From positions 806,001-870,000 of the forward strand of contig NZ_JAJAPX010000001.1 of NCBI RefSeq assembly GCF_020523965.1: 64,000 bases of DNA, given 5' to 3'. How positions within the stretch are numbered: the first letter of the stretch is position 1; every line of letters begins with the position of its first letter. Origin of the DNA: Neotamlana sargassicola. GTDB lineage: Bacteria; Bacteroidota; Bacteroidia; Flavobacteriales; Flavobacteriaceae. A program made the translations under genes and the position numbers. Of this stretch, positions 1 to 64,000 are shown in pieces. The notes beneath the pieces are model-generated. The model was not told the origin of the DNA and did no database searches. It saw nothing but the letters and a program-made list of their open reading frames with translations.

Positions 1-151
1 TAGTACAGAGTATGGACCAACTAGAGTAGGTGATGTAAAAAACTCTTTAGCTAATATCGAAAAGGCAAAAAATCAATTGCAATACAATCCTTTATTTAAC
101 TTACAAGAAGGCCTACAACAAGCCTTAAAATGGTATTTAGCAAATAATTAA
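1..151 (+). CDS. UDP-sugar 4-epimerase / SDR family protein (3' end only)
   Basis: Only the last 49 codons lie in the window (frame 2, stop TAA at 149-151). The readable tail contains GPTRVGDVKNSLA, then an alternating helix pattern, and ends in EGLQQALKWYLANN. A GDV(K/R)xSLAxxxKA stretch followed by a GL..ALKWY helix is typical of the C-terminus of UDP-GlcNAc/UDP-glucose 4-epimerases of the WbpP/TviC type. Such enzymes interconvert UDP-sugars for polysaccharide synthesis, which fits the glycan locus downstream. The nucleotide-binding half is outside the window, so substrate cannot be judged. It ends about 100 bp before cysQ, and a separate promoter lies in the gap. Confidence 0.7.
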   Translation, partial: STEYGPTRVGDVKNSLANIEKAKNQLQYNPLFNLQEGLQQALKWYLANN

Positions 152-162
152 TCTAGAAAAAA

Positions 163-192
163 TTGGAATAAACCGCAATTATTCTATTTTTG
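163..192 (+). promoter_or_regulatory. Bacteroidota-type promoter for the cysQ operon
   Basis: TTG at 163-165 and TATTTTTG at 185-192 are separated by 19 nt, matching the Bacteroidota consensus TTG-N19/20-TAnnTTTG. The start of transcription would fall near 197-199, leaving a leader of about 57 nt before the cysQ ATG at 256. It should drive cysQ, the DUF2061 gene, cysC, cysD and cysN, which have no other large gap between them. Confidence 0.7.
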
Positions 193-255
193 TAAAAAAT
201 TAAACCCTATTAAATTGGTAGGAAAAATAGAAATTACATATTAAAGCAAATTTTT

Positions 256-1059
256 ATGTTACAAAATTTAGTTCTAGCCATTGAAGCTGCTTTATTAGCA
301 GGAGAAGAAATCTTAAAAATTTACAATAAAGATTTTAGTATAGAAATTAAAGATGATAAGTCGCCATTAACAGAAGCCGATTTAGCTTCAAACGAAATAA
401 TAGTAAAAAAGCTTCAGGAAACTAATATTCCAATAATTAGCGAAGAGAATAAAACCATCGATTTCGAAACCAGAAAAACCTGGTCGCAATGCTGGATTGT
501 CGATCCTATTGACGGTACGAAAGAATTCATTAAAAAAAATGGAGAGTTTACAGTAAATATTGCTTTAGTTGAAAATGGAAGTACTAAGCTAGGTGTTATT
601 TATGTGCCAGTTTCACAGGAATTGTATTACACAAATGTAGATCAAACAAAAGCCTATAAAACCATAATTTCAGCCCAAGATTCGGCTATTGAATCTTTAC
701 TTTTTAAAGCAGAAGATGAAATTAATAAAGCAGAATCAAATACGTCAGAAATAAAAGTGGTTGGTAGTCGCTCGCATATGAATGACGATACTTTACAATT
801 TGTAGAAAGCTTAAAAACAAACGGAAAAGACGTAGAAATAGTGTCGAAAGGGAGTTCGTTAAAATTTTGTTTGGTGGCTGAAGGTAAAGCTCATGTGTAT
901 CCAAGATTTGCACCTACAATGGAATGGGACACTGCCGCAGGACAAGCCATTTGCGAAGCCGTTGGTTTAACGGTAATAGACCAAGAGACCAAAAAGTCCA
1001 TGGTTTACAACCGAGAAAATTTATTAAACAATTACTTTTTAGTTACAAGCAATGGCTAA
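256..1059 (+). CDS. cysQ: 3'(2'),5'-bisphosphate nucleotidase CysQ
   Basis: 267 aa, the usual family length. CysQ removes the 3'-phosphate from PAP (and PAPS), recycling the by-product of sulfotransferases or PAPS reductase; it is cytoplasmic and Mg-dependent. Metal-site motifs of the inositol-monophosphatase fold are visible: TEAD near residues 39-42, SEEN at 62-65, DPIDGT at 83-88, and the C-terminal WDTAAGQA near residue 224. It is first in an operon with DUF2061, cysC, cysD and cysN and overlaps the next gene by 8 bp. The ATG at 256 is the only sensible start. Grouping with the PAPS-forming genes supports the PAP phosphatase role over inositol phosphatase. Confidence 0.93.
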   Translation: MLQNLVLAIEAALLAGEEILKIYNKDFSIEIKDDKSPLTEADLASNEIIVKKLQETNIPIISEENKTIDFETRKTWSQCWIVDPIDGTKEFIKKNGEFTVNIALVENGSTKLGVIYVPVSQELYYTNVDQTKAYKTIISAQDSAIESLLFKAEDEINKAESNTSEIKVVGSRSHMNDDTLQFVESLKTNGKDVEIVSKGSSLKFCLVAEGKAHVYPRFAPTMEWDTAAGQAICEAVGLTVIDQETKKSMVYNRENLLNNYFLVTSNG

Positions 1060-1510
1060 AAGTGTTTACAAAAGGCATATTGCAAAGGCTATTACCTGGC
1101 GTTTAGTTGGCACTATAGATACTATAGTACTTTCTTGGATTATTTCTGGAAACCCACTTACAGGTTTAAAAATAGGAGCGTTTGAAGTAGTAACAAAAAT
1201 GATTTTGTATTACTGCCACGAGCAAGTTTGGTTTAAAATAAAAATTGAGGAAAGTAAAAAGCGCCATCTGTTTAAAACAATAACTTGGCGTGTTATAGGA
1301 ACCATTGATACGATGACGATAGCTTGGATAGTTTCTGGCAATCCGTTAACTGGATTAAGTATTGGTTTAGCCGAGGTTTTAACAAAAATGGGACTGTATT
1401 ACCTGCACGAACGCGCTTGGTATAAAATTGATTTTGGATTAGATAAACGCAGACGATTAAAACGATGGAAAAAAACATCAAAAAACACGAGTACAGAGTC
1501 GGGAAATTAG
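1052..1510 (+). CDS. Tandem DUF2061 membrane protein in PAPS operon
   Basis: 152 aa made of two copies of the DUF2061 unit, roughly residues 7-63 and 71-127. Each copy holds an ITWR(L/V) start, a hydrophobic segment, the signature SGNPLTG and a Y(C/L)HE(Q/R) end. This predicts two or four short membrane segments with basic loops. The function of the family is not known to me. It often sits beside cysC/cysD/cysN/cysQ genes in marine bacteria, so a link to sulfate or PAPS handling is plausible but unproven. It overlaps cysQ by 8 bp and cysC by 46 bp, implying translational coupling. The C-terminus is very basic and Ser/Thr-rich. Confidence 0.85.
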   Translation: MAKSVYKRHIAKAITWRLVGTIDTIVLSWIISGNPLTGLKIGAFEVVTKMILYYCHEQVWFKIKIEESKKRHLFKTITWRVIGTIDTMTIAWIVSGNPLTGLSIGLAEVLTKMGLYYLHERAWYKIDFGLDKRRRLKRWKKTSKNTSTESGN

Positions 1511-2061
1511 ACCGCCAAAAATTAAAAGGGCATAATTCCTTTTTAATATTTTTTACTGGTCTTTCTGGCTCGGGAAAATCTACAATTGCAAATGCACTTG
1601 AAGAAAAACTTAATAAACTAAGTGTACACACATACACGCTCGATGGTGATAATATGCGTTTTGGTTTAAATAAAGATTTAAGTTTTACACCAGAAGATCG
1701 CACCGAAAATATTAGACGTATTGGCGAAACAGCAAAACTTTTTGTCGATGCCGGTGTTGTTACACTAGCGGCATTTGTAGCGCCGTACGAAAAAGACAGA
1801 AAAAACATAGAAGATACCGTTAAAACTGATAACTTTGTCGAAGTTTTTGTAAACACGAGTTTAGAAGAATGTGAACGAAGAGACGTAAAAGGCTTGTATA
1901 AAAAAGCCAGAGCGGGAGAAATAAAGAACATGACAGGTATTTCGGCACCTTACGAAGCACCGCAAAACCCAACGGTTGAAGTTTCGCATTTAAACTCTGT
2001 AGAAGAATCGGTTGAAATTATTTTTCAAGCCATAAAAAATAAATTAGAAATTAAAGAATAA
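1465..2061 (+). CDS. cysC: Adenylyl-sulfate kinase CysC
   Basis: 198 aa. Phosphorylates APS at the 3'-OH with ATP to give PAPS. The P-loop GLSGSGKST is at residues 32-40. It is followed by the APS-binding DGDN, RTENIRRIGE and VAPY motifs and by KGLYKKARAGEIKNMTGI, all classic for APS kinases. The ATG at 1465 lies inside the DUF2061 gene (46 bp overlap) and gives the normal APS kinase N-terminal helix. The stop overlaps the cysD start by one base (TAATG). The kinase is a stand-alone protein here, not a C-terminal fusion to CysN as in many other bacteria. Confidence 0.95.
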   Translation: MEKNIKKHEYRVGKLDRQKLKGHNSFLIFFTGLSGSGKSTIANALEEKLNKLSVHTYTLDGDNMRFGLNKDLSFTPEDRTENIRRIGETAKLFVDAGVVTLAAFVAPYEKDRKNIEDTVKTDNFVEVFVNTSLEECERRDVKGLYKKARAGEIKNMTGISAPYEAPQNPTVEVSHLNSVEESVEIIFQAIKNKLEIKE

Positions 2062-2966
2062 TGAGTAAATATTATTTAAACTATTTAGACGAATTAGAAT
2101 CTGAAGCGATTTTCGTTTTAAGAGAAGTTTGGGCACAATTTCAAAACCCAGTAATATTATTTTCAGGAGGAAAAGATTCCATTGTAGTTACACATTTAGC
2201 TAAAAAAGCCTTTTATCCTTCTAAAATACCATTTTCTTTAATGCATGTCGATACAGGACATAACTTTCCAGAAACTATTCAGTTTAGAGATGATTTAATA
2301 AAAGAACTAGGAGCAAACTTAATTGTAGGTTCTGTACAAGAATCGATTGATGAAGGACGTGTTGCTGAAGAGAAAGGAAAAAACGCTACCCGTAACGCGC
2401 TTCAAATAACAACACTTTTAGATGCCATTGAAGCCAATAAAGTAGATTGTGCTATTGGCGGTGGGCGTCGTGATGAAGAAAAAGCACGTGCCAAAGAGCG
2501 TTTCTTTTCACATCGTGACGATTTTGGGCAATGGGACCCAAAAAACCAACGTCCGGAATTATGGAACATCTTTAACGGTAAATATTTCGAAGGTGAGCAC
2601 TTTAGAGCGTTCCCTATTAGTAACTGGACCGAAATGGATGTTTGGAATTATATAAAGCGAGAAAACCTTGCTATTCCATCGTTATATTTTGCTCATGAGC
2701 GAGAGGTGGTTTGGAGACAAAACTCATGGATACCAAACTCTGAGTTTTTAGTATTAGAAGACCATGAGGAAGTAGTTACCAAAAAAATAAGATTTAGAAC
2801 TTTAGGAGATATCACAATTACTGGTGGTATCGAATCTGATGCCGATACATTAGAAAAAATTGCAGATGAGGTTTCAACCATGCGTCAAACCGAACGTGGT
2901 AACCGTAGCGACGATAAACGCTCGGAGTCTGCAATGGAAGACCGTAAGCGTCAAGGGTATTTTTAA
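2061..2966 (+). CDS. cysD: Sulfate adenylyltransferase subunit 2 (CysD)
   Basis: 301 aa, standard length. The catalytic subunit of ATP sulfurylase makes APS from sulfate and ATP. The PP-loop SGGKDS is near residues 35-40. GGGRRDEEKARAKER and the C-terminal block ending SAMEDRKRQGYF are diagnostic of CysD and separate it from CysH. It is coupled to cysC by a one-base overlap and followed after 36 bp by cysN. The product acts with CysN in the cytoplasm. Confidence 0.96.
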   Translation: MSKYYLNYLDELESEAIFVLREVWAQFQNPVILFSGGKDSIVVTHLAKKAFYPSKIPFSLMHVDTGHNFPETIQFRDDLIKELGANLIVGSVQESIDEGRVAEEKGKNATRNALQITTLLDAIEANKVDCAIGGGRRDEEKARAKERFFSHRDDFGQWDPKNQRPELWNIFNGKYFEGEHFRAFPISNWTEMDVWNYIKRENLAIPSLYFAHEREVVWRQNSWIPNSEFLVLEDHEEVVTKKIRFRTLGDITITGGIESDADTLEKIADEVSTMRQTERGNRSDDKRSESAMEDRKRQGYF

Positions 2967-3002
2967 TCAATTAGTTCTAATCAAAAAAAAGAAAAAATCA
3001 AG

Positions 3003-4256
3003 ATGTTAGATAATAATCAATTATTACGTTTTACAACTGCGGGAAGTGTAGATGATGGAAAGAGTACCTTAATAGGTCGACTGTTATACGATTCTAAATC
3101 TATTTTTGAAGATCAAATAGAATCTATCGAAAAAACAAGTAAACAAAAAGGACACGAAGGGGTAGATTTGGCATTGTTTACTGACGGTTTACGCGACGAG
3201 CGCGAACAAGGAATCACTATCGATGTGGCTTATCGTTATTTTACAACACCAAAACGTAAATTTATTATAGCCGATACACCAGGACATATTCAATATACTA
3301 GAAACATGGTTACAGGAGCTTCAACAGCAAATGCAGCCTTAATTTTAGTTGATGCACGCCATGGGGTTATCGAGCAAACTAGACGTCATGCATTTATTGC
3401 TTCATTATTACAAATTCCACACATAATTGTTTGTGTTAACAAAATGGATTTAGTTGATTTTAGTGAAGAAGCTTATAATAAAGTTTTAAGTCAGTTTGAA
3501 GAATTCTCATCAAAACTTTTAGTAAAAGATGTACGTTTTATTCCAATGAGTGCTTTATTAGGTGATAACGTAGTAAACCGCAGCGAAAATATGAGTTGGT
3601 ATCAAGGAGCTCCGTTATTACATACTTTAGAAACTATGCATATTAGTAGCGATGTAAATAAAGTAGACGCACGTTTCCCCGTACAAACCGTTTTAAGGCC
3701 ACAACGAGAAGGTTTTATAGATTATAGAGGTTATGCTGGTAGAATTTCGAGTGGTGTGTTTAGAAAAGGCGATGAGGTTACAGTAATGCCTTCTGGTTTT
3801 ACAAGTAAAATTAAAACTATTGATGCTTTCGATAAAGAACTAGATGAAGCCTTTGCACCAATGTCTGTATCAATAACTTTAGAAGATGATATTGATATTA
3901 GCCGTGGCGATATGTTGGTGCGCTCTAACAACAAGCCAGATGCTTCACAAGATATCGAGGTTATGTTATGTTGGTTAAACAATGCACCATCTAAACCAAG
4001 AGCAAAATATAGCATATTCCACACTTCAAATCAACAGAAAGCCATGATTAAGGAGTTGGTTTATAAAATAGATATTAATACCTTGCAACGTAAGGAAGAT
4101 GAAGCTGAACTAAAAATGAACGAAATTGCAAAGGTTAAAATACGTACGACTAAGCCATTAATGATAGATTCTTATCGTGAAAACCGAACAACTGGAAGTA
4201 TTATTTTAGTTGATGATGCAACTAATGAAACTGTTGCTGCGGGGATGATTGTTTAA
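3003..4256 (+). CDS. cysN: Sulfate adenylyltransferase subunit 1, GTPase CysN
   Basis: 417 aa. An EF-Tu-like GTPase that drives APS formation by CysD. Visible motifs are GSVDDGKST at residues 14-22 (G1), DTPGH at 91-95 (G3) and NKMD at 146-149 (G4), followed by two beta-barrel domains. There is no C-terminal APS kinase domain, in keeping with the separate cysC gene. Last gene of the PAPS operon; a 104-bp AT-rich gap follows. No cysH, cysI or cysJ lies within the window. Confidence 0.95.
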   Translation: MLDNNQLLRFTTAGSVDDGKSTLIGRLLYDSKSIFEDQIESIEKTSKQKGHEGVDLALFTDGLRDEREQGITIDVAYRYFTTPKRKFIIADTPGHIQYTRNMVTGASTANAALILVDARHGVIEQTRRHAFIASLLQIPHIIVCVNKMDLVDFSEEAYNKVLSQFEEFSSKLLVKDVRFIPMSALLGDNVVNRSENMSWYQGAPLLHTLETMHISSDVNKVDARFPVQTVLRPQREGFIDYRGYAGRISSGVFRKGDEVTVMPSGFTSKIKTIDAFDKELDEAFAPMSVSITLEDDIDISRGDMLVRSNNKPDASQDIEVMLCWLNNAPSKPRAKYSIFHTSNQQKAMIKELVYKIDINTLQRKEDEAELKMNEIAKVKIRTTKPLMIDSYRENRTTGSIILVDDATNETVAAGMIV

Positions 4257-4360
4257 AGGTTGTTTTTAAAAACAAAAGAGATTTTAAAAACATCAATATT
4301 TAAAATTAGTTTTTACAATTTTAATTTAAGGCTAAACGCTGTTTTTAAATTAGTAGACCA

Positions 4361-5890
4361 ATGAAAGGAACTGATCGTGTGCTATTCAATACAGCTATTA
4401 CCTATGCCAAGGCGATCGTTACTTCTATAGTTTCGCTTTATGCTACTAGGTTAATCCTAAATTCGTTAGGGGCAGCCGATTTTGGAATTTATAATGTTGT
4501 CGGTGGCATGATTGCAATGTTATCATTTTTAAATGCTGCAATGACAACTTCTACGCAAAGATATCTTTCTTACAGTCTAGGAACTGGTAGTTTTGATAAG
4601 GTTAAAACTATTTTTGGTAACAGTATAATTATACATTTTTTTTTAGCACTAATTGTAGTAATTCTAATTGAAGTTGTTGGGGTTTATTTAATTAAAAAAC
4701 AATTGGTAATTGCCCCTGAAAAAGTACAAACTGCCTTATGGATTTTACATTTTTTAGCCATTTCTACCTTTTTTACCATTATAACGGTTCCTTACAACGC
4801 AGTTATCAATGCACACGAAAACATGACTTTTTTGGCGGTTTTAGGAATTGTAGAAGCTTTTCTTAAACTTGTAGTAGCCTTTAGTTTAAGTTTTTTTGTA
4901 GACAATCGCTTATTTTTTTACGGACTTTTAATAATGCTATGCACAATTTTTAGAATTACAATTAAATGTATCTATAGCAAGAAAAAATATGAAGAGTGTA
5001 ATACAAAGGTGCTAAAGTCCTACGAACCAAAGGAGATTAAAGAATTAACTTCTTTTGCAAGTTGGAATCTTTTTGGCACCTTGTGTGCTTTAGGAAGAAA
5101 CCAAGGTGTTTCAGTTATATTAAACCTTTTTTATACAACAATTGTTAATGCGGCATATGGTATAGCCAGTCAAATTAATAGCCAATTGATGTTTTTCTCG
5201 CAAACTTTAATGAGCGCATTAAGGCCTCAAATAATGAAGAGCGAAGGAGCCAAAAACAGAAGCAGAATGATAAAGTTGGCATTAACAGCAAATAAATTAT
5301 CTTTTTTTTTATTTACACTTTTTGCGATTCCATTGTTTTTCGAAATGCCATTGGTTTTAAAATTTTGGTTAAAAGATGTTCCTAATTATTCGGTTGAATT
5401 TTGTCGGGCAATAATTTTGCTTACAATGATGAATCAAATTAATATGGGGTTGATGTCTGCAGTTCAGGCAATTGGAGAAATAAAAGTATATCAAATTGTT
5501 GCTGGAAGTGTTCAACTTTTAACATTACCATTGGGGTTCGTAGTCTTAAAATTAGGGTATGAACCTTACTCCATCATCTTAATTTCCTTTGGATTAGAGG
5601 TAATTTCAACAGTTTTCAGAATGTTTTATTTTAAATACTTAACGGGGTTTTCAGTAAAAACATACTTCATTTCGGTTATTTTTACTTCATTCTCTTGCTT
5701 ATTTATAATACTAGTCGTTATTTGGTTTTTCAAGACAGTATTAAATTTGAGCGGAGTTTACATAATCGCTTTACATGGCTTAGCCTTTATTCTTTATGGT
5801 ATAATTATTTATTTTGTAGGTTTGTCAAAAGATGAAAAACAAGTGGCTAAAGGTTTTATAACTAAGTTAAAATTAAAGTTGAAAAAATAA
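4361..5890 (+). CDS. Polysaccharide flippase (Wzx/MATE-like)
   Basis: 509 aa, hydrophobic throughout with about 12-14 predicted membrane helices. The N-terminus (TRLILNSLGAADFGIYNVVGG) and the SxRYLSYSLG stretch near residues 64-73 match the oligosaccharide flippases of Bacteroidota capsule loci. It should move the undecaprenyl-PP-linked repeat unit across the inner membrane. It opens a run of eight more genes with gaps of 17 bp or less, probably one transcript. The 104-bp upstream gap is AT-rich and holds the palindrome TTGTTTTTAAAAACAA, but no convincing promoter. Substrate unknown. Confidence 0.85.
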   Translation: MKGTDRVLFNTAITYAKAIVTSIVSLYATRLILNSLGAADFGIYNVVGGMIAMLSFLNAAMTTSTQRYLSYSLGTGSFDKVKTIFGNSIIIHFFLALIVVILIEVVGVYLIKKQLVIAPEKVQTALWILHFLAISTFFTIITVPYNAVINAHENMTFLAVLGIVEAFLKLVVAFSLSFFVDNRLFFYGLLIMLCTIFRITIKCIYSKKKYEECNTKVLKSYEPKEIKELTSFASWNLFGTLCALGRNQGVSVILNLFYTTIVNAAYGIASQINSQLMFFSQTLMSALRPQIMKSEGAKNRSRMIKLALTANKLSFFLFTLFAIPLFFEMPLVLKFWLKDVPNYSVEFCRAIILLTMMNQINMGLMSAVQAIGEIKVYQIVAGSVQLLTLPLGFVVLKLGYEPYSIILISFGLEVISTVFRMFYFKYLTGFSVKTYFISVIFTSFSCLFIILVVIWFFKTVLNLSGVYIIALHGLAFILYGIIIYFVGLSKDEKQVAKGFITKLKLKLKK

Positions 5891-5896
5891 TTAAAA

Positions 5897-6943
5897 ATGC
5901 TAATTAAAATAATTAAAAAGATAATTAGAAAGTATCGTACATTTTGCGATAGAATACTTCCAAAGTATTTTATCAAAAGTAAGTTATTAAGTAGTATTTA
6001 TTATTTATTCTTCTCTTCACAATTTAAAAGAGAACATCACGCTGTTTTGGTTGGTAAAGTAAAACATACAAAAGAGTCTCTTAAAAATAAAGACAGTTTT
6101 TATACACTTATTCGAAATATACACCGTTTAGAAAAAGGGCTTTTAATGCGACCACGACGCGACATTTTTGCTTTGGATTTTATAGTTGAAACAATGAACA
6201 ATTATGTTACAATTTTTAAGGAAGAAGACTATTTACCTAATTCACAAGTTAAATGGGTTTACGATGTTTTAAATGAATACTTTTCTGTTACAGGAGATCA
6301 TCCGGTGATAAATAAACAAAGAAAAATTTTTGAACAAACAAGTTTTAAGGTATCAATTACCAATAAACATTCTTTACCATACAAGCGTTTAGAGGTTGAT
6401 AAACCTGCTATTTCCTATGAAGATTTTTACAAATTAACAAAATACAGACGTTCAGTCAGGTGGTTTTTAAATAAAAAAGTACCCCATTATTTGATAGATA
6501 AAGCCATACTTGCAGCAAATCAATCACCAAGTGCATGCAATAGGCAGCCCTTCGAGTATAGAGTTGTGGATAACCCCGAATTACTTGAAAAAATTACTTC
6601 ACTTCCAATGGGTGTTGGTGGCTATAGAGAGAATATTCCGATGATGATTGTAGCAGTTGGTAATTTAGATGCCTATTTCGATGAGCGAGATCGTCATTTA
6701 ATATACATTGACACCTCATTAGCAAATATGAGTTTGATTTTTGCACTAGAAACTTTAGGTTTAAGCTCATGTTGCATTAATTGGCCAGATATTGAAGAAT
6801 TAGAGAAGAAAATGGAAATTGCTCTTAAATTGGAAAAGCATCAAAGAGCTATAATGTGCTTAGCAGTTGGATATCCAGACCCTGAAGGCATGGTGGCATT
6901 TTCAGAAAAGCGTAATCTAGACTTAATAAGAAAATTTAATTAG
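5897..6943 (+). CDS. Nitroreductase-family protein of polysaccharide locus
   Basis: 348 aa. The C-terminal half (about residues 175-348) is a flavin nitroreductase-fold domain: YRRSVRWF, then NQSPSACNRQPFEYRV for FMN binding, GGYRENIPMMI and the closing AVGYPDPEG. The first 170 residues are an extension not normal for a roughly 200-residue nitroreductase; it is basic, helical and without a signal peptide. Genes of this kind recur in capsule clusters next to polysaccharide pyruvyltransferase-like genes, as here (gap of 4 bp). Its substrate in glycan synthesis is unknown to me. An oxidoreductase acting on a sugar, lipid or cofactor is an inference. Confidence 0.75.
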   Translation: MLIKIIKKIIRKYRTFCDRILPKYFIKSKLLSSIYYLFFSSQFKREHHAVLVGKVKHTKESLKNKDSFYTLIRNIHRLEKGLLMRPRRDIFALDFIVETMNNYVTIFKEEDYLPNSQVKWVYDVLNEYFSVTGDHPVINKQRKIFEQTSFKVSITNKHSLPYKRLEVDKPAISYEDFYKLTKYRRSVRWFLNKKVPHYLIDKAILAANQSPSACNRQPFEYRVVDNPELLEKITSLPMGVGGYRENIPMMIVAVGNLDAYFDERDRHLIYIDTSLANMSLIFALETLGLSSCCINWPDIEELEKKMEIALKLEKHQRAIMCLAVGYPDPEGMVAFSEKRNLDLIRKFN

Positions 6944-6947
6944 CAAA

Positions 6948-8096
6948 ATGACAATACAAATTGATGGCGTAAATACCCAAAATAAAGGAGCTGAATTAAT
7001 GTTAGTTGCCGTTTTGGAAGAACTTGAAACCAGATTTCCAAACAGTACAGTTTTTATAAATCCTGATAGTAATTTAAATTTTAAGTTATTACCTAAATAC
7101 AAGTTGAATATAAAATACAGACCAGGATTAAAACTTGGTAACTTAGTAAATAAAGTTTTTGGGAAATTGAAAATAAAACAACCTTTCGGTTTTTTTAACC
7201 AAAATTATGCAGTGGGCGGGGTTGATATGATTTTAGATGCCAGTGGCTTTAAATATTCTGACCAATGGAATAGGAGTATGGCTTGGTTAAATTCTAAAAA
7301 GGAGTATTATCAAAATGCCAGAAATAAAGGCACTAAAATTTATTTTTTAACTCAGGCATTTGGGCCATTTAAGACTGAAGAAGGCATTGCTTCGGTAAAA
7401 ATGTTAAGTACTTATTGCGACTTAATTTTTGCACGCGAGGTACAATCGTATCAGTACCTACAAGAAGCAAATGTTGATGTGAATAAAACTAAAGTCTCTT
7501 GTGATTTTACGTTCAAAGTAAAGGGCATTGTACCTAATAATTTTAAACATTTAAAAAACCATATCGTTATAATACCAAACAAAAAAATGATAACGCATGG
7601 CGGTGATAATTCCGGAAATTATTTAAACTTATTAAAAAATATCATCAATTATTTCCTGTCCAAAGGAGAGCGTATTTTTTTACTTAACCATGAAGGGGAA
7701 GGTGATCTAGAAATTTGTAAACTTATTAATTCTGAATTAAGAACAAACTTAGAAATAGTTTCGGGTCTTCCTGCAAAAGAAATAAAGGGGTTAATAGGAA
7801 ATTCTAAACTTACAGTTTCTTCTAGGTTTCATGGTGTGGCTAGTGCATTAAGTCAAGGTGTGCCATGTTTATCTACGAGTTGGAATCATAAATATGAAAT
7901 GCTTTTTAAAATTTATGGACAAGAAAATTGCATTATAAATTCTGATGCACAAGTGCAGGACAATCTGTTAAAAGTGGAGAAAGTTTACAATAATTATACT
8001 GAAATTTCTAAAGCATTAAAAATAAAAAAAGTAGAGCTTTTAAAAGAGATTGATCAAATGTGGAATGCTATTTTTAATAATTACAAATTACACTAA
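6948..8096 (+). CDS. Polysaccharide pyruvyltransferase family protein
   Basis: 382 aa. The N-terminus (NTQNKGAELML) and the C-terminal SSRFHGVASALSQGVP near residues 286-301 are typical of the CsaB/WcaK family. This family adds pyruvate ketals from PEP to sugar residues, though some members are glycosyltransferases with the same GT-B fold. It is cytoplasmic, with no signal or membrane helix. It lies 4 bp after the nitroreductase-like gene and overlaps the next glycosyltransferase by one base, so the three are probably co-translated. The family is secure; the reaction is not. Confidence 0.8.
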   Translation: MTIQIDGVNTQNKGAELMLVAVLEELETRFPNSTVFINPDSNLNFKLLPKYKLNIKYRPGLKLGNLVNKVFGKLKIKQPFGFFNQNYAVGGVDMILDASGFKYSDQWNRSMAWLNSKKEYYQNARNKGTKIYFLTQAFGPFKTEEGIASVKMLSTYCDLIFAREVQSYQYLQEANVDVNKTKVSCDFTFKVKGIVPNNFKHLKNHIVIIPNKKMITHGGDNSGNYLNLLKNIINYFLSKGERIFLLNHEGEGDLEICKLINSELRTNLEIVSGLPAKEIKGLIGNSKLTVSSRFHGVASALSQGVPCLSTSWNHKYEMLFKIYGQENCIINSDAQVQDNLLKVEKVYNNYTEISKALKIKKVELLKEIDQMWNAIFNNYKLH

Positions 8097-9283
8097 TGTC
8101 TTCATTAAATTTGAACCCTGTAATTGTAATAGTGGCTTTTAACAGGCCTGAGTCCTTAACTCGACTTTTAGAATCCATCAATCAGGCTAATTATAAATTG
8201 TCAAAAAATGTAAATTTAGTAATTAGTATTGACTTTCAAGATTCAGAAAAACATGATAATGTTGTTGAAATAGCAAGAAATTTTAATTGGAAATATGGCC
8301 AAAAAGAAATAATAACGCATACACAAAACATTGGATTGAGAACACATATTATTTCTTGCGGAGATTTATCATTAAAATATGGTTCTGTAATAATTTTGGA
8401 AGACGATCTAATTGTTTCTCCAAACTTTTATAATTTTGCTTTGGCGAGTGCAAATGCTTATTATCATGACAATAATATAGCAGGCATTTCTTTATATGCT
8501 TATGAATATGAAGAATTAGGTTGGTTTAAGTTTTATCCATGTAAAAAAAATGGAGACACTTTTTTCATGCAGTGGGCATCGTCGTGGGGACAGTTGTGGA
8601 CAGATGAACAATGGTCGAAATTTAAACAATGGTATAAAAACAACCCGAATATAAATAAACTAAACATTCCTGATCGAGTAAAAAACTGGAGAAAATCTTG
8701 GAAAAAATTTTATATAGCTTATTTAGTAGAGACCAACCGTTTTTTTGTTTATCCTTATGAGTCTTTTACAACCTTAAAAGACGGAGGGGGAATTCATGCA
8801 AAAGAAGATTCTCGACAGAATTTTGTTAAACTAAATGCAGGTAATGATTTGCAAAAGTTTCAGTTTTCTAGGTTTAAAGAAGAAGGGTTGTCTTATGACG
8901 CATTCTTTCAGCCAACTAACAAAAAAGTCTTCATTGAAAAATTAAATAAAGCTGTTGAAATTGAGTTTGATTTGTTTGGAACAAAAGAGATTAAAAACGT
9001 AAAGGCTGACTACCTCTTGTCTATGAAAAAAACAAAAAGATTAATACAAGGTTATTCCCATATATTTATACCCTATGAAAAAAACTTAGAGTTAAATCAG
9101 AAAGGAGATATCTTTAATTTGTCATTAAAACAAGATTTTTTTGAAAAGCAAAGAGTTTATGAAAAAGGAAGAAAATTATATAACATAAGAAAAATTTATT
9201 CTATTAAAGAAATGGTAATTGTAGTATTTTACAGAACATTGTTTAAACTTTTTTCAAAAATTTTGAATAAAAATTTAAGTTAA
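8096..9283 (+). CDS. Glycosyltransferase, GT2/GNT-I-like
   Basis: 395 aa. Begins with PVIVIVAFNRPESL, a GT-A nucleotide-sugar fold. It has the metal-binding ILEDDLIVSPNFY near residues 98-110 and an aromatic acceptor region (QWASSWGQLW). The EDD..(V/A)(S/A)P.F pattern resembles eukaryotic GNT-I (GT13) more than ordinary GT2 enzymes. The C-terminal 120 residues are basic and may contact the membrane. The ATG overlaps the previous stop by one base. A related enzyme is encoded at 11342-12256. Donor and acceptor sugars cannot be inferred. Confidence 0.8.
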   Translation: MSSLNLNPVIVIVAFNRPESLTRLLESINQANYKLSKNVNLVISIDFQDSEKHDNVVEIARNFNWKYGQKEIITHTQNIGLRTHIISCGDLSLKYGSVIILEDDLIVSPNFYNFALASANAYYHDNNIAGISLYAYEYEELGWFKFYPCKKNGDTFFMQWASSWGQLWTDEQWSKFKQWYKNNPNINKLNIPDRVKNWRKSWKKFYIAYLVETNRFFVYPYESFTTLKDGGGIHAKEDSRQNFVKLNAGNDLQKFQFSRFKEEGLSYDAFFQPTNKKVFIEKLNKAVEIEFDLFGTKEIKNVKADYLLSMKKTKRLIQGYSHIFIPYEKNLELNQKGDIFNLSLKQDFFEKQRVYEKGRKLYNIRKIYSIKEMVIVVFYRTLFKLFSKILNKNLS

Positions 9284-9299
9284 TAAATATGCGAATTAA

Positions 9300-10037
9300 A
9301 TGATTTTGAACCAGCCGCTTTTTTCGATAATTACTGTAGTTTACAATGGTGAAAAGGAAATTGAAAAAACAATTAAAAGTGTAATTGAACAAAATTTTAA
9401 AAACTTTGAATTTATAATTATTGACGGGGGATCCAAGGATCAGACCTTGAGTATTATTAACAAATTTGAAAACCACATCGATTATATTTCAAGTGAGAAA
9501 GATAATGGTATTTTTGATGCTATGAATAAGGGAATAAAAGTGTCTCGAGGTACATGGATAAATTTCATGAATGCAGGAGATACTTTTTCAAGTGAACAGG
9601 TTTTAAGTAAGGTATCTCTTCAACCAAACGATTTAAACTTAGTATACGGCGATAAAATTTATTTAAATAAAATTGTTAAAGCTCATTCAATAAATTTTCT
9701 TAAATACGGAATAATAATGGCTTGCCACCAGGCTATGTTTTTTAATAAATCGTTATTAAAGGAACAACTAGTCTATAACCTTAAATACGGTATTTATGGG
9801 GATTATGAGCTAGTAAATAAGATTTATTTGCTAGCACCTGAGAAAATAAATTATTTAAATTACCCCATTTGTAAGTACTTGGGTGGGGGTGTTTCTTCTT
9901 TTGTTACTTGGCAAAAGCGAAAAGAGAAATTTAATATTTTGTTTAAGTATTATGGGTTTATGGGGGTTTTTAGAGGTATAAAACTTGCCGTAAAAGAAAA
10001 ATTAAGTAAAAAGTACAACTTAAAAGGAGAAAACTAA
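9300..10037 (+). CDS. Glycosyltransferase family 2 (WcaA/WcaE-like)
   Basis: 245 aa. A compact GT-A enzyme: LFSIITVVYNGEKEIEKTI at the N-terminus, IIIDGGSKDQT, SEKDNGIFDAMNKGI and NAGDTF (the DxD-like metal site). It then has CHQAMFF and YGIYGDYELV, as in capsule GT2 enzymes that add one sugar to the lipid-linked repeat. No membrane segment. It lies 17 bp after the previous glycosyltransferase and 4 bp before a Wzy-like gene. Confidence 0.87.
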   Translation: MILNQPLFSIITVVYNGEKEIEKTIKSVIEQNFKNFEFIIIDGGSKDQTLSIINKFENHIDYISSEKDNGIFDAMNKGIKVSRGTWINFMNAGDTFSSEQVLSKVSLQPNDLNLVYGDKIYLNKIVKAHSINFLKYGIIMACHQAMFFNKSLLKEQLVYNLKYGIYGDYELVNKIYLLAPEKINYLNYPICKYLGGGVSSFVTWQKRKEKFNILFKYYGFMGVFRGIKLAVKEKLSKKYNLKGEN

Positions 10038-10041
10038 GTAG

Positions 10042-11340
10042 ATGCTAATTTTTATCATTTCTGTTCTAATTGTTTATTTAGCCTATAAAAAGCCAATTGT
10101 GGCGTTTGTGGTTATTTTAAACATGAATTCAATAAGGACACTCGTAGAAATGGATTATAACAACTTTAGTTTTAGAGTTTTACTTGAAAGTAATTTGTAT
10201 TTATCCGTTATTTTGCCATTAACCTCATTTTTAATAATAGTTTTAAAAAGAACGAAACCTAAATACGTTTTTGACTATACAGACTTCTTTTTTATTTTAT
10301 CTGCTATAGTAATTTTTCTTTATACCTTGGTATCCCCAAATATTGTAAACGGTCTAAGTTATGCATTTAAATATATATGTATAGGCGCGCCCTTCTACTT
10401 CATTAGTAAATTTATTATTATTAATTATCAAATAGATTTTAATGAATTATACTTAAAGTATTTTAAATTATGTGTTTTAGCTTCTTTGTTAACTGCTATT
10501 GTTGGACTGTTGTTTGCTTATTCAGTTGATTTTTTCGAACCTTCATTAGGAAATGGAAAAGAGTATAGAATAGAAAGAATATCGATTCCAGGAGTGCACC
10601 CTATTCCTTATGCGCAAGTAATAGGATTAGGAGTTTTAATATTAATAAGTTCGTTGTTTTCCAAAGGAGAAATATTAAGAACAAACAGCAAATACAATAT
10701 TTTAATTATTATTGCTGCCTTATTTTTAATGTTTTCCGTATTATTATCGAATACAAGAGGAATTATATTATCAATAGGATTATCTAGTTTTTTGTTTATT
10801 TATTTATTTCCGAGAAGAGTGATAAGTGTTAAAAACCTTAAAATTTTACTAGTAATTTTTGTGATTGTTATAATAACATCAGTTTATTTTGTAGATTACG
10901 ATATTTATCTTGAAAGAATATTTAATACATTTAATAATGATGCTTCAATTTCGTCAAGAACAGAAATTTTATTAGAGGCATTTAAAATAAGTTTTACTAA
11001 ACTTTTGGGAGTTGGTACGTCTGGTTTTATTTTTACCTACCCACATAATTTTTTCTTAGATTATACGGTGTTTTTTGGAGCAGTTGGTTGGTTTTTAAGT
11101 GCTTATTTTGTACTGCTTCTTTGGGTCTTTTTCAAGGAAACCTTCAAACGAAAAAATAATAATTCTACCTTAATTTTGTTATTTTGCATGATTATATATT
11201 TTTTCTCGGAAGCACTAATAAGTTTTACGTTATGGATGCATAAAGGCTTATACGCTAGTATTGGGCTATTTGTTGCTTATTTGTATTTATGTAAAAAAAG
11301 AGAAAAAGAAATATCAACTAAACAAGATAACATCGATTGA
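10042..11340 (+). CDS. O-antigen polymerase/ligase family membrane protein (Wzy-like)
   Basis: 432 aa with about 10-12 hydrophobic segments and a large periplasmic stretch before the last three helices, the layout of Wzy polymerases and WaaL ligases. SNTRGIILSIGLS near residues 232-244 and the GVGTSGFIFTYPHNFFLDY region near 318-336 carry the conserved Arg and the His/Asn typical of the O-antigen ligase domain. Placed between two glycosyltransferase genes, it probably polymerises repeat units in the periplasm. A second protein of the same type is encoded at 12847-14094, so which is polymerase and which is ligase cannot be settled by sequence alone. Confidence 0.8.
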   Translation: MLIFIISVLIVYLAYKKPIVAFVVILNMNSIRTLVEMDYNNFSFRVLLESNLYLSVILPLTSFLIIVLKRTKPKYVFDYTDFFFILSAIVIFLYTLVSPNIVNGLSYAFKYICIGAPFYFISKFIIINYQIDFNELYLKYFKLCVLASLLTAIVGLLFAYSVDFFEPSLGNGKEYRIERISIPGVHPIPYAQVIGLGVLILISSLFSKGEILRTNSKYNILIIIAALFLMFSVLLSNTRGIILSIGLSSFLFIYLFPRRVISVKNLKILLVIFVIVIITSVYFVDYDIYLERIFNTFNNDASISSRTEILLEAFKISFTKLLGVGTSGFIFTYPHNFFLDYTVFFGAVGWFLSAYFVLLLWVFFKETFKRKNNNSTLILLFCMIIYFFSEALISFTLWMHKGLYASIGLFVAYLYLCKKREKEISTKQDNID

Positions 11341-11341
11341 A

Positions 11342-12256
11342 ATGAAAATAGCCATAGTATACTATTGTTTTAACAGGATAAATCATACTAGAAAATCTTT
11401 TTCAAAAATTTTAAATTATCGTAAGGATAGAGATCTCTTTGTGTTTTGCGACGGTTTTAAAGAAAATGATGATAACGGGGTAAAGAAGGTTAGAGCATTT
11501 ATTAAAAAAAATACAAATAGCGAAGAGAAGATAGAAGTTGTTTTCCGAGATAAAAATTATGGTTTAGCAAAAAACGTAATAGAAGGTATTAATGTTGTGT
11601 TTAAAAAAGGTTATGAAGGCGTAATTGTTTTAGAGGATGATTGTGTTCCAGAGGAAAGCTTTTTTAATTATATGCAAGAATCATTAATAAAATATAAATA
11701 TCAGGATAAAATTAAACATATATCCGGCTTTGCTCTTCCCATGAAGTTTGCATTTGAATATGATAATTATTTTACACCATACCCTTGTTCTTGGGGTTGG
11801 GCAACATGGAAAAAGGAGTGGTTAGCATGTAATTTTGAGGATGAAGCGTATTACCAACAAATTTTAAATGACAAAGAATTAAAAGAAAAGTTTGATTTTT
11901 CAGGTAAGTCTTTTTCGCACTTTTTAAAACTACAGACAAAGGGCGAAATTAACAGTTGGTTAATTAGATGGTATGCCCATATTTTTAAAGAAAAAGGTTT
12001 GTGCTCTTGGGCTAGTACGTCGCAAATCAAAAATATTGGGTTTGATGGTACAGGTGAACATAAAGTTAGTTACGATAGATTCAATCAAACCAAAGTACAT
12101 AATAAAACAATATTTAAATTCGATGAAAATTTTTCTTGTAATTTAGATGTAATACGAGAATTTAGACAACATTTTATGGGGCCTAAAATTATAGATAAAA
12201 TTAAAACAATGATTTATTTAAAAACAGGAATTATTTTAGATAGAAAGCAAAAGTAA
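11342..12256 (+). CDS. Glycosyltransferase, GT2/GNT-I-like (second copy of type)
   Basis: 304 aa from the ATG at 11342, placed 1 nt after the preceding stop. An in-frame upstream ATG at 11261 would add 27 residues inside the Wzy-like gene and is less likely. Starts KIAIVYYCFNRINHT; the metal site is VLEDDCVPEESFFNY near residues 94-108, followed by PYPCSWGWATWKKEW. This is the same layout as the enzyme at 8096-9283 (EDD, then a Trp-rich SWGxxW block), so they are paralogues with diverged acceptor regions. Cytoplasmic GT-A fold. Gap to the next gene is 1 nt. Confidence 0.8.
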   Translation: MKIAIVYYCFNRINHTRKSFSKILNYRKDRDLFVFCDGFKENDDNGVKKVRAFIKKNTNSEEKIEVVFRDKNYGLAKNVIEGINVVFKKGYEGVIVLEDDCVPEESFFNYMQESLIKYKYQDKIKHISGFALPMKFAFEYDNYFTPYPCSWGWATWKKEWLACNFEDEAYYQQILNDKELKEKFDFSGKSFSHFLKLQTKGEINSWLIRWYAHIFKEKGLCSWASTSQIKNIGFDGTGEHKVSYDRFNQTKVHNKTIFKFDENFSCNLDVIREFRQHFMGPKIIDKIKTMIYLKTGIILDRKQK

Positions 12257-12257
12257 T

Positions 12258-12833
12258 ATGCTAATTTTAAAACGTAAATCGCAAATAAGTAGGTTAGCAA
12301 AAGTATTCCCGTTTTGCAGAATTAGTAATTCAATAATAGATGATTATTCTTATGTTAACCTTTTTGCAAAAGTTAATAATACTACAATTGGGAAATATTG
12401 CTCAATTTCGATTAATTTTAAATCAGGGTTAGGCATTCATCCGTCAAATTTTATAAGTACTTCGCCAATATTTTATTCTAAGAAAAATGCACTAAACAAA
12501 ACTTTTTCAGAAACAGATAATTTTACAGAATTTAAACCTGTTACAATAAAAAATGATGTTTGGATTGGTGCTGATGTAATTATCTTAGACGGTGTTACAA
12601 TAGGTAACGGAGCTATAATTGGAGCAAAATCTGTAGTTACTAAAGATGTGCCTGACTATGCAATTGTAGGAGGTGTTCCGGCAAAAATAATTAAATACAG
12701 ATTTTCTGATGAAATGATTAAGGAGTTAAAACGTTTAAAATGGTGGAACTGGGATGATAATAAGCTTAAAAAATATAACAAACTCTTTTCTAAAGAGGTT
12801 ACTTTGAATGAATTAAAATCAATTGAAAATTAA
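12258..12833 (+). CDS. Hexapeptide-repeat acyltransferase (CatB/WcaF-like)
   Basis: 191 aa. A left-handed beta-helix O-acetyltransferase: imperfect hexapeptides run through residues 15-50 and 95-125 (IGADVIILDGVTIGNGAIIGAKSVVT broken over three coils), then the closing VGGVPAKIIKYRF. A His-containing loop (LGIHPSNF) near residue 60 is where the catalytic His of CatB/WcaF enzymes sits. It should acetylate a sugar of the repeat unit using acetyl-CoA. It sits between a glycosyltransferase and a Wzy/WaaL-like gene. Confidence 0.85.
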   Translation: MLILKRKSQISRLAKVFPFCRISNSIIDDYSYVNLFAKVNNTTIGKYCSISINFKSGLGIHPSNFISTSPIFYSKKNALNKTFSETDNFTEFKPVTIKNDVWIGADVIILDGVTIGNGAIIGAKSVVTKDVPDYAIVGGVPAKIIKYRFSDEMIKELKRLKWWNWDDNKLKKYNKLFSKEVTLNELKSIEN

Positions 12834-12846
12834 ACAAATTAAATTA

Positions 12847-14094
12847 ATGTCTTTAGGTAAGGATAAGCTATTAAGTATATTTCTTCTTTTTGCTTTCTTT
12901 GTATTTGGGTTATATCCATTAATTCCAGAAAGCTTTGAAAGCTTTACAGTTATTATATTGGCTTTATCTTCATTACTAATGTTTGTTGTTTTTTATAAAG
13001 ACAATCAAATGTATTTGAAAAGAAGTTTTATAATTTCTTCTGCCATTTTTATTTTATTTTTTTTAAGCGCAATTTATTCTTCTGATACGGCTAGAGCATT
13101 TAAAAAACTAGAGACAATGTCTAGCTTGATTATTTTACCCTTAATTTTTTACGTGTTTTTATCTAGGGTAAACTTAAATAAACAAAAACTAAAAGCAATT
13201 TTTCTAAAAATATACTTTTTAAGTAATTTTATTTACTCGCTTTTATCAATACTTGTTTTTTATAATTATGAAAACAAGAAATATTTAAATAAAGACTCAA
13301 ATTTTTTTAGAAACGCTTTAATAGATGTTCCGTTAATTGGTGAGCATCCAATTTATGTGTCAATATTTTTGGCATTAGCCTTCTTGATAGGTTTTACTTT
13401 TTATAGTAGGTGTAATAATAAGTGGTATAATTATGCCTTTTTAGCGGTTGGACAAATTTCAATGTTTATTCTAATTATATTATTAATGAGTAAAAGTGTT
13501 ATTTGCGCCTTATTTGTGTCGGGAATAGTTTGGTTTGTTTCAAGAAAAAAAAAGGCCTTTTATGTTATTGTATGCATATCTTCTTTGGTTGTAGCATTAA
13601 TTTTTATGCTTCCAAAAAGTAATAATAGATTTAGTAACTTCTTTAAAAAAGAAACATATTCTAGTGTAGATATGAATAATTCAACTAGTATACGTTTTAG
13701 TATTTTAAAATGTAACTTAAAGCTTTTGAAAGAAAATCCAATTATTGGGTATGGAGTTGGTGATGTTCAAAGTTTACTAGATGCATGTTATACTAAAGAA
13801 AATTTTAAATTTAAAAAAGGGGAATTTAACTCTCATAACCAATACTTTTTTGTCTGGCTTTCTTGTGGCTTGTTGGGTGTTTTTGTGTTTTTTGGCTGTT
13901 TATTATATTATTTTAAAAATGCAATAGAAAATAAAGATTATTTAATGTTGTCAATTATTACTTTGTATTGTATCGTTTTTATTTTTGAAAATATTTTAAG
14001 TCGGCAATCAGGAGTTATTTTATTCTCTTTTATTATGAATTTATTTGTTTTCAGTAATAAAAAACTAAAAAATAATAGTGTTACTTATCTTTAA
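12847..14094 (+). CDS. O-antigen ligase/polymerase family membrane protein
   Basis: 415 aa from the ATG at 12847; a TTG at 12823 would overlap the acyltransferase gene and add only a basic eight-residue tail, so the ATG is preferred. About 10-12 hydrophobic segments. The block GYGVGDVQSLLDACY followed by FNSHNQYFFVWLSCGLLG near residues 300-340 is characteristic of the WaaL/Wzy-C domain (the SHNxY His motif). Second member of this fold in the locus. Last gene of the plus-strand operon that starts at 4361; about 1 kb of decayed sequence follows. Confidence 0.8.
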   Translation: MSLGKDKLLSIFLLFAFFVFGLYPLIPESFESFTVIILALSSLLMFVVFYKDNQMYLKRSFIISSAIFILFFLSAIYSSDTARAFKKLETMSSLIILPLIFYVFLSRVNLNKQKLKAIFLKIYFLSNFIYSLLSILVFYNYENKKYLNKDSNFFRNALIDVPLIGEHPIYVSIFLALAFLIGFTFYSRCNNKWYNYAFLAVGQISMFILIILLMSKSVICALFVSGIVWFVSRKKKAFYVIVCISSLVVALIFMLPKSNNRFSNFFKKETYSSVDMNNSTSIRFSILKCNLKLLKENPIIGYGVGDVQSLLDACYTKENFKFKKGEFNSHNQYFFVWLSCGLLGVFVFFGCLLYYFKNAIENKDYLMLSIITLYCIVFIFENILSRQSGVILFSFIMNLFVFSNKKLKNNSVTYL

Positions 14095-14099
14095 TCACC

Positions 14100-14915
14100 T
14101 TGACCCATATTTACAGGAAGAGTTTTCCTATCTAGTCTTTCCATAATTTTTTAGGAAAGGAATAATAAATAATACCATTTTATTAGAATTGTTTTCAAAA
14201 ACTGTGGAGTCTTTTTTTACCATGCTTTTATTTGCTCCAATCGTAAAAATACTTGTTTTTATTTTCTGGAAAATGCGCTATTAAGTCAGGTAATATTGTA
14301 AAGTCAGGCAGAATAGTCGATTTATGGGAATTAGGTATTGAACAAACTACACAATTTTTAAAAGCCTCATTTAAGGGTTTTAAATAAAATTCTGCACCTA
14401 ATTTGAGGAGTGGATAATATCGTTATATAAAACTGCATTTTTATTTAACGCCATGTATTTAAAAAAACATCTAGTAATCCATAGTCATTCCTTTTACCTA
14501 AAAGTTTGGCTGTAGTATAATTATTATCTATTATGTTGTCATTTTGTCTAGGGCTTTGAGAAAAAACGAGAAAACCTGTATTTGGGCCGCAAGTAAGAAA
14601 CTCTTCAATAACTCTAAATAAAATGCTTTAGTTTCTTGTATGTTGTTTTTGAAGTTTTAATAATTGATTAAATTATGATTTATAATTAATAAATGAAGTG
14701 ATTTTTTTCCCTTAAAGGTCTTGTGTAATCCCGCTACTTACAGTGCTATTGTACAAATTTACGGTGTTTTTTCCTGTTCCCTTACTAAGTAATAATGGGG
14801 TGTTTTTGATTTATATATTCATTAGCAAAACTAAATACCCGTTCTTCACTTTCATTAACAGTGCTATCACTGCAAACGAAAATATTACAGTTTCTTGTAT
14901 TAATTAATCTCTAAA
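14100..14915 (-). pseudogene. Decayed minus-strand gene, multiple frameshifts
   Basis: No intact frame spans this interval, but on the minus strand protein-like segments follow one another across changing frames. From 14913 down to 14788: NCNIFVCSDSTVNESEERVF, continuing FANEYINQKHPI, then TAG. From about 14640 down to 14448: NTGFLVFSQSPRQNDN and LLGKRNDYGLLDVF. From 14453: MALNKNAVLYNDII. From about 14404 down to 14228: LGAEFYLKPLNEAFKNC and LPDLIAHFPENKNKYFYDW, then TAA. At least three frameshifts and several stops are needed to join them. It looks like a former glycan-locus protein of about 260-280 aa. I do not recognise the family; the SDS near the start is only loosely suggestive of an SGNH-type hydrolase. 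Confidence 0.6.
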
Positions 14916-15040
14916 ATATATTTTGTATACCCTAAATTTAAGTTGATTTTTGAATTTATTTTTAAAATAGAAAAAGAATAGCAAAAAACGTTAATCATAT
15001 CAATTGTAAAATTTTAATTAAGGATAAAGTTTAAAACTAT

Positions 15041-15048
15041 TATATTTG
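15041..15048 (+). promoter_or_regulatory. -7 box upstream of GT4 gene
   Basis: TATATTTG matches the Bacteroidota -7 consensus TAnnTTTG. No good TTG lies 19-20 nt upstream (a TTA does). Transcription would begin near 15053, before the conserved N-terminal codons of the glycosyltransferase that begin at 15081. Confidence 0.4.
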
Positions 15049-15080
15049 CTCAAATGAACAATATTTAAAATTAAAATAAG

Positions 15081-16247
15081 ATTAAAAACATTACAATTAT
15101 ATCGCCGTTTTTTTTTCCAGAAAAAATTTCAACTGGAAAGTTTAATACAGATATGGCAATTGCTTTGCGGGACAAGGGTTATTGTGTAAGTGTTTTGAGT
15201 TCATTTCCTTTATATCCAAATTGGAAACCAGAAAGGACATCAGAAAAAATATCTGGTATTGAAATTAAGCGAGGTGGTTTATATATAAGGTATTCGACTA
15301 ATCCTTTTCTAAGACGAGCTATTCTTGAGTTATGGTATGGTATTTATGTGTTAATTTATGTTCTTAAAAATAGAAAATCTATAGATTTTGTTTTACCTGT
15401 ATTTCCTCCTAGTTTAGCTTTTTATGTAACATCTATTTTATACAAAAAGAAAACAATAAAAATAGGTATGATTCACGATTTACAAGAGGTTTATTCAAAC
15501 GGTAAGAGGGGTTTTTTAAATCAGGTGGTTAGTTATTTTATAAATAAAATTGAGGGAAAGGCTTTTAGAAATTGTGATACCCTTTTATTTCTCTCAAATG
15601 AAATGAAAGAAACAGCAAAAGAACTCTATAAATTAAGCGAAGATAAATTAGTGGTACAGTATCCTTTTGCTAATATAAACAATGAAAACACAACTGATAT
15701 TCTAAATAATATTTTACCCCAAGATAAAATTCATATAGTTTATTCTGGTGCTTTGAGTGAAAAGCAAAACCCACTAGGGCTATATGCTTTTTACGATTTT
15801 GCCTCCAAGAAAATTGAAAACTGTCAATTTCATATTTTCTCACAAGGAGATATTTTTAATAGTCTAAAAAAAAGTAATAAAAACAGTCTTATATTTTTTC
15901 ACGATTTAGTTCCAAAAGAAAGTCTATCAGAGTTGTATTTAAAAAGTACTGTTCAAATTGTTCCACAACTTCCTGGCACATCAATAGGTTCTTTACCTTC
16001 CAAGTTGCCTAATTTATTGATTTCTAAATGTAAAACTTTAGTTATAACCGACTCTGGAGGTGAAATTGAAAAATTGTTTAAAAAGTACGACTTAGAAAAG
16101 GTGGTAACATCATGGGATAATAATAATTTATTAAACTCTCTATTGGATTTGTTAAATAACGAAAAAACAATTGATGATGAAAAAGTAGAAGTTTTGAAGG
16201 GAATATTTAGTTTAGAATCTATGGTTAATAAAATGAATTTAAAGTGA
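15081..16247 (+). CDS. Glycosyltransferase family 4, WcaI/WbuB-like; natural start is not ATG
   Basis: The first ATG (15153) gives 364 aa, but the same frame runs upstream to a stop at 15072. It encodes KNITIISPFFFPEKISTGKF, the expected N-terminal strand and loop of a GT4 enzyme. The only plausible start there is ATT at 15081 (388 aa); no ATG, GTG or TTG is available. Either a rare ATT start is used, a start codon was lost, or a shortened protein is made. The body is an ordinary GT-B fold: PLYPNWKPE, MIHDLQEVY, VYSGALSEKQNPLGLY and a C-terminal P..G..PSKLPNLL. It ends in GTGA, overlapping the next start by 4 bases. Confidence 0.75.
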   Translation: MKNITIISPFFFPEKISTGKFNTDMAIALRDKGYCVSVLSSFPLYPNWKPERTSEKISGIEIKRGGLYIRYSTNPFLRRAILELWYGIYVLIYVLKNRKSIDFVLPVFPPSLAFYVTSILYKKKTIKIGMIHDLQEVYSNGKRGFLNQVVSYFINKIEGKAFRNCDTLLFLSNEMKETAKELYKLSEDKLVVQYPFANINNENTTDILNNILPQDKIHIVYSGALSEKQNPLGLYAFYDFASKKIENCQFHIFSQGDIFNSLKKSNKNSLIFFHDLVPKESLSELYLKSTVQIVPQLPGTSIGSLPSKLPNLLISKCKTLVITDSGGEIEKLFKKYDLEKVVTSWDNNNLLNSLLDLLNNEKTIDDEKVEVLKGIFSLESMVNKMNLK

Positions 16248-17596
16248 AATATAAGCAAGGGAGATACTCAAGGTTTATAAAACCAATTTTAGGTTTTATA
16301 GATTTAACCATTTTAAATGGAGCTATTTTTCTGTTTCCAATTAATTTAAATAATCATTATTTATTCGCGTGTTATATTTCTGTTTCTTGGATAATTATTG
16401 CACTGCGTAATAATTTTTATGAAGTTTACAGACACACAAAAATAATTCAGGTCGTTAGGCTATTAGCAAAACAACTTGTATCGTTGTCTTTTGTATTATA
16501 TGCTTACATGGGTTTTTTTAAACAGCCTGATATGGGCCGAATGGCTTTAGCAAAATATTTAATTTTTACAATTGTTTTAATTTTTCTTTTTAAGTTTTTT
16601 ACTTTTTATTTTTTCAAAAAATTCCGTTCTGTATTAAGAGGTAATCAAAGGGATGTTATTGTAATTGGTAAAAACGCTAAAACAAGACAACTTATAAATA
16701 CATTTAAAAACAACCCTGAGTTTGGTTTAAAGTTTAAAGGTCAGTTTAGTAGTACTGATAAAGATTTTTCTTTGGACCATTGTTTTAACTATGTTGTAGA
16801 TAATTATGTAGACGAAATATTCGTTTCGGTTTCAGATTTAAGTAATAAACAAATTAATGCCTTTATCAATTTTTGCGATAATAACCTTAGAACTCTAAAA
16901 TTTGTTCCCGATAATAAAGATATTTTTTCAAAAAAATTGAAATACGAGTATTACGATTTTACACCCATTTTATCATTACGCAAAATAGCCGTTCGAGAAC
17001 CTCTAAATGCTTTTGTAAAACGAGTTGTAGATCTTATTTTTTCGTCGGTGGTTATTATATTTATTTTATCATGGCTAACACCGCTAATGGCTTTTTTAAT
17101 ACGTTTAGAGTCTAAGGGGCCAATATTTTTTAAACAACGTCGACACGGTTTAGATGGCCAAGAGTTTGCTTGTTTAAAATTCAGATCCATGGCTGTTAAC
17201 ATGAAAACAAACGATTTGCACGTAAAGAAAAACGATATGCGTGTTACTAAAGTTGGTCGTTTTATTCGAAAAACTAGTATCGATGAGTTGCCACAATTTT
17301 ATAATGTATTTATGGGGCATATGTCTGTTGTTGGACCAAGACCACACATGACTTCTTTATCTGAGGTTTATATGAAAAAAGCGAATAAATATATGGTACG
17401 CCACAATGTAAAACCTGGAATTACAGGTTTGGCTCAGGTAAGCGGTTATAGGGGTGAAGTTGAAACAGATTTTGATATAATTAACCGAACTAAATACGAT
17501 ATTTTTTACCTAGAAAACTGGTCGTTTTTACTTGACATAAATATCATAATTCAAACTGTTGTAAATATTTTTCAAGGCGAAGATAAAGCTTATTAA
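16244..17596 (+). CDS. Polyprenyl-phosphate sugar phosphotransferase (WcaJ/WbaP type)
   Basis: 450 aa, GTG start overlapping the previous stop (GTGA). This is the initiating enzyme: it moves a sugar-1-phosphate from a UDP-sugar onto undecaprenyl phosphate in the inner membrane. Four N-terminal membrane helices (to about residue 125), a CoA-binding-like cytosolic domain (VIVIGKNAKTRQL), a re-entrant helix near 255-285, then the catalytic domain with KGPIFFKQRRHGLDG, CLKFRSM, KTSIDELPQFYNV and SVVGPRPH. These are the classic bacterial sugar transferase motifs. The first sugar is not predictable. Confidence 0.93.
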   Translation: MKYKQGRYSRFIKPILGFIDLTILNGAIFLFPINLNNHYLFACYISVSWIIIALRNNFYEVYRHTKIIQVVRLLAKQLVSLSFVLYAYMGFFKQPDMGRMALAKYLIFTIVLIFLFKFFTFYFFKKFRSVLRGNQRDVIVIGKNAKTRQLINTFKNNPEFGLKFKGQFSSTDKDFSLDHCFNYVVDNYVDEIFVSVSDLSNKQINAFINFCDNNLRTLKFVPDNKDIFSKKLKYEYYDFTPILSLRKIAVREPLNAFVKRVVDLIFSSVVIIFILSWLTPLMAFLIRLESKGPIFFKQRRHGLDGQEFACLKFRSMAVNMKTNDLHVKKNDMRVTKVGRFIRKTSIDELPQFYNVFMGHMSVVGPRPHMTSLSEVYMKKANKYMVRHNVKPGITGLAQVSGYRGEVETDFDIINRTKYDIFYLENWSFLLDINIIIQTVVNIFQGEDKAY

Positions 17597-17603
17597 AAAA
17601 ACT

Positions 17604-18740
17604 ATGAAGCCAATTAAACTCTCATTGGCACATAATGCTAACAACGAAGTAAAATACGTTGAAGAAGCTGTTTTGAATAATCAACTTTCAAATTACGGTA
17701 ACAATTTAAATGTCTTTAATAAGCAATTAGAAACATACTTTTCTAAACCCAATAGAATAGCACTTTTAAATTCAGGTACGTCTGCTATACATTTAGCCTT
17801 AATTCAATTAGGAATAAAAGCTAATGATGAAGTTATTTGCCAAAGTTTTACCTTTTCTGCTACGGCCAATCCTATAGTTTACCAAAAGGCTATTCCTATT
17901 TTTATAGATAGCGAACCAGAAACCTGGAATATGTGCCCCGTTCAATTAGAAACGGCAATAAAAGACAGAATGTCTTTAGGTATAAAACCGAAGGCAATTA
18001 TTGTTGTTCATAGTTATGGAATGCCAGCGAAAATAGATGAGATTTTAAAAATTTCAGAAAAATTTAGTATTCCATTAATCGAAGATGCAGCCGGCGCACT
18101 TGGCAGTACTTACAAGGGTTTAAAGTGCGGTAGTTTTGGAGAATTTGGTATCATATCTTTCAATGGAAATAAAATAATTACATCATCTAGCGGTGGTGCT
18201 TTAATTTGTACTGCAGAAGATCAAAAAATAAAAGCGAATTTTTTAGCAACACAATCAAAAGCAAATAAACCGTTTTACCACCACGAAGAAATTGGATATA
18301 ATTACAGTATGAGCAATATAGTTGCCGGTATAGGTAGAGCCCAAATGGAGGTTTTAAAAGAGCGAGTTTTAAAAAGGCGAGAAGTTAATGTGTTTTATAA
18401 AGAAATTTTTGAAGGTATTAATGGCATTACTCTATTAACTGAGCCTAGTGAATATTATTATTCTAACCATTGGTTAACCTGTATTTTAATTAATTTTGAA
18501 GAGGCAGGTTTTTCTAACGAAGATTTAAAAAAGGAATTAGAAAAGCATAATATAGAAACCCGGTTTTTATGGAAACCTTTACATTTACAGCCTATATTTA
18601 GTGAATTTCCATATTACGGAAAGAGTTCCAGCGAGCAATTATTTAATATAGGTTTGTGCTTGCCTTCGGGATCAAATTTGTCAATCCAAGACAAAGTTTA
18701 CATTAAATCTGTAATAATGAACTTTATATCTAAAAAATGA
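17604..18740 (+). CDS. DegT/DnrJ/EryC1/StrS aminotransferase
   Basis: 378 aa. A PLP-dependent sugar aminotransferase, converting a UDP- or dTDP-4-keto-sugar to the amino-sugar with glutamate. The PLP-binding Lys is K190 in SFNGNKIIT. Upstream are LNSGTSAIHLAL (cofactor phosphate loop, residues 55-66), VHSYGMPA and EDAAGALGS (Asp stacks with the PLP ring), and NYSMSNIVAGIG near 290. The sequence resembles pyridoxal enzymes of the PglE/PseC group. It lies 7 bp after the initiating transferase. It may help make the N-acetylated, 4-amino-type sugar that starts the repeat unit. Confidence 0.88.
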   Translation: MKPIKLSLAHNANNEVKYVEEAVLNNQLSNYGNNLNVFNKQLETYFSKPNRIALLNSGTSAIHLALIQLGIKANDEVICQSFTFSATANPIVYQKAIPIFIDSEPETWNMCPVQLETAIKDRMSLGIKPKAIIVVHSYGMPAKIDEILKISEKFSIPLIEDAAGALGSTYKGLKCGSFGEFGIISFNGNKIITSSSGGALICTAEDQKIKANFLATQSKANKPFYHHEEIGYNYSMSNIVAGIGRAQMEVLKERVLKRREVNVFYKEIFEGINGITLLTEPSEYYYSNHWLTCILINFEEAGFSNEDLKKELEKHNIETRFLWKPLHLQPIFSEFPYYGKSSSEQLFNIGLCLPSGSNLSIQDKVYIKSVIMNFISKK

Positions 18741-18838
18741 AAACTTATTTAATTTTTAAGGTACTTGTTTGCAATTTAAGTTTTAGATTTAATCGCTATT
18801 AAACAGATAAATAGGAATTAATAATAACAATAATACTC

Positions 18839-19825
18839 ATGAAAAAAATATTAATTACTGGAGCGGCAGGTTTTTTAGGCTCTCATTTATGCGATCGATT
18901 TATTAAAGAGGGATACCAAGTTTTTGGAATGGATAACTTTATTACAGGCGATTTTAAAAATATAAGCCATTTAGCCGATAATCCAAATTTTGAATTTATT
19001 GATCATGATGTAACAGAATTTATTGATTTTAAAGGCGATTTAGACTATATTCTTCATTTTGCATCTCCTGCAAGTCCAATAGATTATTTAAAAATTCCTA
19101 TTCAAACCCTTAAAGTAGGATCGTTAGGAACTCATAATTTATTAGGTCTGGCAAAGGCAAAAGGCGCAAGAATTTTAATCGCATCTACATCCGAAATTTA
19201 TGGAGATCCACTGGTTCACCCACAAACCGAAGACTATTACGGTAACGTAAACACCATTGGTCCTCGTGGTGTATATGATGAAGCTAAGCGTTTCCAAGAA
19301 TCTATAACCATGGCTTATCATACTTTTCATGGTGTAGAAACACGTATTGTACGTATATTTAATACCTATGGCCCAAGAATGCGACTTAATGACGGACGCG
19401 TAATTCCTGCTTTTATGGGGCAAGCTTTACGTGGTGAAGATTTAACTGTTTTTGGTGATGGATCGCAAACCCGTTCGTTTTGTTATGTAGACGATCAAGT
19501 TGAAGGTATTTACCGTTTATTATTAAGCGATTATTCACATCCAGTAAACATTGGAAACCCTCACGAAATCTCGATAAGAGATTTTGCAGAAGAAATTATA
19601 AAACTTACAGGTACAACTCAAAAAGTAATTTATAAAGATTTACCAGTAAACGACCCAATGCAAAGGCAACCAGACATAACTTTAGCTAAGAAAATTTTAG
19701 GTTGGGAACCAAAAGTAGATCGTGCTGAAGGAATGAAAATAACGTTTGATTATTTTAAAAGTTTAACCGAAGAAGAGCTTTACAAAAGCGAACACAAAGA
19801 TTTTACAGGGTTTATTAAGGAATAA
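18839..19825 (+). CDS. UDP-glucuronate decarboxylase (UXS) / NAD-dependent epimerase
   Basis: 328 aa extended SDR enzyme. [10 protein letters not shown] at residues 7-16 binds [12 protein letters not shown] supplies Ser, YDEAKR is the catalytic YxxxK, and the run [15 protein letters not shown] plus [15 protein letters not shown] is characteristic of UDP-xylose synthases. These turn UDP-glucuronate into UDP-xylose. Distinguishing it from a dTDP-glucose dehydratase rests on the MRLNDGRV and GNP(H/N)E stretches. Converges with the minus-strand glycosyltransferase, whose stop lies 4 bp away. Confidence 0.9.
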
Positions 19826-19829
19826 TATT

Positions 19830-20993
19830 CTATATAATTTCAATCAAAGCAATCAGCTGCTTTTCAAAATTAAAGTTTTGTAAAGCAGTTTTTTGTATTT
19901 GAGACTTAAATTGATGGTTTAATTTATTGATTTCAATTTTTGAAAGCTGAAGGTTTAATGCTTTATAATTTGTTGGAGGAACTACCCAACCTAATTTATA
20001 AGTTTCAATAATATTTTCGCCTTCACCACCACCAAAATAAAGCATAGGAAGCCCTAATTTGCCGTATTCAAATATTTTTGAAGGTACAGAGCCATAAATT
20101 CTATTTAAAAGCGGAATAACGGTTAAATCGTATTTTAAAAGCGCCTCATGAAGTTCTGTACGGGCAATTTCACCATGATATGCAATATCGAGTTCTGGGT
20201 TTTTAGCAACTAAGTCTTCAATTTTTTCTTTTTCGGCGCCAGCACCATAAATATGAAACTGTATATTCTTATAATCAAGCTCAGTACAAAGTTTATAAAT
20301 GCCTTGTGCTATACCAAGTAAGCCAGCGTAAACCATTTTTATTTTTCTGTTTTTGGCAGCTTGTTCTTCTAGAATTGGCGGATTAAAATCTGGAAAATTT
20401 CGGTATAAAAAAGTATCTTTTTCAGGGAAAAGTGATGTTATGTGTGTTAAAATTTCTTCACTTTGTCCTAAAATTAAATCGGCTTTTTTGTAATTAAAGC
20501 GTTCTATGCGTTCTAAAAGTTTGTAACTAAAATTCTTTTTAAATGCACCAAGCTCTAAACCCGCAATAGGCCATAAGTCGCTTACATTTAAAATAAGTTT
20601 ACGTTTCTTATTTCTTATAAAAAACATACAAGTAAAGGCGACTAAAAGCGGCGGAGACTGCACAATAACTTTCTCCGGAAGTTTGTTCCACATAAAAAAC
20701 CAAATTAAACTAAAACTATAAGAAAGCATGGCAATTAAGCGTTTTAGTTTGTTTTTAGAGTTGCTAGCGTAAATCCATAAGCGGTGTATGGTAATGTTGT
20801 TCTCGACCGATGTTTTTTTGAAAGTGCCTCGGTAACCGTCAAAAATTTTGCCTTTGGGGTAATTGGGTAAAGGTGTAATTACCGAAACCTTGTAGTTTTG
20901 CCCTTGTAAACCTTCGGCTAAATGAAAAATACGGTTCGATGCTGCTCCTGTTTCGGGCGGAAAATAGTTGGTTATTATTAAAATCTCCTTCAC
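19830..20993 (-). CDS. Glycosyltransferase family 4 (WbuB-like)
   Basis: 387 aa from a GTG start that overlaps the wecB stop by one base. N-terminal ILIITNYFPPETGAASNRI is the classic WbuB/WcaI opening; then ITPLPNYPKG, LNVSDLWP, GQSEEIL, VYAGLLGIAQG and a C-terminal PLLNRIYGSVPSKIFEYGKLGLPML with the donor-binding region. WbuB enzymes transfer L-FucNAc or similar. The neighbouring UDP-GlcNAc 2-epimerase is consistent with an acetamido-sugar donor. Third gene in a minus-strand operon (CapK-like, wecB, this). Confidence 0.87.
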   Translation of the reverse strand: MKEILIITNYFPPETGAASNRIFHLAEGLQGQNYKVSVITPLPNYPKGKIFDGYRGTFKKTSVENNITIHRLWIYASNSKNKLKRLIAMLSYSFSLIWFFMWNKLPEKVIVQSPPLLVAFTCMFFIRNKKRKLILNVSDLWPIAGLELGAFKKNFSYKLLERIERFNYKKADLILGQSEEILTHITSLFPEKDTFLYRNFPDFNPPILEEQAAKNRKIKMVYAGLLGIAQGIYKLCTELDYKNIQFHIYGAGAEKEKIEDLVAKNPELDIAYHGEIARTELHEALLKYDLTVIPLLNRIYGSVPSKIFEYGKLGLPMLYFGGGEGENIIETYKLGWVVPPTNYKALNLQLSKIEINKLNHQFKSQIQKTALQNFNFEKQLIALIEII

Positions 20994-22087
20994 TATAATT
21001 GGTAAATTTCAACTAGATGATTAACAATTCTTTCTGCGGCTTGTCCGTCCCATAATTCTGGAATTTTACCTGCTTTCCAATTATTTGCCAATAAGTTTTT
21101 AAAGGCTTCTTCAATTTTTTTGCTGTCGCTTCCTACTAAAATATTGGTGCCAATTTCGCAGGTTTCTGGGCGTTCGGTATTTTCACGAAGTGTAATACAC
21201 GGCACATTCATAACTGTGGTTTCTTCGGTTATACCGCCAGAGTCGGTTAAAACACCAAGGGCATATTTTACTAAATAATTAAACTCTAAATACCCTAACG
21301 GATTGGTGTAATGGAGATTTTTAAAGTTTAAATTTAAGCCTTCTAATAATTTTTTAGTACGCGGGTGCACGGGAAAAATAATAGGTAAATCTTTACCTAA
21401 AGTTACTATTTGTGTGATTAATGATTTTAGCCGGTTTTCTTCATCTACATTACTTGGGCGATGTAATGTAATTACTAAATAGTTTTTTGGTTTTAGATTT
21501 AAAGTTTGCCACACTTCGGGTTGCTTTAGGCGATGTTCGTTTTTTCTAAGGGTGTCAATCATGACGTTACCAACAAAGAAAATTTGCTCTGGTTTTACGC
21601 CTAAGTTTAATAAGTTTTTGTTGGCTCTGGTTGAGGTTGTAAAAAAATAATCAGTTAAACTATCGGTTACAATACGATTAATTTCTTCGGGCATTCGCAT
21701 ATCTCCCGAGCGAATTCCAGCCTCGACATGAGCCACATCAATTCCAGCTTTTTTTGCAACTATAGTACAAGCCATTGTTGAGGTTACATCGCCAACAACC
21801 AACACTAAATCGCATGGGTTTTGGGTAAGTTCTTTTTCAAAACCAACCATAATACCTGCCGTTTGTTCGGCTTGGGTACCGCTCTTTACTTCAAGGTTAA
21901 TGTCTGGTAACGGAATATTTAATTCTTCGAAAAAAGTACCACTTAAATTTTTATCGTAATGTTGCCCAGTGTGTACTAACCTGAAGTTTAAATTAAAACC
22001 TGCACTTTTTTTTTGTTTAATAGCTTCAATAATAGGAGCTATTTTCATAAAATTTGGTCGTGCACCTGCAACTATGGTAATATTCAT
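20993..22087 (-). CDS. wecB: UDP-N-acetylglucosamine 2-epimerase (non-hydrolysing)
   Basis: 364 aa, normal length. Interconverts UDP-GlcNAc and UDP-ManNAc. Signature stretches are GARPNFMKIAPI at the N-terminus, HTGQHYDKNLS, VVGDVTSTMA, HVEAGIRSGD, MPEEINR, HRPSNVDEE and the C-terminal LTDSGGITEE. The ATG lies inside the end of the CapK-like gene (4 bp overlap, ATGA). It supplies an acetamido-sugar precursor for the glycan locus or a wall polymer. Confidence 0.93.
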   Translation of the reverse strand: MNITIVAGARPNFMKIAPIIEAIKQKKSAGFNLNFRLVHTGQHYDKNLSGTFFEELNIPLPDINLEVKSGTQAEQTAGIMVGFEKELTQNPCDLVLVVGDVTSTMACTIVAKKAGIDVAHVEAGIRSGDMRMPEEINRIVTDSLTDYFFTTSTRANKNLLNLGVKPEQIFFVGNVMIDTLRKNEHRLKQPEVWQTLNLKPKNYLVITLHRPSNVDEENRLKSLITQIVTLGKDLPIIFPVHPRTKKLLEGLNLNFKNLHYTNPLGYLEFNYLVKYALGVLTDSGGITEETTVMNVPCITLRENTERPETCEIGTNILVGSDSKKIEEAFKNLLANNWKAGKIPELWDGQAAERIVNHLVEIYQL

Positions 22088-23403
22088 TTTGTTTTGTTTA
22101 AATACGACGAAAACTGTTTCAATTTACCACTTTTCTGTCGGTTTAACTTATTTTGTTTTTCGTAAATAATGTGCAACCCGCTTTCAAGGTAATGCTCAAT
22201 TTTACGATTTATGGTTTGTTTTTGGCTTTCGGAAAGTGTTTCATCTCCAACATAAATAATTTTAAAAGTATCGGGTTTTAACTGTTCAATTACAAATTCT
22301 TTAACCTTGCCATCGTTTTCAATAATGCTTTTGGTAATGTAATAAAAGGTTAAACCAGCTGCTTTTTTTCCGCTAGGCAAAATTACAATATCGTTTGTTC
22401 TTCCGGTAAGTTTTTCTAAAATAGGGGTTTTTAGGGTGCTTTTTTTACTTAATACACCAATATCACCAAGGTCGTAGCGAATAAATGGCTGTGCTTTGTT
22501 GTAAAGCGAGGTAATTACAACACGACCTTCTTCGCCATTTGGTAATACATTGTTTTGTTCATCAAGAATTTCAATAAATAAAGTTTCGCTATTAAGTTGC
22601 CAGTTGCCGTTTGGGTTCTGAAAAGCTATTAAATCGAGTTCGGAAGCACCATATTCGTTCACCACAGGAATTCCTAATTGGGTTTCCAGTAGCTTTTTGT
22701 CGGTTTCAAAAAGCATTTCAGACGTTACTACACATACATTCAAACTCGGGCAAACCGATTTTAAAACAATGTTTTTTTTCTCTAAAAATTTAGCAAATTG
22801 TACAATGGCACTGGTGTAACCATTGATGTAATGGAATGTTGTGGTTTTGAATTTTTGCAAAGTAGTTTCAAAAGCTTCATCACTTAAATTAAAAACAGAA
22901 AACCGATAACGGTGACTCAAAAAATCTTTAAAACGCTCTTTGTAATAACTAACTTTATTTAACGGAATACCGTAAAAACGGGCTTGTTTTGAGCTATTAA
23001 AATTGATGTTGTACCAGCCAAATCGGTTTTGAATAACCGCCCAAGTTAAAGCATGACAAAACTTATCTTTTGCAAAAATAAATGGGTGTCCGGACGAACC
23101 TGAAGTTTTGTTAACGTATACATTTTTGGTTGTAAACCCTTGGCTTAAACGTTGTTCTAGCGGTTGTTGTAAATCGGCTTTAGTCATTACAGGAACACTG
23201 TTCCAATCGTTTAAATCGATGTTTTTTCCGAAGGACTTGTAGAACGGATTATGATTTAAGTGATACTTTATTATGTCACGTTTTTTCTCTTCCGTGAAAG
23301 CGATAAAATCTACTTCATTTTTACTTTGAATGTCTTTTAAAATGCGTTTAGCTTTCGCTATAGGAAAGCCATTTAGTTTTAAAGAAAAATCGAATACATT
23401 CAA
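22084..23403 (-). CDS. CapK/phenylacetate-CoA ligase-like adenylate-forming protein
   Basis: 439 aa from a TTG at 23403; an earlier in-frame TTG at 23412 is possible, and there is no ATG. It has the core of the acyl-adenylate family: the P-loop-like NKTSGSSGHPF near residues 100-110, VNEYGASEL, RYDLGDIG and KLTGRTNDIV. In capsule clusters the CapK group is encoded beside sugar epimerases, and its substrate is unsettled. Modification of the glycan by an acyl or amino-acid group is an inference. A -7 box (TAATTTTG, minus strand 23417-23410) ends 6 nt before the TTG. First gene of the three-gene minus-strand operon. Confidence 0.8.
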   Translation of the reverse strand: MNVFDFSLKLNGFPIAKAKRILKDIQSKNEVDFIAFTEEKKRDIIKYHLNHNPFYKSFGKNIDLNDWNSVPVMTKADLQQPLEQRLSQGFTTKNVYVNKTSGSSGHPFIFAKDKFCHALTWAVIQNRFGWYNINFNSSKQARFYGIPLNKVSYYKERFKDFLSHRYRFSVFNLSDEAFETTLQKFKTTTFHYINGYTSAIVQFAKFLEKKNIVLKSVCPSLNVCVVTSEMLFETDKKLLETQLGIPVVNEYGASELDLIAFQNPNGNWQLNSETLFIEILDEQNNVLPNGEEGRVVITSLYNKAQPFIRYDLGDIGVLSKKSTLKTPILEKLTGRTNDIVILPSGKKAAGLTFYYITKSIIENDGKVKEFVIEQLKPDTFKIIYVGDETLSESQKQTINRKIEHYLESGLHIIYEKQNKLNRQKSGKLKQFSSYLNKTK

Positions 23404-23463
23404 CGTAAGCAAAATTATTAGGTAAAGTAACTAAAAATAATTCGTGTATTTAAAGCATTAGTT

Positions 23464-23471
23464 TATTTTTG
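23464..23471 (+). promoter_or_regulatory. -7 box of purD promoter
   Basis: TATTTTTG fits TAnnTTTG; TTC at 23441-23443 lies 20 nt upstream in the place of the TTG box. Transcription would start near 23476, giving a leader of roughly 13 nt to the purD ATG. Confidence 0.45.
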
Positions 23472-23488
23472 TGCAAACAACAAAACTC

Positions 23489-24763
23489 ATGAACATTTTA
23501 ATTCTTGGCTCTGGAGGAAGAGAGCACACATTTGCTTGGAAAATAGCGCAAAGCGATAAATGTAATAATTTATTTGTAGCACCAGGAAACTCGGGAACTG
23601 CCGAAGTTGCAACCAATGTAAATATTAGCGAAACCGACTTCGATGCGATTAAAGAATTAGTGTTAAAAGAAGACATTAGCTTAGTTGTTGTTGGGCCAGA
23701 AGCACCGCTTGTAAAAGGTGTTCACGATTATTTTTTAAACGATGATGCGTTAAAAAACGTATCGGTAATTGGGCCACAAAAAGTTGCTGCCGAACTTGAA
23801 GGTAGTAAAGAGTTTGCCAAAGAGTTTATGGAAAGGCACAGCATACCGACGGCTGCTTACCAAAGTTTTACAAAAGATAATGTTGAAGCTGGTTATACGT
23901 TTTTAGAAAGTTTAAAACCACCTTACGTTTTAAAAGCCGATGGATTAGCTGCTGGTAAAGGCGTGGTGATTTTAAATGATTTAGATGAAGCTAAAGCTGA
24001 ATTAAAAAGCATGTTAGTTGATGCTAAATTTGGTGACGCGAGTGCAAAAGTGGTTATTGAAGAGTTTTTAGATGGTATCGAGCTTAGTTGTTTTGTGCTT
24101 ACCGATGGGAAAAACTACAAAATTTTACCAACAGCAAAAGATTATAAACGTATTGGCGAAGGCGATACGGGTTTAAATACAGGTGGTATGGGAGCTGTTT
24201 CTCCAGTGCCTTTTGCGACTCCAGAATTTTTAAATAAAATTGAAGAACGTGTTGTTAAACCAACCATTAATGGTTTTGCAAAGGATAAATTACCGTATGT
24301 TGGTTTTGTGTTTATTGGCTTAATTAAAGTTGAAAACGACGACCCTAAGGTTATTGAATATAACGTGCGCATGGGCGATCCAGAAACCGAGGTGGTTTTT
24401 CCAAGGCTTAAAAACGATTTAGTTGAAGTGTTAGATGCTATGGCAAACCAAACATTAGACAAAATTAACATTGAAATTGATGAGCGTGCTGCTACAACTA
24501 TTATGGTTGTTTCTGGTGGTTACCCTGAAGCTTACGAAAAAGGAAAAGAAATTACAGGTATAGAAAACATAACAGAATCTATTCCATTTCATGCAGGTGC
24601 GCAGTTAAAAGATGGTAAAATTGTAACCTCTGGCGGACGTGTAATTTCTATTACATCGTACGGAGAAACGTACCAAGAGGCCATAAAAAAATCTTACCAA
24701 AGTATAGAAAAACTACATTTTGATAAGATGAATTATCGTAAAGATATTGGATTCGATTTATAA
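23489..24763 (+). CDS. purD: Phosphoribosylamine-glycine ligase PurD
   Basis: 424 aa from the ATG at 23489, the usual family start (MNILILGSGGREH). A GTG at 23471 would add six residues and overlaps the putative -7 box. ATP-grasp enzyme of purine synthesis: joins phosphoribosylamine and glycine to give GAR. Visible are the N-terminal GSGGREH, GPEAPLVKG, KADGLAAGKGV (ATP-grasp loop), NTGGMGAVSP and EYNVRMGDPETEVV. Its stop overlaps tail-to-tail with the minus-strand DUF6341 gene by 6 bp. Stand-alone gene. Confidence 0.96.
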   Translation: MNILILGSGGREHTFAWKIAQSDKCNNLFVAPGNSGTAEVATNVNISETDFDAIKELVLKEDISLVVVGPEAPLVKGVHDYFLNDDALKNVSVIGPQKVAAELEGSKEFAKEFMERHSIPTAAYQSFTKDNVEAGYTFLESLKPPYVLKADGLAAGKGVVILNDLDEAKAELKSMLVDAKFGDASAKVVIEEFLDGIELSCFVLTDGKNYKILPTAKDYKRIGEGDTGLNTGGMGAVSPVPFATPEFLNKIEERVVKPTINGFAKDKLPYVGFVFIGLIKVENDDPKVIEYNVRMGDPETEVVFPRLKNDLVEVLDAMANQTLDKINIEIDERAATTIMVVSGGYPEAYEKGKEITGIENITESIPFHAGAQLKDGKIVTSGGRVISITSYGETYQEAIKKSYQSIEKLHFDKMNYRKDIGFDL

Positions 24764-24985
24764 AAACGAGTGCGAAGAAACGCTTTTGTCTTCAGCTTCG
24801 GTTTTATTAAATATCTGTAATTGTTTTAACCAGTAAACTATAGCGGCCATACAAATAATGATGAAAATCCAAGAAATAGTATTGGCTGCCCACCAGTTTT
24901 CTAGTTCTAATTTTTTTAATGCATCCATAGGTGCAAAAAGAACATTTACAAACAAGTCTTGTATAGCGTAAAAGAAATCTTTCAT
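24758..24985 (-). CDS. DUF6341 family small membrane protein
   Basis: 75 aa from the ATG at 24985 (MKDFFYAIQDLFVNVLFAPM); a longer in-frame opening to 25063 crosses its own promoter and is rejected. One membrane segment near residues 34-52 (ISWIFIIICMAAIVYWL) and a short soluble tail rich in Glu and Ser. Found next to purD and the DUF6427 gene in Flavobacteriia, from memory of that gene order. Function unknown. Confidence 0.75.
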   Translation of the reverse strand: MKDFFYAIQDLFVNVLFAPMDALKKLELENWWAANTISWIFIIICMAAIVYWLKQLQIFNKTEAEDKSVSSHSFL

Positions 24986-25033
24986 AATGTAATTTGTGTT
25001 TTCTAACTCGTAATTGTTAGTATATTTACATAG

Positions 25034-25063
25034 CAAAAATACAAAAACAGTTAATGATAACAA
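25034..25063 (-). promoter_or_regulatory. Promoter for the DUF6341 gene
   Basis: Reading the minus strand, TTG (25063-25061), 19 nt, then TATTTTTG (25041-25034), an exact fit to the Bacteroidota consensus. Transcription would begin near 25029, leaving about 44 nt before the ATG at 24985. The upstream box overlaps the first codons of the divergent DUF6427 gene. Confidence 0.65.
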
Positions 25064-25977
25064 GTTTTTTTAAAAAATCTAAATCAATAAATTTTATTAT
25101 TGTTTTTTTCATTGCCTTATTAGCATTATTAATAGGTAAATTAGGTGCTGTAAATCAGGATTTAGATTTTACTTTTTTTGTTAAGTTATCTGGTTTTGTT
25201 GTTATTATTTTTGCATCTATTTTATTGCTTAATTTTATAGTTAGTAAAAACAGTTTAACACAAAAAGATAATTACGAAATGTTGCTGTTTAGTTTGTTTT
25301 TACTGTTTATAACACAGTCGACGCAACATTTTAATGTGTTAATTTCTAATCTTTTTATTTTGCTGGCATTAAGGCGATTAATAAGCTTAAGAACGCCAAA
25401 AAACACAAAAGAGAAGTTGTTTGATGCTGCTTTTTGGATTGGCATTGCGGCACTTTTTTACTTTTGGTCGGTATTGTTTTTTGCGCTTATTATTTTGTCA
25501 CTTATACTGTTTTCAGATGGTAATTTAAGGCATTGGATTATTCCTTTTCTAGGTATTTTAACGGTTTTCGTTTTGTCTATTGTTATATCAATTATTTTTT
25601 ATGATAATTACTTTCAGTTTATCGATCAATCGTTTTCGGTAAGTTTCGATTTTAGTATATACAATTCTTTAAGTTATATTATTGCAATTACACTACTTTT
25701 TTCGTTTGGTGCATGGTCCTCTTTGTTTTATTTAAAAAATATAAAAAAGAAGAAAAAAGCGTTTCGCGCATCGTTTACTACCATTATTTTTGCAGCTATA
25801 ATTGCCTTTTTACTGGTTATTATTGTACCTAATAAAAACGGAAGCGAGTTTTTATTCCTATTCGCACCCTTAGCAATTATTATAACCAATTACATTGAAG
25901 TTATTCACGAAAAATGGTTTAAAGAAATTTTTTTAGGGATCTTAATCTTTGCGCCTTTTATACTTTTAATGCTGTAA
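25054..25977 (+). CDS. DUF6427 family integral membrane protein
   Basis: 307 aa with about nine hydrophobic segments and few charged residues except at loop ends (KKSKS at the N-terminus, IKKKKKAFR near residue 230). It has the look of a small polytopic membrane protein without catalytic motifs. Divergent from DUF6341 and overlapping upp tail-to-tail by 12 bp; the purD-DUF6341-DUF6427-upp order is typical of Flavobacteriia. Function unknown; the nucleotide-metabolism neighbours are only circumstantial. Confidence 0.75.
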   Translation: MITSFFKKSKSINFIIVFFIALLALLIGKLGAVNQDLDFTFFVKLSGFVVIIFASILLLNFIVSKNSLTQKDNYEMLLFSLFLLFITQSTQHFNVLISNLFILLALRRLISLRTPKNTKEKLFDAAFWIGIAALFYFWSVLFFALIILSLILFSDGNLRHWIIPFLGILTVFVLSIVISIIFYDNYFQFIDQSFSVSFDFSIYNSLSYIIAITLLFSFGAWSSLFYLKNIKKKKKAFRASFTTIIFAAIIAFLLVIIVPNKNGSEFLFLFAPLAIIITNYIEVIHEKWFKEIFLGILIFAPFILLML

Positions 25978-26625
25978 CTTTTCGCCAAAAGCTAAATCTC
26001 CAGCATCACCTAAACCTGGTATAATATAGCCTTTATCATTGAGGTTTTTGTCTACGGCTGCAATCCACAAATGTGTGTTGTCATCAAAATTTTTGTTTAC
26101 AAAATCAACACCTTCTTGTGCGCCAATAACACTTATTAAATGTACTTCTTTAGGTGTTCCAAATGGTTTTAATGCTTCAAAAGTAGCTAGCATCGATTGT
26201 CCGGTGGCAAGCATAGGATCGGCTAGAATAAGAGTTTTTCCTTCTAAGCTTGGGCAAGCTAAATATTCTACAACAATTTCAAAGGTTTCAGGGTTTTGTT
26301 TATGATGGCGATAAGCAGAAATAAAAGCGTTTTCAGCATTATCGAAATAATTTAATAAACCATTATGTAGAGGTACACCAGCGCGTAAAATAGAGCACAA
26401 CACAACATCGGTTTCTGGTAAAAAAGTGTTGTTTATTCCTAATGGGGTTTCAACCGAAACGGCTTTAAAACTTAAGGTTTTGCTCATTTCATAACATAAA
26501 ATTTCGCCAATACGCTCTATGTTTCGTCTAAACCGCATGCTATCTTTTTGAATGTTTTTATCACGAATTTCTGCAATAAAATGGTTTAAAATAGAGTTTT
26601 CTGTTGAAATGTTATGAATATGCAT
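25966..26625 (-). CDS. upp: Uracil phosphoribosyltransferase
   Basis: 219 aa. Salvages uracil with PRPP to make UMP. LCSILRAGVPLHNGLL (flexible loop region), ILADPMLATGQSM (the PRPP-binding loop, near residues 135-147) and the C-terminal uracil-binding GYIIPGLGDAGD are visible. Single gene, converging with the DUF6427 gene (12-bp overlap of 3' ends). Confidence 0.95.
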   Translation of the reverse strand: MHIHNISTENSILNHFIAEIRDKNIQKDSMRFRRNIERIGEILCYEMSKTLSFKAVSVETPLGINNTFLPETDVVLCSILRAGVPLHNGLLNYFDNAENAFISAYRHHKQNPETFEIVVEYLACPSLEGKTLILADPMLATGQSMLATFEALKPFGTPKEVHLISVIGAQEGVDFVNKNFDDNTHLWIAAVDKNLNDKGYIIPGLGDAGDLAFGEKLQH

Positions 26626-26729
26626 TTTAAGTAAGTTGTTTTAAAGGTAAAGTTAAGTATAATTTAAATTAAAAAGAGCTGATTTAAAACTTGTAATTGT
26701 ATAAATAGTGCCATATTATTTAAATTACG

Positions 26730-26737
26730 TAGTTTTG
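26730..26737 (+). promoter_or_regulatory. -7 box before DUF4254 gene
   Basis: TAGTTTTG matches TAnnTTTG; there is no convincing TTG 19-20 nt upstream. Transcription would start near 26742, about 15 nt before the ATG at 26757. Confidence 0.4.
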
Positions 26738-26756
26738 CACATTAAATTTTTTGAAC

Positions 26757-27362
26757 ATGTTTATAGAAAAAGCCAACAAAATATTTCAAGACGTTATTGA
26801 AAAATACCATATTATTAATACCGTAGATCAGCCTTTTGAAAACCCTTACGATAAAAGCAATTTAATAGAACATTTATTATACAGAAAATGTTGGATTGAT
26901 ACCGTGCAATGGCATTACGAAGATATTATTCGCGATCCGCAAATAGATCCTGTGGCTGCCTTAACATTGAAGCGCCAAATTGATGCGTCAAACCAAGATA
27001 GAACAGATATGGTTGAGTATATTGATAGCTATTTTCTTGAGAAATATAAAAATGTTTCTCCTAAAGAAAACGCTACAATAAATACCGAAAGTCCGGCTTG
27101 GGGAGTTGATAGGTTATCAATTTTAGCATTAAAAATATACCATATGAATGAGGAAGCTACACGTGAAGACGCCACAGATTCTCATCGTGAAGCTTGCCAG
27201 CGAAAACTGGATATTTTGTTAGAGCAACGTGTAGATTTATCTACAGCAATCGATACGCTTTTAACCGATATTGAAAACGGAGATAAGTACATGAAAGTTT
27301 ACAAACAAATGAAAATGTACAACGACGACGAGTTAAACCCAGTGTTACGCTCTCAGAAGTAA
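26757..27362 (+). CDS. DUF4254 family protein
   Basis: 201 aa from the ATG at 26757; an in-frame TTG at 26751 adds two residues. All-helical, acidic and cytoplasmic by composition: no signal peptide and no membrane segment. Conserved-looking stretches are HLLYRKCWIDTVQWHYEDIIRDP and a C-terminal LDILLEQRVDLSTAIDTLL helix. The gene sits just upstream of a GT9 heptosyltransferase-like gene, a pairing common in Bacteroidota, so a role in lipopolysaccharide core assembly is a guess from context. Confidence 0.75.
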   Translation: MFIEKANKIFQDVIEKYHIINTVDQPFENPYDKSNLIEHLLYRKCWIDTVQWHYEDIIRDPQIDPVAALTLKRQIDASNQDRTDMVEYIDSYFLEKYKNVSPKENATINTESPAWGVDRLSILALKIYHMNEEATREDATDSHREACQRKLDILLEQRVDLSTAIDTLLTDIENGDKYMKVYKQMKMYNDDELNPVLRSQK

Positions 27363-27385
27363 AATATTCGATTTTCTGAAATGTT

Positions 27386-27447
27386 ACACTGAGCCTTTCG
27401 ACTGTGCTCACGACAAGCTCGTTCCGAGTGTCGATTCAGGATCTCAA
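27386..27447. repeat. Interspersed palindromic-type repeat
   Basis: The gap between the DUF4254 and GT9 genes holds TTACACTGAGCCTTTCGACT, then TGTGCTCACGACAAGCTCGT and GAGTGTCGATTCAGGATCTC. GAGC/GCTC and TCGAC/GTGTCGA partners make an imperfect stem. GC content is above the local background. It resembles dispersed repeats seen in other Flavobacteriia, from memory only. It partly recalls the GAGTGATTCTGAGG element at 51640. Confidence 0.5.
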
Positions 27448-27458
27448 TTTAAATCTTA

Positions 27459-28478
27459 ATGCCAAATTCAAAACACATACTCGTTATTCGCTTATCTGCA
27501 ATGGGCGATGTGGCTATGACGGTGCCTGTGTTGCGAGCATTAATAAAACAATATCCCGAGCTTAAAATTACTATTTTAACTCGGGCTTTTTTTGCGCCTT
27601 TCTTTAGAGATTTACAAAATGTTCAAGTACTTACTGCCGATGTAAAAGGAAAGCATAAAGGCATTTTAGGGCTTTATAAACTCTCTAAAGAAATAAAAAC
27701 TTTAGGTGTAGATGCTGTAGCTGATTTGCATAATGTATTACGCAGCAAAATTTTAAAGTTTTTTTTATCTGGAAAGCCTTTTTACCAAATAGATAAAGGG
27801 AGAAACGAAAAAAAAGCTTTGATATCGGGTGTTGTTTTTAAGCCTTTAAAAACAACACATCAGCGTTATGCCGATGTTTTCAAAAGTTTAGGGTTTCCTA
27901 TAGATTTAAGCAATCCAACTTTTCCTAAAAATGCCATTTTAAATAATAAATGTGAAGCGCTTTTAGGTGATTTAAAAAGTAAACGTATTGGTATTGCACC
28001 TTTTGCTGCACATGAAGGCAAAATGTATCCTTTAAGTTTAATGAAGGAAGTTATTGAAACTCTATCTAAACAGCATAAAATCTATTTATTTGGTGGCGGC
28101 AAACAAGAAATAGAGGTGTTAAATAACATTTCTGAAGCTCATGAAAATGTACAAAACGTTGCGGGCAAACTAAGCTTAAACGAAGAGCTTGATGTAATTT
28201 CGAATCTGGACGTTATGCTTTCTATGGATTCTGGAAACGCACACATTGCAGCCATGTTAGGCGTAAAAGTGGTAACTATTTGGGGTGTAACGCATCCGTA
28301 TGCTGGGTTTGCACCATTTAATCAGCCAGAAGACTTTGCTTTGGTAGCAGACAGAACTAAATACCCGTTAATACCAACTTCAATTTACGGCAATAAACAT
28401 CCTGAAGGTTATAAAAATGCGGCAGGAAGTGTTTCTCCGGAAGCTATTGTAAAGAAAATAAAAGAGTTAATTTTATAA
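27459..28478 (+). CDS. GT9 family glycosyltransferase (ADP-heptose:LPS heptosyltransferase-like)
   Basis: 339 aa. The N-terminal HILVIRLSAMGDVAMTVPVL is the standard GT9 opening. Then ADLHNVLRS, IGIAPFAAHEGKMYPL, LFGGGKQEIEVL, SMDSGNAHIAAMLGVKVVTIWG (donor-binding D/SG/H) and a tail PEAIVKKI. The family transfers heptose or related sugars to lipid A core on the cytoplasmic face. Followed by a short hairpin with a T-run and then a REP-like hairpin; the next gene is on the other strand. Confidence 0.88.
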   Translation: MPNSKHILVIRLSAMGDVAMTVPVLRALIKQYPELKITILTRAFFAPFFRDLQNVQVLTADVKGKHKGILGLYKLSKEIKTLGVDAVADLHNVLRSKILKFFLSGKPFYQIDKGRNEKKALISGVVFKPLKTTHQRYADVFKSLGFPIDLSNPTFPKNAILNNKCEALLGDLKSKRIGIAPFAAHEGKMYPLSLMKEVIETLSKQHKIYLFGGGKQEIEVLNNISEAHENVQNVAGKLSLNEELDVISNLDVMLSMDSGNAHIAAMLGVKVVTIWGVTHPYAGFAPFNQPEDFALVADRTKYPLIPTSIYGNKHPEGYKNAAGSVSPEAIVKKIKELIL

Positions 28479-28482
28479 TTTC

Positions 28483-28506
28483 CATTAAAATGGGAATTTT
28501 TTTAAT
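28483..28506 (+). terminator. Weak intrinsic terminator after GT9 gene
   Basis: TTCCAT, a short AAA loop, then ATGGGAATTTTTTT: an imperfect stem (one bulged G) followed by a run of T, 3 nt past the GT9 stop. Confidence 0.4.
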
Positions 28507-28532
28507 AGAAGCTATTCTCTATTTAACATAAG

Positions 28533-28552
28533 ATTCCCGCTTTCGCGGGAAT
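28533..28552. repeat. Solo REP-like hairpin
   Basis: ATTCCCGC-TTTC-GCGGGAAT: a perfect 8-bp stem with a TTTC tetraloop, in the tail-to-tail gap between the GT9 and PaaE-like genes. Its reverse complement has a GAAA tetraloop, the form seen at the left edge of the GIY-YIG element at 45349. It could also act as a bidirectional terminator stem, though T-runs are short. Confidence 0.7.
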
Positions 28553-28569
28553 AACAAATCAAATGGGGT

Positions 28570-29628
28570 TTAAACATCATCAAAATCAACAGTAATAGTT
28601 GCACTAGTTGGATGAGCTTGACAAGTTAAAATTAAGCCTTCAGCCACTTCGTTTTCAGTTAAAATATTGTTTTGTCTCATGGTAGCTTCACCTTCGGTAA
28701 CACGAGCCAAACAACTGCTACAAATACCGCCTTGGCAGGAGTAAGGAGCATCTAAATCTTCGTCAAGCGCTGCTTCAAGAATAGTTTGTTTCGCATCCAT
28801 TTCAAAGCTTGTTGTTTCATCATCAACTGTAACCGTAATTTGTGTTTTACCGCTAGTCACAGGAGCGCTTGCTGCTTCAGCCTCAGCTTTTGAAGCTTTA
28901 AACAATTCAAAATGTATTAAATCTTCAGAAACACCATGTTCCGTTAAAACATCTTTTACCGTATGTATCATACCTTCTGGCCCACAAATGTAATAGGCAT
29001 TTGGCTCGATGTGCTTGTATTTATTTTTAACAACGTAGTTTATGGTACTTTTTTCAATTCTACCAAAAACAGCATCGGTTTCGTCTTGTTGGCTAAATAC
29101 AAACTGAATAGAAAAGCGTTCGCTATATTGGTTTTGCAACTCTAATAGTTGGTTTAAAAACATCGTGTCTTTTGTGGTTTTGTTACCATAAACCAAAACG
29201 ATTTTACTATTTACTTCTTCTGTTAAAGCACATTTAATAATGCCTAAAATTGGCGTAATACCGCTTCCTGCAGCAAAAAGGGCGATGTTTTTTGTTTTAT
29301 TGTCTTTAGGTGTAAATGTAAAACGACCATTTGGCGTACCAACCTCTAAAGTATCTCCAGCTTGAAGTGTATTGTTTGCAAAAACTGAGAATGTGCCGTT
29401 TTCAACTTCTTTTACTGCTACGATAATATTTCCGCTAGTAGGAGCATCGCAAAGCGAATAATCTCTTCTAACTTCTTCACCATTTATGTCGGTTTTTAAA
29501 GTAATGTATTGACCAGCTTTGTAGCTAAAAGTATCTTTTAAGTTTTCTGGTAAATTAAAAGTGATGCTAACAGCTTTGTCTGTTAATCGAGTTATATTTT
29601 TTATAGATAGGTTGTAAAATGACGCCAT
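28570..29628 (-). CDS. PaaE-like ferredoxin/flavodoxin-NADP reductase with 2Fe-2S domain
   Basis: 352 aa. Three modules: FAD-binding barrel (RRDYSLCDAP near residues 54-63), NAD(P)-binding domain (AAGSGITPILGIIK near 117-130; YICGPEGMI near 218) and a C-terminal plant-type 2Fe-2S ferredoxin (CQGGICSSC near 299-307 plus a last Cys in LTCQAHP). This is the layout of PaaE, the reductase of phenylacetyl-CoA epoxidase, but other paa genes are not in the window, so a general electron-transfer role is as likely. Divergent from padR across a 110-bp gap with an operator-like palindrome. Confidence 0.88.
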   Translation of the reverse strand: MASFYNLSIKNITRLTDKAVSITFNLPENLKDTFSYKAGQYITLKTDINGEEVRRDYSLCDAPTSGNIIVAVKEVENGTFSVFANNTLQAGDTLEVGTPNGRFTFTPKDNKTKNIALFAAGSGITPILGIIKCALTEEVNSKIVLVYGNKTTKDTMFLNQLLELQNQYSERFSIQFVFSQQDETDAVFGRIEKSTINYVVKNKYKHIEPNAYYICGPEGMIHTVKDVLTEHGVSEDLIHFELFKASKAEAEAASAPVTSGKTQITVTVDDETTSFEMDAKQTILEAALDEDLDAPYSCQGGICSSCLARVTEGEATMRQNNILTENEVAEGLILTCQAHPTSATITVDFDDV

Positions 29629-29693
29629 GAAAATAAATTTTTAGCAAAAATAAGGAAGCCTAATTTGTTTATCCTGTTTTTCTAAAAAAATTA

Positions 29694-29714
29694 ATACCTA
29701 AAATTCTTAGGTAT
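29694..29714. promoter_or_regulatory. Palindromic operator-like site at padR promoter
   Basis: ATACCTAA-N5-TTAGGTAT is a perfect 8-bp inverted repeat. It overlaps the position expected for the -33 box of the padR promoter and ends 12 nt before the -7 box. Dyad size and place fit binding by a dimeric winged-helix regulator, most simply PadR itself. It also lies 65 bp upstream of the divergent PaaE-like gene. Confidence 0.55.
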
Positions 29715-29726
29715 AGTATTTTTCTG

Positions 29727-29734
29727 TATATTTG
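29727..29734 (+). promoter_or_regulatory. -7 box of padR promoter
   Basis: TATATTTG matches TAnnTTTG exactly and ends only 4 nt before the ATG at 29739. The -33 position holds TTC, overlapped by the palindrome. The predicted start of transcription is at or within a base or two of the A of the start codon, implying a leaderless mRNA. Confidence 0.5.
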
Positions 29735-29738
29735 ATTT

Positions 29739-30068
29739 ATGCCGAACTCTAAATTGTACAAAGGAAGTATAACTACAATCATTTTGAAGCTTTTAAATGA
29801 GCATGATAAAATGTATGGATACGAAATTACACAGAAGGTTAAGGAACTCACTAAAGGTGAATTAAATATTACAGAAGGAGCGCTTTACCCATCGTTACAC
29901 AAATTAGAAGCCGATGGATTGTTGGATGTTGAGATGGTAAAAGTAGATAACAGACTACGTAAATACTATAAACTTACCGAAAGCGGCACCAAAGAAACGG
30001 AAAATAAGCTTGAAGAATTGCAGAATTATTTACAAACCATGCAGAGTTTAATAGGCAAGCTAGCCTAA
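29739..30068 (+). CDS. PadR family transcriptional regulator
   Basis: 109 aa. Winged helix: KGSITTIILKLLNEHDKMYGYEITQKV, then the recognition helix and wing ITEGALYPSLHKLEADGLL (the (E/D)GxLYPxLxxLExxG signature of PadR), and a short C-terminal dimerisation helix with KLEELQNYL. It probably represses its own operon with the downstream membrane protein gene (9-bp gap). The palindrome at 29694-29714 is the candidate operator. Confidence 0.92.
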   Translation: MPNSKLYKGSITTIILKLLNEHDKMYGYEITQKVKELTKGELNITEGALYPSLHKLEADGLLDVEMVKVDNRLRKYYKLTESGTKETENKLEELQNYLQTMQSLIGKLA

Positions 30069-30077
30069 CTTTATTTA

Positions 30078-30770
30078 ATGAAAATAACTGAACAACAAAT
30101 ACAAGAGCTCTACACATTTACAGCTAAACATTACGTTGAGTTTTACGATGTACAAACTGAGCTTGTAGATCATTTGGCGAATGGCATAGAAGCCCAATGG
30201 GAAGAAAATCCAGAAGTAAAATTTGAAGACGCCCTTAGAATTGAATTTAAAAAATTTGGTATTTATGGTTTTTCCGATGTGGTAGAGCAGAAATATAATG
30301 CACTGTCTAAGCACTACCGTAAACAAGTTTATAAATACACCAAACAATATTTTAAACTGCCAAAAATCATACTAACCTTATTTAGTTTTTGGGCTTTGTT
30401 TAAACTTTTAACAGTAGTTGAAAATAAAAACTATATCGTTATTCCATTATTTGTTTTTTTGTTTGTTTATCAAATGTGGTATTTAATTTTTGAACGAAAA
30501 AAACGAAAAAAAATTAAGCAATTAACAGGAAAAGATTGGCTTTTTCAGAGGATAACCTTCGAGTTGGGTGGTTTGGTACATTGTATCAATTTTATGTTGT
30601 ATGTACCTGATTTATTGAATTTTAATAATCCATGGTCTTTACGGTATCAAATTATATTTTCAATTGGAACGGTGCTTTATATATTAATTTTATATGTTGG
30701 TGTAAATATTGTAACCCCCAAATTACGTGTACAAGCACAAAAACAATTCCCACAGTTTAAATTTATTTAG
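30078..30770 (+). CDS. Membrane protein of PadR-linked operon
   Basis: 230 aa. The N-terminal 85 residues form a soluble helical region (EQQIQELYTFTAKHYVEFYD, VDHLANGIEAQWEENP). Four membrane helices follow near residues 98-115, 120-135, 163-180 and 193-212, separated by a strongly basic loop (FERKKRKKIKQL). The layout, small soluble helical domain then membrane helices directly after padR, resembles PadR-associated DUF1700-type proteins that affect membrane or envelope functions. I cannot name the family with certainty. Confidence 0.6.
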   Translation: MKITEQQIQELYTFTAKHYVEFYDVQTELVDHLANGIEAQWEENPEVKFEDALRIEFKKFGIYGFSDVVEQKYNALSKHYRKQVYKYTKQYFKLPKIILTLFSFWALFKLLTVVENKNYIVIPLFVFLFVYQMWYLIFERKKRKKIKQLTGKDWLFQRITFELGGLVHCINFMLYVPDLLNFNNPWSLRYQIIFSIGTVLYILILYVGVNIVTPKLRVQAQKQFPQFKFI

Positions 30771-30831
30771 TTGTAACATTTTAACTAAATTTCATACAAA
30801 TAATTATCAATTATTAAATCACTCAATTTAC

Positions 30832-31236
30832 ATGAAAAAATTACTACTACTTTGTTTATTCGTTTTAGGATTAACTACCCAAATGCAAGCTCAAGATGAT
30901 GCTTTTAAAACTGAAACCATTGAATTTATAAAAATTACAGGAGCCGGTGCTGCTTTCGAAAATGCCATTAGCCAAATAGGAGCCATGGTGCCCGATGCCA
31001 AAAAAGAAGCCTATAGGCAAGAAGCTCTAGGGACTTTAGATGGACTTTATGATAAAATGGCCGAATTATACATGAAAGAATTCACACAAGACGAGATTAA
31101 AGAATTAGTTGCTTTTTACAACACCGATTTAGGTAAAAAATTAGCCGAAAAACAATTAGGATTAACCCAACAAGCCATGATGCTAGGTCAATCTTGGGGT
31201 ATTGAGGTGCAAGGTATTGCTCAAAAACACATGTAA
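30832..31236 (+). CDS. DUF2059 family secreted protein
   Basis: 134 aa from the ATG at 30832; a longer in-frame opening to 30727 overlaps the previous gene and lacks the signal. A clear Sec signal peptide is present: MKKLLLLCLFVLGLTTQMQAQ, with cleavage likely after MQA. The mature part is helical with a C-terminal DUF2059 pattern: LYMKEFTQDEIKELVAFYNTDLGKKL, then a closing amphipathic helix. Periplasmic; function unknown. Only 3 bp separate it from the DUF5687 gene. Confidence 0.82.
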   Translation: MKKLLLLCLFVLGLTTQMQAQDDAFKTETIEFIKITGAGAAFENAISQIGAMVPDAKKEAYRQEALGTLDGLYDKMAELYMKEFTQDEIKELVAFYNTDLGKKLAEKQLGLTQQAMMLGQSWGIEVQGIAQKHM

Positions 31237-31239
31237 TGC

Positions 31240-32718
31240 ATGGTTAGCCAGTTTTTAAAACTAGAATGGAAATCGCTTTACCGATCTGCTAGCTTTGGTA
31301 AATCCATAGGTATTAAAATATTTATGGGTTTATTCGCCTTGTATTTTATTGTTATGTTTTTGGGAGCTGGCTTGGTGCTTTATCCGGGTTTAAAAAAGGA
31401 ATTTCCAGACCAAGAACCTATTTATATTTTAAATAATGTTCTTTTTTACTGGATTTTAATCGATTTAGTATTTCGGTTTTTCTTTCAAAAACTACCTGTT
31501 ATGGTGGTAAAACCATTATTAATCTTACCTGTAAAGCGCAGTAAGGTGGTTAATTATGTTCTGCGAAAATCGGCAGTATCGTTTTTTAACTTTTTGCCTT
31601 TATTCGCCATTGTTCCTTTTGGAATAACATTGTTAGTTAAAAATTATCCTGTCGCTTCGGTTTTAAGCTGGATGCTTGCGGTTGTTTTAACCACTTTAAT
31701 AATAAATTTTTTAAATTTTATTATTGAAAGTTTTTCGGCCGAAACCGAATTTTCTTTTTTACCAGTTATACTTTTAACAGGTGGTTTGTATGCTTTAAAC
31801 CATTTTAACATAGTGTCTTTTAATACCATTGTTGGTGCTGGTTTTAATGCGGTTTACGAAAACCCTATTTATGTTCTAGCGCCTTTGTTGGTTTTGGTTG
31901 GGTTATACATTTACAATGCGAAACTATTAAAGCAAAAACTTTTCTTAGATAGTGGACTAAAAACAAAAGTTAAAGAAGTTAAGGCTTCAAACTTAGAATG
32001 GACTAAAAATTTTGGAGACATCGCTCCATTTTTAAAACTTGATTTAAAACTTATTTGGCGAAATAAGCGTACAAAATCATCAGTTTGGATGCTGGCCATG
32101 GGTTTGCTTTATGGCTTGGTTTTTTATCCGAATCCACAGTTTAAAAACTTTGAAGGTATTTATGTTTTCGTTGGAATATTTTCAACAGGTATTTTCTTAA
32201 TTAATTTCGGGCAATTCATTCCGGCTTGGGACAGTGCATATTACAAACTATTAATGAGTCAGAATTTAAAATACGAGCAATATTTAAAGTCTAAATTAAC
32301 CTTAATGGCAATTAGCGTAGGTGTTTTGTTTTTACTTGGTATTCCGTATGTGTTTTTTGGTTGGAAAATTTTAGTAGCACATTTTGCCGCTGCCATTTAT
32401 AATGTTGGCGTTAATACACATGTTATTTTATTGGGCGGTTCGTTTAACCGCAAAAAAATAGATTTATCGCAAAAAGCCGCCTTTAATTATCAAGGTACTG
32501 GTGCGGTGCAATGGTTAATTGGCATCCCGTTATTGTTGCTGCCAATGGGTATATTTTCTCTAGCTTTTTTTACAATAGGTTTCGAGGTTGCCTGTGTAAT
32601 AATTGCTGTTTTAGGCATTATAGGTGTAGTGTTTCATAAGCAATTCATGAAAGCCATTACAACCAAATATTTACAATCGAAGTATAAAATGATTGATGCT
32701 TTCGATCAAGACAACTAA
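31240..32718 (+). CDS. DUF5687 family membrane protein (ABC-2 type permease)
   Basis: 492 aa, about 11-12 membrane helices with long basic cytosolic loops, as in ABC-2 type exporters of Bacteroidota. The start is an ATG 3 bp after the DUF2059 gene. The ATPase gene follows after 12 bp, so the two should form one transporter in the inner membrane. Cargo is unknown. The N-terminal LEWKSLYRSASFGKSIGIK and the central LKLDLKLIWRNKRTKSS, each before a helix, are coupling-helix-like repeats of the two halves. Confidence 0.8.
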   Translation: MVSQFLKLEWKSLYRSASFGKSIGIKIFMGLFALYFIVMFLGAGLVLYPGLKKEFPDQEPIYILNNVLFYWILIDLVFRFFFQKLPVMVVKPLLILPVKRSKVVNYVLRKSAVSFFNFLPLFAIVPFGITLLVKNYPVASVLSWMLAVVLTTLIINFLNFIIESFSAETEFSFLPVILLTGGLYALNHFNIVSFNTIVGAGFNAVYENPIYVLAPLLVLVGLYIYNAKLLKQKLFLDSGLKTKVKEVKASNLEWTKNFGDIAPFLKLDLKLIWRNKRTKSSVWMLAMGLLYGLVFYPNPQFKNFEGIYVFVGIFSTGIFLINFGQFIPAWDSAYYKLLMSQNLKYEQYLKSKLTLMAISVGVLFLLGIPYVFFGWKILVAHFAAAIYNVGVNTHVILLGGSFNRKKIDLSQKAAFNYQGTGAVQWLIGIPLLLLPMGIFSLAFFTIGFEVACVIIAVLGIIGVVFHKQFMKAITTKYLQSKYKMIDAFDQDN

Positions 32719-32730
32719 TACATTTAAAGA

Positions 32731-33426
32731 ATGATATCTACTATTAATTTATCAAAAAAATACGCCGGAAAACAAGTTTTAAATATTGAAACTTTAGAAA
32801 TCCCGAAAGGACAAAGTTTTGGGTTAGTTGGTAATAATGGTGCTGGTAAAACCACCTATTTTAGTTTGTTGTTAGATTTAATAAAACCAACTACAGGTCA
32901 TATTATAAACAATGAAGTTAAGGTTAACGAAAGCGAAAACTGGAAGCCATTTACTTCGGCATTTATAGATGAAAGCTTTTTAATTGGTTACTTAACACCC
33001 GAAGAATATTTCTATTTTATTGGCGAATTACGCAATCAAAATAAAGCCGATGTTGATGCTTTAGTAAATCAATTTGAAGATTTTTTCCACGGTGAAATAT
33101 TAGGGCAAAAAAAATACTTACGCGATTTAAGCAAAGGAAACCAAAAAAAAGCAGGAATTGTCGCTGCTTTAATTGGAAATCCTGAGGTTGTAATTTTAGA
33201 TGAACCTTTTGCAAACCTCGATCCCACAACGCAAATTAGGTTAAAAGCTATTGTGAAAGATTTGGCCGAAACAAAAGGCGTTACCGTGTTAATTTCAAGC
33301 CACGATTTATTGCATGTTACCGATGTTTGCGAGCGCATTGTAGTATTAGAGAAAGGAGAAATTGTAAAAGATTTAGAAACAAGCGAGGCCACATTAAAAG
33401 AATTGGAAGCGCATTTTGCTAACTAG
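32731..33426 (+). CDS. ABC transporter ATP-binding protein
   Basis: 231 aa. Walker A GNNGAGKTT near residues 34-42, signature LSKGNQKKAG near 130 (LSKGN in place of LSGGQ, common in ABC-2 exporters), Walker B VVILDEPFANLDP near 153-165, H-loop SSHDLLHV. Paired with the DUF5687 permease gene 12 bp upstream. The unusual signature is seen in other ABC-2-type ATPases. Substrate unknown. Confidence 0.93.
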   Translation: MISTINLSKKYAGKQVLNIETLEIPKGQSFGLVGNNGAGKTTYFSLLLDLIKPTTGHIINNEVKVNESENWKPFTSAFIDESFLIGYLTPEEYFYFIGELRNQNKADVDALVNQFEDFFHGEILGQKKYLRDLSKGNQKKAGIVAALIGNPEVVILDEPFANLDPTTQIRLKAIVKDLAETKGVTVLISSHDLLHVTDVCERIVVLEKGEIVKDLETSEATLKELEAHFAN

Positions 33427-33541
33427 AATTTCGTTTAAAAGTAATGGCTTTATCTAGCTAAATTCAAAAAGATGCTTATTTTTACGATGAAATATAATAA
33501 TGGCAAGCCTTTAAAGTTATTATTATGGTAAAATATTAACC

Positions 33542-36133
33542 TTGTTTAGTAAATCGTTAAAATACTTATTCGTTTTTAGTATCGTTTTTTTTGTGGCTAG
33601 TTGTTCCAGAAAAAAAGATAAATTTTTAAGCAGAAATTTTCATGCGGTTACTGCCGAATATAATATACTTTACAATGGGCAAATTGCTTTTACTGAAGGT
33701 AGAGAAGCACTAAATGATGCTTATTTCGATAATTATTGGGAAGTTTTACCTATCGAGCGTATGCAGGTTTTCGATGAAATTGTACTTCCAGGGCAATCAA
33801 AAAACGAGCAATTTACGCGTGCCGAAGAAAAAGCGGTAAAAGCCATACAAAAACACAGCATGAATATTGGCGGAAAAGAAAAAAATCCGCAAATAGATGA
33901 AGCTTATCTGCTTTTAGGTAAAGCGCGTTATTTCGATCAACGTTTTATTCCGGCGTTAGAGGCTTTCAACTATATTCTTTATAAATATCCGGCAAGTGAT
34001 AAAATTAATCAGGCTAAAGTTTGGCGCGAAAAAACCAATATTCGTTTAGATAATAACGAGTTGGCTATTAAAAATTTAAAACGTCTTTTAAAGCAGGAGG
34101 AAATAGAAGGTCAAGACTTAGCCGATGCTACATCAATTTTAGCTCAAGCCTATTTAAATATTAAGGTTGTCGATACCGCGATTACTTTGTTGGAAGTCGC
34201 TTCAAATGCCACAAAAAGTAGCGACGAGCGTGGGCGATATCGTTTTATACAAGGGCAATTGTACAATACTTTAGGGTATAAAGACAGTGCAAATTATGCT
34301 TTCGATCGAGTTATAGAGCTTAACCGTCGTATTCCTAGAATCTATTTAATTTCGGCTTATTTAGAAAAAATAAAGAATTTCGATTACGAAAATGGAAATA
34401 AACTTGAAGCTCAAGAATTACTTACTAAGCTTGAAGAAAACCGTGAAAATCGCCCGTTTTTAGATAAAATTTATCATCAAATTGGCACCTTTCATTTAAA
34501 AAATAATAAAGATTCTTTAGCCGTAGTTTATTATAATAAATCTTTACGAGCTAATTCCATTGACAAAGTTTTAAAAGCCAAAACTTACGAGATTTTAGGC
34601 GATATGAATTTTGATGAAACTATTTATGCCGAAGCAGGTAAATATTACGATAGCACTATGCTAAATCAAAAGCTTAACTCGAAACCTTATCGGGTTATGA
34701 AGCGTAAACGCGATAATTTAGACGATGTTATTCAATATGAAGCTATTGCCAAGGCTAACGACAGTATTTTAACCTTAATAAGTCTGCCGGAAGCATTACG
34801 CTTGTCTTATTTTGAGCGTTATATTGAAGATTTAAAGATTAAGGATGAAGCCGAACAAGAACTAGCAGAAGCACAAGCTGAAGCAGAAACCAATAAGGCT
34901 AATAATAATTTAGGAATTAAAAATTCAAATGCGCCACGTACAGGTTTTGGGCCGCCAGTTAATTTTCAGCAAGGGCAAGCGGCTTTATTTTACTTTTATA
35001 ATCCAACAACATTGGCTTATGGTAAAAATGAGTTTGTAAAAGTTTGGGGTAATCGTCCGTTGGAAGATAATTGGCGATGGTCCACAAAAACATCCAGTAT
35101 TTCAGAGGTTTCAAATATAGCAGAAAACAATGTTGAAGCTTTAGCAACCCAAGATGAGCGTTACAATCCTGAGTTTTATTTATCTCAAATTCCTTCAACC
35201 GAAAAAGAAATAGATAGTATTAAAAAAGATAGAAATTTTGCTTACTATCAACTTGGTTTAATTTATAAAGAACGATTTAAGGAATACGAATTATCGAAAA
35301 ATAGATTTTTAAATTTATTAGATAGCCAACCGGAAGAGCGTTTTGTTTTACCTTCAAAATATAACCTTTATAAGTTGTATGAATTGTTAGGAGAAGAAAG
35401 TGAAGCTGCAAAATTAAAAGTAGATATTATTTCGAGTTTTCCAGATTCGCGTTACGCAAAAATATTAACCAATCCAGATGCGGTATCCGAAAAAGATGAA
35501 AACAGTCCGGATAATATTTACGCAACTCTTTTTGTTAAACATGAAAACCAGGAATATGTCGATGTTATTAAAGCAAGCGAAGCCTTTATAAACGATTACG
35601 AAGGCGATGTGCTTGTGCCAAAATTTGCATTGTTAAAGGCTACGGCCATGGGGAGATTATATGGTTACGACGCGTATAAAGAAGCGATAAATAATGTGGC
35701 ATTAACTTATGCTAATACACCCGAAGGTAAACAAGCGCAGCATATCGAAACTAATGTTTTACCGCAACTCGCAAATGCTAATTTTATTGCAACTGGTACT
35801 GATGATACAAACGATAATTATAAGGTAGTATATCAATTTAATAGTAATAACCCAGAAAAATTAACAGCATTTAAAACAGCTTTAGATGAGGTTTTAGAGC
35901 ATGTTAGGTATTACGATTTAACAGCATCTGTAGATGTTTACGATACAGAAACAACGTTTGTTGTGGTGCATGGTATAAAATCGGAAACCGTGGCAAAAAC
36001 CTTTACGCAGTTATTTACCGACGAAGATCAAGAAAAAATAAAAGAACCATTTTTTGCGGTTTCGTCAACTAATTATCAAATAATACAAGTGCATAAATAT
36101 TTAAATGTATATTTAAACCTAAACAACAATTAA
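33542..36133 (+). CDS. sprE: T9SS/gliding TPR lipoprotein SprE (PorW)
   Basis: 863 aa, close to the roughly 870 residues of Flavobacterium SprE. The lipoprotein signal ends in FFVASCS with the lipobox Cys at residue 21. SRKKDKFLSRNFHAVTAEYN, repeated TPR units (AYLLLGKARYFDQRFIPALEAF and several more between residues 100 and 400), an acidic AEQELAEAQAEAE linker near 440 and a C-terminal domain follow. SprE/PorW is needed for type IX secretion and gliding. The start is TTG; no in-frame ATG precedes the signal peptide. The 115-bp gap upstream shows no strong promoter. gldH lies at the other end of the window. Confidence 0.85.
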   Translation: MFSKSLKYLFVFSIVFFVASCSRKKDKFLSRNFHAVTAEYNILYNGQIAFTEGREALNDAYFDNYWEVLPIERMQVFDEIVLPGQSKNEQFTRAEEKAVKAIQKHSMNIGGKEKNPQIDEAYLLLGKARYFDQRFIPALEAFNYILYKYPASDKINQAKVWREKTNIRLDNNELAIKNLKRLLKQEEIEGQDLADATSILAQAYLNIKVVDTAITLLEVASNATKSSDERGRYRFIQGQLYNTLGYKDSANYAFDRVIELNRRIPRIYLISAYLEKIKNFDYENGNKLEAQELLTKLEENRENRPFLDKIYHQIGTFHLKNNKDSLAVVYYNKSLRANSIDKVLKAKTYEILGDMNFDETIYAEAGKYYDSTMLNQKLNSKPYRVMKRKRDNLDDVIQYEAIAKANDSILTLISLPEALRLSYFERYIEDLKIKDEAEQELAEAQAEAETNKANNNLGIKNSNAPRTGFGPPVNFQQGQAALFYFYNPTTLAYGKNEFVKVWGNRPLEDNWRWSTKTSSISEVSNIAENNVEALATQDERYNPEFYLSQIPSTEKEIDSIKKDRNFAYYQLGLIYKERFKEYELSKNRFLNLLDSQPEERFVLPSKYNLYKLYELLGEESEAAKLKVDIISSFPDSRYAKILTNPDAVSEKDENSPDNIYATLFVKHENQEYVDVIKASEAFINDYEGDVLVPKFALLKATAMGRLYGYDAYKEAINNVALTYANTPEGKQAQHIETNVLPQLANANFIATGTDDTNDNYKVVYQFNSNNPEKLTAFKTALDEVLEHVRYYDLTASVDVYDTETTFVVVHGIKSETVAKTFTQLFTDEDQEKIKEPFFAVSSTNYQIIQVHKYLNVYLNLNNN

Positions 36134-36146
36134 AACCTAACAGGTT

Positions 36147-36554
36147 ATGTTTTCAGATAATAAAAAAGAACGACACATGGCAGATACAAGCTCAAGCCAA
36201 AATATTATTGCTAAAGGCACTAAGTTGGTTGGCGATATTAATAGTGAAGGCGATTTTAGAATTGATGGCACTATTGAGGGTAATGTAAACACAAAAGGCA
36301 AAATAGTTTTAGGTAAAACCGGTGTGATAACAGGTACTTTAAACGGTACTGATGCTTATTTTGAAGGGGAATTTTCGGGTAAATTAACACTATCGGGTAC
36401 GTTAACATTAAAAGCTTCTGCTAAAGTAGAAGGCGAAGTTGTGGCAGGAAAACTGGCTGTAGAACCAGGTGCGACTTTTAATGTGTCTTGTAGTATGCAA
36501 GGGGCGGTAAAACAAGTTGGAAAAGGTGACGGAAAAGCCGCAAAAGCAGTTTAA
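36147..36554 (+). CDS. Bactofilin (polymer-forming cytoskeletal protein)
   Basis: 135 aa from the ATG at 36147; a second ATG at 36177 (MADTSSSQNI) would give 125 aa. Right-handed beta-helix repeats: GDINSEGDFRIDGTIEGNV, GKIVLGKTGVITGTL, AYFEGEFSGKLTLSG, ASAKVEGEVVAGKLAVEPGA, the usual bactofilin core, with short unstructured ends and a basic C-terminus (KGDGKAAKAV). Bactofilins polymerise under the inner membrane and affect cell shape. Lies 13 bp after sprE and overlaps the start of atpZ. Confidence 0.92.
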   Translation: MFSDNKKERHMADTSSSQNIIAKGTKLVGDINSEGDFRIDGTIEGNVNTKGKIVLGKTGVITGTLNGTDAYFEGEFSGKLTLSGTLTLKASAKVEGEVVAGKLAVEPGATFNVSCSMQGAVKQVGKGDGKAAKAV

Positions 36555-36753
36555 TAAATACATTAGGTTTACAACCATGGCACTACAAATGGGTGTAACC
36601 ATTTATTTAGGTAGCTTACTTGGGGAATGGCTCGATGTTAAATTTAATAACACCAATCAGCTATATTATAAAATTGCAACACTTTTAGCTGTTTTTTTAG
36701 CGATGTACGTTGTAATTAGGCAGGTTTTAAACATTACCAATAAAAACGATTAA
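36517..36753 (+). CDS. AtpZ-type small subunit of F-ATPase cluster
   Basis: 78 aa from a TTG at 36517, inside the end of the bactofilin gene (38-bp overlap); a GTG at 36526 is the alternative, and no ATG gives the full protein. Two membrane helices (FTTMALQMGVTIYLGSLLGEWL and YYKIATLLAVFLAMYVVI), the AtpI/AtpZ pattern. AtpZ-type proteins are encoded at the head of ATPase operons and assist rotor assembly or ion (Mg/Ca) supply; the exact role is unsettled. A 2-nt gap separates it from the next small gene. Confidence 0.8.
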   Translation: MEKVTEKPQKQFNKYIRFTTMALQMGVTIYLGSLLGEWLDVKFNNTNQLYYKIATLLAVFLAMYVVIRQVLNITNKND

Positions 36754-36755
36754 AT

Positions 36756-37127
36756 TTGATTAAACGTATTCTTCTTTATGCGCTAGTTGTGGTTAGCGCA
36801 TTGTTTTCATCTTACTTTTTGCACGATTATATTATTTCAACAGCACTTTCATTTAAATTATGGCAAGTTTATGTATTTCATGCTATTGCCGCGTTTTTAG
36901 TGTATTTGTGTGTTGAAATTACGGCCGAAAAACTACCAAATCAGGCTGGTTACGCCTATTTAATGCTAATGTTTTTTAAAATTGGAGCCTTTGTTTTAAT
37001 TTTTCAAGAGTCGGTGTTTGCTAAAGAAAGTTTACTTAAAGTAGAATCGGTAGCTCTAGTGGTTCCTTTATTTTTATTTTTAATAATTGAAGCTATCGCT
37101 GTAGCGCGTCTTCTTAACAGCAAATAA
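36756..37127 (+). CDS. Small four-helix membrane protein before atpB (DUF6168-like)
   Basis: 123 aa from a TTG at 36756, 2 nt after the atpZ stop. Four hydrophobic segments (residues 4-22, 33-53, 67-85, 98-117) with short loops; ITAEKLPNQAGYAYLMLMFFKI is the most conserved-looking part. It takes the place of atpI in the operon order bactofilin-atpZ-this-atpB. DUF6168 is my best memory of the family name; it is not confirmed. An atpB promoter follows at 37193. Confidence 0.6.
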   Translation: MIKRILLYALVVVSALFSSYFLHDYIISTALSFKLWQVYVFHAIAAFLVYLCVEITAEKLPNQAGYAYLMLMFFKIGAFVLIFQESVFAKESLLKVESVALVVPLFLFLIIEAIAVARLLNSK

Positions 37128-37192
37128 ACTAGGTGCTTAAGCAAAATAAATACAATAATGAAGTGTTAAATAAAACTAAACAAAAAAAGGGC

Positions 37193-37221
37193 TTGGTTTT
37201 TTAAATTATTGTTTACATTTG
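37193..37221 (+). promoter_or_regulatory. Promoter of the atpB operon
   Basis: TTG at 37193-37195, 18 nt, then TACATTTG at 37214-37221: a near-perfect Bacteroidota promoter. Transcription would start near 37226-37228, before both candidate atpB starts (37244 and 37268). Confidence 0.65.
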
Positions 37222-37267
37222 CACAAAATTTTACAAAGCCTAAATGTTATTATTTAGAAAAGAAATT

Positions 37268-38389
37268 ATGATAGCAAAACAATCTATCAAGTTTTTAGTC
37301 GTATTGTTCACATTAACAGCTTCATTTGCAGTATTTGCTAATGGAGGCGACCAAGAAAACCATCACGCTGAAGGAAACCAAATTGATACTCCAGAAGAAA
37401 TTAAAGGGTATATTGAACACCACTTAAAAGATTCTCACGATTTTCATTTTTATACAGATAATGCAACTGGTTCGCATGTTAGTTTTCCGTTGCCTGTAAT
37501 TGTTTGGACCAGCGAAGGGTTAAGAACGTTTATGTCTTCAGAGTTTCATCACGATGATGCTGGACACGTTGTTGTAGAAAAAGATGGTGTACACTTAACT
37601 AAAATTCACAGTAAAATTTACGAATTAGAAGCTGGTGCACACGAAGTAGAATTCGATGATCATCACCATGCTATAAACGCTCACAGGGTTTTAGATTTTT
37701 CTATTACCAAAAGTGTTTTTGGTATGTTGTTAGCGGCACTTTTAATGATTTTAGGTTTTGGAGCATTAGCTAGAGGTTATAAAAACGGAAAAACAATTCC
37801 AACGGGAATAGGTCGTGTTTTAGAGCCATTAGTAATTTATGTCCGAGACGAAATTGCAAAGCCAAATATTGGGGAAAAGAAATATAGAAAATTCATGGGC
37901 TTTTTATTAACCGTGTTTTTCTTTATTTGGATATTAAATTTATTAGGATTAACACCACTAGGGTTTAACGTAACAGGGCAAATAGCGGTAACAGTATGTT
38001 TGGCTATTTTTACCATGTTAATTTATATGTTTAGTGGTAGTAAAGATTTTTGGGCGCATACATTATGGATGCCAGGTGTTCCGGTAATTTTACGTCCTGT
38101 TTTAGCAGTAATTGAGTTGGTTGGTTTTGTTTTAATTAAACCATTCTCTTTGTTAGTGCGTTTATTCGCAAACATGACGGCTGGTCACTTTGTGGTAATG
38201 AGTTTAATTGCTTTAATGATTACCATGAAAGAAGCCTTTGGTCCAACTGTGTCTACAGGCATGTCGTTGGTGTTAGCATTGTTTATATCGGTTATCGAAA
38301 TATTGGTAGCCTTTTTACAAGCGTTTATTTTTACGATGTTATCATCGTTATTTATAGGGATGGCTGTTGAAGAACACGAACATCACTAA
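37268..38389 (+). CDS. atpB: F0F1 ATP synthase subunit a
   Basis: 373 aa from the ATG at 37268 (MIAKQSIKFLVVLFTLTASF, a signal-like N-terminus ending in AFANGG); an ATG at 37244 would add eight residues. Longer than the roughly 270 aa of other phyla, because a His- and acid-rich periplasmic region of about 130 residues precedes the first core helix. The core has KPFSLLVRLFANMTAGH near residue 300 with the essential Arg and VEILVAFLQAFIFTMLSSLFIGMA at the end. Forms the proton half-channels. First gene of atpB-E-F-H-A-G. Confidence 0.93.
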   Translation: MIAKQSIKFLVVLFTLTASFAVFANGGDQENHHAEGNQIDTPEEIKGYIEHHLKDSHDFHFYTDNATGSHVSFPLPVIVWTSEGLRTFMSSEFHHDDAGHVVVEKDGVHLTKIHSKIYELEAGAHEVEFDDHHHAINAHRVLDFSITKSVFGMLLAALLMILGFGALARGYKNGKTIPTGIGRVLEPLVIYVRDEIAKPNIGEKKYRKFMGFLLTVFFFIWILNLLGLTPLGFNVTGQIAVTVCLAIFTMLIYMFSGSKDFWAHTLWMPGVPVILRPVLAVIELVGFVLIKPFSLLVRLFANMTAGHFVVMSLIALMITMKEAFGPTVSTGMSLVLALFISVIEILVAFLQAFIFTMLSSLFIGMAVEEHEHH

Positions 38390-38405
38390 ATATAAATTTG
38401 TTTAA

Positions 38406-38618
<213 letters not shown>

Positions 38619-38638
38619 TATTTCCGTATTAAAAACAA

Positions 38639-38682
38639 AAAACCAGAATACCTGTAACGGTTGGTTCCAGGTTCTGGTTTTT
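38639..38682 (+). terminator. Hairpin with T-run between atpE and atpF
   Basis: AACCAGAA (38641-38648) pairs with TTCTGGTT (38672-38679), and CCTG (38651-38654) with CAGG (38668-38671); the loop is 13 nt and a T-run follows the stem. It is a partial terminator or RNA-stabilising structure inside the operon. Placed just after atpE, it could raise subunit c output over its downstream neighbours. Confidence 0.6.
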
Positions 38683-38722
38683 AAAACAATTAAACAATAA
38701 ATAACCCATTTAATAAAAAACC

Positions 38723-39223
38723 ATGGATCAGTTATTAAACGATTTTTCACCAGGTTTGTTTTTCATGCAAGCCATAATATTATTAATCTTAATAGTATTG
38801 ATGCGTAAATTTGCATGGAAACCTATTTTAAATTCTTTACAAGATCGCGAAGATGGTATTAAAAATGCATTAGAATCTGCTGAAAATGCAAAGTTAGAAA
38901 TGCAAAATCTTCAGGCAGATAACGACAGATTGTTAAAAGAAGCAAGAGCAGAACGCGAAACAATGCTTAAAGAAGCGCGCGAGCTTAAAGACAAAATGAT
39001 TGAGGATGCTAAAACTGAAGCTCAAGAACAAGCTAATAAGTTAATTGCACAAGCACAGGCATCTATCGAGAGCGAAAAAAATGCGGCTATGGCAGAACTG
39101 AAAAGTCAAGTAGCTGGTATTTCTTTAGAAATTGCAGAGAAAGTAGTACGTACAGAATTATCTAATAAAGACAAACAATTACAATTAGTTGAGTCAATGT
39201 TAGAAGATAAACAATTAAACTAA
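38723..39223 (+). CDS. atpF: F0F1 ATP synthase subunit b
   Basis: 166 aa. One N-terminal membrane helix (residues 10-27, GLFFMQAIILLILIVLMR), then KFAWKPILNSLQDREDGIKNAL and a long charged coiled coil to the C-terminus. This is the peripheral stalk that holds F1 against F0. 104 bp separate it from atpE, the largest gap in the operon, and that gap holds the hairpin. Six bp precede atpH. Confidence 0.94.
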   Translation: MDQLLNDFSPGLFFMQAIILLILIVLMRKFAWKPILNSLQDREDGIKNALESAENAKLEMQNLQADNDRLLKEARAERETMLKEARELKDKMIEDAKTEAQEQANKLIAQAQASIESEKNAAMAELKSQVAGISLEIAEKVVRTELSNKDKQLQLVESMLEDKQLN

Positions 39224-39229
39224 TACAAC

Positions 39230-39766
39230 ATGTCTGGAGCAAGAGCAGCCATACGTTACGCTAAAGCCGTGTTTAGTTTAGCAGCAGATCAAAATACAAC
39301 CGAGGTTGTAAACAATGATATGAAGCTAATTGCAAACACCATAGCAGAAAGCAAAGACTTAAGTGATATGCTTCAAAGTCCAGTAATTACTTCAACCGTT
39401 AAAAAGTCGGTTTTAAACGAAGTTTTTAAAGGTACAGACAAATCAACTTTAAGTTTAATAAACACATTAATAAGCAATAACCGAATTGATATTTTAAATC
39501 ATGTTGCTGTAAAATTTAATCAACTTTTTGATGCTTCAAAAGGTATTGAATTGGCAACAGTAACTACTGCTGTAGCGATTACACCAGCGATTGAGCAAAA
39601 AGTTCTAGCAAAAGCTAAAGAACTTACTGGTAAAACAGTTGAAATTAAAAACGTTATTGACGAAACTATTTTAGGCGGTTTTATTTTACGCATTGGCGAT
39701 GTACAATACAACGCAAGTGTGGCAAACCAACTAAATAAACTAAAACAAGAATTTACAATAAATTAA
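39230..39766 (+). CDS. atpH: F0F1 ATP synthase subunit delta
   Basis: 178 aa. The N-terminal helical domain (ARAAIRYAKAVFSLA, KDLSDMLQSPVI) and the C-terminal part (VEIKNVIDETILGGFILRIGDVQYNASVANQLNKLKQ) match OSCP/delta, including the GGFxxRIGD signature. Links the b stalk to the alpha subunits. A palindrome lies in the 43-bp gap before atpA. Confidence 0.94.
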   Translation: MSGARAAIRYAKAVFSLAADQNTTEVVNNDMKLIANTIAESKDLSDMLQSPVITSTVKKSVLNEVFKGTDKSTLSLINTLISNNRIDILNHVAVKFNQLFDASKGIELATVTTAVAITPAIEQKVLAKAKELTGKTVEIKNVIDETILGGFILRIGDVQYNASVANQLNKLKQEFTIN

Positions 39767-39769
39767 AAT

Positions 39770-39794
39770 AATTCAGAATTCAGTATTCTGAATT
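39770..39794. repeat. Palindrome between atpH and atpA
   Basis: AATTCAGAAT-TCAGT-ATTCTGAATT: a perfect 10-bp stem with a 5-nt loop in the atpH-atpA gap. Its first 11 bases (AATTCAGAATT) recur at 41400-41410, directly before the inserted four-helix-bundle gene. No T-run follows, so it is not a standard terminator. Confidence 0.7.
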
Positions 39795-39809
39795 CAAAAT
39801 TTAATAAAG

Positions 39810-41387
39810 ATGGCAGAAGTAAAACCAGCTGAAATATCAGCAATCTTAAAACAACAACTATCAGGTTTCGAAGCAAGTGCTTCGTTAGATGAGGTAGGAA
39901 CTGTATTAACTGTAGGTGATGGTATTGTACGTGCTTACGGATTATCGAACGCACAATACGGTGAGTTAGTAGAATTTGAAGGCGGCTTAGAAGGTATCGT
40001 ACTTAACCTTGAAGAGGATAATGTAGGTATTGTATTATTAGGTGCTTCAAAAGGTGTAAAAGAAGGTTCTACAGTAAAGAGAAAAGGTGTAATTGCTTCT
40101 ATTAATGTAGGTGAAGGCATTGTTGGTCGTGTGGTTGATACTCTAGGTAACCCAATTGATGGTAAAGGACCTATCGCTGGCGAAACGTACCAAATGCCAT
40201 TAGAGCGTAAGGCACCTGGTGTTATTTATCGTGAGCCTGTAACCGAGCCATTACAAACTGGTATTAAGTCTATCGACGCTATGATTCCTGTTGGTCGCGG
40301 ACAACGTGAGCTTGTTATTGGTGACCGTCAAACTGGTAAAACTACAGTTTGTATCGATACCATCTTAAATCAAAAAGAATTTTACGATGCTGGTGAGCCA
40401 GTATATTGTATATATGTTGCTGTTGGGCAAAAAGCTTCAACGGTAGCAAACATTGCTAAAACTTTAGAAGATAAAGGTGCTTTAGCCTATACAACTATTG
40501 TTGCTGCAAACGCATCAGATCCTGCTCCAATGCAAGTATACGCTCCAATGGCGGGTGCTGCAATTGGTGAGTATTTTAGAGATACTGGTCGTCCTGCTTT
40601 AATTATTTATGATGATTTATCGAAGCAAGCAGTAGCATACCGTGAGGTGTCTTTATTATTACGTCGTCCACCAGGACGTGAGGCGTATCCAGGTGACGTT
40701 TTCTACTTACACTCGCGTTTATTAGAGCGTTCGGCGAAAGTAATTAACGACGACAATATCGCTAAAGAAATGAACGATTTACCTGAAAGCCTTAAACCAA
40801 TAGTAAAAGGTGGTGGTTCGTTAACAGCGTTACCAATTATTGAAACGCAAGCGGGAGACGTTTCGGCTTATATTCCAACAAACGTAATTTCTATTACCGA
40901 CGGACAAATATTCTTAGAGTCAGATTTATTTAACTCTGGTGTTCGTCCAGCAATTAACGTAGGTATTTCGGTATCTCGTGTTGGTGGTAATGCGCAAATA
41001 AAATCAATGAAAAAAGTATCTGGTACTTTAAAATTAGACCAAGCACAGTTCCGTGAGTTAGAAGCTTTCGCGAAGTTTGGTTCAGATTTAGATGCGGCTA
41101 CTTTAAACGTAATTGAAAAAGGTAAACGTAACGTTGAAATCTTAAAGCAAGCACAAAACGATCCATTTACAGTTGAAGATCAAATTGCAATTATTTATGC
41201 AGGATCTAAAAACTTATTAAAAGACGTACCAGTTGATAAAGTAAAAGAATTTGAAGCGAATTATATTGAGTTCTTAAACGCTAAACACCGTGGTGTTTTA
41301 GATACTTTAAAATCTGGTAAATTAACTGACGAAGCGACCGATACTTTAGTAGCGGTAGCAAAAGAATTATCGGCGAAATATAAATAA
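39810..41387 (+). CDS. atpA: F0F1 ATP synthase subunit alpha
   Basis: 525 aa. Regulatory, non-catalytic nucleotide-binding subunit of F1. Walker A GDRQTGKT at residues 171-178, [21 protein letters not shown] near 290-310, [21 protein letters not shown] near 368-388. Normal length and normal motifs. Followed by an inserted gene and only then atpG. atpD and atpC are not in this cluster. Confidence 0.97.
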
Positions 41388-41399
41388 TTTTGAATTAGG

Positions 41400-41410
41400 A
41401 ATTCAGAATT
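41400..41410. repeat. AATTCAGAATT motif at left flank of four-helix-bundle gene
   Basis: Same 11 bases as the left arm of the 39770 palindrome, ending immediately before the ATG at 41411. Related AATTATGA/AATTCATAA words lie past the other end of the gene (41748-41777). Confidence 0.5.
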
Positions 41411-41755
41411 ATGAGTTACAAGGCAAGTGGTAATGCTATTGTTGATAGAAGTTTTTACTTTGCTTGTGATATTGTAATTTATGCTGAAAAACTAAAAGAA
41501 AAACGTTATTTTGAAATAGCAAATCAATTACTAAAGTCTGGCACTAGTATTGGTGCTAATGTGAGAGAGTCACAAAGAGGTGTTAGTAAAAAAGATTTTA
41601 AAAATAAATTAGGAATTGCTCTTAAAGAAGCTGACGAAACATCCTTTTGGTTGGACGTTATAGAAGAAACAAAAATTTTTAATGTTCCTTCAAGTTTAAG
41701 GGAAGATTGTGAAACATTAATTAAGCTTTTAGTTTCAATTATAAAAAATTCATAA
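41411..41755 (+). CDS. Four helix bundle protein (23S rRNA IVS/S23 family)
   Basis: 114 aa. FACDIVIYAEKLKEKRYFEIANQLLKSGTSIGANVRESQRG matches the four-helix-bundle family first found in intervening sequences of 23S rRNA genes and widespread in Bacteroidota. SxSIxANxxE-type residues are kept (GTSIGANVRES), followed by KKDFKNKLGIALKEADETSFWLDVIEE. Function unknown; it may bind RNA or DNA. The gene sits between atpA and atpG, where no such gene belongs, flanked by short AT-rich repeats, so it looks like a small inserted element that has spared the operon. Confidence 0.85.
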   Translation: MSYKASGNAIVDRSFYFACDIVIYAEKLKEKRYFEIANQLLKSGTSIGANVRESQRGVSKKDFKNKLGIALKEADETSFWLDVIEETKIFNVPSSLREDCETLIKLLVSIIKNS

Positions 41756-41777
41756 TCAGTAATTCATAATTCATAAT
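41748..41777. repeat. Triple ATTCATAAT at right flank of four-helix-bundle gene
   Basis: ATTCATAAT occurs at 41748-41756, 41762-41770 and 41769-41777. The reverse complement, ATTATGAAT, resembles the GAATTATGAG that runs into the start of the inserted gene at 41406-41415, so the gene is bounded by imperfect inverted repeats. Confidence 0.5.
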
Positions 41778-41784
41778 TTGAAAT

Positions 41785-42645
41785 ATGGCAAATCTAAAAG
41801 AAATACGTAGTAGAATATCATCGGTGTCTTCAACCATGCAGATTACCAGTGCCATGAAAATGGTATCGGCTGCAAAGTTAAAGAAGGCGCAAGATGCCAT
41901 TACTGCTATGCGTCCGTATGCAGATAAACTTACCGAGCTTTTACAAACGTTAAGTGCAACGTTAAACGACGATGCTGGTAGTGTTTTTGCAACGCAACGT
42001 GAGGTAAAAAAGGTTTTAATTGTTGCAATTACTTCAAACAGAGGTTTAGCAGGTGCTTTTAACTCTAACATTATAAAAGAAGTTAACAAGCTTACAAACG
42101 AAACTTACGCCAACCAAGAAGTATCTTATATTGCTATTGGTAAAAAAGCGAACGATGCCTTTAAGAAAAGCAATAAGGTTATTGCAAATAATAGTGATGT
42201 TTTTGATGATTTAACTTTTGAAAACGTAGCTGCAATTGCGCAAGGCCTAATGGATAAGTTTGTTGCTGGCGATTTCGATAAAATTGAAATAGTTTATAAC
42301 AAGTTTAAAAACGCTGCAACTCAAATTGTAATGACCGAGCAGTTTTTACCGTTAATTCCTGTAGAAGCTGAAGCTAACGTAAATGCCGATTATATTTTCG
42401 AACCATCGAAGGTAGAAATCGTTGAGCAGTTAATTCCAAAGTCATTAAAAATTCAGTTGTACAAAGGTATTCGCGATTCGTTTGCATCAGAGCACGGTGC
42501 ACGTATGACAGCGATGCATAAAGCAACCGATAACGCTAAAGAGTTAAGAGATCAGCTTAAATTAACGTACAACAAAGCACGTCAAGCTGCTATTACAAAC
42601 GAAATTTTAGAAATTGTTGGTGGTGCGGAAGCGTTGAATAATTAA
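41785..42645 (+). CDS. atpG: F0F1 ATP synthase subunit gamma
   Basis: 286 aa. N-terminal NLKEIRSRISSVSSTMQIT and SAMKMVSAAKL, then ITSNRGLAGAFN and the C-terminal helix KATDNAKELRDQLKLTYNKARQAAITNEILEIVGGAEAL: standard gamma subunit, the rotating central shaft. Its last codons are part of a 52-bp sequence repeated in tandem after the stop. Last gene of the operon; the terminator lies at 42795. Confidence 0.96.
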   Translation: MANLKEIRSRISSVSSTMQITSAMKMVSAAKLKKAQDAITAMRPYADKLTELLQTLSATLNDDAGSVFATQREVKKVLIVAITSNRGLAGAFNSNIIKEVNKLTNETYANQEVSYIAIGKKANDAFKKSNKVIANNSDVFDDLTFENVAAIAQGLMDKFVAGDFDKIEIVYNKFKNAATQIVMTEQFLPLIPVEAEANVNADYIFEPSKVEIVEQLIPKSLKIQLYKGIRDSFASEHGARMTAMHKATDNAKELRDQLKLTYNKARQAAITNEILEIVGGAEALNN

Positions 42646-42736
42646 ACGAGCCAAAAGCGAGTTAAATTATAAAAAGGCGGAAGCGTTGAATAATTAAACG
42701 AGCCAAAAGCGAGTTAAATTATAAAAAGGCGGAAGC
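42625..42736. repeat. 52-bp tandem repeat from the 3' end of atpG
   Basis: The unit begins GCGGAAGCGTTGAATAATTA and runs to TTATAAAAAG. Copies start at 42625 (covering the last codons and stop of atpG) and 42677, and a third, truncated copy (GCGGAAGC) starts at 42729. The spacing is exactly 52 bp twice, so this is a recent tandem duplication outside the reading frame. Confidence 0.9.
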
Positions 42737-42794
42737 CGTGAACAATAAACAATATTAGTTTTAGTGCTAAAGCAAATAAAACTAAACAAACTAG

Positions 42795-42827
42795 AAAAGC
42801 CTCATCCTATTAAATGAGGCTTTTTTT
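42795..42827 (+). terminator. Intrinsic terminator of the atp operon
   Basis: AAAAGCCTCAT pairs with ATGAGGCTTTT around an 8-nt loop, followed by a T-run. It lies 150 bp after the atpG stop, beyond the tandem repeats. Confidence 0.85.
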
Positions 42828-42877
42828 ATGGCATCCATTTTGTAAACGTTATATTTATAAATCTAAAAATAAGCGTT

Positions 42878-43384
42878 ATGAATCTTTTAAAGCAAACTTT
42901 CTCTGCCGTAATTTTAATGCTAATAACTATGAGTTTTTCGCAGTGTGCAAGTACAAACACATTAGAAAAGAAACCAAGTATAACGCTAAAGCAAGTGTAT
43001 TACGAACGTTGGGTAGCCGGTGTAAAAGGCGGTGGTTCTGGTGTTAACTTGTTTATTCCAATTCAATCAAACACAAATAAATCTGTTTTAGATTCTGTTT
43101 ATTTTCAAGGTAAAGGCGCTAAATTAGAAATGATCAACCAGGAATTGGTTGTAGGACGTTTTAAAACAGAAGCCAACAGGTCGAAAGAAGATATTATTAT
43201 GAGTAACGAGGCATATGCCGAATATGGTCAAAATAAGTCAATGTATACGCCTAAAATGCCTTTCGAACTTGAAGAAAATGAATGCGTTATAAGTTACCTA
43301 GAAAACGGAATCAAAAAATATTTTAAGGTAGGCGATGTTGTTTTTAAAAAATCTCGACCTATACCTTCTGTAAAACTACAATAA
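42878..43384 (+). CDS. Hypothetical lipoprotein
   Basis: 168 aa. The lipoprotein signal MNLLKQTFSAVILMLITMSFSQC places the lipid-bearing Cys at residue 23. The mature part is mostly beta-type with LKQVYYERWVAGVKGGGSGVNLFIP, where the Gly-rich turn stands out, and a C-terminal ENGIKKYFKVGDVVFKKSRPIP. Predicted in the periplasm, tethered to a membrane. I do not recognise the family. It stands alone between the atp terminator and a flippase gene. Confidence 0.75.
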   Translation: MNLLKQTFSAVILMLITMSFSQCASTNTLEKKPSITLKQVYYERWVAGVKGGGSGVNLFIPIQSNTNKSVLDSVYFQGKGAKLEMINQELVVGRFKTEANRSKEDIIMSNEAYAEYGQNKSMYTPKMPFELEENECVISYLENGIKKYFKVGDVVFKKSRPIPSVKLQ

Positions 43385-43448
43385 GCCCGACTTATATTTT
43401 GCTTTAAGACAACTAAAAGCGTATTTTTAACCATCAAATATTTATGAA

Positions 43449-44909
43449 TTGAGCGGACTCAAAACATTATTCAAGCAAACATTTATTTACGGTTTAGCTA
43501 CGGTTTTACCTAGAATGTTAAGCTTTTTACTTGTACGTCTTCATACCGACGAAAGTGTTTTAAGTTCGGTGGCCGATTACGGTGATGTATCACTTATTTT
43601 TTCATACTTCGTGCTCTTCAATGTAATATTAGCGTACGGCATGGAAACTGCTTTTTTTCGGTTTTTTAATAAAGAAGATGATAAAGCTAAGGTGGTTGGA
43701 ACATCGGCTATTTCCTTAATAGTTTCTTCTTTCATGTTTTTTACACTTGCGCTTCTTTTTAAAAGCCAAATAGCTGCGTTAACCGATTTAAACGAAGCCT
43801 ATATAAATCTCGTTATTTGGATTCTGTTACTAGACGCCCTCGTTATTGTTCCTTTCGCTTGGTTACGCGCTAATGCAAGACCAATAAAATACGCTATTAT
43901 TAAAATTTTAAACGTTATAATAAATCTAGGATTAAACCTCTTTTTATTATTGTGGTTGAAAGACTTAGCCGAAGAAAGCACCATTTTAAACATCATTTAC
44001 AAACCAAATTTCGAAATTAATTACATTTTCATAGCAAACTTGGTTGCGAGTGCAGTTACACTTTTATTGATGTTTTCATTTTATTTCAAAATAAAGTATA
44101 CGTTCAATAAGGCACTTTGGAAACAAATGATGCAATATGCCTTTCCTGTTTTAATTGCAGGTGTTGCATTTTCGATTAATGAAACTTTCGATAGAATTTT
44201 ACTTGATAAATTATTACCAGAAAATATTGCCAAAACCGAAATTGGTATGTATTCGGCATGTTATAAATTGGCGTTGTTTATGACGCTGTTTGCAACCGCG
44301 TATCGTTTAGGCATTGAACCATTTTTCTTTAGTCATGCAAAAACAGAAAACCCTCAAAAAAACTATGCCAGAATTTTAGAGTATTTTGTAATTTTTGGTT
44401 CTGTAATTTTGTTAGGCGTTGTGGTATTTGCAGATATTTTAAAAGTGATTTTTATAGGCGATGAAGCTTACTGGCAAGCCATGTGGATTGTGCCCATAAT
44501 ATTATTAGCAAATTTCTGTTTAGGTATTTACCACAATTTATCGGTTTGGTATAAAATAACCGATAGAACAAAATTTGGTGCGTACATTTCGGTTTTTGGT
44601 GCGTTGTTAACCCTATTACTAAATTTCTGGTTAATACCAATTATGAGTTACAAAGGTTCTGCAATAGCAACATTAACAGCATACGCAAGTATGATGTTAG
44701 CCTCGTATTTTTTCGGAAAAAAATATTATCCAATTCCTTACAACATAAAAAAAATAGTACTTTATTTATCTGGTTCAATTTTGTTTTCTGTAGTGTCGTT
44801 TTATCAATTTAGAGGCAATTATGTGGTAGGAGTTTCTATGTTAATTGTATTTTTGGCTATCGTTTACGCCTTAGAAAAAAACACCATAAAACAATTATTA
44901 AAAAAGTAA
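43449..44909 (+). CDS. Polysaccharide flippase, MOP superfamily
   Basis: 486 aa from a TTG at 43449 (the nearby ATG at 43444 runs into a stop). About 14 membrane helices. [20 protein letters not shown] at the N-terminus is typical of the lipid-linked oligosaccharide flippase or MurJ-like proteins that head a conserved flavobacterial cluster with dut and a nucleotidyltransferase. Ends 1 nt before dut. Its partner glycan is unknown and may be separate from the locus at 4-23 kb. Confidence 0.85.
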
Positions 44910-44910
44910 T

Positions 44911-45345
44911 ATGAAAATAAAAATAGTAAACAAATCCAATCACGAGTTGCCTCATTACGAAACTTTGGCATCGGCAGGAATGGATTTACGTGCAAATTTA
45001 TCCGAATCACGTATTTTAAAACCGTTAGAGCGCACCATTGTTGGTACAGGACTTTTCATAGAACTTCCGGTTGGTTTCGAAGCTCAGGTACGCCCTAGAA
45101 GCGGTTTGGCTGCTAAAAAAGGAGTAACAGTACTTAACGCTCCAGGAACTATAGATGCCGATTATAGAGGTGAAATAGGCGTTATTTTGGTAAATTTATC
45201 AAACGACGATTTCGAAATTAACAACGGCGAGCGCATTGCGCAATTAGTAATTGCAAAACACGAGCGTGCCGAATGGGATATAGTTGAAGAACTATCTGAA
45301 ACAGCTAGAGGAGAAGGTGGTTTTGGAAGTACTGGGGTTAAGTAA
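44911..45345 (+). CDS. dut: dUTP diphosphatase
   Basis: 144 aa trimeric dUTPase. The five motifs are visible: AGMDLRA (22-28), [10 protein letters not shown] (62-71), [13 protein letters not shown] (76-88), [11 protein letters not shown] and the C-terminal arm [10 protein letters not shown]. It hydrolyses dUTP to dUMP. Follows the flippase gene by 1 nt; a REP-like hairpin starts 4 nt after its stop. Confidence 0.97.
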
Positions 45346-45348
45346 CCA

Positions 45349-45368
45349 ATTCCTGCGAAAGCAGGAAT
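45349..45368. repeat. REP-like hairpin, left edge of GIY-YIG element
   Basis: ATTCCTGC-GAAA-GCAGGAAT, a perfect 8-bp stem and GAAA tetraloop, followed by CTC. Inverted relative to the hairpin at 45713-45732 (TTTC loop). Confidence 0.85.
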
Positions 45369-45408
45369 CTCAAAATAAAGCCATCATGAACTTTGGTATG
45401 TCTACATC

Positions 45409-45699
45409 ATGGCAAACAAGCCCAATGGTGTCTTGTACATTGGTGTAACTGATAATTTGGATGAAAGAGTAAAAGAGCATAAGTTAAAAGTTTACCCAAA
45501 GTCATTTACGGCAAAATATAATTGTGATAAACTGATTTATTTTGAAGAATTTAGTGAAGGAAAAATTGCAGAGAGAAGGGAAAGGCAGTTCAAAAAATGG
45601 AAACGTGATTGGAAAATTGAATTAATTGAAGAAATGAATCCAAGTTGGTCAGATTTAAGTGCTAACTGGAACTTGAATTACAATAAAATTAGGAAATAA
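45409..45699 (+). CDS. Small GIY-YIG nuclease; N-terminal start uncertain
   Basis: 96 aa from the first ATG. The open frame extends back to 45379 and encodes HHELWYVYI just before it, so the true GIY motif (here VYI) lies upstream of the ATG without any usual start codon. LYIGVTDNLDERVKEHK follows (YIG and the catalytic Arg), then KLIYFEEFSEGKIAERRERQFKKWKRDWKIELIE with the Glu metal ligand, and NPSWSDL. Small stand-alone GIY-YIG proteins of this type are common in Bacteroidota. Hairpins bound the gene on both sides. It may use a rare start, be truncated, or be decaying. Confidence 0.8.
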   Translation: MANKPNGVLYIGVTDNLDERVKEHKLKVYPKSFTAKYNCDKLIYFEEFSEGKIAERRERQFKKWKRDWKIELIEEMNPSWSDLSANWNLNYNKIRK

Positions 45700-45712
45700 A
45701 TTAAAACAAAAG

Positions 45713-45732
45713 ATACCCGCTTTCGCGGGCAT
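45713..45732. repeat. REP-like hairpin, right edge of GIY-YIG element
   Basis: ATACCCGC-TTTC-GCGGGCAT, 8-bp stem with one mismatch (A/C) and a TTTC loop. It is inverted relative to the hairpin at 45349. It ends 5 nt before the ATG of the nucleotidyltransferase gene, so it lies where a ribosome binding site would be. Confidence 0.85.
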
Positions 45733-45737
45733 GAGAT

Positions 45738-46757
45738 ATGAAAATAATAGTCCCAATGGCAGGTCGAGGCTCTCGATTACGCCCTCATAGTTTAACCGTA
45801 CCAAAACCGCTAATTCCAGTAGCGGGAAAACCTATTGTGCATCGTTTGGTAAGCGATATTGCTAAAGTGTTAAAACAACCCATTGAAGAAGTTGCCTTTG
45901 TTCTTGGCGACCCAGCATGGTTTGGCGATGATGTTGTGCAAAGTTTAACCGAGTTAGCTACTAGTTTAGGTGCCAAAGCATCCATTTACCGTCAAGACAA
46001 ACCGCTTGGAACTGGCCATGCTATTATGTGTGCTAAACCGTCTCTTTCAGGTCCTGCAGTTATTGCTTACGCAGATACTTTAATTCGTGCAGCTTTTGAT
46101 TTAGACCCCGAAGCCGATAGCGTAATCTGGACTAAAGAGGTTGAAAACCCAGAAGCATACGGCGTTGTTAAGCTTAATAAAAACGAAGAAATTGTAGAAT
46201 TGGTTGAAAAACCAAAGGAGTTTGTAAGCAATCAAGCAGTAATTGGCATTTATTATTTTAAGGATGTTGCTATTTTAAAAGATAAATTGCAAGAAGTTCT
46301 TGATGAGAACGTTATGAATGGAGGTGAGTACCAAATTAACGATGGTATTAAGCGCATGATGGCAGAAGGTAAAATATTTAAAACCGGAACCGTAGATGAA
46401 TGGATGGATTGTGGTAATAAAGCCATAACCGTTGAAACCAACGGGAAAATGTTAGGATTTTTACATGCAGATGCCCAAGAAACTTTGGTTGACACCTCGG
46501 TAACGCTTGAAAATTCTAAAATTATAGAACCTTGTTTTATTGGTAAAAACGTAGTGTTAAAAAATGCAACAGTTGGTCCTAATGTATCGATTGGCGATGG
46601 TTCTGTTATCGAAAATTCAACTATAAAAAACAGTTTAATACAAACTGAAACCAGTATAAAAAACGCCAATTTAGATAATGCTATGATTGGTAATCATGTA
46701 AAATATAATGGTAACTTTACAAGTATTAGTATTGGCGATTATTCGGTGCTTGAATAA
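45738..46757 (+). CDS. Sugar phosphate nucleotidyltransferase
   Basis: 339 aa. N-terminal GT-A-like fold with the pyrophosphorylase signature IVPMAGRGSRLRPHSLTVPKPLIPVAGKP, then YADTLI, GEYQINDGIK and WMDCGN. The last 100 residues are a left-handed beta-helix (FIGKNVVLKNATVGPNVSIGDGSVIENS). It activates a sugar-1-phosphate with NTP, probably glucose-1-phosphate or a relative. Its ATG is 5 nt downstream of the REP-like hairpin. The next gene starts 69 bp later. Confidence 0.9.
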   Translation: MKIIVPMAGRGSRLRPHSLTVPKPLIPVAGKPIVHRLVSDIAKVLKQPIEEVAFVLGDPAWFGDDVVQSLTELATSLGAKASIYRQDKPLGTGHAIMCAKPSLSGPAVIAYADTLIRAAFDLDPEADSVIWTKEVENPEAYGVVKLNKNEEIVELVEKPKEFVSNQAVIGIYYFKDVAILKDKLQEVLDENVMNGGEYQINDGIKRMMAEGKIFKTGTVDEWMDCGNKAITVETNGKMLGFLHADAQETLVDTSVTLENSKIIEPCFIGKNVVLKNATVGPNVSIGDGSVIENSTIKNSLIQTETSIKNANLDNAMIGNHVKYNGNFTSISIGDYSVLE

Positions 46758-46826
46758 CTATGATATGCTCTTAACTTGAGGTTGCTTTAAGAAAAATTGA
46801 AGTGTTTTTGGTAGAATATCAAAACT

Positions 46827-48167
46827 ATGAAACAAAATGTTTACATATTAGTTTTCCTTTTCGGAATTATTTTAGTTCCCAAATTTGGCTTTGCCCAAAA
46901 CGACGATTTAGGGGATAACGACGATAAGTTTCAGGAGTTGTTTTATGAAGCTTTGAAACAAAAAAGCATTGAAAACTACGATCGTTCGGCTGAAGCCCTT
47001 TTGGCTTGTATTGAAATAGATAAATCGGTACCCGTATTATATTTCGAATTAGGTAAAAATTATATACAACTTAAAAATTTTGGCGCTGCCGAAGATGCTT
47101 TAAAAGAAGCGGTAAATAAAGATCCTAATAATGAATGGTACCTTGATGAATTGTATGGTTATTACGCCTCGCAAAACGATTATAAAAACGCTATAAAAAC
47201 CGTAAAACAATTGGTTAAGTATCATCTGGATTACGAAGAAGATTTAGCTTCGCTGTACATGAAATCCGAAAAATATGATGAAGCTTTAGAGGTTTTAGAC
47301 CAAATGGACGCAAAACATGGCGTTTCAGTATCTCGCGATTTAATGCGAAACAGAATTTATCAAATTACCGGTCGAAAAAAAGATCAAATTAAAAATTTAC
47401 AAGATCGGGTAGAGAATAACCCAGAAAAAGAGTCGAATTACTTGGCTCTTATCTTCCGCTACAGCGAAAACAACGAAAAAGAAAAAGCGTTTAAAACAGC
47501 TAAGGAGTTGCTTAAAATGAACCCAGAATCGCAATTGGTTCACCTAGCCTTATATAAGTTTTATTTAGATGAAAATGATGCCGAAAAAGCCATTGAATCT
47601 ATGAAAATTGTGGTGAAAAGTAGCGAAATTAAGCCCGAAGCTAAACTAAAAGTATTAACCGATTTTGTACAATTTGTAAGTGAAAATCCTGAATACGAAC
47701 AAGATTTAGTAGAAGCTACAACTTTGGTAAGTAATACAAACAACAGTAAAACATTAATCGAGCTTGGGCAATATCATTTAACTAAAAACGATAAAACAAA
47801 GGCTTTAGAGTATTTTGAAACAGCACTTCAACTGGAGCCCGATAATTTTAATGTGTTGCGCACCGTAATGCTGTTATATATCGATTTAAAACAGTACAAA
47901 TTAGCCCAAGAAAAAAGTAGTGAAGCTTTAGAAGAATATCCATCTCAACCCTTGTTTTATCTTGTAAATGGTGTGGCATTAAACGAGTTGAATTCTCCAA
48001 AAAAAGCATTAGAGGCTTTAGAAATGGGATTGGATTTTATTATTGATGATAACAAAATGGAAGCCGATTTTTACAAACAATTAAGTAAAGCTTATACCTT
48101 GTTAAACAATACGCAAAAGGCAAAAACGTTTAGTGATAAAGCGCAAAAATTAGAATCTTCAAATTAA
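46827..48167 (+). CDS. TPR-repeat periplasmic protein
   Basis: 446 aa. Signal peptide to about residue 23 (KFGFAQ, cleavage after FAQ), then an array of tetratricopeptide repeats through to the end (for example ALEYFETALQLEPDNFNVLR and PLFYLVNGVALNELNSPKKALEALE). A scaffold for protein-protein contact in the periplasm. It is followed by a DUF4292 lipoprotein and an EnvC-like protein with one-base overlaps, so the three are likely made together and may serve envelope growth. Confidence 0.85.
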   Translation: MKQNVYILVFLFGIILVPKFGFAQNDDLGDNDDKFQELFYEALKQKSIENYDRSAEALLACIEIDKSVPVLYFELGKNYIQLKNFGAAEDALKEAVNKDPNNEWYLDELYGYYASQNDYKNAIKTVKQLVKYHLDYEEDLASLYMKSEKYDEALEVLDQMDAKHGVSVSRDLMRNRIYQITGRKKDQIKNLQDRVENNPEKESNYLALIFRYSENNEKEKAFKTAKELLKMNPESQLVHLALYKFYLDENDAEKAIESMKIVVKSSEIKPEAKLKVLTDFVQFVSENPEYEQDLVEATTLVSNTNNSKTLIELGQYHLTKNDKTKALEYFETALQLEPDNFNVLRTVMLLYIDLKQYKLAQEKSSEALEEYPSQPLFYLVNGVALNELNSPKKALEALEMGLDFIIDDNKMEADFYKQLSKAYTLLNNTQKAKTFSDKAQKLESSN

Positions 48168-48937
48168 TGATAAAATATATTAAATACAGCTTTGTATTAG
48201 GTTTAGTTGTTTTGGTTTTTGGTTGTAAAACGGCTAAAACAGTAACTAATGGTGAAGCTAATTTAAACTTAAATACCAAGCAATTAATTAAGGAAAATGC
48301 AAAACGTATAGCGTCCTATAAAACGTTACAATCTAAATTAAAGTTAACCTTAACCCAAAAAGGAAAAACACAATCGTACACGGTTACTTACCGAAGTAAA
48401 ATGGACGAAGTTATCTGGATAAACGCTCCTTTTTCGGTAATTCGAGCTATGATAACACCAGAAAAAGTGAGTTTCTACAATAAGCTAGATAACACTTATT
48501 TTGATGGCGATTATAACTATTTAAGTGAGTTATTAGGTACAGAACTCGATTTTTATAAAGTGCAGAATTTACTTATTGGCGAAACTATTTATAATTTAAA
48601 TACAAGTGATTATAAAGCCGAAGTTATCGATGGTAATTATTTGGTACAACCTAAAGTACAACGTAACTTATTTGATATTTTATTTTTAATCGATCCGAGT
48701 ATTTTTAAGGTTACATCGCAACGTATTTTGCAACCAGTAGAGCAAAGAGATTTACAAATTAATTATTTAAGTCATCAAAATATTAACAGCCAAAGTTTGC
48801 CCGAAGAAATAAAGGTAATTGCTGTTGAAGAAAATGAAGAGTTAATTGTAAATTTGGAGTTTAAAAATGTTGTGCTAAACGAAGATTTAAGATTTCCGTT
48901 TAAAATACCTTCTGGTTTTAAAGCCATTGAACTTTAA
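48167..48937 (+). CDS. DUF4292 family lipoprotein
   Basis: 256 aa. Lipoprotein signal with VLVFGCK (Cys 20). The mature part is beta-rich (LQSKLKLTLTQKGKTQSYTVTYRSKMDEVIWINAPF, then ITPEKVSFYNKLDNTYFDGDYNYL), a LolA/LolB-like fold by pattern: an antiparallel sheet that can bind acyl chains. Role in lipoprotein or lipid transport is an inference. Start and stop each overlap the neighbours by one base. Confidence 0.85.
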   Translation: MIKYIKYSFVLGLVVLVFGCKTAKTVTNGEANLNLNTKQLIKENAKRIASYKTLQSKLKLTLTQKGKTQSYTVTYRSKMDEVIWINAPFSVIRAMITPEKVSFYNKLDNTYFDGDYNYLSELLGTELDFYKVQNLLIGETIYNLNTSDYKAEVIDGNYLVQPKVQRNLFDILFLIDPSIFKVTSQRILQPVEQRDLQINYLSHQNINSQSLPEEIKVIAVEENEELIVNLEFKNVVLNEDLRFPFKIPSGFKAIEL

Positions 48938-50169
48938 TGAATTTTACAATAAAATCATATGTTAAAGAATGTGTTTTGCTAGCTTTTATTTTGGCAAGCA
49001 CTATGGTATTTTCTCAAAACAATAAACAAAAAGAATTAGAAACACGTCGGCAAGAGTTGCGTAACGAAATTCAGCAATTAAACAAATTGCGTGCCGATAA
49101 TAAAACTAAACAGAAGTCGCAATTAAGTTTAGTTGAAGGTGTAAATCATAAAATTAGTGTGCTTTCAAATTTAATTAAGGTAACCAACCAGCAAGCTAAT
49201 TTACTTACCCGTGAAATTAACAGTAATCAAAAAAAAATAACCGATTTACGCAAAGAATTAGCCGATTTAAAAGACGATTACGCTGCTATGGTAGTTAAGG
49301 CTTATAAAAGTAAAAACAGACAAAGCAGAATAATGTTTTTGCTGTCGTCAAACAATTTTAAGCAAGCTTATAAGCGTTTGCAATACATTCAGCAGTACGC
49401 AGATCATCAAAAAAAGCAAGGTGAAAATATTAAAGCCAAAACTCTGGAATTACAGGCTACAAACACCAAGTTGCTTAATCAGCAAAAGGAAAAAAACACC
49501 TTGATTGCCGAAAATAGACAGGTGCAAAAAACATTGCAAGCAGATAGAAAAGAGCACGAAGCCTTAATGCAATCTATTCAAAAGAATTTATCGACTTACA
49601 CCTCTCAAATTAGGCAAAAACAGCGTGAAGTAAACCGCATTGATGCCGAAATAGATAAAATTATAAAGGCGGCCATTGCAAAATCGAACACCAAAGCAGG
49701 TAAAAGTTCCAGTTCAAAAAGTTTTGCGTTAACGCCAGAAGAAAAAGTGTTAGCTTCAAATTTCACCTCTAATCGTGGTAAGTTACCATGGCCTGTAGAT
49801 AATGGTTATGTGAGTCTAGGTTATGGTACACAACGCCATCCAATCGATAAAAGTTTAACCATAAAAAGTAATGGTGTTAGAATTACCACTCAAAAAGGTG
49901 CGCAAGTTCGAGCCATTTTTAATGGTGAAGTCAGTGAGATTTTAAAAATGCGAAACGTAAATCCTATTGTTATGATTAGGCATGGAAACTACCTAAGCAT
50001 TTATAAAAATTTAAGTAAGGTTTATGTAAAAGTAGGCGATAAGGTTTCTACAAAACAGGCTATTGGCGAGGTGTTCACTAATCCAAGTAATGGAGAAACT
50101 ATTTTAAGCTTTATCATTTCAAAGGATAGTAATACCCAAAATCCTGCGAGTTGGTTGTATAAAATGTAG
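48937..50169 (+). CDS. EnvC-like murein hydrolase activator (degenerate M23/LytM)
   Basis: 410 aa. Signal peptide to about residue 26 (MVFSQ). Long coiled coil about 28-110 and 160-240 (RQELRNEIQQLNKLRADNKTK), then a LytM fold from about 280 (LPWPVDNGYVSLGYGTQRHP). The metal ligands look lost: the HxxxD-containing stretch reads IKSNGVRI, and the HxH reads IYKNLS. Enzymes of this fold with such losses (EnvC) activate amidases without cutting wall themselves. Expected in the periplasm, acting at division or in wall remodelling. Confidence 0.85.
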   Translation: MNFTIKSYVKECVLLAFILASTMVFSQNNKQKELETRRQELRNEIQQLNKLRADNKTKQKSQLSLVEGVNHKISVLSNLIKVTNQQANLLTREINSNQKKITDLRKELADLKDDYAAMVVKAYKSKNRQSRIMFLLSSNNFKQAYKRLQYIQQYADHQKKQGENIKAKTLELQATNTKLLNQQKEKNTLIAENRQVQKTLQADRKEHEALMQSIQKNLSTYTSQIRQKQREVNRIDAEIDKIIKAAIAKSNTKAGKSSSSKSFALTPEEKVLASNFTSNRGKLPWPVDNGYVSLGYGTQRHPIDKSLTIKSNGVRITTQKGAQVRAIFNGEVSEILKMRNVNPIVMIRHGNYLSIYKNLSKVYVKVGDKVSTKQAIGEVFTNPSNGETILSFIISKDSNTQNPASWLYKM

Positions 50170-50241
50170 TATTGCTTTTAAGATGAAATAAATTTATTAA
50201 AATGTTGTTTGCTGTAATTTAAGTTACAAGGTTAGGATGAA

Positions 50242-50330
50242 AATACTTCTCGATACAAATTTGCTTCGTTTCTCTTCGCAAATCCACTCGAAATGACAAT
50301 ATGAGTTTTATGTAAAGAAGGCTTTATTTA
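50242..50330. repeat. Direct repeat copy A (CTCGATACAAATTTGCTTCG family)
   Basis: Starts ATACTTCTCGATACAAATTT and ends TATGTAAAGAAGGCTTTATT; about 85 bp are nearly the same as at 51380-51469 and 51537-51620. The 195-bp gap between the EnvC-like and CPBP genes holds little else. Confidence 0.85.
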
Positions 50331-50364
50331 AAATGTAGAGAATTAAAAATACGATTATAATTCT

Positions 50365-51225
50365 ATGAAAATGAAAGATATTGGAATGAAAATGAATACA
50401 ACTGGAAGAATCTTTCTATTTATGATATCGTATTTTATTATTGTTGGAATATGCCAATATTTTGGAACTTTAATGGCCGGAACCGAATTTGGAAATTTCG
50501 ATTATGTAGAAACATCTACTGAACAATTGATAATTAGTTTTTTTGACTTAATTGGCACTTTTTTTATTATTTGGCTTTTTATGAAATTTGTTGATAAAGA
50601 GTCGTTTATTGAACTTGGATTTCAGACTAAAAATAGATTAAAAGATTTTATTATTGGAATTATAATTGGCCTAATAATAATGACAATAGGCTATTTTCTA
50701 CTAATTTACTTGAAAGAAATATTTTTTATAAAAGTTAATTTTAATTTGGAGGAATTAATTAAATCAATATTACTTTTTACGATTGTCGCTATTGTTGAGG
50801 AAACGCTTTGTCGTGGTTATATTTTAAAAAACCTAATGAGTTCATTTAATAAATATACAGCACTAATTCTTTCATCAATTCTATTTTCTATAATGCACGG
50901 GTTGAATCCGAATATTAGCCTATTCTCTTTATTTAATTTATTCTTAGCGGGAATTGTTCTTGGCTTGTCATATATCTACACTAAAAACTTATGGTTTCCT
51001 ATTGCAATGCATTTAAGCTGGAATTTATTTCAAACACTTCTTGGATTTAATGTTAGTGGTCAAGACACTTATTCAATTATTGAATTTAAAACAAATGAAA
51101 GTAATTTAATAAATGGCGGAGCTTTTGGTTTTGAGGGTTCGTATTTATCAATAATAGCTGAAATTTTAACTATAATCGGAATTGGAACATATTACAATAC
51201 AAAAAAAACTCTCAATACCGTATAA
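50365..51225 (+). CDS. CPBP family intramembrane glutamic protease
   Basis: 286 aa, about seven to eight membrane helices. The EExxxR motif is EETLCR (E145, E146, R150). FSIMHGLNPN (H178) and AMHLSWNLFQ (H216, N220) supply the other two motifs, so the active site is complete. These proteases (Rce1/CAAX-like) cut or bind within membranes; the bacterial targets are mostly unknown. No operon partner; repeats lie on both sides, which suggests it lies in a variable stretch. Confidence 0.88.
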   Translation: MKMKDIGMKMNTTGRIFLFMISYFIIVGICQYFGTLMAGTEFGNFDYVETSTEQLIISFFDLIGTFFIIWLFMKFVDKESFIELGFQTKNRLKDFIIGIIIGLIIMTIGYFLLIYLKEIFFIKVNFNLEELIKSILLFTIVAIVEETLCRGYILKNLMSSFNKYTALILSSILFSIMHGLNPNISLFSLFNLFLAGIVLGLSYIYTKNLWFPIAMHLSWNLFQTLLGFNVSGQDTYSIIEFKTNESNLINGGAFGFEGSYLSIIAEILTIIGIGTYYNTKKTLNTV

Positions 51226-51321
51226 AACTAATTGCAGGTTTTAGCCTATTTAAAAAAGCTCTAGAGGACTTTCTATTACATCATAAAAACATAGAACTAA
51301 TCATATACAACAATATTGAAC

Positions 51322-51677
51322 ATTCAGTGCTGGTAATTCTGAAGAACTATGAATGCTTTTTAAAACAATTAGGTTGTACAATACTTCTCGATATAAATTT
51401 GCTTCGTTGCTCTACGCAAATTCACTCGAAGCGACGGTTTGAGTTTTATGTAAAGAAGTCTTTTAATTAAAGTTAAACCGTCAGTTTGAGTAATTCTGAA
51501 GAACTATGAATGATTTTGAAAACAATTAGGTTGTATAATACTTTTCGATACAAATTTGATACGTTTCTCTTCGCAAATCCACTAGAAGAGACAATATGAG
51601 TTTTATGTAATAAGGTTTTATTTTAGTTATGACGTCAGTTCGAGTGATTCTGAGGCACGAAGAATTGTATCGAGAAC
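51322..51677. repeat. Tandem ~158-bp repeats (about 2.3 units)
   Basis: The 477-bp gap before the thioesterase gene holds two long units, 51322-51479 and 51480-51637, each running CAGT..(G)TAATTCTGAAGAACTATGAATG, then AACAATTAGGTTGTA, then ATACTTcTCGATAcAAATTTG and a GAGTTTTATGTAA block. A third partial (51629-51677: GTCAGTTCGAGTGATTCTG, ending ATTGTATCGAGAAC) is the inverse of the CTCGATACAA part. No coding signal is seen here. Confidence 0.85.
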
Positions 51678-51702
51678 AAATAACTTACTATAACATTATT
51701 TT

Positions 51703-52212
51703 TTAATCAAACAACGCTTTTAATTCGGTAGCATCTTGCGGTTTTATTTTCCCTGCAAGTAGTAAACTAAGTTGTTTACGACGTAAAGCCGCATCGTAGC
51801 GCTCTTTTTCAAGTTCGGTTTCTGGAATAACTTCAGGAATAGCAGTTGGTTTTCCTGTTTCATCAACGGCGACAAAGGTGTAAATAGCTTGATTTACCCT
51901 AGTTCTATCTCCCGATTCACGATCTTCTATCCAAACATCAATACACACTTCCATTGAGGTTTTAAAAGCGCGTGATACTTTAGCTTCAATGGTAACAACA
52001 CTGCCTAACGGAACCGCTTTTGTAAAGGCCACGTGGTTTACAGAAGCTGTAACGGTAATTCTACGACTATGTCTACCGGCAGCAATACTTGCAGCACGAT
52101 CCATACGGGCTAAAAGTTCGCCTCCAAACAGGTTATTTAATGCGTTGGTTTCGCCTGGTAAAACAACATCGGTTAATATAGTTTTTGATGCTTCGGGTGT
52201 TTTTGCCTCCAT
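51703..52212 (-). CDS. Acyl-CoA thioesterase (hotdog fold, YciA/BACH type)
   Basis: 169 aa. One hotdog domain: TNALNNLFGGELLARMDRAASIAA with the catalytic Asn/Asp region, ITVTASVNHVAFTKAVPLGSVVTIEAKV and MEVCIDVWIEDRESGDR. Hydrolyses acyl-CoAs to free acids and CoA. A -7 box (TACCTTTG on the minus strand, 52240-52233) ends 20 nt upstream of the ATG. Single gene. Confidence 0.9.
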   Translation of the reverse strand: MEAKTPEASKTILTDVVLPGETNALNNLFGGELLARMDRAASIAAGRHSRRITVTASVNHVAFTKAVPLGSVVTIEAKVSRAFKTSMEVCIDVWIEDRESGDRTRVNQAIYTFVAVDETGKPTAIPEVIPETELEKERYDAALRRKQLSLLLAGKIKPQDATELKALFD

Positions 52213-52268
52213 AGTAGATTTTTATGATGTGGCAAAGGTAAAATTATTCTTGGTTTTTAAGAAAGAAA

Positions 52269-53213
52269 CTAGTTTAACTCCTTAACTAAAATCCAAGCAT
52301 CGGTATTGTGGTTTTTTCTAATGCTTTTTACAGCAGCTAAAGCTTCTCTACCGGTTTTGTAAGTACCATAAACTACTTGGTGTAAGCCATATTCGTTTAG
52401 CCCAATTTTTCTGGCATCGTAACCTAGTGCTTTAAGTTCTTTAACTTTAGTATCACCATTGGCTTCAACTCTAAACGCTCCTGCAACAATGTGGAAGTTC
52501 CCCAATGTTTTTTCGGTTTTATTTACACTTAAAGTTATTGCTGGTAGCGGATTTAAATTAAAAGTAGCTTGTTGAATTTTTGTGTCTAATTGTTTTGTAG
52601 CTTCTTCTTGAGCCACTTGGTTGTGAGCTTCAACTTTAGTAGCATAGAAATTTGAAGCTGCATAAGCGCCAAGTGTTAAGGCAACTAAAGCAACAGAGGC
52701 GTACTTTAAAAAAGGTAGCGTTTTACGTTTGTTACTGGTAACAGCAATAGGCACTACTTTTTCTATAGCTTCTGCTTCTTCTTTGTAAATTTCTCTATCA
52801 ATTTTAGGAGAAGTAAACTGCGATAAACCAAAAGCTTCAGTCAAATAGTTTAAATGATAGGTTGGCTCGAACTTTAACTTACCTTCCCCGTTAAGCGAAA
52901 TAGCACCAATATTATTAAAGGTTATTGTTTCGCCTTGTGTTAAAAACGATTTTAAATTTTTAACACGATTTGCAATTTTTTGATTTGCCGTTTCAAAAGG
53001 TATTTTTTCTACATCGGCAATATAATGCGCTAACAAACCATCGTTATTTTGAATTTGCTCGTTAAACGACATAATTTTTTTTGGAGCAAAAAAGGTGTTC
53101 GACGCTTCATCGATTGTAGCCGACGCATTTTGGGTTAAAAATGAACCAAAATCTGGTACGGTAACGCACTCGTAACGGTACAATAAATCGCTTATGTAGG
53201 TTTCTAATTGCAT
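52269..53213 (-). CDS. HU-CCDC81 and SPOR domain protein
   Basis: 314 aa from the ATG at 53213 (MQLETYISDLLYRYECVTVP); a longer frame to 53243 crosses the -7 box. The N-terminal 120 residues are a CCDC81-like HU domain (DFGSFLTQNASA, GNIGAISL-type strands near residue 95 read NNIGAISLNGEG). A membrane helix near 166-184 and a C-terminal SPOR domain (about 225-314: FHIVAGAFRVEANGDTKVKELKALG) follow. SPOR domains bind denuded peptidoglycan at division sites, so a link between envelope and cytosol is likely. Confidence 0.85.
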   Translation of the reverse strand: MQLETYISDLLYRYECVTVPDFGSFLTQNASATIDEASNTFFAPKKIMSFNEQIQNNDGLLAHYIADVEKIPFETANQKIANRVKNLKSFLTQGETITFNNIGAISLNGEGKLKFEPTYHLNYLTEAFGLSQFTSPKIDREIYKEEAEAIEKVVPIAVTSNKRKTLPFLKYASVALVALTLGAYAASNFYATKVEAHNQVAQEEATKQLDTKIQQATFNLNPLPAITLSVNKTEKTLGNFHIVAGAFRVEANGDTKVKELKALGYDARKIGLNEYGLHQVVYGTYKTGREALAAVKSIRKNHNTDAWILVKELN

Positions 53214-53218
53214 AAATA

Positions 53219-53226
53219 CAAAGTTA
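53219..53226 (-). promoter_or_regulatory. -7 box of the SPOR protein gene
   Basis: TAACTTTG on the minus strand, ending 5 nt before the ATG at 53213. No matching TTG box is clear at the usual distance. It implies a leaderless or near-leaderless message. Confidence 0.4.
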
Positions 53227-53319
53227 AAATTTTTTGGTTTCACATAAAAATTTGTGAAACTATTTTTTATGTACCGTGAAAATTATTTTATTTTGACTTA
53301 AATATCAACTATTTACTAA

Positions 53320-54423
53320 GTGACCGAACAAGATTTAATATACATTTTAGCCCTACAAAACGTACCGAATATTGGTGATATCATAGCGAAACGATTAATA
53401 AATCATTGTGGATCGGCAGAGGCGGTGTTAAAAGAAAAGTTATCAAATCTTTTAAAAATTGATGGAATTGGAAAAATTACAATTAAGCATTTACATGAGT
53501 CTTCGCATTTAGCTGAAGCAGAAAAGGAACTTCGTTTTATAAAAGAAAACAACATAAAAACACTTTATTTTGAAGCTAATAATTATCCGAAAAAACTAAA
53601 ACATTGTATCGACGGACCTATTTTGTTGTTTCAATCTGGAAATATCGATTTAGAAAATCAACATATTATTAGTATTGTGGGTACTCGAAAAATAACCAAT
53701 TCGGGAATTGCCTTTTGCGAAAATTTAATTGAAGCACTTGCTGTATACAACCCTATTATTGTTTCAGGTTTTGCTTATGGCACCGATATTACTGCTCACA
53801 AAGCTGCGATTAAAAACCAATTGCAAACTATAGGCTGTTTGGCCCATGGCCTAAACACGATTTACCCCAAAGTACATAAAAAATACATGGTTGATGTTGA
53901 AAAAAATGGAGGTTTTTTAACCGATTTTTGGAGTAGCGATAAATTTGATAGAAATAACTTTTTAAAACGAAACAGAGTAATTGCTGGTTTAAGCGAAGCA
54001 ACAATAGTTATAGAATCGGCCGAAAAAGGTGGTAGTTTGGTTACTGCCGATATTGCTAATTCGTATAATCGAGATGTTTTTGCAGTACCTGGGCGAACAA
54101 CCGATAGCCAAAGCGTTGGATGTAATAACTTAATAAAACATCAAAAAGCACATTTACTAAACACACCACTAGACGTGCCTTATCTATTAAATTGGCAACT
54201 CGAAGAAAAAACACCACCAACTATACAAAAGCAATTGTTTGTGGAACTAGATTCTGACGAAAAAATAATTTATAATTACTTAAAAGACAGTAATAAAGAA
54301 CAACTTGATACAATTGCTATAAACTGCAACTTACCAGTTTTTAAGGTAAGTAGTTTGTTATTAAATATGGAATTAAAAGGCGTTGTGCGTCCCTTACCAG
54401 GAAAATTGTTTGAGGTTGTTTAA
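53320..54423 (+). CDS. dprA: DNA-processing protein DprA
   Basis: 367 aa from a GTG at 53320. Helix-hairpin-helix region (LALQNVPNIGDIIAKRLI, LLKIDGIGKITIKHL), Rossmann core (HIISIVGTRKITNSG, VSGFAYGTDITAHKAAI, FLKRNRVIAGLSEATIVIESAEKGGSLVTA) and a C-terminal winged helix with the FKVSSLLLNMELKGVV pattern. Loads RecA on single-stranded DNA in natural uptake. Head-to-head with the SPOR protein gene. Confidence 0.95.
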   Translation: MTEQDLIYILALQNVPNIGDIIAKRLINHCGSAEAVLKEKLSNLLKIDGIGKITIKHLHESSHLAEAEKELRFIKENNIKTLYFEANNYPKKLKHCIDGPILLFQSGNIDLENQHIISIVGTRKITNSGIAFCENLIEALAVYNPIIVSGFAYGTDITAHKAAIKNQLQTIGCLAHGLNTIYPKVHKKYMVDVEKNGGFLTDFWSSDKFDRNNFLKRNRVIAGLSEATIVIESAEKGGSLVTADIANSYNRDVFAVPGRTTDSQSVGCNNLIKHQKAHLLNTPLDVPYLLNWQLEEKTPPTIQKQLFVELDSDEKIIYNYLKDSNKEQLDTIAINCNLPVFKVSSLLLNMELKGVVRPLPGKLFEVV

Positions 54424-54443
54424 GCTTTGTAAAGTAAAACGAC

Positions 54444-54944
54444 TTAATTTATTTTAAGCTTCCTTTTCGAAATAAAAAAATAAGCAATAATTATATATTC
54501 TATTATTGGAATTGATGTGGTTATTATATTGAGTTGATAGTAGCCATCAATATTATCATAATAAAAATCGTATGCGGAAGAGTAATTTTCATAAAGATAG
54601 CTAACGCCTAAATAGCTAAATAAAAACTGGAGAATTATAATCAGAAAAAAAGCAGCAACACAACTAATAAGTAACTTTTTTGAAGCCTTATTTTTAAAGT
54701 CATAAAAGTAATTAAACAAATAACTAAATAGAATAACAAACAAAATAAATGCAATCAATTCTGATAACCATAAAATTGTTTGGGCATCAGTTTTTGTTAT
54801 TATTAAAAAATGTTGAAAAATAAATTTTAAAAAGCTGCAAAACTCGAAAAGAGAATAAATTAAAAAAAGACCAATACCTATCGTGTTTAAAAGATAGAAA
54901 TTATCTTTTGAAGTTTTTATTTCTTTTTCAAATTCCTCTAACAA
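54444..54944 (-). CDS. Hypothetical four-helix membrane protein
   Basis: 166 aa from a TTG at 54944, 11 bp downstream of the trpS stop. Four hydrophobic segments (residues 19-37, 55-75, 85-105, 135-155) with aromatic periplasmic loops (YEYNYSSAYDFYYDNIDGYYQ-like region rich in Tyr). No catalytic motif is visible. Possibly co-transcribed with trpS. I do not recognise the family. Confidence 0.6.
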   Translation of the reverse strand: MLEEFEKEIKTSKDNFYLLNTIGIGLFLIYSLFEFCSFLKFIFQHFLIITKTDAQTILWLSELIAFILFVILFSYLFNYFYDFKNKASKKLLISCVAAFFLIIILQFLFSYLGVSYLYENYSSAYDFYYDNIDGYYQLNIITTSIPIIEYIIIAYFFISKRKLKIN

Positions 54945-54955
54945 TTTAAATGCTT

Positions 54956-55927
54956 TTAATATCCAACCTTTTCACGAACACGACCAATAACATCATTTGC
55001 AACTTTCGATGCTTTTTTTGCACCTACTTGTAGCGCCTTATCAAGTTCATCAAGGTTGTTCATATAGTAATGGTACTTTTCGCGTTGCGTTGCAAAGGTT
55101 TCTACAATAAGTTCAAAAAGTGCTTGTTTGGCGTGTCCGTAACCATAATTACCATTTTCGTAATTGGCTTTCATAGTGGCAATTTGTTCGTTGTTAGCTA
55201 ACAAGCTATAAATTGCAAAACAATTACAGGTACTCCAGTCTTTAGGCTCTTCAAGAGGCGTACTATCGGTTTGAATTCCCATAATTTGTTTGCGTAACTT
55301 TTTATCATTTAAAAATATATTGATGGTGTTGTTACGACTTTTACTCATTTTTTCACCATCTGTTCCCGGAATTAATTTGGTGTTTTCTTGAATTTTACCT
55401 TCAGGAATTACAAAGGTATCATCGCCTAATTTAGCGTGAAAGCGTGAGGCCACATCGCGTGTCATTTCAATATGTTGTAATTGGTCTTTACCAACCGGAA
55501 TAATTTCGGCGTCGTAGGCCAAAATATCTGCAGCCATAAGCATTGGGTAGTAAAAAAGCCCGGAGTTAACATCTTCCAACCTATCGGCTTTATCTTTAAA
55601 ACTATGTGCAAGCGTTAAACGTTGATACGGAAAAAAGCAACTTAAATACCAAGATAGTTCGGTAACTTGTGGCACATCGCTTTGTCTGTAAAATACTGTT
55701 TTTTCAATATCTAAACCAAAAGCTAACCATGTGGCAGCAACCGAGTATGTGTTGCTTCGTAAGGTTTCGGCATCTTTAATTTGAGTTAAAGTATGTAGGT
55801 TTGCAATAAATAAATACGATTCGTTTTCTGGCTGTTCTGCCATTTTTATTGCAGGTAAAATAGCGCCTAAAATATTACCTAAATGTGGTGTTCCTGTGCT
55901 TTGTATTCCGGTTAAAACTCTTGCCAT
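54956..55927 (-). CDS. trpS: Tryptophan-tRNA ligase
   Basis: 323 aa. Class I synthetase: the HIGH-like TGTPHLGN at residues 11-18, FIANLHTLTQ near 40, GKDQLQHIEMTRD near 147-159 and KMSKS near residue 195. Charges tRNA-Trp. The leader from the predicted start of transcription (near 55969) is about 42 nt and contains a REP-like hairpin (55933-55950). Shares a compact divergent promoter region with plsC. Confidence 0.96.
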   Translation of the reverse strand: MARVLTGIQSTGTPHLGNILGAILPAIKMAEQPENESYLFIANLHTLTQIKDAETLRSNTYSVAATWLAFGLDIEKTVFYRQSDVPQVTELSWYLSCFFPYQRLTLAHSFKDKADRLEDVNSGLFYYPMLMAADILAYDAEIIPVGKDQLQHIEMTRDVASRFHAKLGDDTFVIPEGKIQENTKLIPGTDGEKMSKSRNNTINIFLNDKKLRKQIMGIQTDSTPLEEPKDWSTCNCFAIYSLLANNEQIATMKANYENGNYGYGHAKQALFELIVETFATQREKYHYYMNNLDELDKALQVGAKKASKVANDVIGRVREKVGY

Positions 55928-55932
55928 AATGC

Positions 55933-55950
55933 TTCCTGCGAAAGCAGAAA
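55933..55950. repeat. REP-like hairpin in trpS leader
   Basis: TTCCTGC-GAAA-GCAGAAA: a 7-bp stem with one C/A mismatch and the same GAAA loop as the GIY-YIG element's left edge. A degraded solo copy between the trpS ATG and its promoter. Confidence 0.65.
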
Positions 55951-55975
55951 TTTTTTAAAATTGTTAAACAAAAAG

Positions 55976-56006
55976 CAAAGGTATATTTTTTAATAGAATT
56001 GCTCAA
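55976..56006 (-). promoter_or_regulatory. Promoter of trpS
   Basis: On the minus strand, TTG (56006-56004), 20 nt, TACCTTTG (55983-55976): a good Bacteroidota promoter. It overlaps the probable plsC promoter region on the other strand. Confidence 0.65.
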
Positions 56007-56016
56007 TACAATTCTG

Positions 56017-56024
56017 TATTTTTG
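56017..56024 (+). promoter_or_regulatory. -7 box of plsC promoter
   Basis: TATTTTTG ends 6 nt before the plsC ATG at 56031. The nearest TTG upstream (55999-56001) is only 15 nt away, short for the consensus. It predicts a start of transcription at about the start codon. Confidence 0.4.
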
Positions 56025-56030
56025 AAATCC

Positions 56031-56768
56031 ATGAGAGCATTTAAATACATTTTTTGGACCTTGTACCGTATTTGGTTTTACGTGCTTGTAGCGCTGCCTA
56101 TTCTTATTTTGTTTCCATTTTTGCTCATTTCAATTTCAAAGGAATCTTGGTACCCGTATTTCTTTAAGCTTGCGCGATTTTGGGCGAAGTTTATACTCAT
56201 AGGAATGGGTTTCACTTATAGCATTAAGCGTGAACAAACACCCAACAAAAGTAAAAGTTATATGTTTATTGCTAACCATACATCAATGACCGATATTATG
56301 CTTATGTTGGCTGCTGTAAAAAATCCGTTTGTATTTGTTGGTAAAGCAGAATTAGCAAAAATACCACTGTTCGGATTTTTTTATAAACGCACTTGTATTT
56401 TGGTTGATAGAAGTTCAGAAAAAAGCAGAAAAGCTGTGTTTTTAAGAGCCCAACGTCGTTTAAAATCGGGACTAAGTATTTGTATTTTTCCTGAAGGAGG
56501 CGTGCCCGAAGAAGATGTGTTTTTAGATAGTTTTAAAGATGGCGCTTTTAGGTTAGCTATAAACCATCAAATTCCAATAGTACCCATAACTTTTGCCGAT
56601 AATAAAAAACGGTTTTCATTTACTTTTTTTAGTGGAAGCCCAGGGAAAATGCGGGCTTATATTCATAAATTTATAAAAACCGAAGGCTTAACCATACAGA
56701 GCACAAAAGCGCTTAATGAACAAGCACGCATGGTTATTTTAAATAAACTACAGATGTATAAAAAATAA
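56031..56768 (+). CDS. plsC: 1-acyl-sn-glycerol-3-phosphate acyltransferase (PlsC-like)
   Basis: 245 aa from the ATG at 56031; a TTG at 56022 overlaps the -7 box. Membrane-anchored by two N-terminal helices. The catalytic NHTSMTD is at residues 82-88, FVGKAELAKIPLFGFF follows, then FPEGG near 150 for glycerol-3-phosphate binding and PIVPITF. Acylates lysophosphatidate in phospholipid synthesis. Followed by a terminator. Confidence 0.88.
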   Translation: MRAFKYIFWTLYRIWFYVLVALPILILFPFLLISISKESWYPYFFKLARFWAKFILIGMGFTYSIKREQTPNKSKSYMFIANHTSMTDIMLMLAAVKNPFVFVGKAELAKIPLFGFFYKRTCILVDRSSEKSRKAVFLRAQRRLKSGLSICIFPEGGVPEEDVFLDSFKDGAFRLAINHQIPIVPITFADNKKRFSFTFFSGSPGKMRAYIHKFIKTEGLTIQSTKALNEQARMVILNKLQMYKK

Positions 56769-56801
56769 AAAACTGCCCGGGGGAACGAACAGTTTTTTTA
56801 G
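56768..56801 (+). terminator. Intrinsic terminator after plsC
   Basis: AAAAACTG pairs with CAGTTTTTTT around a GC-rich loop (CCCGGGGGAACGAA), ending in a T-run just past the plsC stop. It may also serve the minus-strand beta-barrel gene from the other side. Confidence 0.7.
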
Positions 56802-56841
56802 ATATGTGCTTTTTGGCACACATCCAGATCTAACCAAAAAC

Positions 56842-58401
56842 CTAAAATTTAATAGCGAATCCAGTATACACGCCAATAAAAAATGGTGTGAAATTACCAG
56901 AAGTATTATTAAACGTATTAATTTGATATTTAAACATAGGTTCTAAATTCAAATCAATAGTATTTGTCATTTTATAATTTAAGCCAAGGCCTAAATTGGC
57001 ACTGTAGCTAAAGCTGTTAATATTGTTGGCTTCTCCTAAAAGAATGCTGTTGCCATTTGTAGACTCCGAGTAAATTTCATTTTTATTTAAAAATAACGAG
57101 CTAAAACCGCCAATTACATTAATACCAAATTTTTTATTTAAAACGGCATATTGAATTTCTAAGGGCACTTCAATATATCCAAGCGATTGGTTTAGCGAAG
57201 TGTTTTCCGTTTCAAACGAATTAGGTATTACAGCAGCAGCTTTGGCGCTTTCAAAGCTTACATTGGTATTGCTGCCAGAAGCATCGTTGGTTATTAAAGC
57301 GTCACTACTATTAATAGATAAGTTTTGCAAAGCACTACGGTTACTAACTCCAGCCGATTGAAATACAAGCACATCGTTGGTGTTGTAGCCTAAATTTACA
57401 CGGTTCACGCCAGAGCGAATCGTAATTTTATTATTAACAGCATAACTTGCCGAAATACCATAACTCATATTAATATTTCCTGTTTTAGAGTTGCTATTAA
57501 ATTGCGGATCGATAGAAGAACCATTGCCCATAGTGTTAAAATAAACAGGCGCAGCATTTGGGGCAACGCTCCACCTGTTTTTGGGGTTTTCTTTTTCTTC
57601 TTCAATGGTTGTTTTATTGTTTTCAAGGGCTTCTTCAATGGTTAAAGAGGCCTTTGTATTGCTTTCGGTGTTATTGTTTTCGTTACTTGTTTTGGTTTTT
57701 GTAACAGTTATATTATTGTTATTGGTTTGGGTGATAAGTTTCTTAGCTTGGGTTTTATCAATTAAAACAGTTGGTTTTTCGCTGTTGTTTGGTGTTGCAA
57801 CCACAGGTTCGCTGTCGTTATGGTTATTTAAAACCGACTTACTTTCGTTTTTAGCAATGTTTTTAAACGTGTTTTTGTTTTGGGTTAAACCCGGATTTTG
57901 GGCCAGATGCGAATTATTTTTAGTTTTATTAGCTGATTTTGTATTTGTATTAAACGGTTTTGTAATTACCGTTTCATCTGAAGCTTTTACAACAGTTGAA
58001 GCGGTTTTGGTGTTTAAAACAGCTTCCGTTTGTGTTTGGGCGTCGTTTGGTTTTGTTTGGCTTGTATTGGCTATGTTATTTTTGTTTGCTGCGTTTGTGT
58101 TTTCAACGTTATTTTCTTCAGCAATATTATTTGTATTGTTTTCTGGTGTGTTTTCAGAATTAACAACTTTTATGGTTTCTTGTGGTTTATCAGAATCAAA
58201 ATAATTAAATCCTATGGTTAACAACAGTAATAAAGCGGCAGCTACACCAGCATAACGCCACCAAATTGGTATAACACGACGTTTTTTCTTTTTCTGGTTA
58301 AGTTCTGTTTCAATACGTTCCCAAACGGCATTATTAGGTGTGGCTTCAAAATCTTTAAAGCCTTCCTGAAATAATCTATCTATGTGTTTTTTATCACTCA
58401 T
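56842..58401 (-). CDS. Anti-sigma-like N-terminus fused to outer membrane beta-barrel
   Basis: 519 aa. Residues 1-43 are a cytosolic anti-sigma-like head (IDRLFQEGFKDFEATPNNAVWERI, found in proteins paired with ECF sigma factors). A basic stretch KKKKRRV and one membrane helix (about 47-66) follow. About 200 residues of Asn/Thr/Lys-rich low-complexity linker come next. The C-terminal 250 residues have the Gly- and aromatic-rich strands of an 8-stranded outer membrane barrel ending in FIGVYTGFAIKF. No signal peptide other than the membrane helix. Co-transcribed with the sigma factor by a one-base overlap. It may span both membranes. Confidence 0.75.
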   Translation of the reverse strand: MSDKKHIDRLFQEGFKDFEATPNNAVWERIETELNQKKKKRRVIPIWWRYAGVAAALLLLLTIGFNYFDSDKPQETIKVVNSENTPENNTNNIAEENNVENTNAANKNNIANTSQTKPNDAQTQTEAVLNTKTASTVVKASDETVITKPFNTNTKSANKTKNNSHLAQNPGLTQNKNTFKNIAKNESKSVLNNHNDSEPVVATPNNSEKPTVLIDKTQAKKLITQTNNNNITVTKTKTSNENNNTESNTKASLTIEEALENNKTTIEEEKENPKNRWSVAPNAAPVYFNTMGNGSSIDPQFNSNSKTGNINMSYGISASYAVNNKITIRSGVNRVNLGYNTNDVLVFQSAGVSNRSALQNLSINSSDALITNDASGSNTNVSFESAKAAAVIPNSFETENTSLNQSLGYIEVPLEIQYAVLNKKFGINVIGGFSSLFLNKNEIYSESTNGNSILLGEANNINSFSYSANLGLGLNYKMTNTIDLNLEPMFKYQINTFNNTSGNFTPFFIGVYTGFAIKF

Positions 58402-58943
58402 TATAAGGTTTGCGACTGTGGTCGCGCTTTATGTGCTTCTATGGTTTGTATCAAAATGTGTCTTGCTCTTGCTAAGTTCGATTTTGATGTGCCAATATTA
58501 ATATTTAGCAAACCAGCTATTTCTTTATGCGAATACCCATCTAATACGTAAAGGTTAAACACCAAACGATATCTGTCGGGTAATTCTTGAATTATTTTTA
58601 AAAGATATTCTATAGAAATGTTGCTGTCGTCAATTTCTATATACTCATCTTCAATATTATTTTCGTTAACTATATCAAAAACTTTTTCGTTTCGGTAACG
58701 CTGTAAGGCAGTGTTTACAGTAATACGTTTTAACCAACCTTCAAAAGAGCCTTTGTGTTTATATTGTTCTATTTTATTGAAAATTGTTAAAAAAGCATCT
58801 TGTAAATTATCTTCGGCTTCGGCATAATTACGCGAATACTTTAAGCAGGTGGCGAATAACTTACCCGAAAAGAGTTTGTATAGTTCGCTTTGTGCTTTGG
58901 TATCATTGGTTTTACAATTTTCTATGAGTTGTTTTAAACTCAA
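58401..58943 (-). CDS. ECF RNA polymerase sigma factor
   Basis: 180 aa from a TTG at 58943; no ATG is available near the family's usual N-terminus (MSLKQLIENCKTND). Region 2 contains LFATCLKYSRNYAEAEDNLQDAFLTIF and region 4 contains LPDRYRLVFNLYVLDGYSHKEIAGLLNINIGTSKSNLARAR, a clear sigma-70 helix-turn-helix. Overlaps the next gene by one base, so its partner regulator is almost surely the fusion protein downstream. No obvious promoter was found upstream. Confidence 0.92.
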   Translation of the reverse strand: MSLKQLIENCKTNDTKAQSELYKLFSGKLFATCLKYSRNYAEAEDNLQDAFLTIFNKIEQYKHKGSFEGWLKRITVNTALQRYRNEKVFDIVNENNIEDEYIEIDDSNISIEYLLKIIQELPDRYRLVFNLYVLDGYSHKEIAGLLNINIGTSKSNLARARHILIQTIEAHKARPQSQTL

Positions 58944-58972
58944 CTTAAAACATGTATTAGTTTATAATTAGT

Positions 58973-59380
58973 TTATTCGGTTACTGGTACTTCTATGGTT
59001 AAATAGGTGTCTTCTTCTGCATCGTTTTCACCTTGCCAAAATTTAAAAATATACGATCCGTTACTTGTAACTAGAAAATTAAAGGTGGCTTCTACCAATT
59101 CGTTGTCTAGAGGTTCGCATTCGCTACCTTCAAAAACATAAGTAATTGGAGCTACGGTACGTTCGTTATTTTCTTTATTATAATAAAAATCTCTGAAACT
59201 GTGACAGCTGGTTGGCCTATAATAATAAATAGTTATGGGGTATGTTTCTCCCATAACGAATTCATTGGGGATATCTACGCTATCAACGGGTAATACCTCA
59301 AAATAGTAATTAGGGTCTTCGTCTAGACTACATGAGGCTAGGCTAAAAGTTAGTATACAAAGCGCAATAAACTTTTTCAT
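58973..59380 (-). CDS. Hypothetical lipoprotein
   Basis: 135 aa from the ATG at 59380 (MKKFIALCILTFSLASCS, lipid Cys at residue 17); a longer frame to 59407 adds nine residues before the signal. The mature part is acidic and beta-rich (DEDPNYYFEVLPVDSVDIPNEF, YRPTSCHSFRDFYYN) with two extra Cys that may pair. No family recognised. It lies 29 bp upstream of the sigma factor gene and may share its transcript, which would hint at a stress or envelope role. Confidence 0.7.
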   Translation of the reverse strand: MKKFIALCILTFSLASCSLDEDPNYYFEVLPVDSVDIPNEFVMGETYPITIYYYRPTSCHSFRDFYYNKENNERTVAPITYVFEGSECEPLDNELVEATFNFLVTSNGSYIFKFWQGENDAEEDTYLTIEVPVTE

Positions 59381-59454
59381 TGCTTTAAATTTAGGGAAAT
59401 TATACATGTTTGACCTTAAGATGCAATGTTTAATAAAAGGTTGCGTAGCAAAAT

Positions 59455-59482
59455 AAAAAAATCCCGTTTTTAACGGGATTTT
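59455..59482 (-). terminator. Intrinsic terminator of recA (minus strand)
   Basis: On the minus strand AAAATCCCGTT pairs with AACGGGATTTT around a 3-nt loop, then a T-run. It lies 11 bp past the recA stop. The structure is symmetric enough to work in both directions. Confidence 0.85.
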
Positions 59483-59492
59483 ATGAGTTTTT

Positions 59493-60500
59493 TTAAGCTT
59501 TGCTATCTGCGACAGCTTGTCTTACTTTGGCTTCTAGTTCGTCCATAAGTTCTGGGTTGTCCTTTATTAAGGCTTTTACCGAGTCTCTACCTTGGCCAAG
59601 TTTTGTGTCGTCATAACTAAACCACGAACCGCTTTTCTTTACAATTTCGTAGTCTACGGCTAAGTCTAAAATTTCACCTACTTTGCTAACACCTTCGCCA
59701 TACATAATGTCGAATTCGGCAGTTTTAAATGGCGGTGCTACTTTGTTTTTAACCACTTTTACGCGGGTTTTGTTACCCGAAACCTCGCCATTTGTGTCTT
59801 TTATTTGTGTGGACCTGCGAATATCTAACCTAACTGACGCGTAGAATTTTAATGCGTTACCACCTGTTGTGGTTTCTGGGTTACCAAACATAACTCCAAT
59901 TTTTTCACGTAACTGGTTAATAAAAATTACAGTACAATTAGTTTTGCTAATTGATGCTGTAAGTTTTCGCAATGCCTGAGACATTAAACGGGCATGTAAT
60001 CCCATTTTAGAGTCTCCCATTTCGCCTTCAATTTCACTTTTTGGTGTTAAAGCTGCAACAGAATCTACAACTACAATGTCTATAGCACCAGAGCGAATTA
60101 GGTTATCGGCAATTTCTAAAGCTTGTTCTCCGTTATCTGGTTGCGAAATAATTAGGTTGTCTATATCAACGTTTAATTTTTCGGCATAAAATCTATCAAA
60201 AGCATGTTCGGCATCAATAAAAGCAGCAATACCACCAGATTTTTGTGCTTCGGCAATTGCATGAAGTGTTAAGGTAGTTTTACCTGACGATTCCGGACCA
60301 TAAATTTCTATAACACGTCCGCGTGGGTAACCGCCAACGCCTAAGGCTATATCTAAACCTAAAGATCCCGACGAAATAGCTTCTACATCTACAATGGCAG
60401 AGTCGCTCATTTTCATTACAGTACCTTTTCCGTAGGCTTTGTCTAGTTTATCTAAAGTAAGTTTTAGTGCTTTTAATTTTGCTTCTTTTTCGCTACTCAT
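59493..60500 (-). CDS. recA: Recombinase RecA
   Basis: 335 aa. Walker A GPESSGKT at residues 68-75, [29 protein letters not shown], the L2 loop [21 protein letters not shown] and the C-terminal domain. Catalyses strand exchange and SOS signalling. The ATG at 60500 gives the usual N-terminal helix. No SOS box or good promoter was recognised upstream, but the motif is not well known in this phylum. Confidence 0.98.
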
Positions 60501-60654
60501 CGTTTCGTTTTTTTTCTAAAAAATTGTATGCTAAAATACTATAACTTTTGGCATCTTACAATATTAATGCATAAGCTTTTTTAACAATTTGCGTTGTTGT
60601 TAATAATTTATTATAAGCTTCAAATTAACTTTAATACGCAACCTTTTTATAATT

Positions 60655-60830
60655 TTTGCATCTACTAATTGTTAGTGGAAAAAATTGCTATGAAAAGACT
60701 ATTTTATTTTTCACGAAAACTAAATTAACTAATGTCTTGAGATTTACAAATACTTGTTTTACTTCATGATAACTGTAAACCGCACAAGGCAGAAAAGCAC
60801 TTTAATTTTAAGTTAAGGTGCTTTTTTTGT
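60655..60830 (+). ncRNA. Candidate small RNA ending in a strong terminator
   Basis: The 412-bp gap between recA and trhO has a strong plus-strand terminator at 60793-60827, yet no plus-strand gene ends before it. An AT-rich TATAATTTTTGC near 60648 may be a weak promoter, although it is one base off TAnnTTTG. If real, the transcript would be about 160-170 nt with a GC-richer core (ACTGTAAACCGCACAAGGC near 60773). No RNA family was matched. Confidence 0.35.
60793..60827 (+). terminator. Intrinsic terminator in recA-trhO gap
   Basis: AAAGCACTTTAA pairs with TTAAGGTGCTTT (one G-U pair) around a 7-nt loop, then a T-run. It lies 35-45 bp before the trhO promoter. Confidence 0.8.
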
Positions 60831-60839
60831 GACAATTAA

Positions 60840-60869
60840 TTGCTGAAAACTTCGAAAATTGTAGCTTTG
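60840..60869 (+). promoter_or_regulatory. Promoter of trhO
   Basis: TTG at 60840-60842, 19 nt, then TAGCTTTG at 60862-60869: an excellent Bacteroidota match. Transcription would start near 60875, about 38 nt before the ATG. Confidence 0.75.
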
Positions 60870-60912
60870 CACTTTAAAATATTTCTTTTTTAACCTTAAA
60901 AAATAGTATAGC

Positions 60913-61977
60913 ATGCAACTGTACAACAAATTAAGCGCAAAGGAAAGAGCCGAGTTAATCGAAAAAGCAGGAAAAGATCGATTAACACTTTCTTTTTATC
61001 AGTACGCCAAAATTGAGAATCCTCAAGAATTTAGAAATCAACTTTTTTTAGTTTGGGACAAACTCGATGTTTTAGGTAGAATTTATGTAGCTACCGAAGG
61101 CATTAACGGGCAATTATCGTTACCAGCCGAAAATTTTGAAGCGTTTAAAACTCATTTAGATACCATAGATTTTTTAAAAGATATTAGATTGAATATTGCC
61201 GTAGAGCAAGACAACATGTCGTTTTTAAAACTAAAAGTTAAGGTGCGACAAAAAATTGTTGCCGATGGTTTAAACGACGATACATTCGATGTTACAAACA
61301 AAGGTATTCATGTCGCCGCCAATGAGTTTAACCAACTTATTGAAGACGAAAATACCGTTTTGGTCGATATGAGAAACCACTACGAAAGTGAAATTGGCCA
61401 TTTTAAAAATGCAGTAACACCAGATGTTGATACTTTTAGAGAATCGTTGGATATTATTGAAGATGATTTAAAAGAACACAAGGAAGATAAAAACCTAGTT
61501 ATGTATTGTACTGGCGGTATTCGTTGCGAAAAAGCTAGTGCTTATTTTAAACATAAAGGATTTAAAAACGTATATCAACTCGAAGGTGGTATTATAGAAT
61601 ACACCAGACAAGTAAAAGAAGAAAACTTAGAAAATAAGTTTTTAGGGCAAAACTTTGTGTTCGACGATAGGCGTGCAGAACGCATTAGCGACGATGTTAT
61701 AGCCAATTGTCACCAATGCGGTGAACCTTTCGATGTACATACAAACTGTGCTAACGAAGCTTGCCATTTATTATTTATTCAGTGCCCAAAATGCAAAGAA
61801 GAAATGGAAAATTGTTGCTCTACAGCATGTATGGAAATAAACCGTTTACCTTACGAAGAACAAAAAGAACTACGCAAAGGTCAAGGCAATAGCAACGATA
61901 TTTTTAAAAAAGGACGAGCAGACCATTTGCCATATAAAAAAGACCTACGCAATATTTTTGAGCATTTCAAAAAATAA
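60913..61977 (+). CDS. trhO: tRNA uridine(34) hydroxylase TrhO (rhodanese family)
   Basis: 354 aa. N-terminal UPF0176 domain (FYQYAKIENPQEFRNQLF, VATEGINGQLS), then a rhodanese domain with the active-site CTGGIRCEKA (Cys199; a second Cys205 is within the loop). A Cys-rich C-terminus follows (CHQCGEPFDVHTNCANEACH, CPKCKEEMENCC), probably metal-binding. TrhO makes 5-hydroxyuridine at the wobble base of some tRNAs with O2. Followed by a terminator. Confidence 0.93.
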   Translation: MQLYNKLSAKERAELIEKAGKDRLTLSFYQYAKIENPQEFRNQLFLVWDKLDVLGRIYVATEGINGQLSLPAENFEAFKTHLDTIDFLKDIRLNIAVEQDNMSFLKLKVKVRQKIVADGLNDDTFDVTNKGIHVAANEFNQLIEDENTVLVDMRNHYESEIGHFKNAVTPDVDTFRESLDIIEDDLKEHKEDKNLVMYCTGGIRCEKASAYFKHKGFKNVYQLEGGIIEYTRQVKEENLENKFLGQNFVFDDRRAERISDDVIANCHQCGEPFDVHTNCANEACHLLFIQCPKCKEEMENCCSTACMEINRLPYEEQKELRKGQGNSNDIFKKGRADHLPYKKDLRNIFEHFKK

Positions 61978-61984
61978 ATTTAAT

Positions 61985-62018
61985 AAAAAAGCAACTTTTC
62001 TAGGTTGCTTTTTTTTAT
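61985..62018 (+). terminator. Intrinsic terminator after trhO
   Basis: AAAAAGCAACTT pairs with AGGTTGCTTTTTT around a short TTCT loop, then a T-run, starting 8 bp after the trhO stop. Confidence 0.85.
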
Positions 62019-62193
62019 TAAGTTATATATCAAAAAAAAGGAATTTTTAATTTTAATATTGTTTAAGTTACAAAAAAGGTATATTTAATAAACTAAACAA
62101 ATAATGTTATCTTTACGCATTAAAATTAATTACAAACCGTTATTCGTAATAATTTTTTATTATTAGCGAATTCAATATATACAAAATCAATTT

Positions 62194-63459
62194 ATGGCTT
62201 GTACAAGCTGCTCAACAAAAGACGGCCAACCTAAAGGCTGCAAAAATAATGGTACTTGCGGTACCGATAGTTGTAACAAACTAACGGTTTTCGACTGGTT
62301 ATCGAATATGTCGCTTCCCAATGGGGAAGAACCATTTAATTGGGTTGAGGTTCGTTATAAAAACGGAAGAAAAGAATATTATTTAAATTCCGAAAACCTA
62401 ACACTTAGCATAGGCGATATTGTGGCAACACAAGCAAAAGCTGGTCACGATATAGGTATGGTTACCCTTACGGGGGAATTAGTGCGCGTACAAATGAAGC
62501 GTAAAAAAATACCAACCGATACTAAAGAAGCCTTAAAAATTTACCGAAAAGCAAGCCAAAAAGATATTGATATTTGGCAAAAAGCCAGAGATCGCGAAGA
62601 GCCCATGAAGGTTAAAGCGAGACAATTTGCAATAGATTTAAAGTTGCAAATGAAAATATCGGATATCGAATTTCAAGGCGACGCCAGTAAAGCCACATTT
62701 TATTATACCGCCGAAGAGCGCGTCGATTTTAGAGAGCTTATTAAAGTTTTTGCACGAGAGTTTCGTACTAGAATTGAAATGAAGCAAGTAGGTTTTCGCC
62801 AAGAAGCAGCCAGACTTGGAGGTATTGGTTCATGTGGGCGCGAGTTATGTTGTTCTACTTGGTTAACCGATTTTCGTTCGGTAAGCACATCGGCAGCGCG
62901 TTATCAACAATTATCTTTAAATCCGCAGAAGTTAGCAGGGCAATGTGGTAAGCTAAAATGCTGTTTAAATTATGAGTTAGATACGTATTTAGATGCTTTA
63001 AAAGATTTTCCTAAGGTCGAAACGAAAATTTATACCGAAAAAGGAACGGCTATTTGCCAAAAAACAGATATTTTTAAAGGGCATATGTGGTACGCTTACG
63101 AAGGCGAATGGATGAATTGGCACAAAATTACCACCGAGCAAGCCAACGAAATTATTGCCCTTAATAAGCAAAATAAAAAAATAGCTAGCCTCGAAGAATA
63201 TGCTAGCGATTTGGTTGAAGATACTAAAACTAATTTCGAGAACGTTGTAGGTCAAGATAGTTTAACACGTTTCGATAGTCCAAAACGTACTAGAAAACGT
63301 AAAAACAATAGAAACAAACAAAACAACGGGAATAAAAATAACGCGAATAACAATAGTAGTAACAATCGTAACCGCAATAACAACCGTAATAATAACAAGA
63401 ATAACAACAACAAGCGAAGAAAACCACAAAGACAAAAATCGAATAATGGCTCGAAGTAA
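62194..63459 (+). CDS. ricT: RicT/YaaT-like PSP1 domain protein
   Basis: 421 aa. N-terminal Cys-rich stretch (CTSCSTKDGQPKGCKNNGTC), PSP1 domain (residues about 60-180: VEVRYKNGRKEYYLN, GDIVATQAKAGHDIGMV), then two more Cys pairs (SCGRELCCSTWL, QCGKLKCCLNYE near 205-250). RicT of Firmicutes works in a complex (Ric/RicF/RicA) with Fe-S clusters controlling RNA decay. The final 70 residues are Asn/Arg/Lys-rich and disordered (NRNKQNNGNKNNANN). Overlaps gldH by 14 bp. Confidence 0.88.
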   Translation: MACTSCSTKDGQPKGCKNNGTCGTDSCNKLTVFDWLSNMSLPNGEEPFNWVEVRYKNGRKEYYLNSENLTLSIGDIVATQAKAGHDIGMVTLTGELVRVQMKRKKIPTDTKEALKIYRKASQKDIDIWQKARDREEPMKVKARQFAIDLKLQMKISDIEFQGDASKATFYYTAEERVDFRELIKVFAREFRTRIEMKQVGFRQEAARLGGIGSCGRELCCSTWLTDFRSVSTSAARYQQLSLNPQKLAGQCGKLKCCLNYELDTYLDALKDFPKVETKIYTEKGTAICQKTDIFKGHMWYAYEGEWMNWHKITTEQANEIIALNKQNKKIASLEEYASDLVEDTKTNFENVVGQDSLTRFDSPKRTRKRKNNRNKQNNGNKNNANNNSSNNRNRNNNRNNNKNNNNKRRKPQRQKSNNGSK

Positions 63460-63943
63460 TGTTATTTTATTGTTGTTAATTGTTGCAATAAGCGCCGTGT
63501 CTTGCGATTCTAATCGGGTGTTCGATTCTTATAAATCGGTACCCAATAAATGGCATAAGGATTCTATTGTTAGTTTTAATATTACGCCGCCCGATTCTAC
63601 GAATGCATATAATTTATTTGTGAATTTACGAAATACCAGTGCCTATAAATTCAATAATTTATTTTTAATTGTAGAAATGCAATTCCCACATGGAAAAACC
63701 ATAAAGGATACTCTGGAGTACCGAATGGCAGACCCAACTGGTAAACTTTTAGGTGTTGGTTATACCGATGTAAAAGAAAATAAATTATGGTACAAAGAAG
63801 GTGTTTTATTTAACGAAGCGGGTAATTATACAGTAAACATACAACACGCCATGCGCGAAAATGGAAAAGTAAATGGTGTTGAAGAACTAACGGGTATAAC
63901 CGATGTTGGTTTTAGAATAGAGCATTCAGCGAATAGTAATTAA
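63446..63943 (+). CDS. gldH: Gliding motility lipoprotein GldH
   Basis: 165 aa. Lipoprotein signal with IAISAVSCDS (Cys 20), then VFDSYKSVPNKWHKDSIVSF, as in Flavobacterium GldH, and beta-rich sandwich domain through YRMADPTGKLLGVGYTDVKE to the end. GldH is needed for gliding in Flavobacterium. The ATG at 63446 lies within ricT (14-bp overlap), giving translational coupling; a gene starting at 63977 follows. With sprE at 33.5 kb it indicates a gliding, T9SS-bearing organism. Confidence 0.92.
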   Translation: MARSNVILLLLIVAISAVSCDSNRVFDSYKSVPNKWHKDSIVSFNITPPDSTNAYNLFVNLRNTSAYKFNNLFLIVEMQFPHGKTIKDTLEYRMADPTGKLLGVGYTDVKENKLWYKEGVLFNEAGNYTVNIQHAMRENGKVNGVEELTGITDVGFRIEHSANSN

Positions 63944-63976
63944 TTGAACTTGTTAAGGTAATTATTAAAATAAATT

Positions 63977-64000
63977 ATGGCTAAAGCAAAAAAACAAGAA
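63977..64000 (+). CDS. Start of next gene (5' end only), perhaps PBP1A
   Basis: ATG at 63977 opens the frame MAKAKKQE at the window edge, 33 bp after gldH. A basic, Lys-rich N-terminus fits penicillin-binding protein 1A, which I recall following gldH in Flavobacteriia, but eight codons cannot prove it. Confidence 0.4.

Follow-up and report, generated by a model that had tools for sequence, protein, structure and literature searches.

Small single-domain GIY-YIG nucleases of about 90–105 amino acids appear to be the dedicated partners of GTC-tagged (CGTC-class) palindromic repeats and thus a GIY-YIG counterpart of the REP–RAYT pairing, a reading to which we assign a probability of about 0.7 and for which no cutting, nicking or movement has been shown. 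The association between hairpin and nuclease gene is strong and directly observed: the majority of the nuclease genes that we looked at, in several phyla, adjoin hairpins, typically two that are inverted and carry their tags outwards. Cutting and mobilisation of the hairpins by the nuclease are inferred. The same explanation, taken as a whole, makes the copy in the window (the 64,000-nucleotide stretch of DNA analysed here) an old and decaying example, with four exact hairpin cores left in its genome, worn tags and a start codon out of frame.

The locus in the window and its enzyme

The 3.61-Mb draft genome that contains the window (G000) probably belongs to the Flavobacteriaceae, to judge by its named relatives. 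In the window, three forward-strand reading frames follow each other: the host gene dut (44911–45345; PF00692, 1.8e-32), an open frame of 105 amino acids for a GIY-YIG nuclease (45382–45699; PF01541, 3.8e-17) and the host gene for an NTP-transferase (NTP_transferase, 45738–46757; PF00483, 1.1e-24). Starting three nucleotides behind dut, the left REP-like hairpin (45349–45368, forward strand) reads ATTCCTGC-GAAA-GCAGGAAT, then CT, and forms a perfect 8-bp stem around a GAAA loop, with a DNA fold of −8.1 kcal/mol (z −6.3). The right REP-like hairpin (45713–45732), recognised by sequence, inverted-repeat search and folding, is inverted: it reads ATGCCCGC-GAAA-GCGGGTAT on the reverse strand, presents a TTTC loop on the forward strand, contains one unpaired stem position and ends five nucleotides before the NTP-transferase start. 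Both have stems of 8 bp and loops of 4, and the repeat search reports them as a 22-nt inverted pair with 82% complementarity. The outer tag position holds CCA rather than GTC on the left and CTC on the right; the tails are CTC and CTT, and neither hairpin is followed by a T-run. The initial annotation, made from sequence without database searches, had proposed a GIY-YIG gene between dut and a nucleotidyltransferase, bounded by inverted hairpins, the left one perfect with a GAAA loop. The Pfam match, the inverted pair and the 8-bp stem confirm this, and its description of the right edge as the same structure inverted holds for orientation and loop but not for full pairing of the stem.

Allowing up to one mismatch, the hairpin core CCYGCGAAAGCRGG occurs four times in the window against 0.01 expected, a count reached in none of 100 shuffles. 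Exact cores also number four in the whole genome, two of them at the dut-locus nuclease gene, and the reversed-pattern control gave none. Two solo hairpins of the same class had been proposed elsewhere in the window: that at 28533–28552 (reverse strand) is perfect (DNA fold z −4.6) and has GTT, one base off GTC, at its tag position, whereas that at 55933–55950 (forward strand) is degenerate (DNA fold z −0.8). A second copy of the whole design (L004) lies in the same genome between trpB and trpA, its neighbours matching PALP, which we take to be TrpB, and Trp_syntA in Pfam; the stems of its hairpins differ from those at the dut locus, but the GAAA loop and ATCT inner edge are identical. Another GIY-YIG gene of this genome (L002/L274, G000:C37:22789-23031) stands among GTC-tagged repeats with the core TGAGCGCAGTCGA, and this core or a near variant is present in repeats on both sides of the gene at five more loci (L260, L261, L263, L266 and L267).

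The window frame is a member of the GIY-YIG nuclease superfamily (PF01541). It retains Y8, Y19, G21, R29, H33, E67 and N86, which are invariant in 37 aligned sequences and presumably include the catalytic residues; the alignments (A1 and A2) omit L098, L213 and L234, each with a stop inside the stretch used. An AF2 model reached a pLDDT of 92.9, and the closest folds found by Foldseek were UPF0213 (E 0.006) and Slx1 (E 0.035 and weaker), none under 0.001. The small GIY-YIG proteins of UPF0213 (PDB 1zg2 and 1ywl) have a similar single-domain fold and size, but the solved ones are labelled hypothetical and our literature search found no repeat association for them. Slx1-type GIY-YIG nucleases cut branched DNA. 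In fold and substrate Slx1 is a possible model for the cutting of hairpins or cruciforms, but its chains are longer (249–298 residues) and were solved with Slx4. For seven of the proteins NCBIfam returned no family above its cut-off (for six of them the best match, below cut-off, was a group I intron endonuclease model) and PADLOC assigned no defence system to the three submitted, so we do not read the nuclease as part of a known defence system.

No in-frame ATG precedes the catalytic core in the window frame. The ATG used by the sister species (G150) corresponds to position 45386, where it is one base out of frame, and between start codon and core the window sequence is one base shorter than that of G150 (45386–45409). 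On this ground, which is one of sequence alone, the window copy may have been disabled at its start and is likely inactive, unless the assembly is wrong there, at an A run.

Hairpins beside nuclease genes and across genomes

Relatives of the nuclease (E ≤ 1e-10) were found in 74 of 149 family genomes, sampled one per genus, in up to seven copies each, some of them broken. We examined 110 family loci, of which 79 were fetched stretches and 29 came from the search, the remaining two being L004 and that of the window; the weakest-scoring rows were left out. These loci gave 117 gene or fragment entries, three of which (L020, the same place as L076) were counted twice. A strict detector (perfect stem of at least 7 bp, loop 3–5) placed a hairpin upstream of 62/117 entries, downstream of 60/117 and on both sides of 46/117, against 69/1627 control windows from the same loci; without the doubled entries the counts become 59/114, 57/114 and 43/114. 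For a cross-phylum set drawn from named genomes, the best 80 of at least 566 confirmed relatives in many phyla, they were 55/80 upstream, 66/80 downstream and 50/80 on both sides, against 53/1343 control windows.

The orientation of these hairpins was assessed by a search that demanded the tag and tolerated one mismatch, in 114 family genes (L020 dropped) and the 80 cross-phylum genes. Upstream hairpins pointed outwards at 39/114 and 48/80 genes, respectively, and inwards at 4/114 and 8/80; downstream the counts were 36/114 and 57/80 outwards and 12/114 and 9/80 inwards, over a background of 24/1356 windows in the family and 6/1192 in the cross-phylum sample. Detectors fixed in advance were then applied to 28 extra loci from the same phylum that do not overlap the earlier ones (L285, the window's own, and L292, truncated at a contig end, were excluded): 25 had an outward repeat, 16 of them on both sides, while inward repeats were found upstream of 7 and downstream of 14, and 4/280 background windows were positive. 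Among 15 of the 31 matches in a plasmid collection, 11 had an outward tagged repeat (one of them, L242, weak) and 8 had it on both sides, against 8/210 background windows. Three records in that collection that are labelled as plasmids (NZ_CP119140.1, NZ_CP119142.1 and NZ_AP026896.1) measure 2.2 to 4.9 Mb and look like mislabelled chromosomes. On Planktothrix agardhii p1 (L239), where the nuclease gene has GTC-tagged repeats of the longer-loop kind, its two neighbours are annotated as an MmeI-type enzyme gene and as drmA of a DISARM system.

The two ends of one element resemble each other. In the 81 genes of a 194-gene set with a two-sided hairpin, loop length was equal at both ends in 78 cases, against a mean of 41 and a maximum of 56 in shuffles, and identity between the ends was 0.84, against 0.48 when shuffled. 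On a FastTree phylogeny of the nuclease, hairpin class changed 20 times, against 56.9 in shuffles (minimum 48), although some labels (L131, L150, L151 and L207, for example) are likely to be chance palindromes. The 194-gene set, on which the end-match, tree, wide-detector and tag counts rest, holds three places twice (L039=L210, L042=L204 and L080=L201) and includes two fragment matches in L038 besides its gene. A detector that does not require a tag recovered 215 hairpins at nuclease genes, with an outward GTC in 150/215, a stem starting AT in 166/215 (the first base had to be A or G) and tails of CCA in 58, CTC in 44 and CTT in 19; since it required stems of 8 or 9 and loops of 4 or 5, it is no test of those traits.

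Two clades that seemed bare were considered as a negative control and rejected, a wider detector having found longer-loop GTC-tagged repeats in 17/22 and 14/15 of their members. The statement that 0/14 divergent GIY-YIG genes have repeats had to be given up in part: 6/14 have another GTC-tagged class on both sides and 8/14 do not. Neither detector found a repeat at 25/194 nuclease genes. One locus (L112, G024:C2:2394276-2395190) differs from the usual inverted layout in having eight class-2 repeats, all in one direction, arrayed around a single nuclease gene.

The initial annotation had also called for a search of the genome and its relatives for hairpins around GIY-YIG genes and had named the lack of a statistical link between the two as refuting. 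A strong link was found, both at the loci described above and at the level of whole genomes, the genome counts being uncorrected for phylogeny. Within the family, the nuclease was present in 41/46 genomes with at least two copies of two exact hairpin patterns and in 33/103 others (OR 17, P 3e-11); when a single class-1 copy sufficed, the link was weaker (33/48 versus 41/101; OR 3.2, P 0.002). Presence of Y1_Tnp (PF01797, the RAYT superfamily) had no link with hairpins in the 149 family genomes (OR 1.3, P 0.47) and was weakly linked to presence of the nuclease (OR 2.3, P 0.02); when only the family genomes with Y1_Tnp were considered, the hairpin–nuclease link had a P of 0.056. Outside the family (266 genomes, being a phylum sample of 296 minus 30 of the window's family, with a nuclease search that accepts any class) the nuclease was found in 46/51 genomes with class-1 hairpins and 59/215 others (P 7e-17), and in 25/26 genomes with at least five class-1 copies versus 80/240. 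The reversed-pattern control had zero matches in the phylum sample.

Nuclease-bearing genomes hold 910/943 class-1 copies, 314 of these in a single genome (G306); without it the count is 596/629. The link also extends to solo hairpins: 34 family genomes have class-2 hairpins with no nuclease gene within 1 kb, and 32 of them encode the nuclease (32/34 versus 42/115). Class-2 sites within 150 nt of a nuclease gene make up 27/136, where 0.3 would be expected even with every site restricted to one tenth of the genome. At the level of genomes, cognate specificity, judged in nuclease-bearing genomes only and with clade lists drawn from fetched loci only, is moderate: solo class-2 hairpins were associated with the matching clade (OR 4.8, P 0.003) more than with the mismatched one (OR 2.6, P 0.10). 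A higher value for class-1 hairpins and the tetra clade (OR 10.6, P 2e-4) is not relied on, as the counts include hairpins at the genes themselves. A matching nuclease for class-1 hairpins was not found in G096 (23 hairpins) or G131 (16), and in G306, with its 314 class-1 hairpins, the single nuclease found with E ≤ 1e-18 is flanked by a repeat of another class. In the 258 kb of G306 examined (L309–L328), nuclease-free doublets were seen, 5/5 close pairs being outward with a spacing of 23 or 24 nt.

Occupied, empty and fixed sites

Presence of gene and hairpins at one place in all relatives, with no empty sites, would have told against the mobile or domesticated pair that was initially proposed, and this is not what we found. 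The NTP-transferase is present in 105 family genomes and four of the genus; upstream of it, in the 33 best-scoring loci, a nuclease gene was found in 7, one of them broken. Two of the four genus genomes lack the gene at the site between dut and the NTP-transferase (G149 and G151), and G150 has it. On the tree of the NTP-transferase gene, the 7/33 carriers require 6 changes, at least 3 of them forced by well-supported branches, a number no smaller than in shuffles (203/500 as low).

The right flank was aligned for 20 of the 33 loci, picked by eye. At the place of the right window hairpin, a palindrome with different, mostly complementary stems is present in gene-less genomes such as G151, G148, G061 and G044; elsewhere the palindrome is degenerate (G149) or is replaced by a different one (G084 and G019). 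Because some gene-less relatives have this counterpart, the right hairpin is not necessarily the end of an inserted unit, as had been assumed, and the gene with its left hairpin look, from these comparisons, like the variable part of the site. A similar picture would result from repeated loss of an ancient element with a hairpin remaining at the site. G029 has three hairpins at the site, and in L050, L052 and L066, from other genera, a different palindrome of CTCCCCTTTGGGGAG type lies at the right-hairpin place upstream of the NTP-transferase start. An apparent opposite orientation of the gene at the dut site was rejected as an artefact of comparing loci without turning them to the gene.

Empty sites were also found in another phylum, where Azospirillum lipoferum 4B has a block of hairpin doublet, nuclease gene and hairpin doublet between sufB and sufC that is absent from four relatives (A. 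ramasamyi, A. oryzae, A. sp. B510 and A. thermophilum). Shinella WSC3-e and HZN7 carry the gene at a site where S. sumterensis and H4-D48 have no copy. The initial expectation of an empty site with a target duplication is thus met in its first half, at dut and at sufB–sufC; no target-site duplication could be made out at either of these sites or at the Shinella one, since alignments of the flanking intergenic sequence are poor. Other copies are fixed: a neighbour is common to 21/21 pairs among the seven members between trpB and trpA, and to 10/10 pairs among the five members of the penta-GCA clade, of which the one scanned stands beside genes for a MaoC-type protein and an enoyl-CoA hydratase. 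These copies keep the same site across genera and so are inherited stably or are specific to their site, not freely mobile.

The patchy occupation of the dut site, with its 6 changes for 7/33 carriers and at least 3 well supported, fits an alternative that we consider unlikely without discounting it: a homing-type invader that lands in pre-existing GTC-tagged hairpins and copies only its own gene, the hairpins spreading by other means. The right hairpin shared with some gene-less relatives and the group I intron endonuclease model that is the best, sub-threshold NCBIfam match in 6/7 proteins point the same way. GIY-YIG homing endonucleases also share the catalytic domain and a small, mobile-looking gene, but the genes described here are intergenic, have no intron or intein and are flanked by hairpins of their own class. 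Against an invader of this kind, class-1 hairpins lie mostly where the nuclease is (910/943 copies, or 596/629 without G306) and the two ends of one element match; both fit hairpins that belong to the element.

The fixed copies, together with the presence of Slx1, a branched-DNA nuclease, among the nearest solved folds, could instead suggest a caretaker or regulator: an enzyme of the host that processes these hairpins or trims cruciforms, in order to keep the genome stable or to regulate genes, and that has been passed on with them, neither being mobile today. We regard this as improbable in view of the patchy presence of the nuclease (74/149 genera), the empty sites, the several divergent copies per genome and the broken copies. 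Less credible still is passive hitch-hiking, in which repeat-rich intergenic regions tolerate any small insert and GIY-YIG genes gather there with no functional link: repeats do cluster around some genes, as in G024 and the Neisseria arrays, but the preferred inverted orientation, the matched ends, the lineage-specific repeat class and the lack of a genome-level link between hairpins and Y1_Tnp all oppose it. Although the hairpins fold well and sit at gene ends, they can scarcely be ordinary transcription terminators or mRNA stabilisers of a small gene, as they also occur upstream, are inverted, have an unpaired GTC tag in 150/215 cases and, in the window, are not followed by a T-run.

Relation to known repeats and a possible mechanism

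A dedicated nuclease partner would bring these elements close to a described class of repeats. CGTC REPs are described as having the tag CGTC (often TGTC or CCTC), stems of 8–9 bp that nearly always start with AT, loops of 4–5 and tails that are mostly CCA; they occur as inverted dimers, are reported in five phyla, among them Bacteroidetes, Proteobacteria and Spirochaetes, and include Neisseria dRS3 and Rickettsia RPE-6 and RPE-4 (Di Nocera, De Gregorio & Rocco, 2013; PMC3733652). The hairpins at nuclease genes match this description in tag, stem and loop (GTC in 150/215, AT in 166/215). The tag criterion is met at the level of the family but not by the window's left hairpin, with its CCA, the right hairpin having CTC and the solo hairpin at 28533 GTT; CCA tails are found in 58/215, and the window has CTC and CTT. 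The same source also states that CGTC REPs "apparently lack a dedicated transposase", with an association of "-" in Table 1 (PMC3733652); here, in contrast, a GIY-YIG nuclease between outward-tagged hairpins is proposed as the partner. Azospirillum lipoferum and S. meliloti are named there as CGTC hosts (PMC3733652), and in both we found a nuclease gene with CGTC-type hairpins on both sides. In a Neisseria gonorrhoeae record, 16 dRS3 copies are arrayed over 4.3 kb around the nuclease gene, and the tags closest to it point inwards.

The likeness to REP/RAYT systems (REPtron, TnpA-REP) lies in the inverted hairpins that enclose a nuclease gene, in the solo hairpins and doublets elsewhere in the genome, in repeat-specific partners and in the fixed position of some copies. 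RAYT is described in the same source as an HUH Y1 transposase paired with GTAG-tagged REPs (PMC3733652), whereas the enzyme here is GIY-YIG (PF01541) rather than HUH Y1 and the commonest tag is GTC rather than GTAG; PF01797 had no match in the window's own genome. The system works like a REPtron and is not a member of that group. The association, orientation and matched ends support the original suggestion of a REP/RAYT-like layout with GIY-YIG in the place of RAYT, but the pair is not the unusual one it was taken for, being one case of a widespread family. Compared with an insertion sequence or MITE, inverted ends are present and no duplication was recognisable at the three sites with poorly aligning flanks. 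Among the matches listed in our literature search (titles, abstract openings and term counts), none connects REPs to nucleases of the GIY-YIG type; as coverage of subscription journals and bioRxiv was poor, the pairing may have been described before.

A mechanism can be proposed. The nuclease would recognise the hairpin, as a cruciform or as a single-stranded hairpin at the replication fork, by its tag, stem and loop, which we infer because hairpin class and nuclease clade co-vary. It might then nick or cut the base of the hairpin as Slx1-type GIY-YIG nucleases do on branched DNA, an inference drawn from the fold. Host repair or replication could next copy the excised hairpin pair, a REPIN-like doublet, into other intergenic sites; spread by this route after cutting is a guess by analogy with REPINs. 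Now and then the whole unit of hairpin, gene and hairpin would be copied, the target often lying beside an existing hairpin.

These results suggest that, in small GIY-YIG nucleases, a large class of hairpin repeats scattered through bacterial genomes has its missing partners. CGTC REPs, for which no dedicated transposase is reported (PMC3733652), now have a candidate partner of ~100 residues that is testable with synthetic hairpins. A broader proposal, which we would call an even bet, is that bacterial palindromic repeats with a GTC tag, including CGTC REPs, Neisseria dRS3 and the GTCATTGCGAG, GTCATTCTGA and GTCA-TGAGCGCAGTCGA types with longer loops, are for the most part non-autonomous members of one superfamily of miniature mobile palindromes, driven in many phyla by small GIY-YIG nucleases that co-evolve with their hairpins, as a second, independent solution to the REP–RAYT problem. 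If this is true, an enzyme could be assigned to a group of widespread intergenic repeats, including Neisseria dRS3, and the same partnership with palindromes would have arisen independently in two unrelated nuclease folds, HUH and GIY-YIG.
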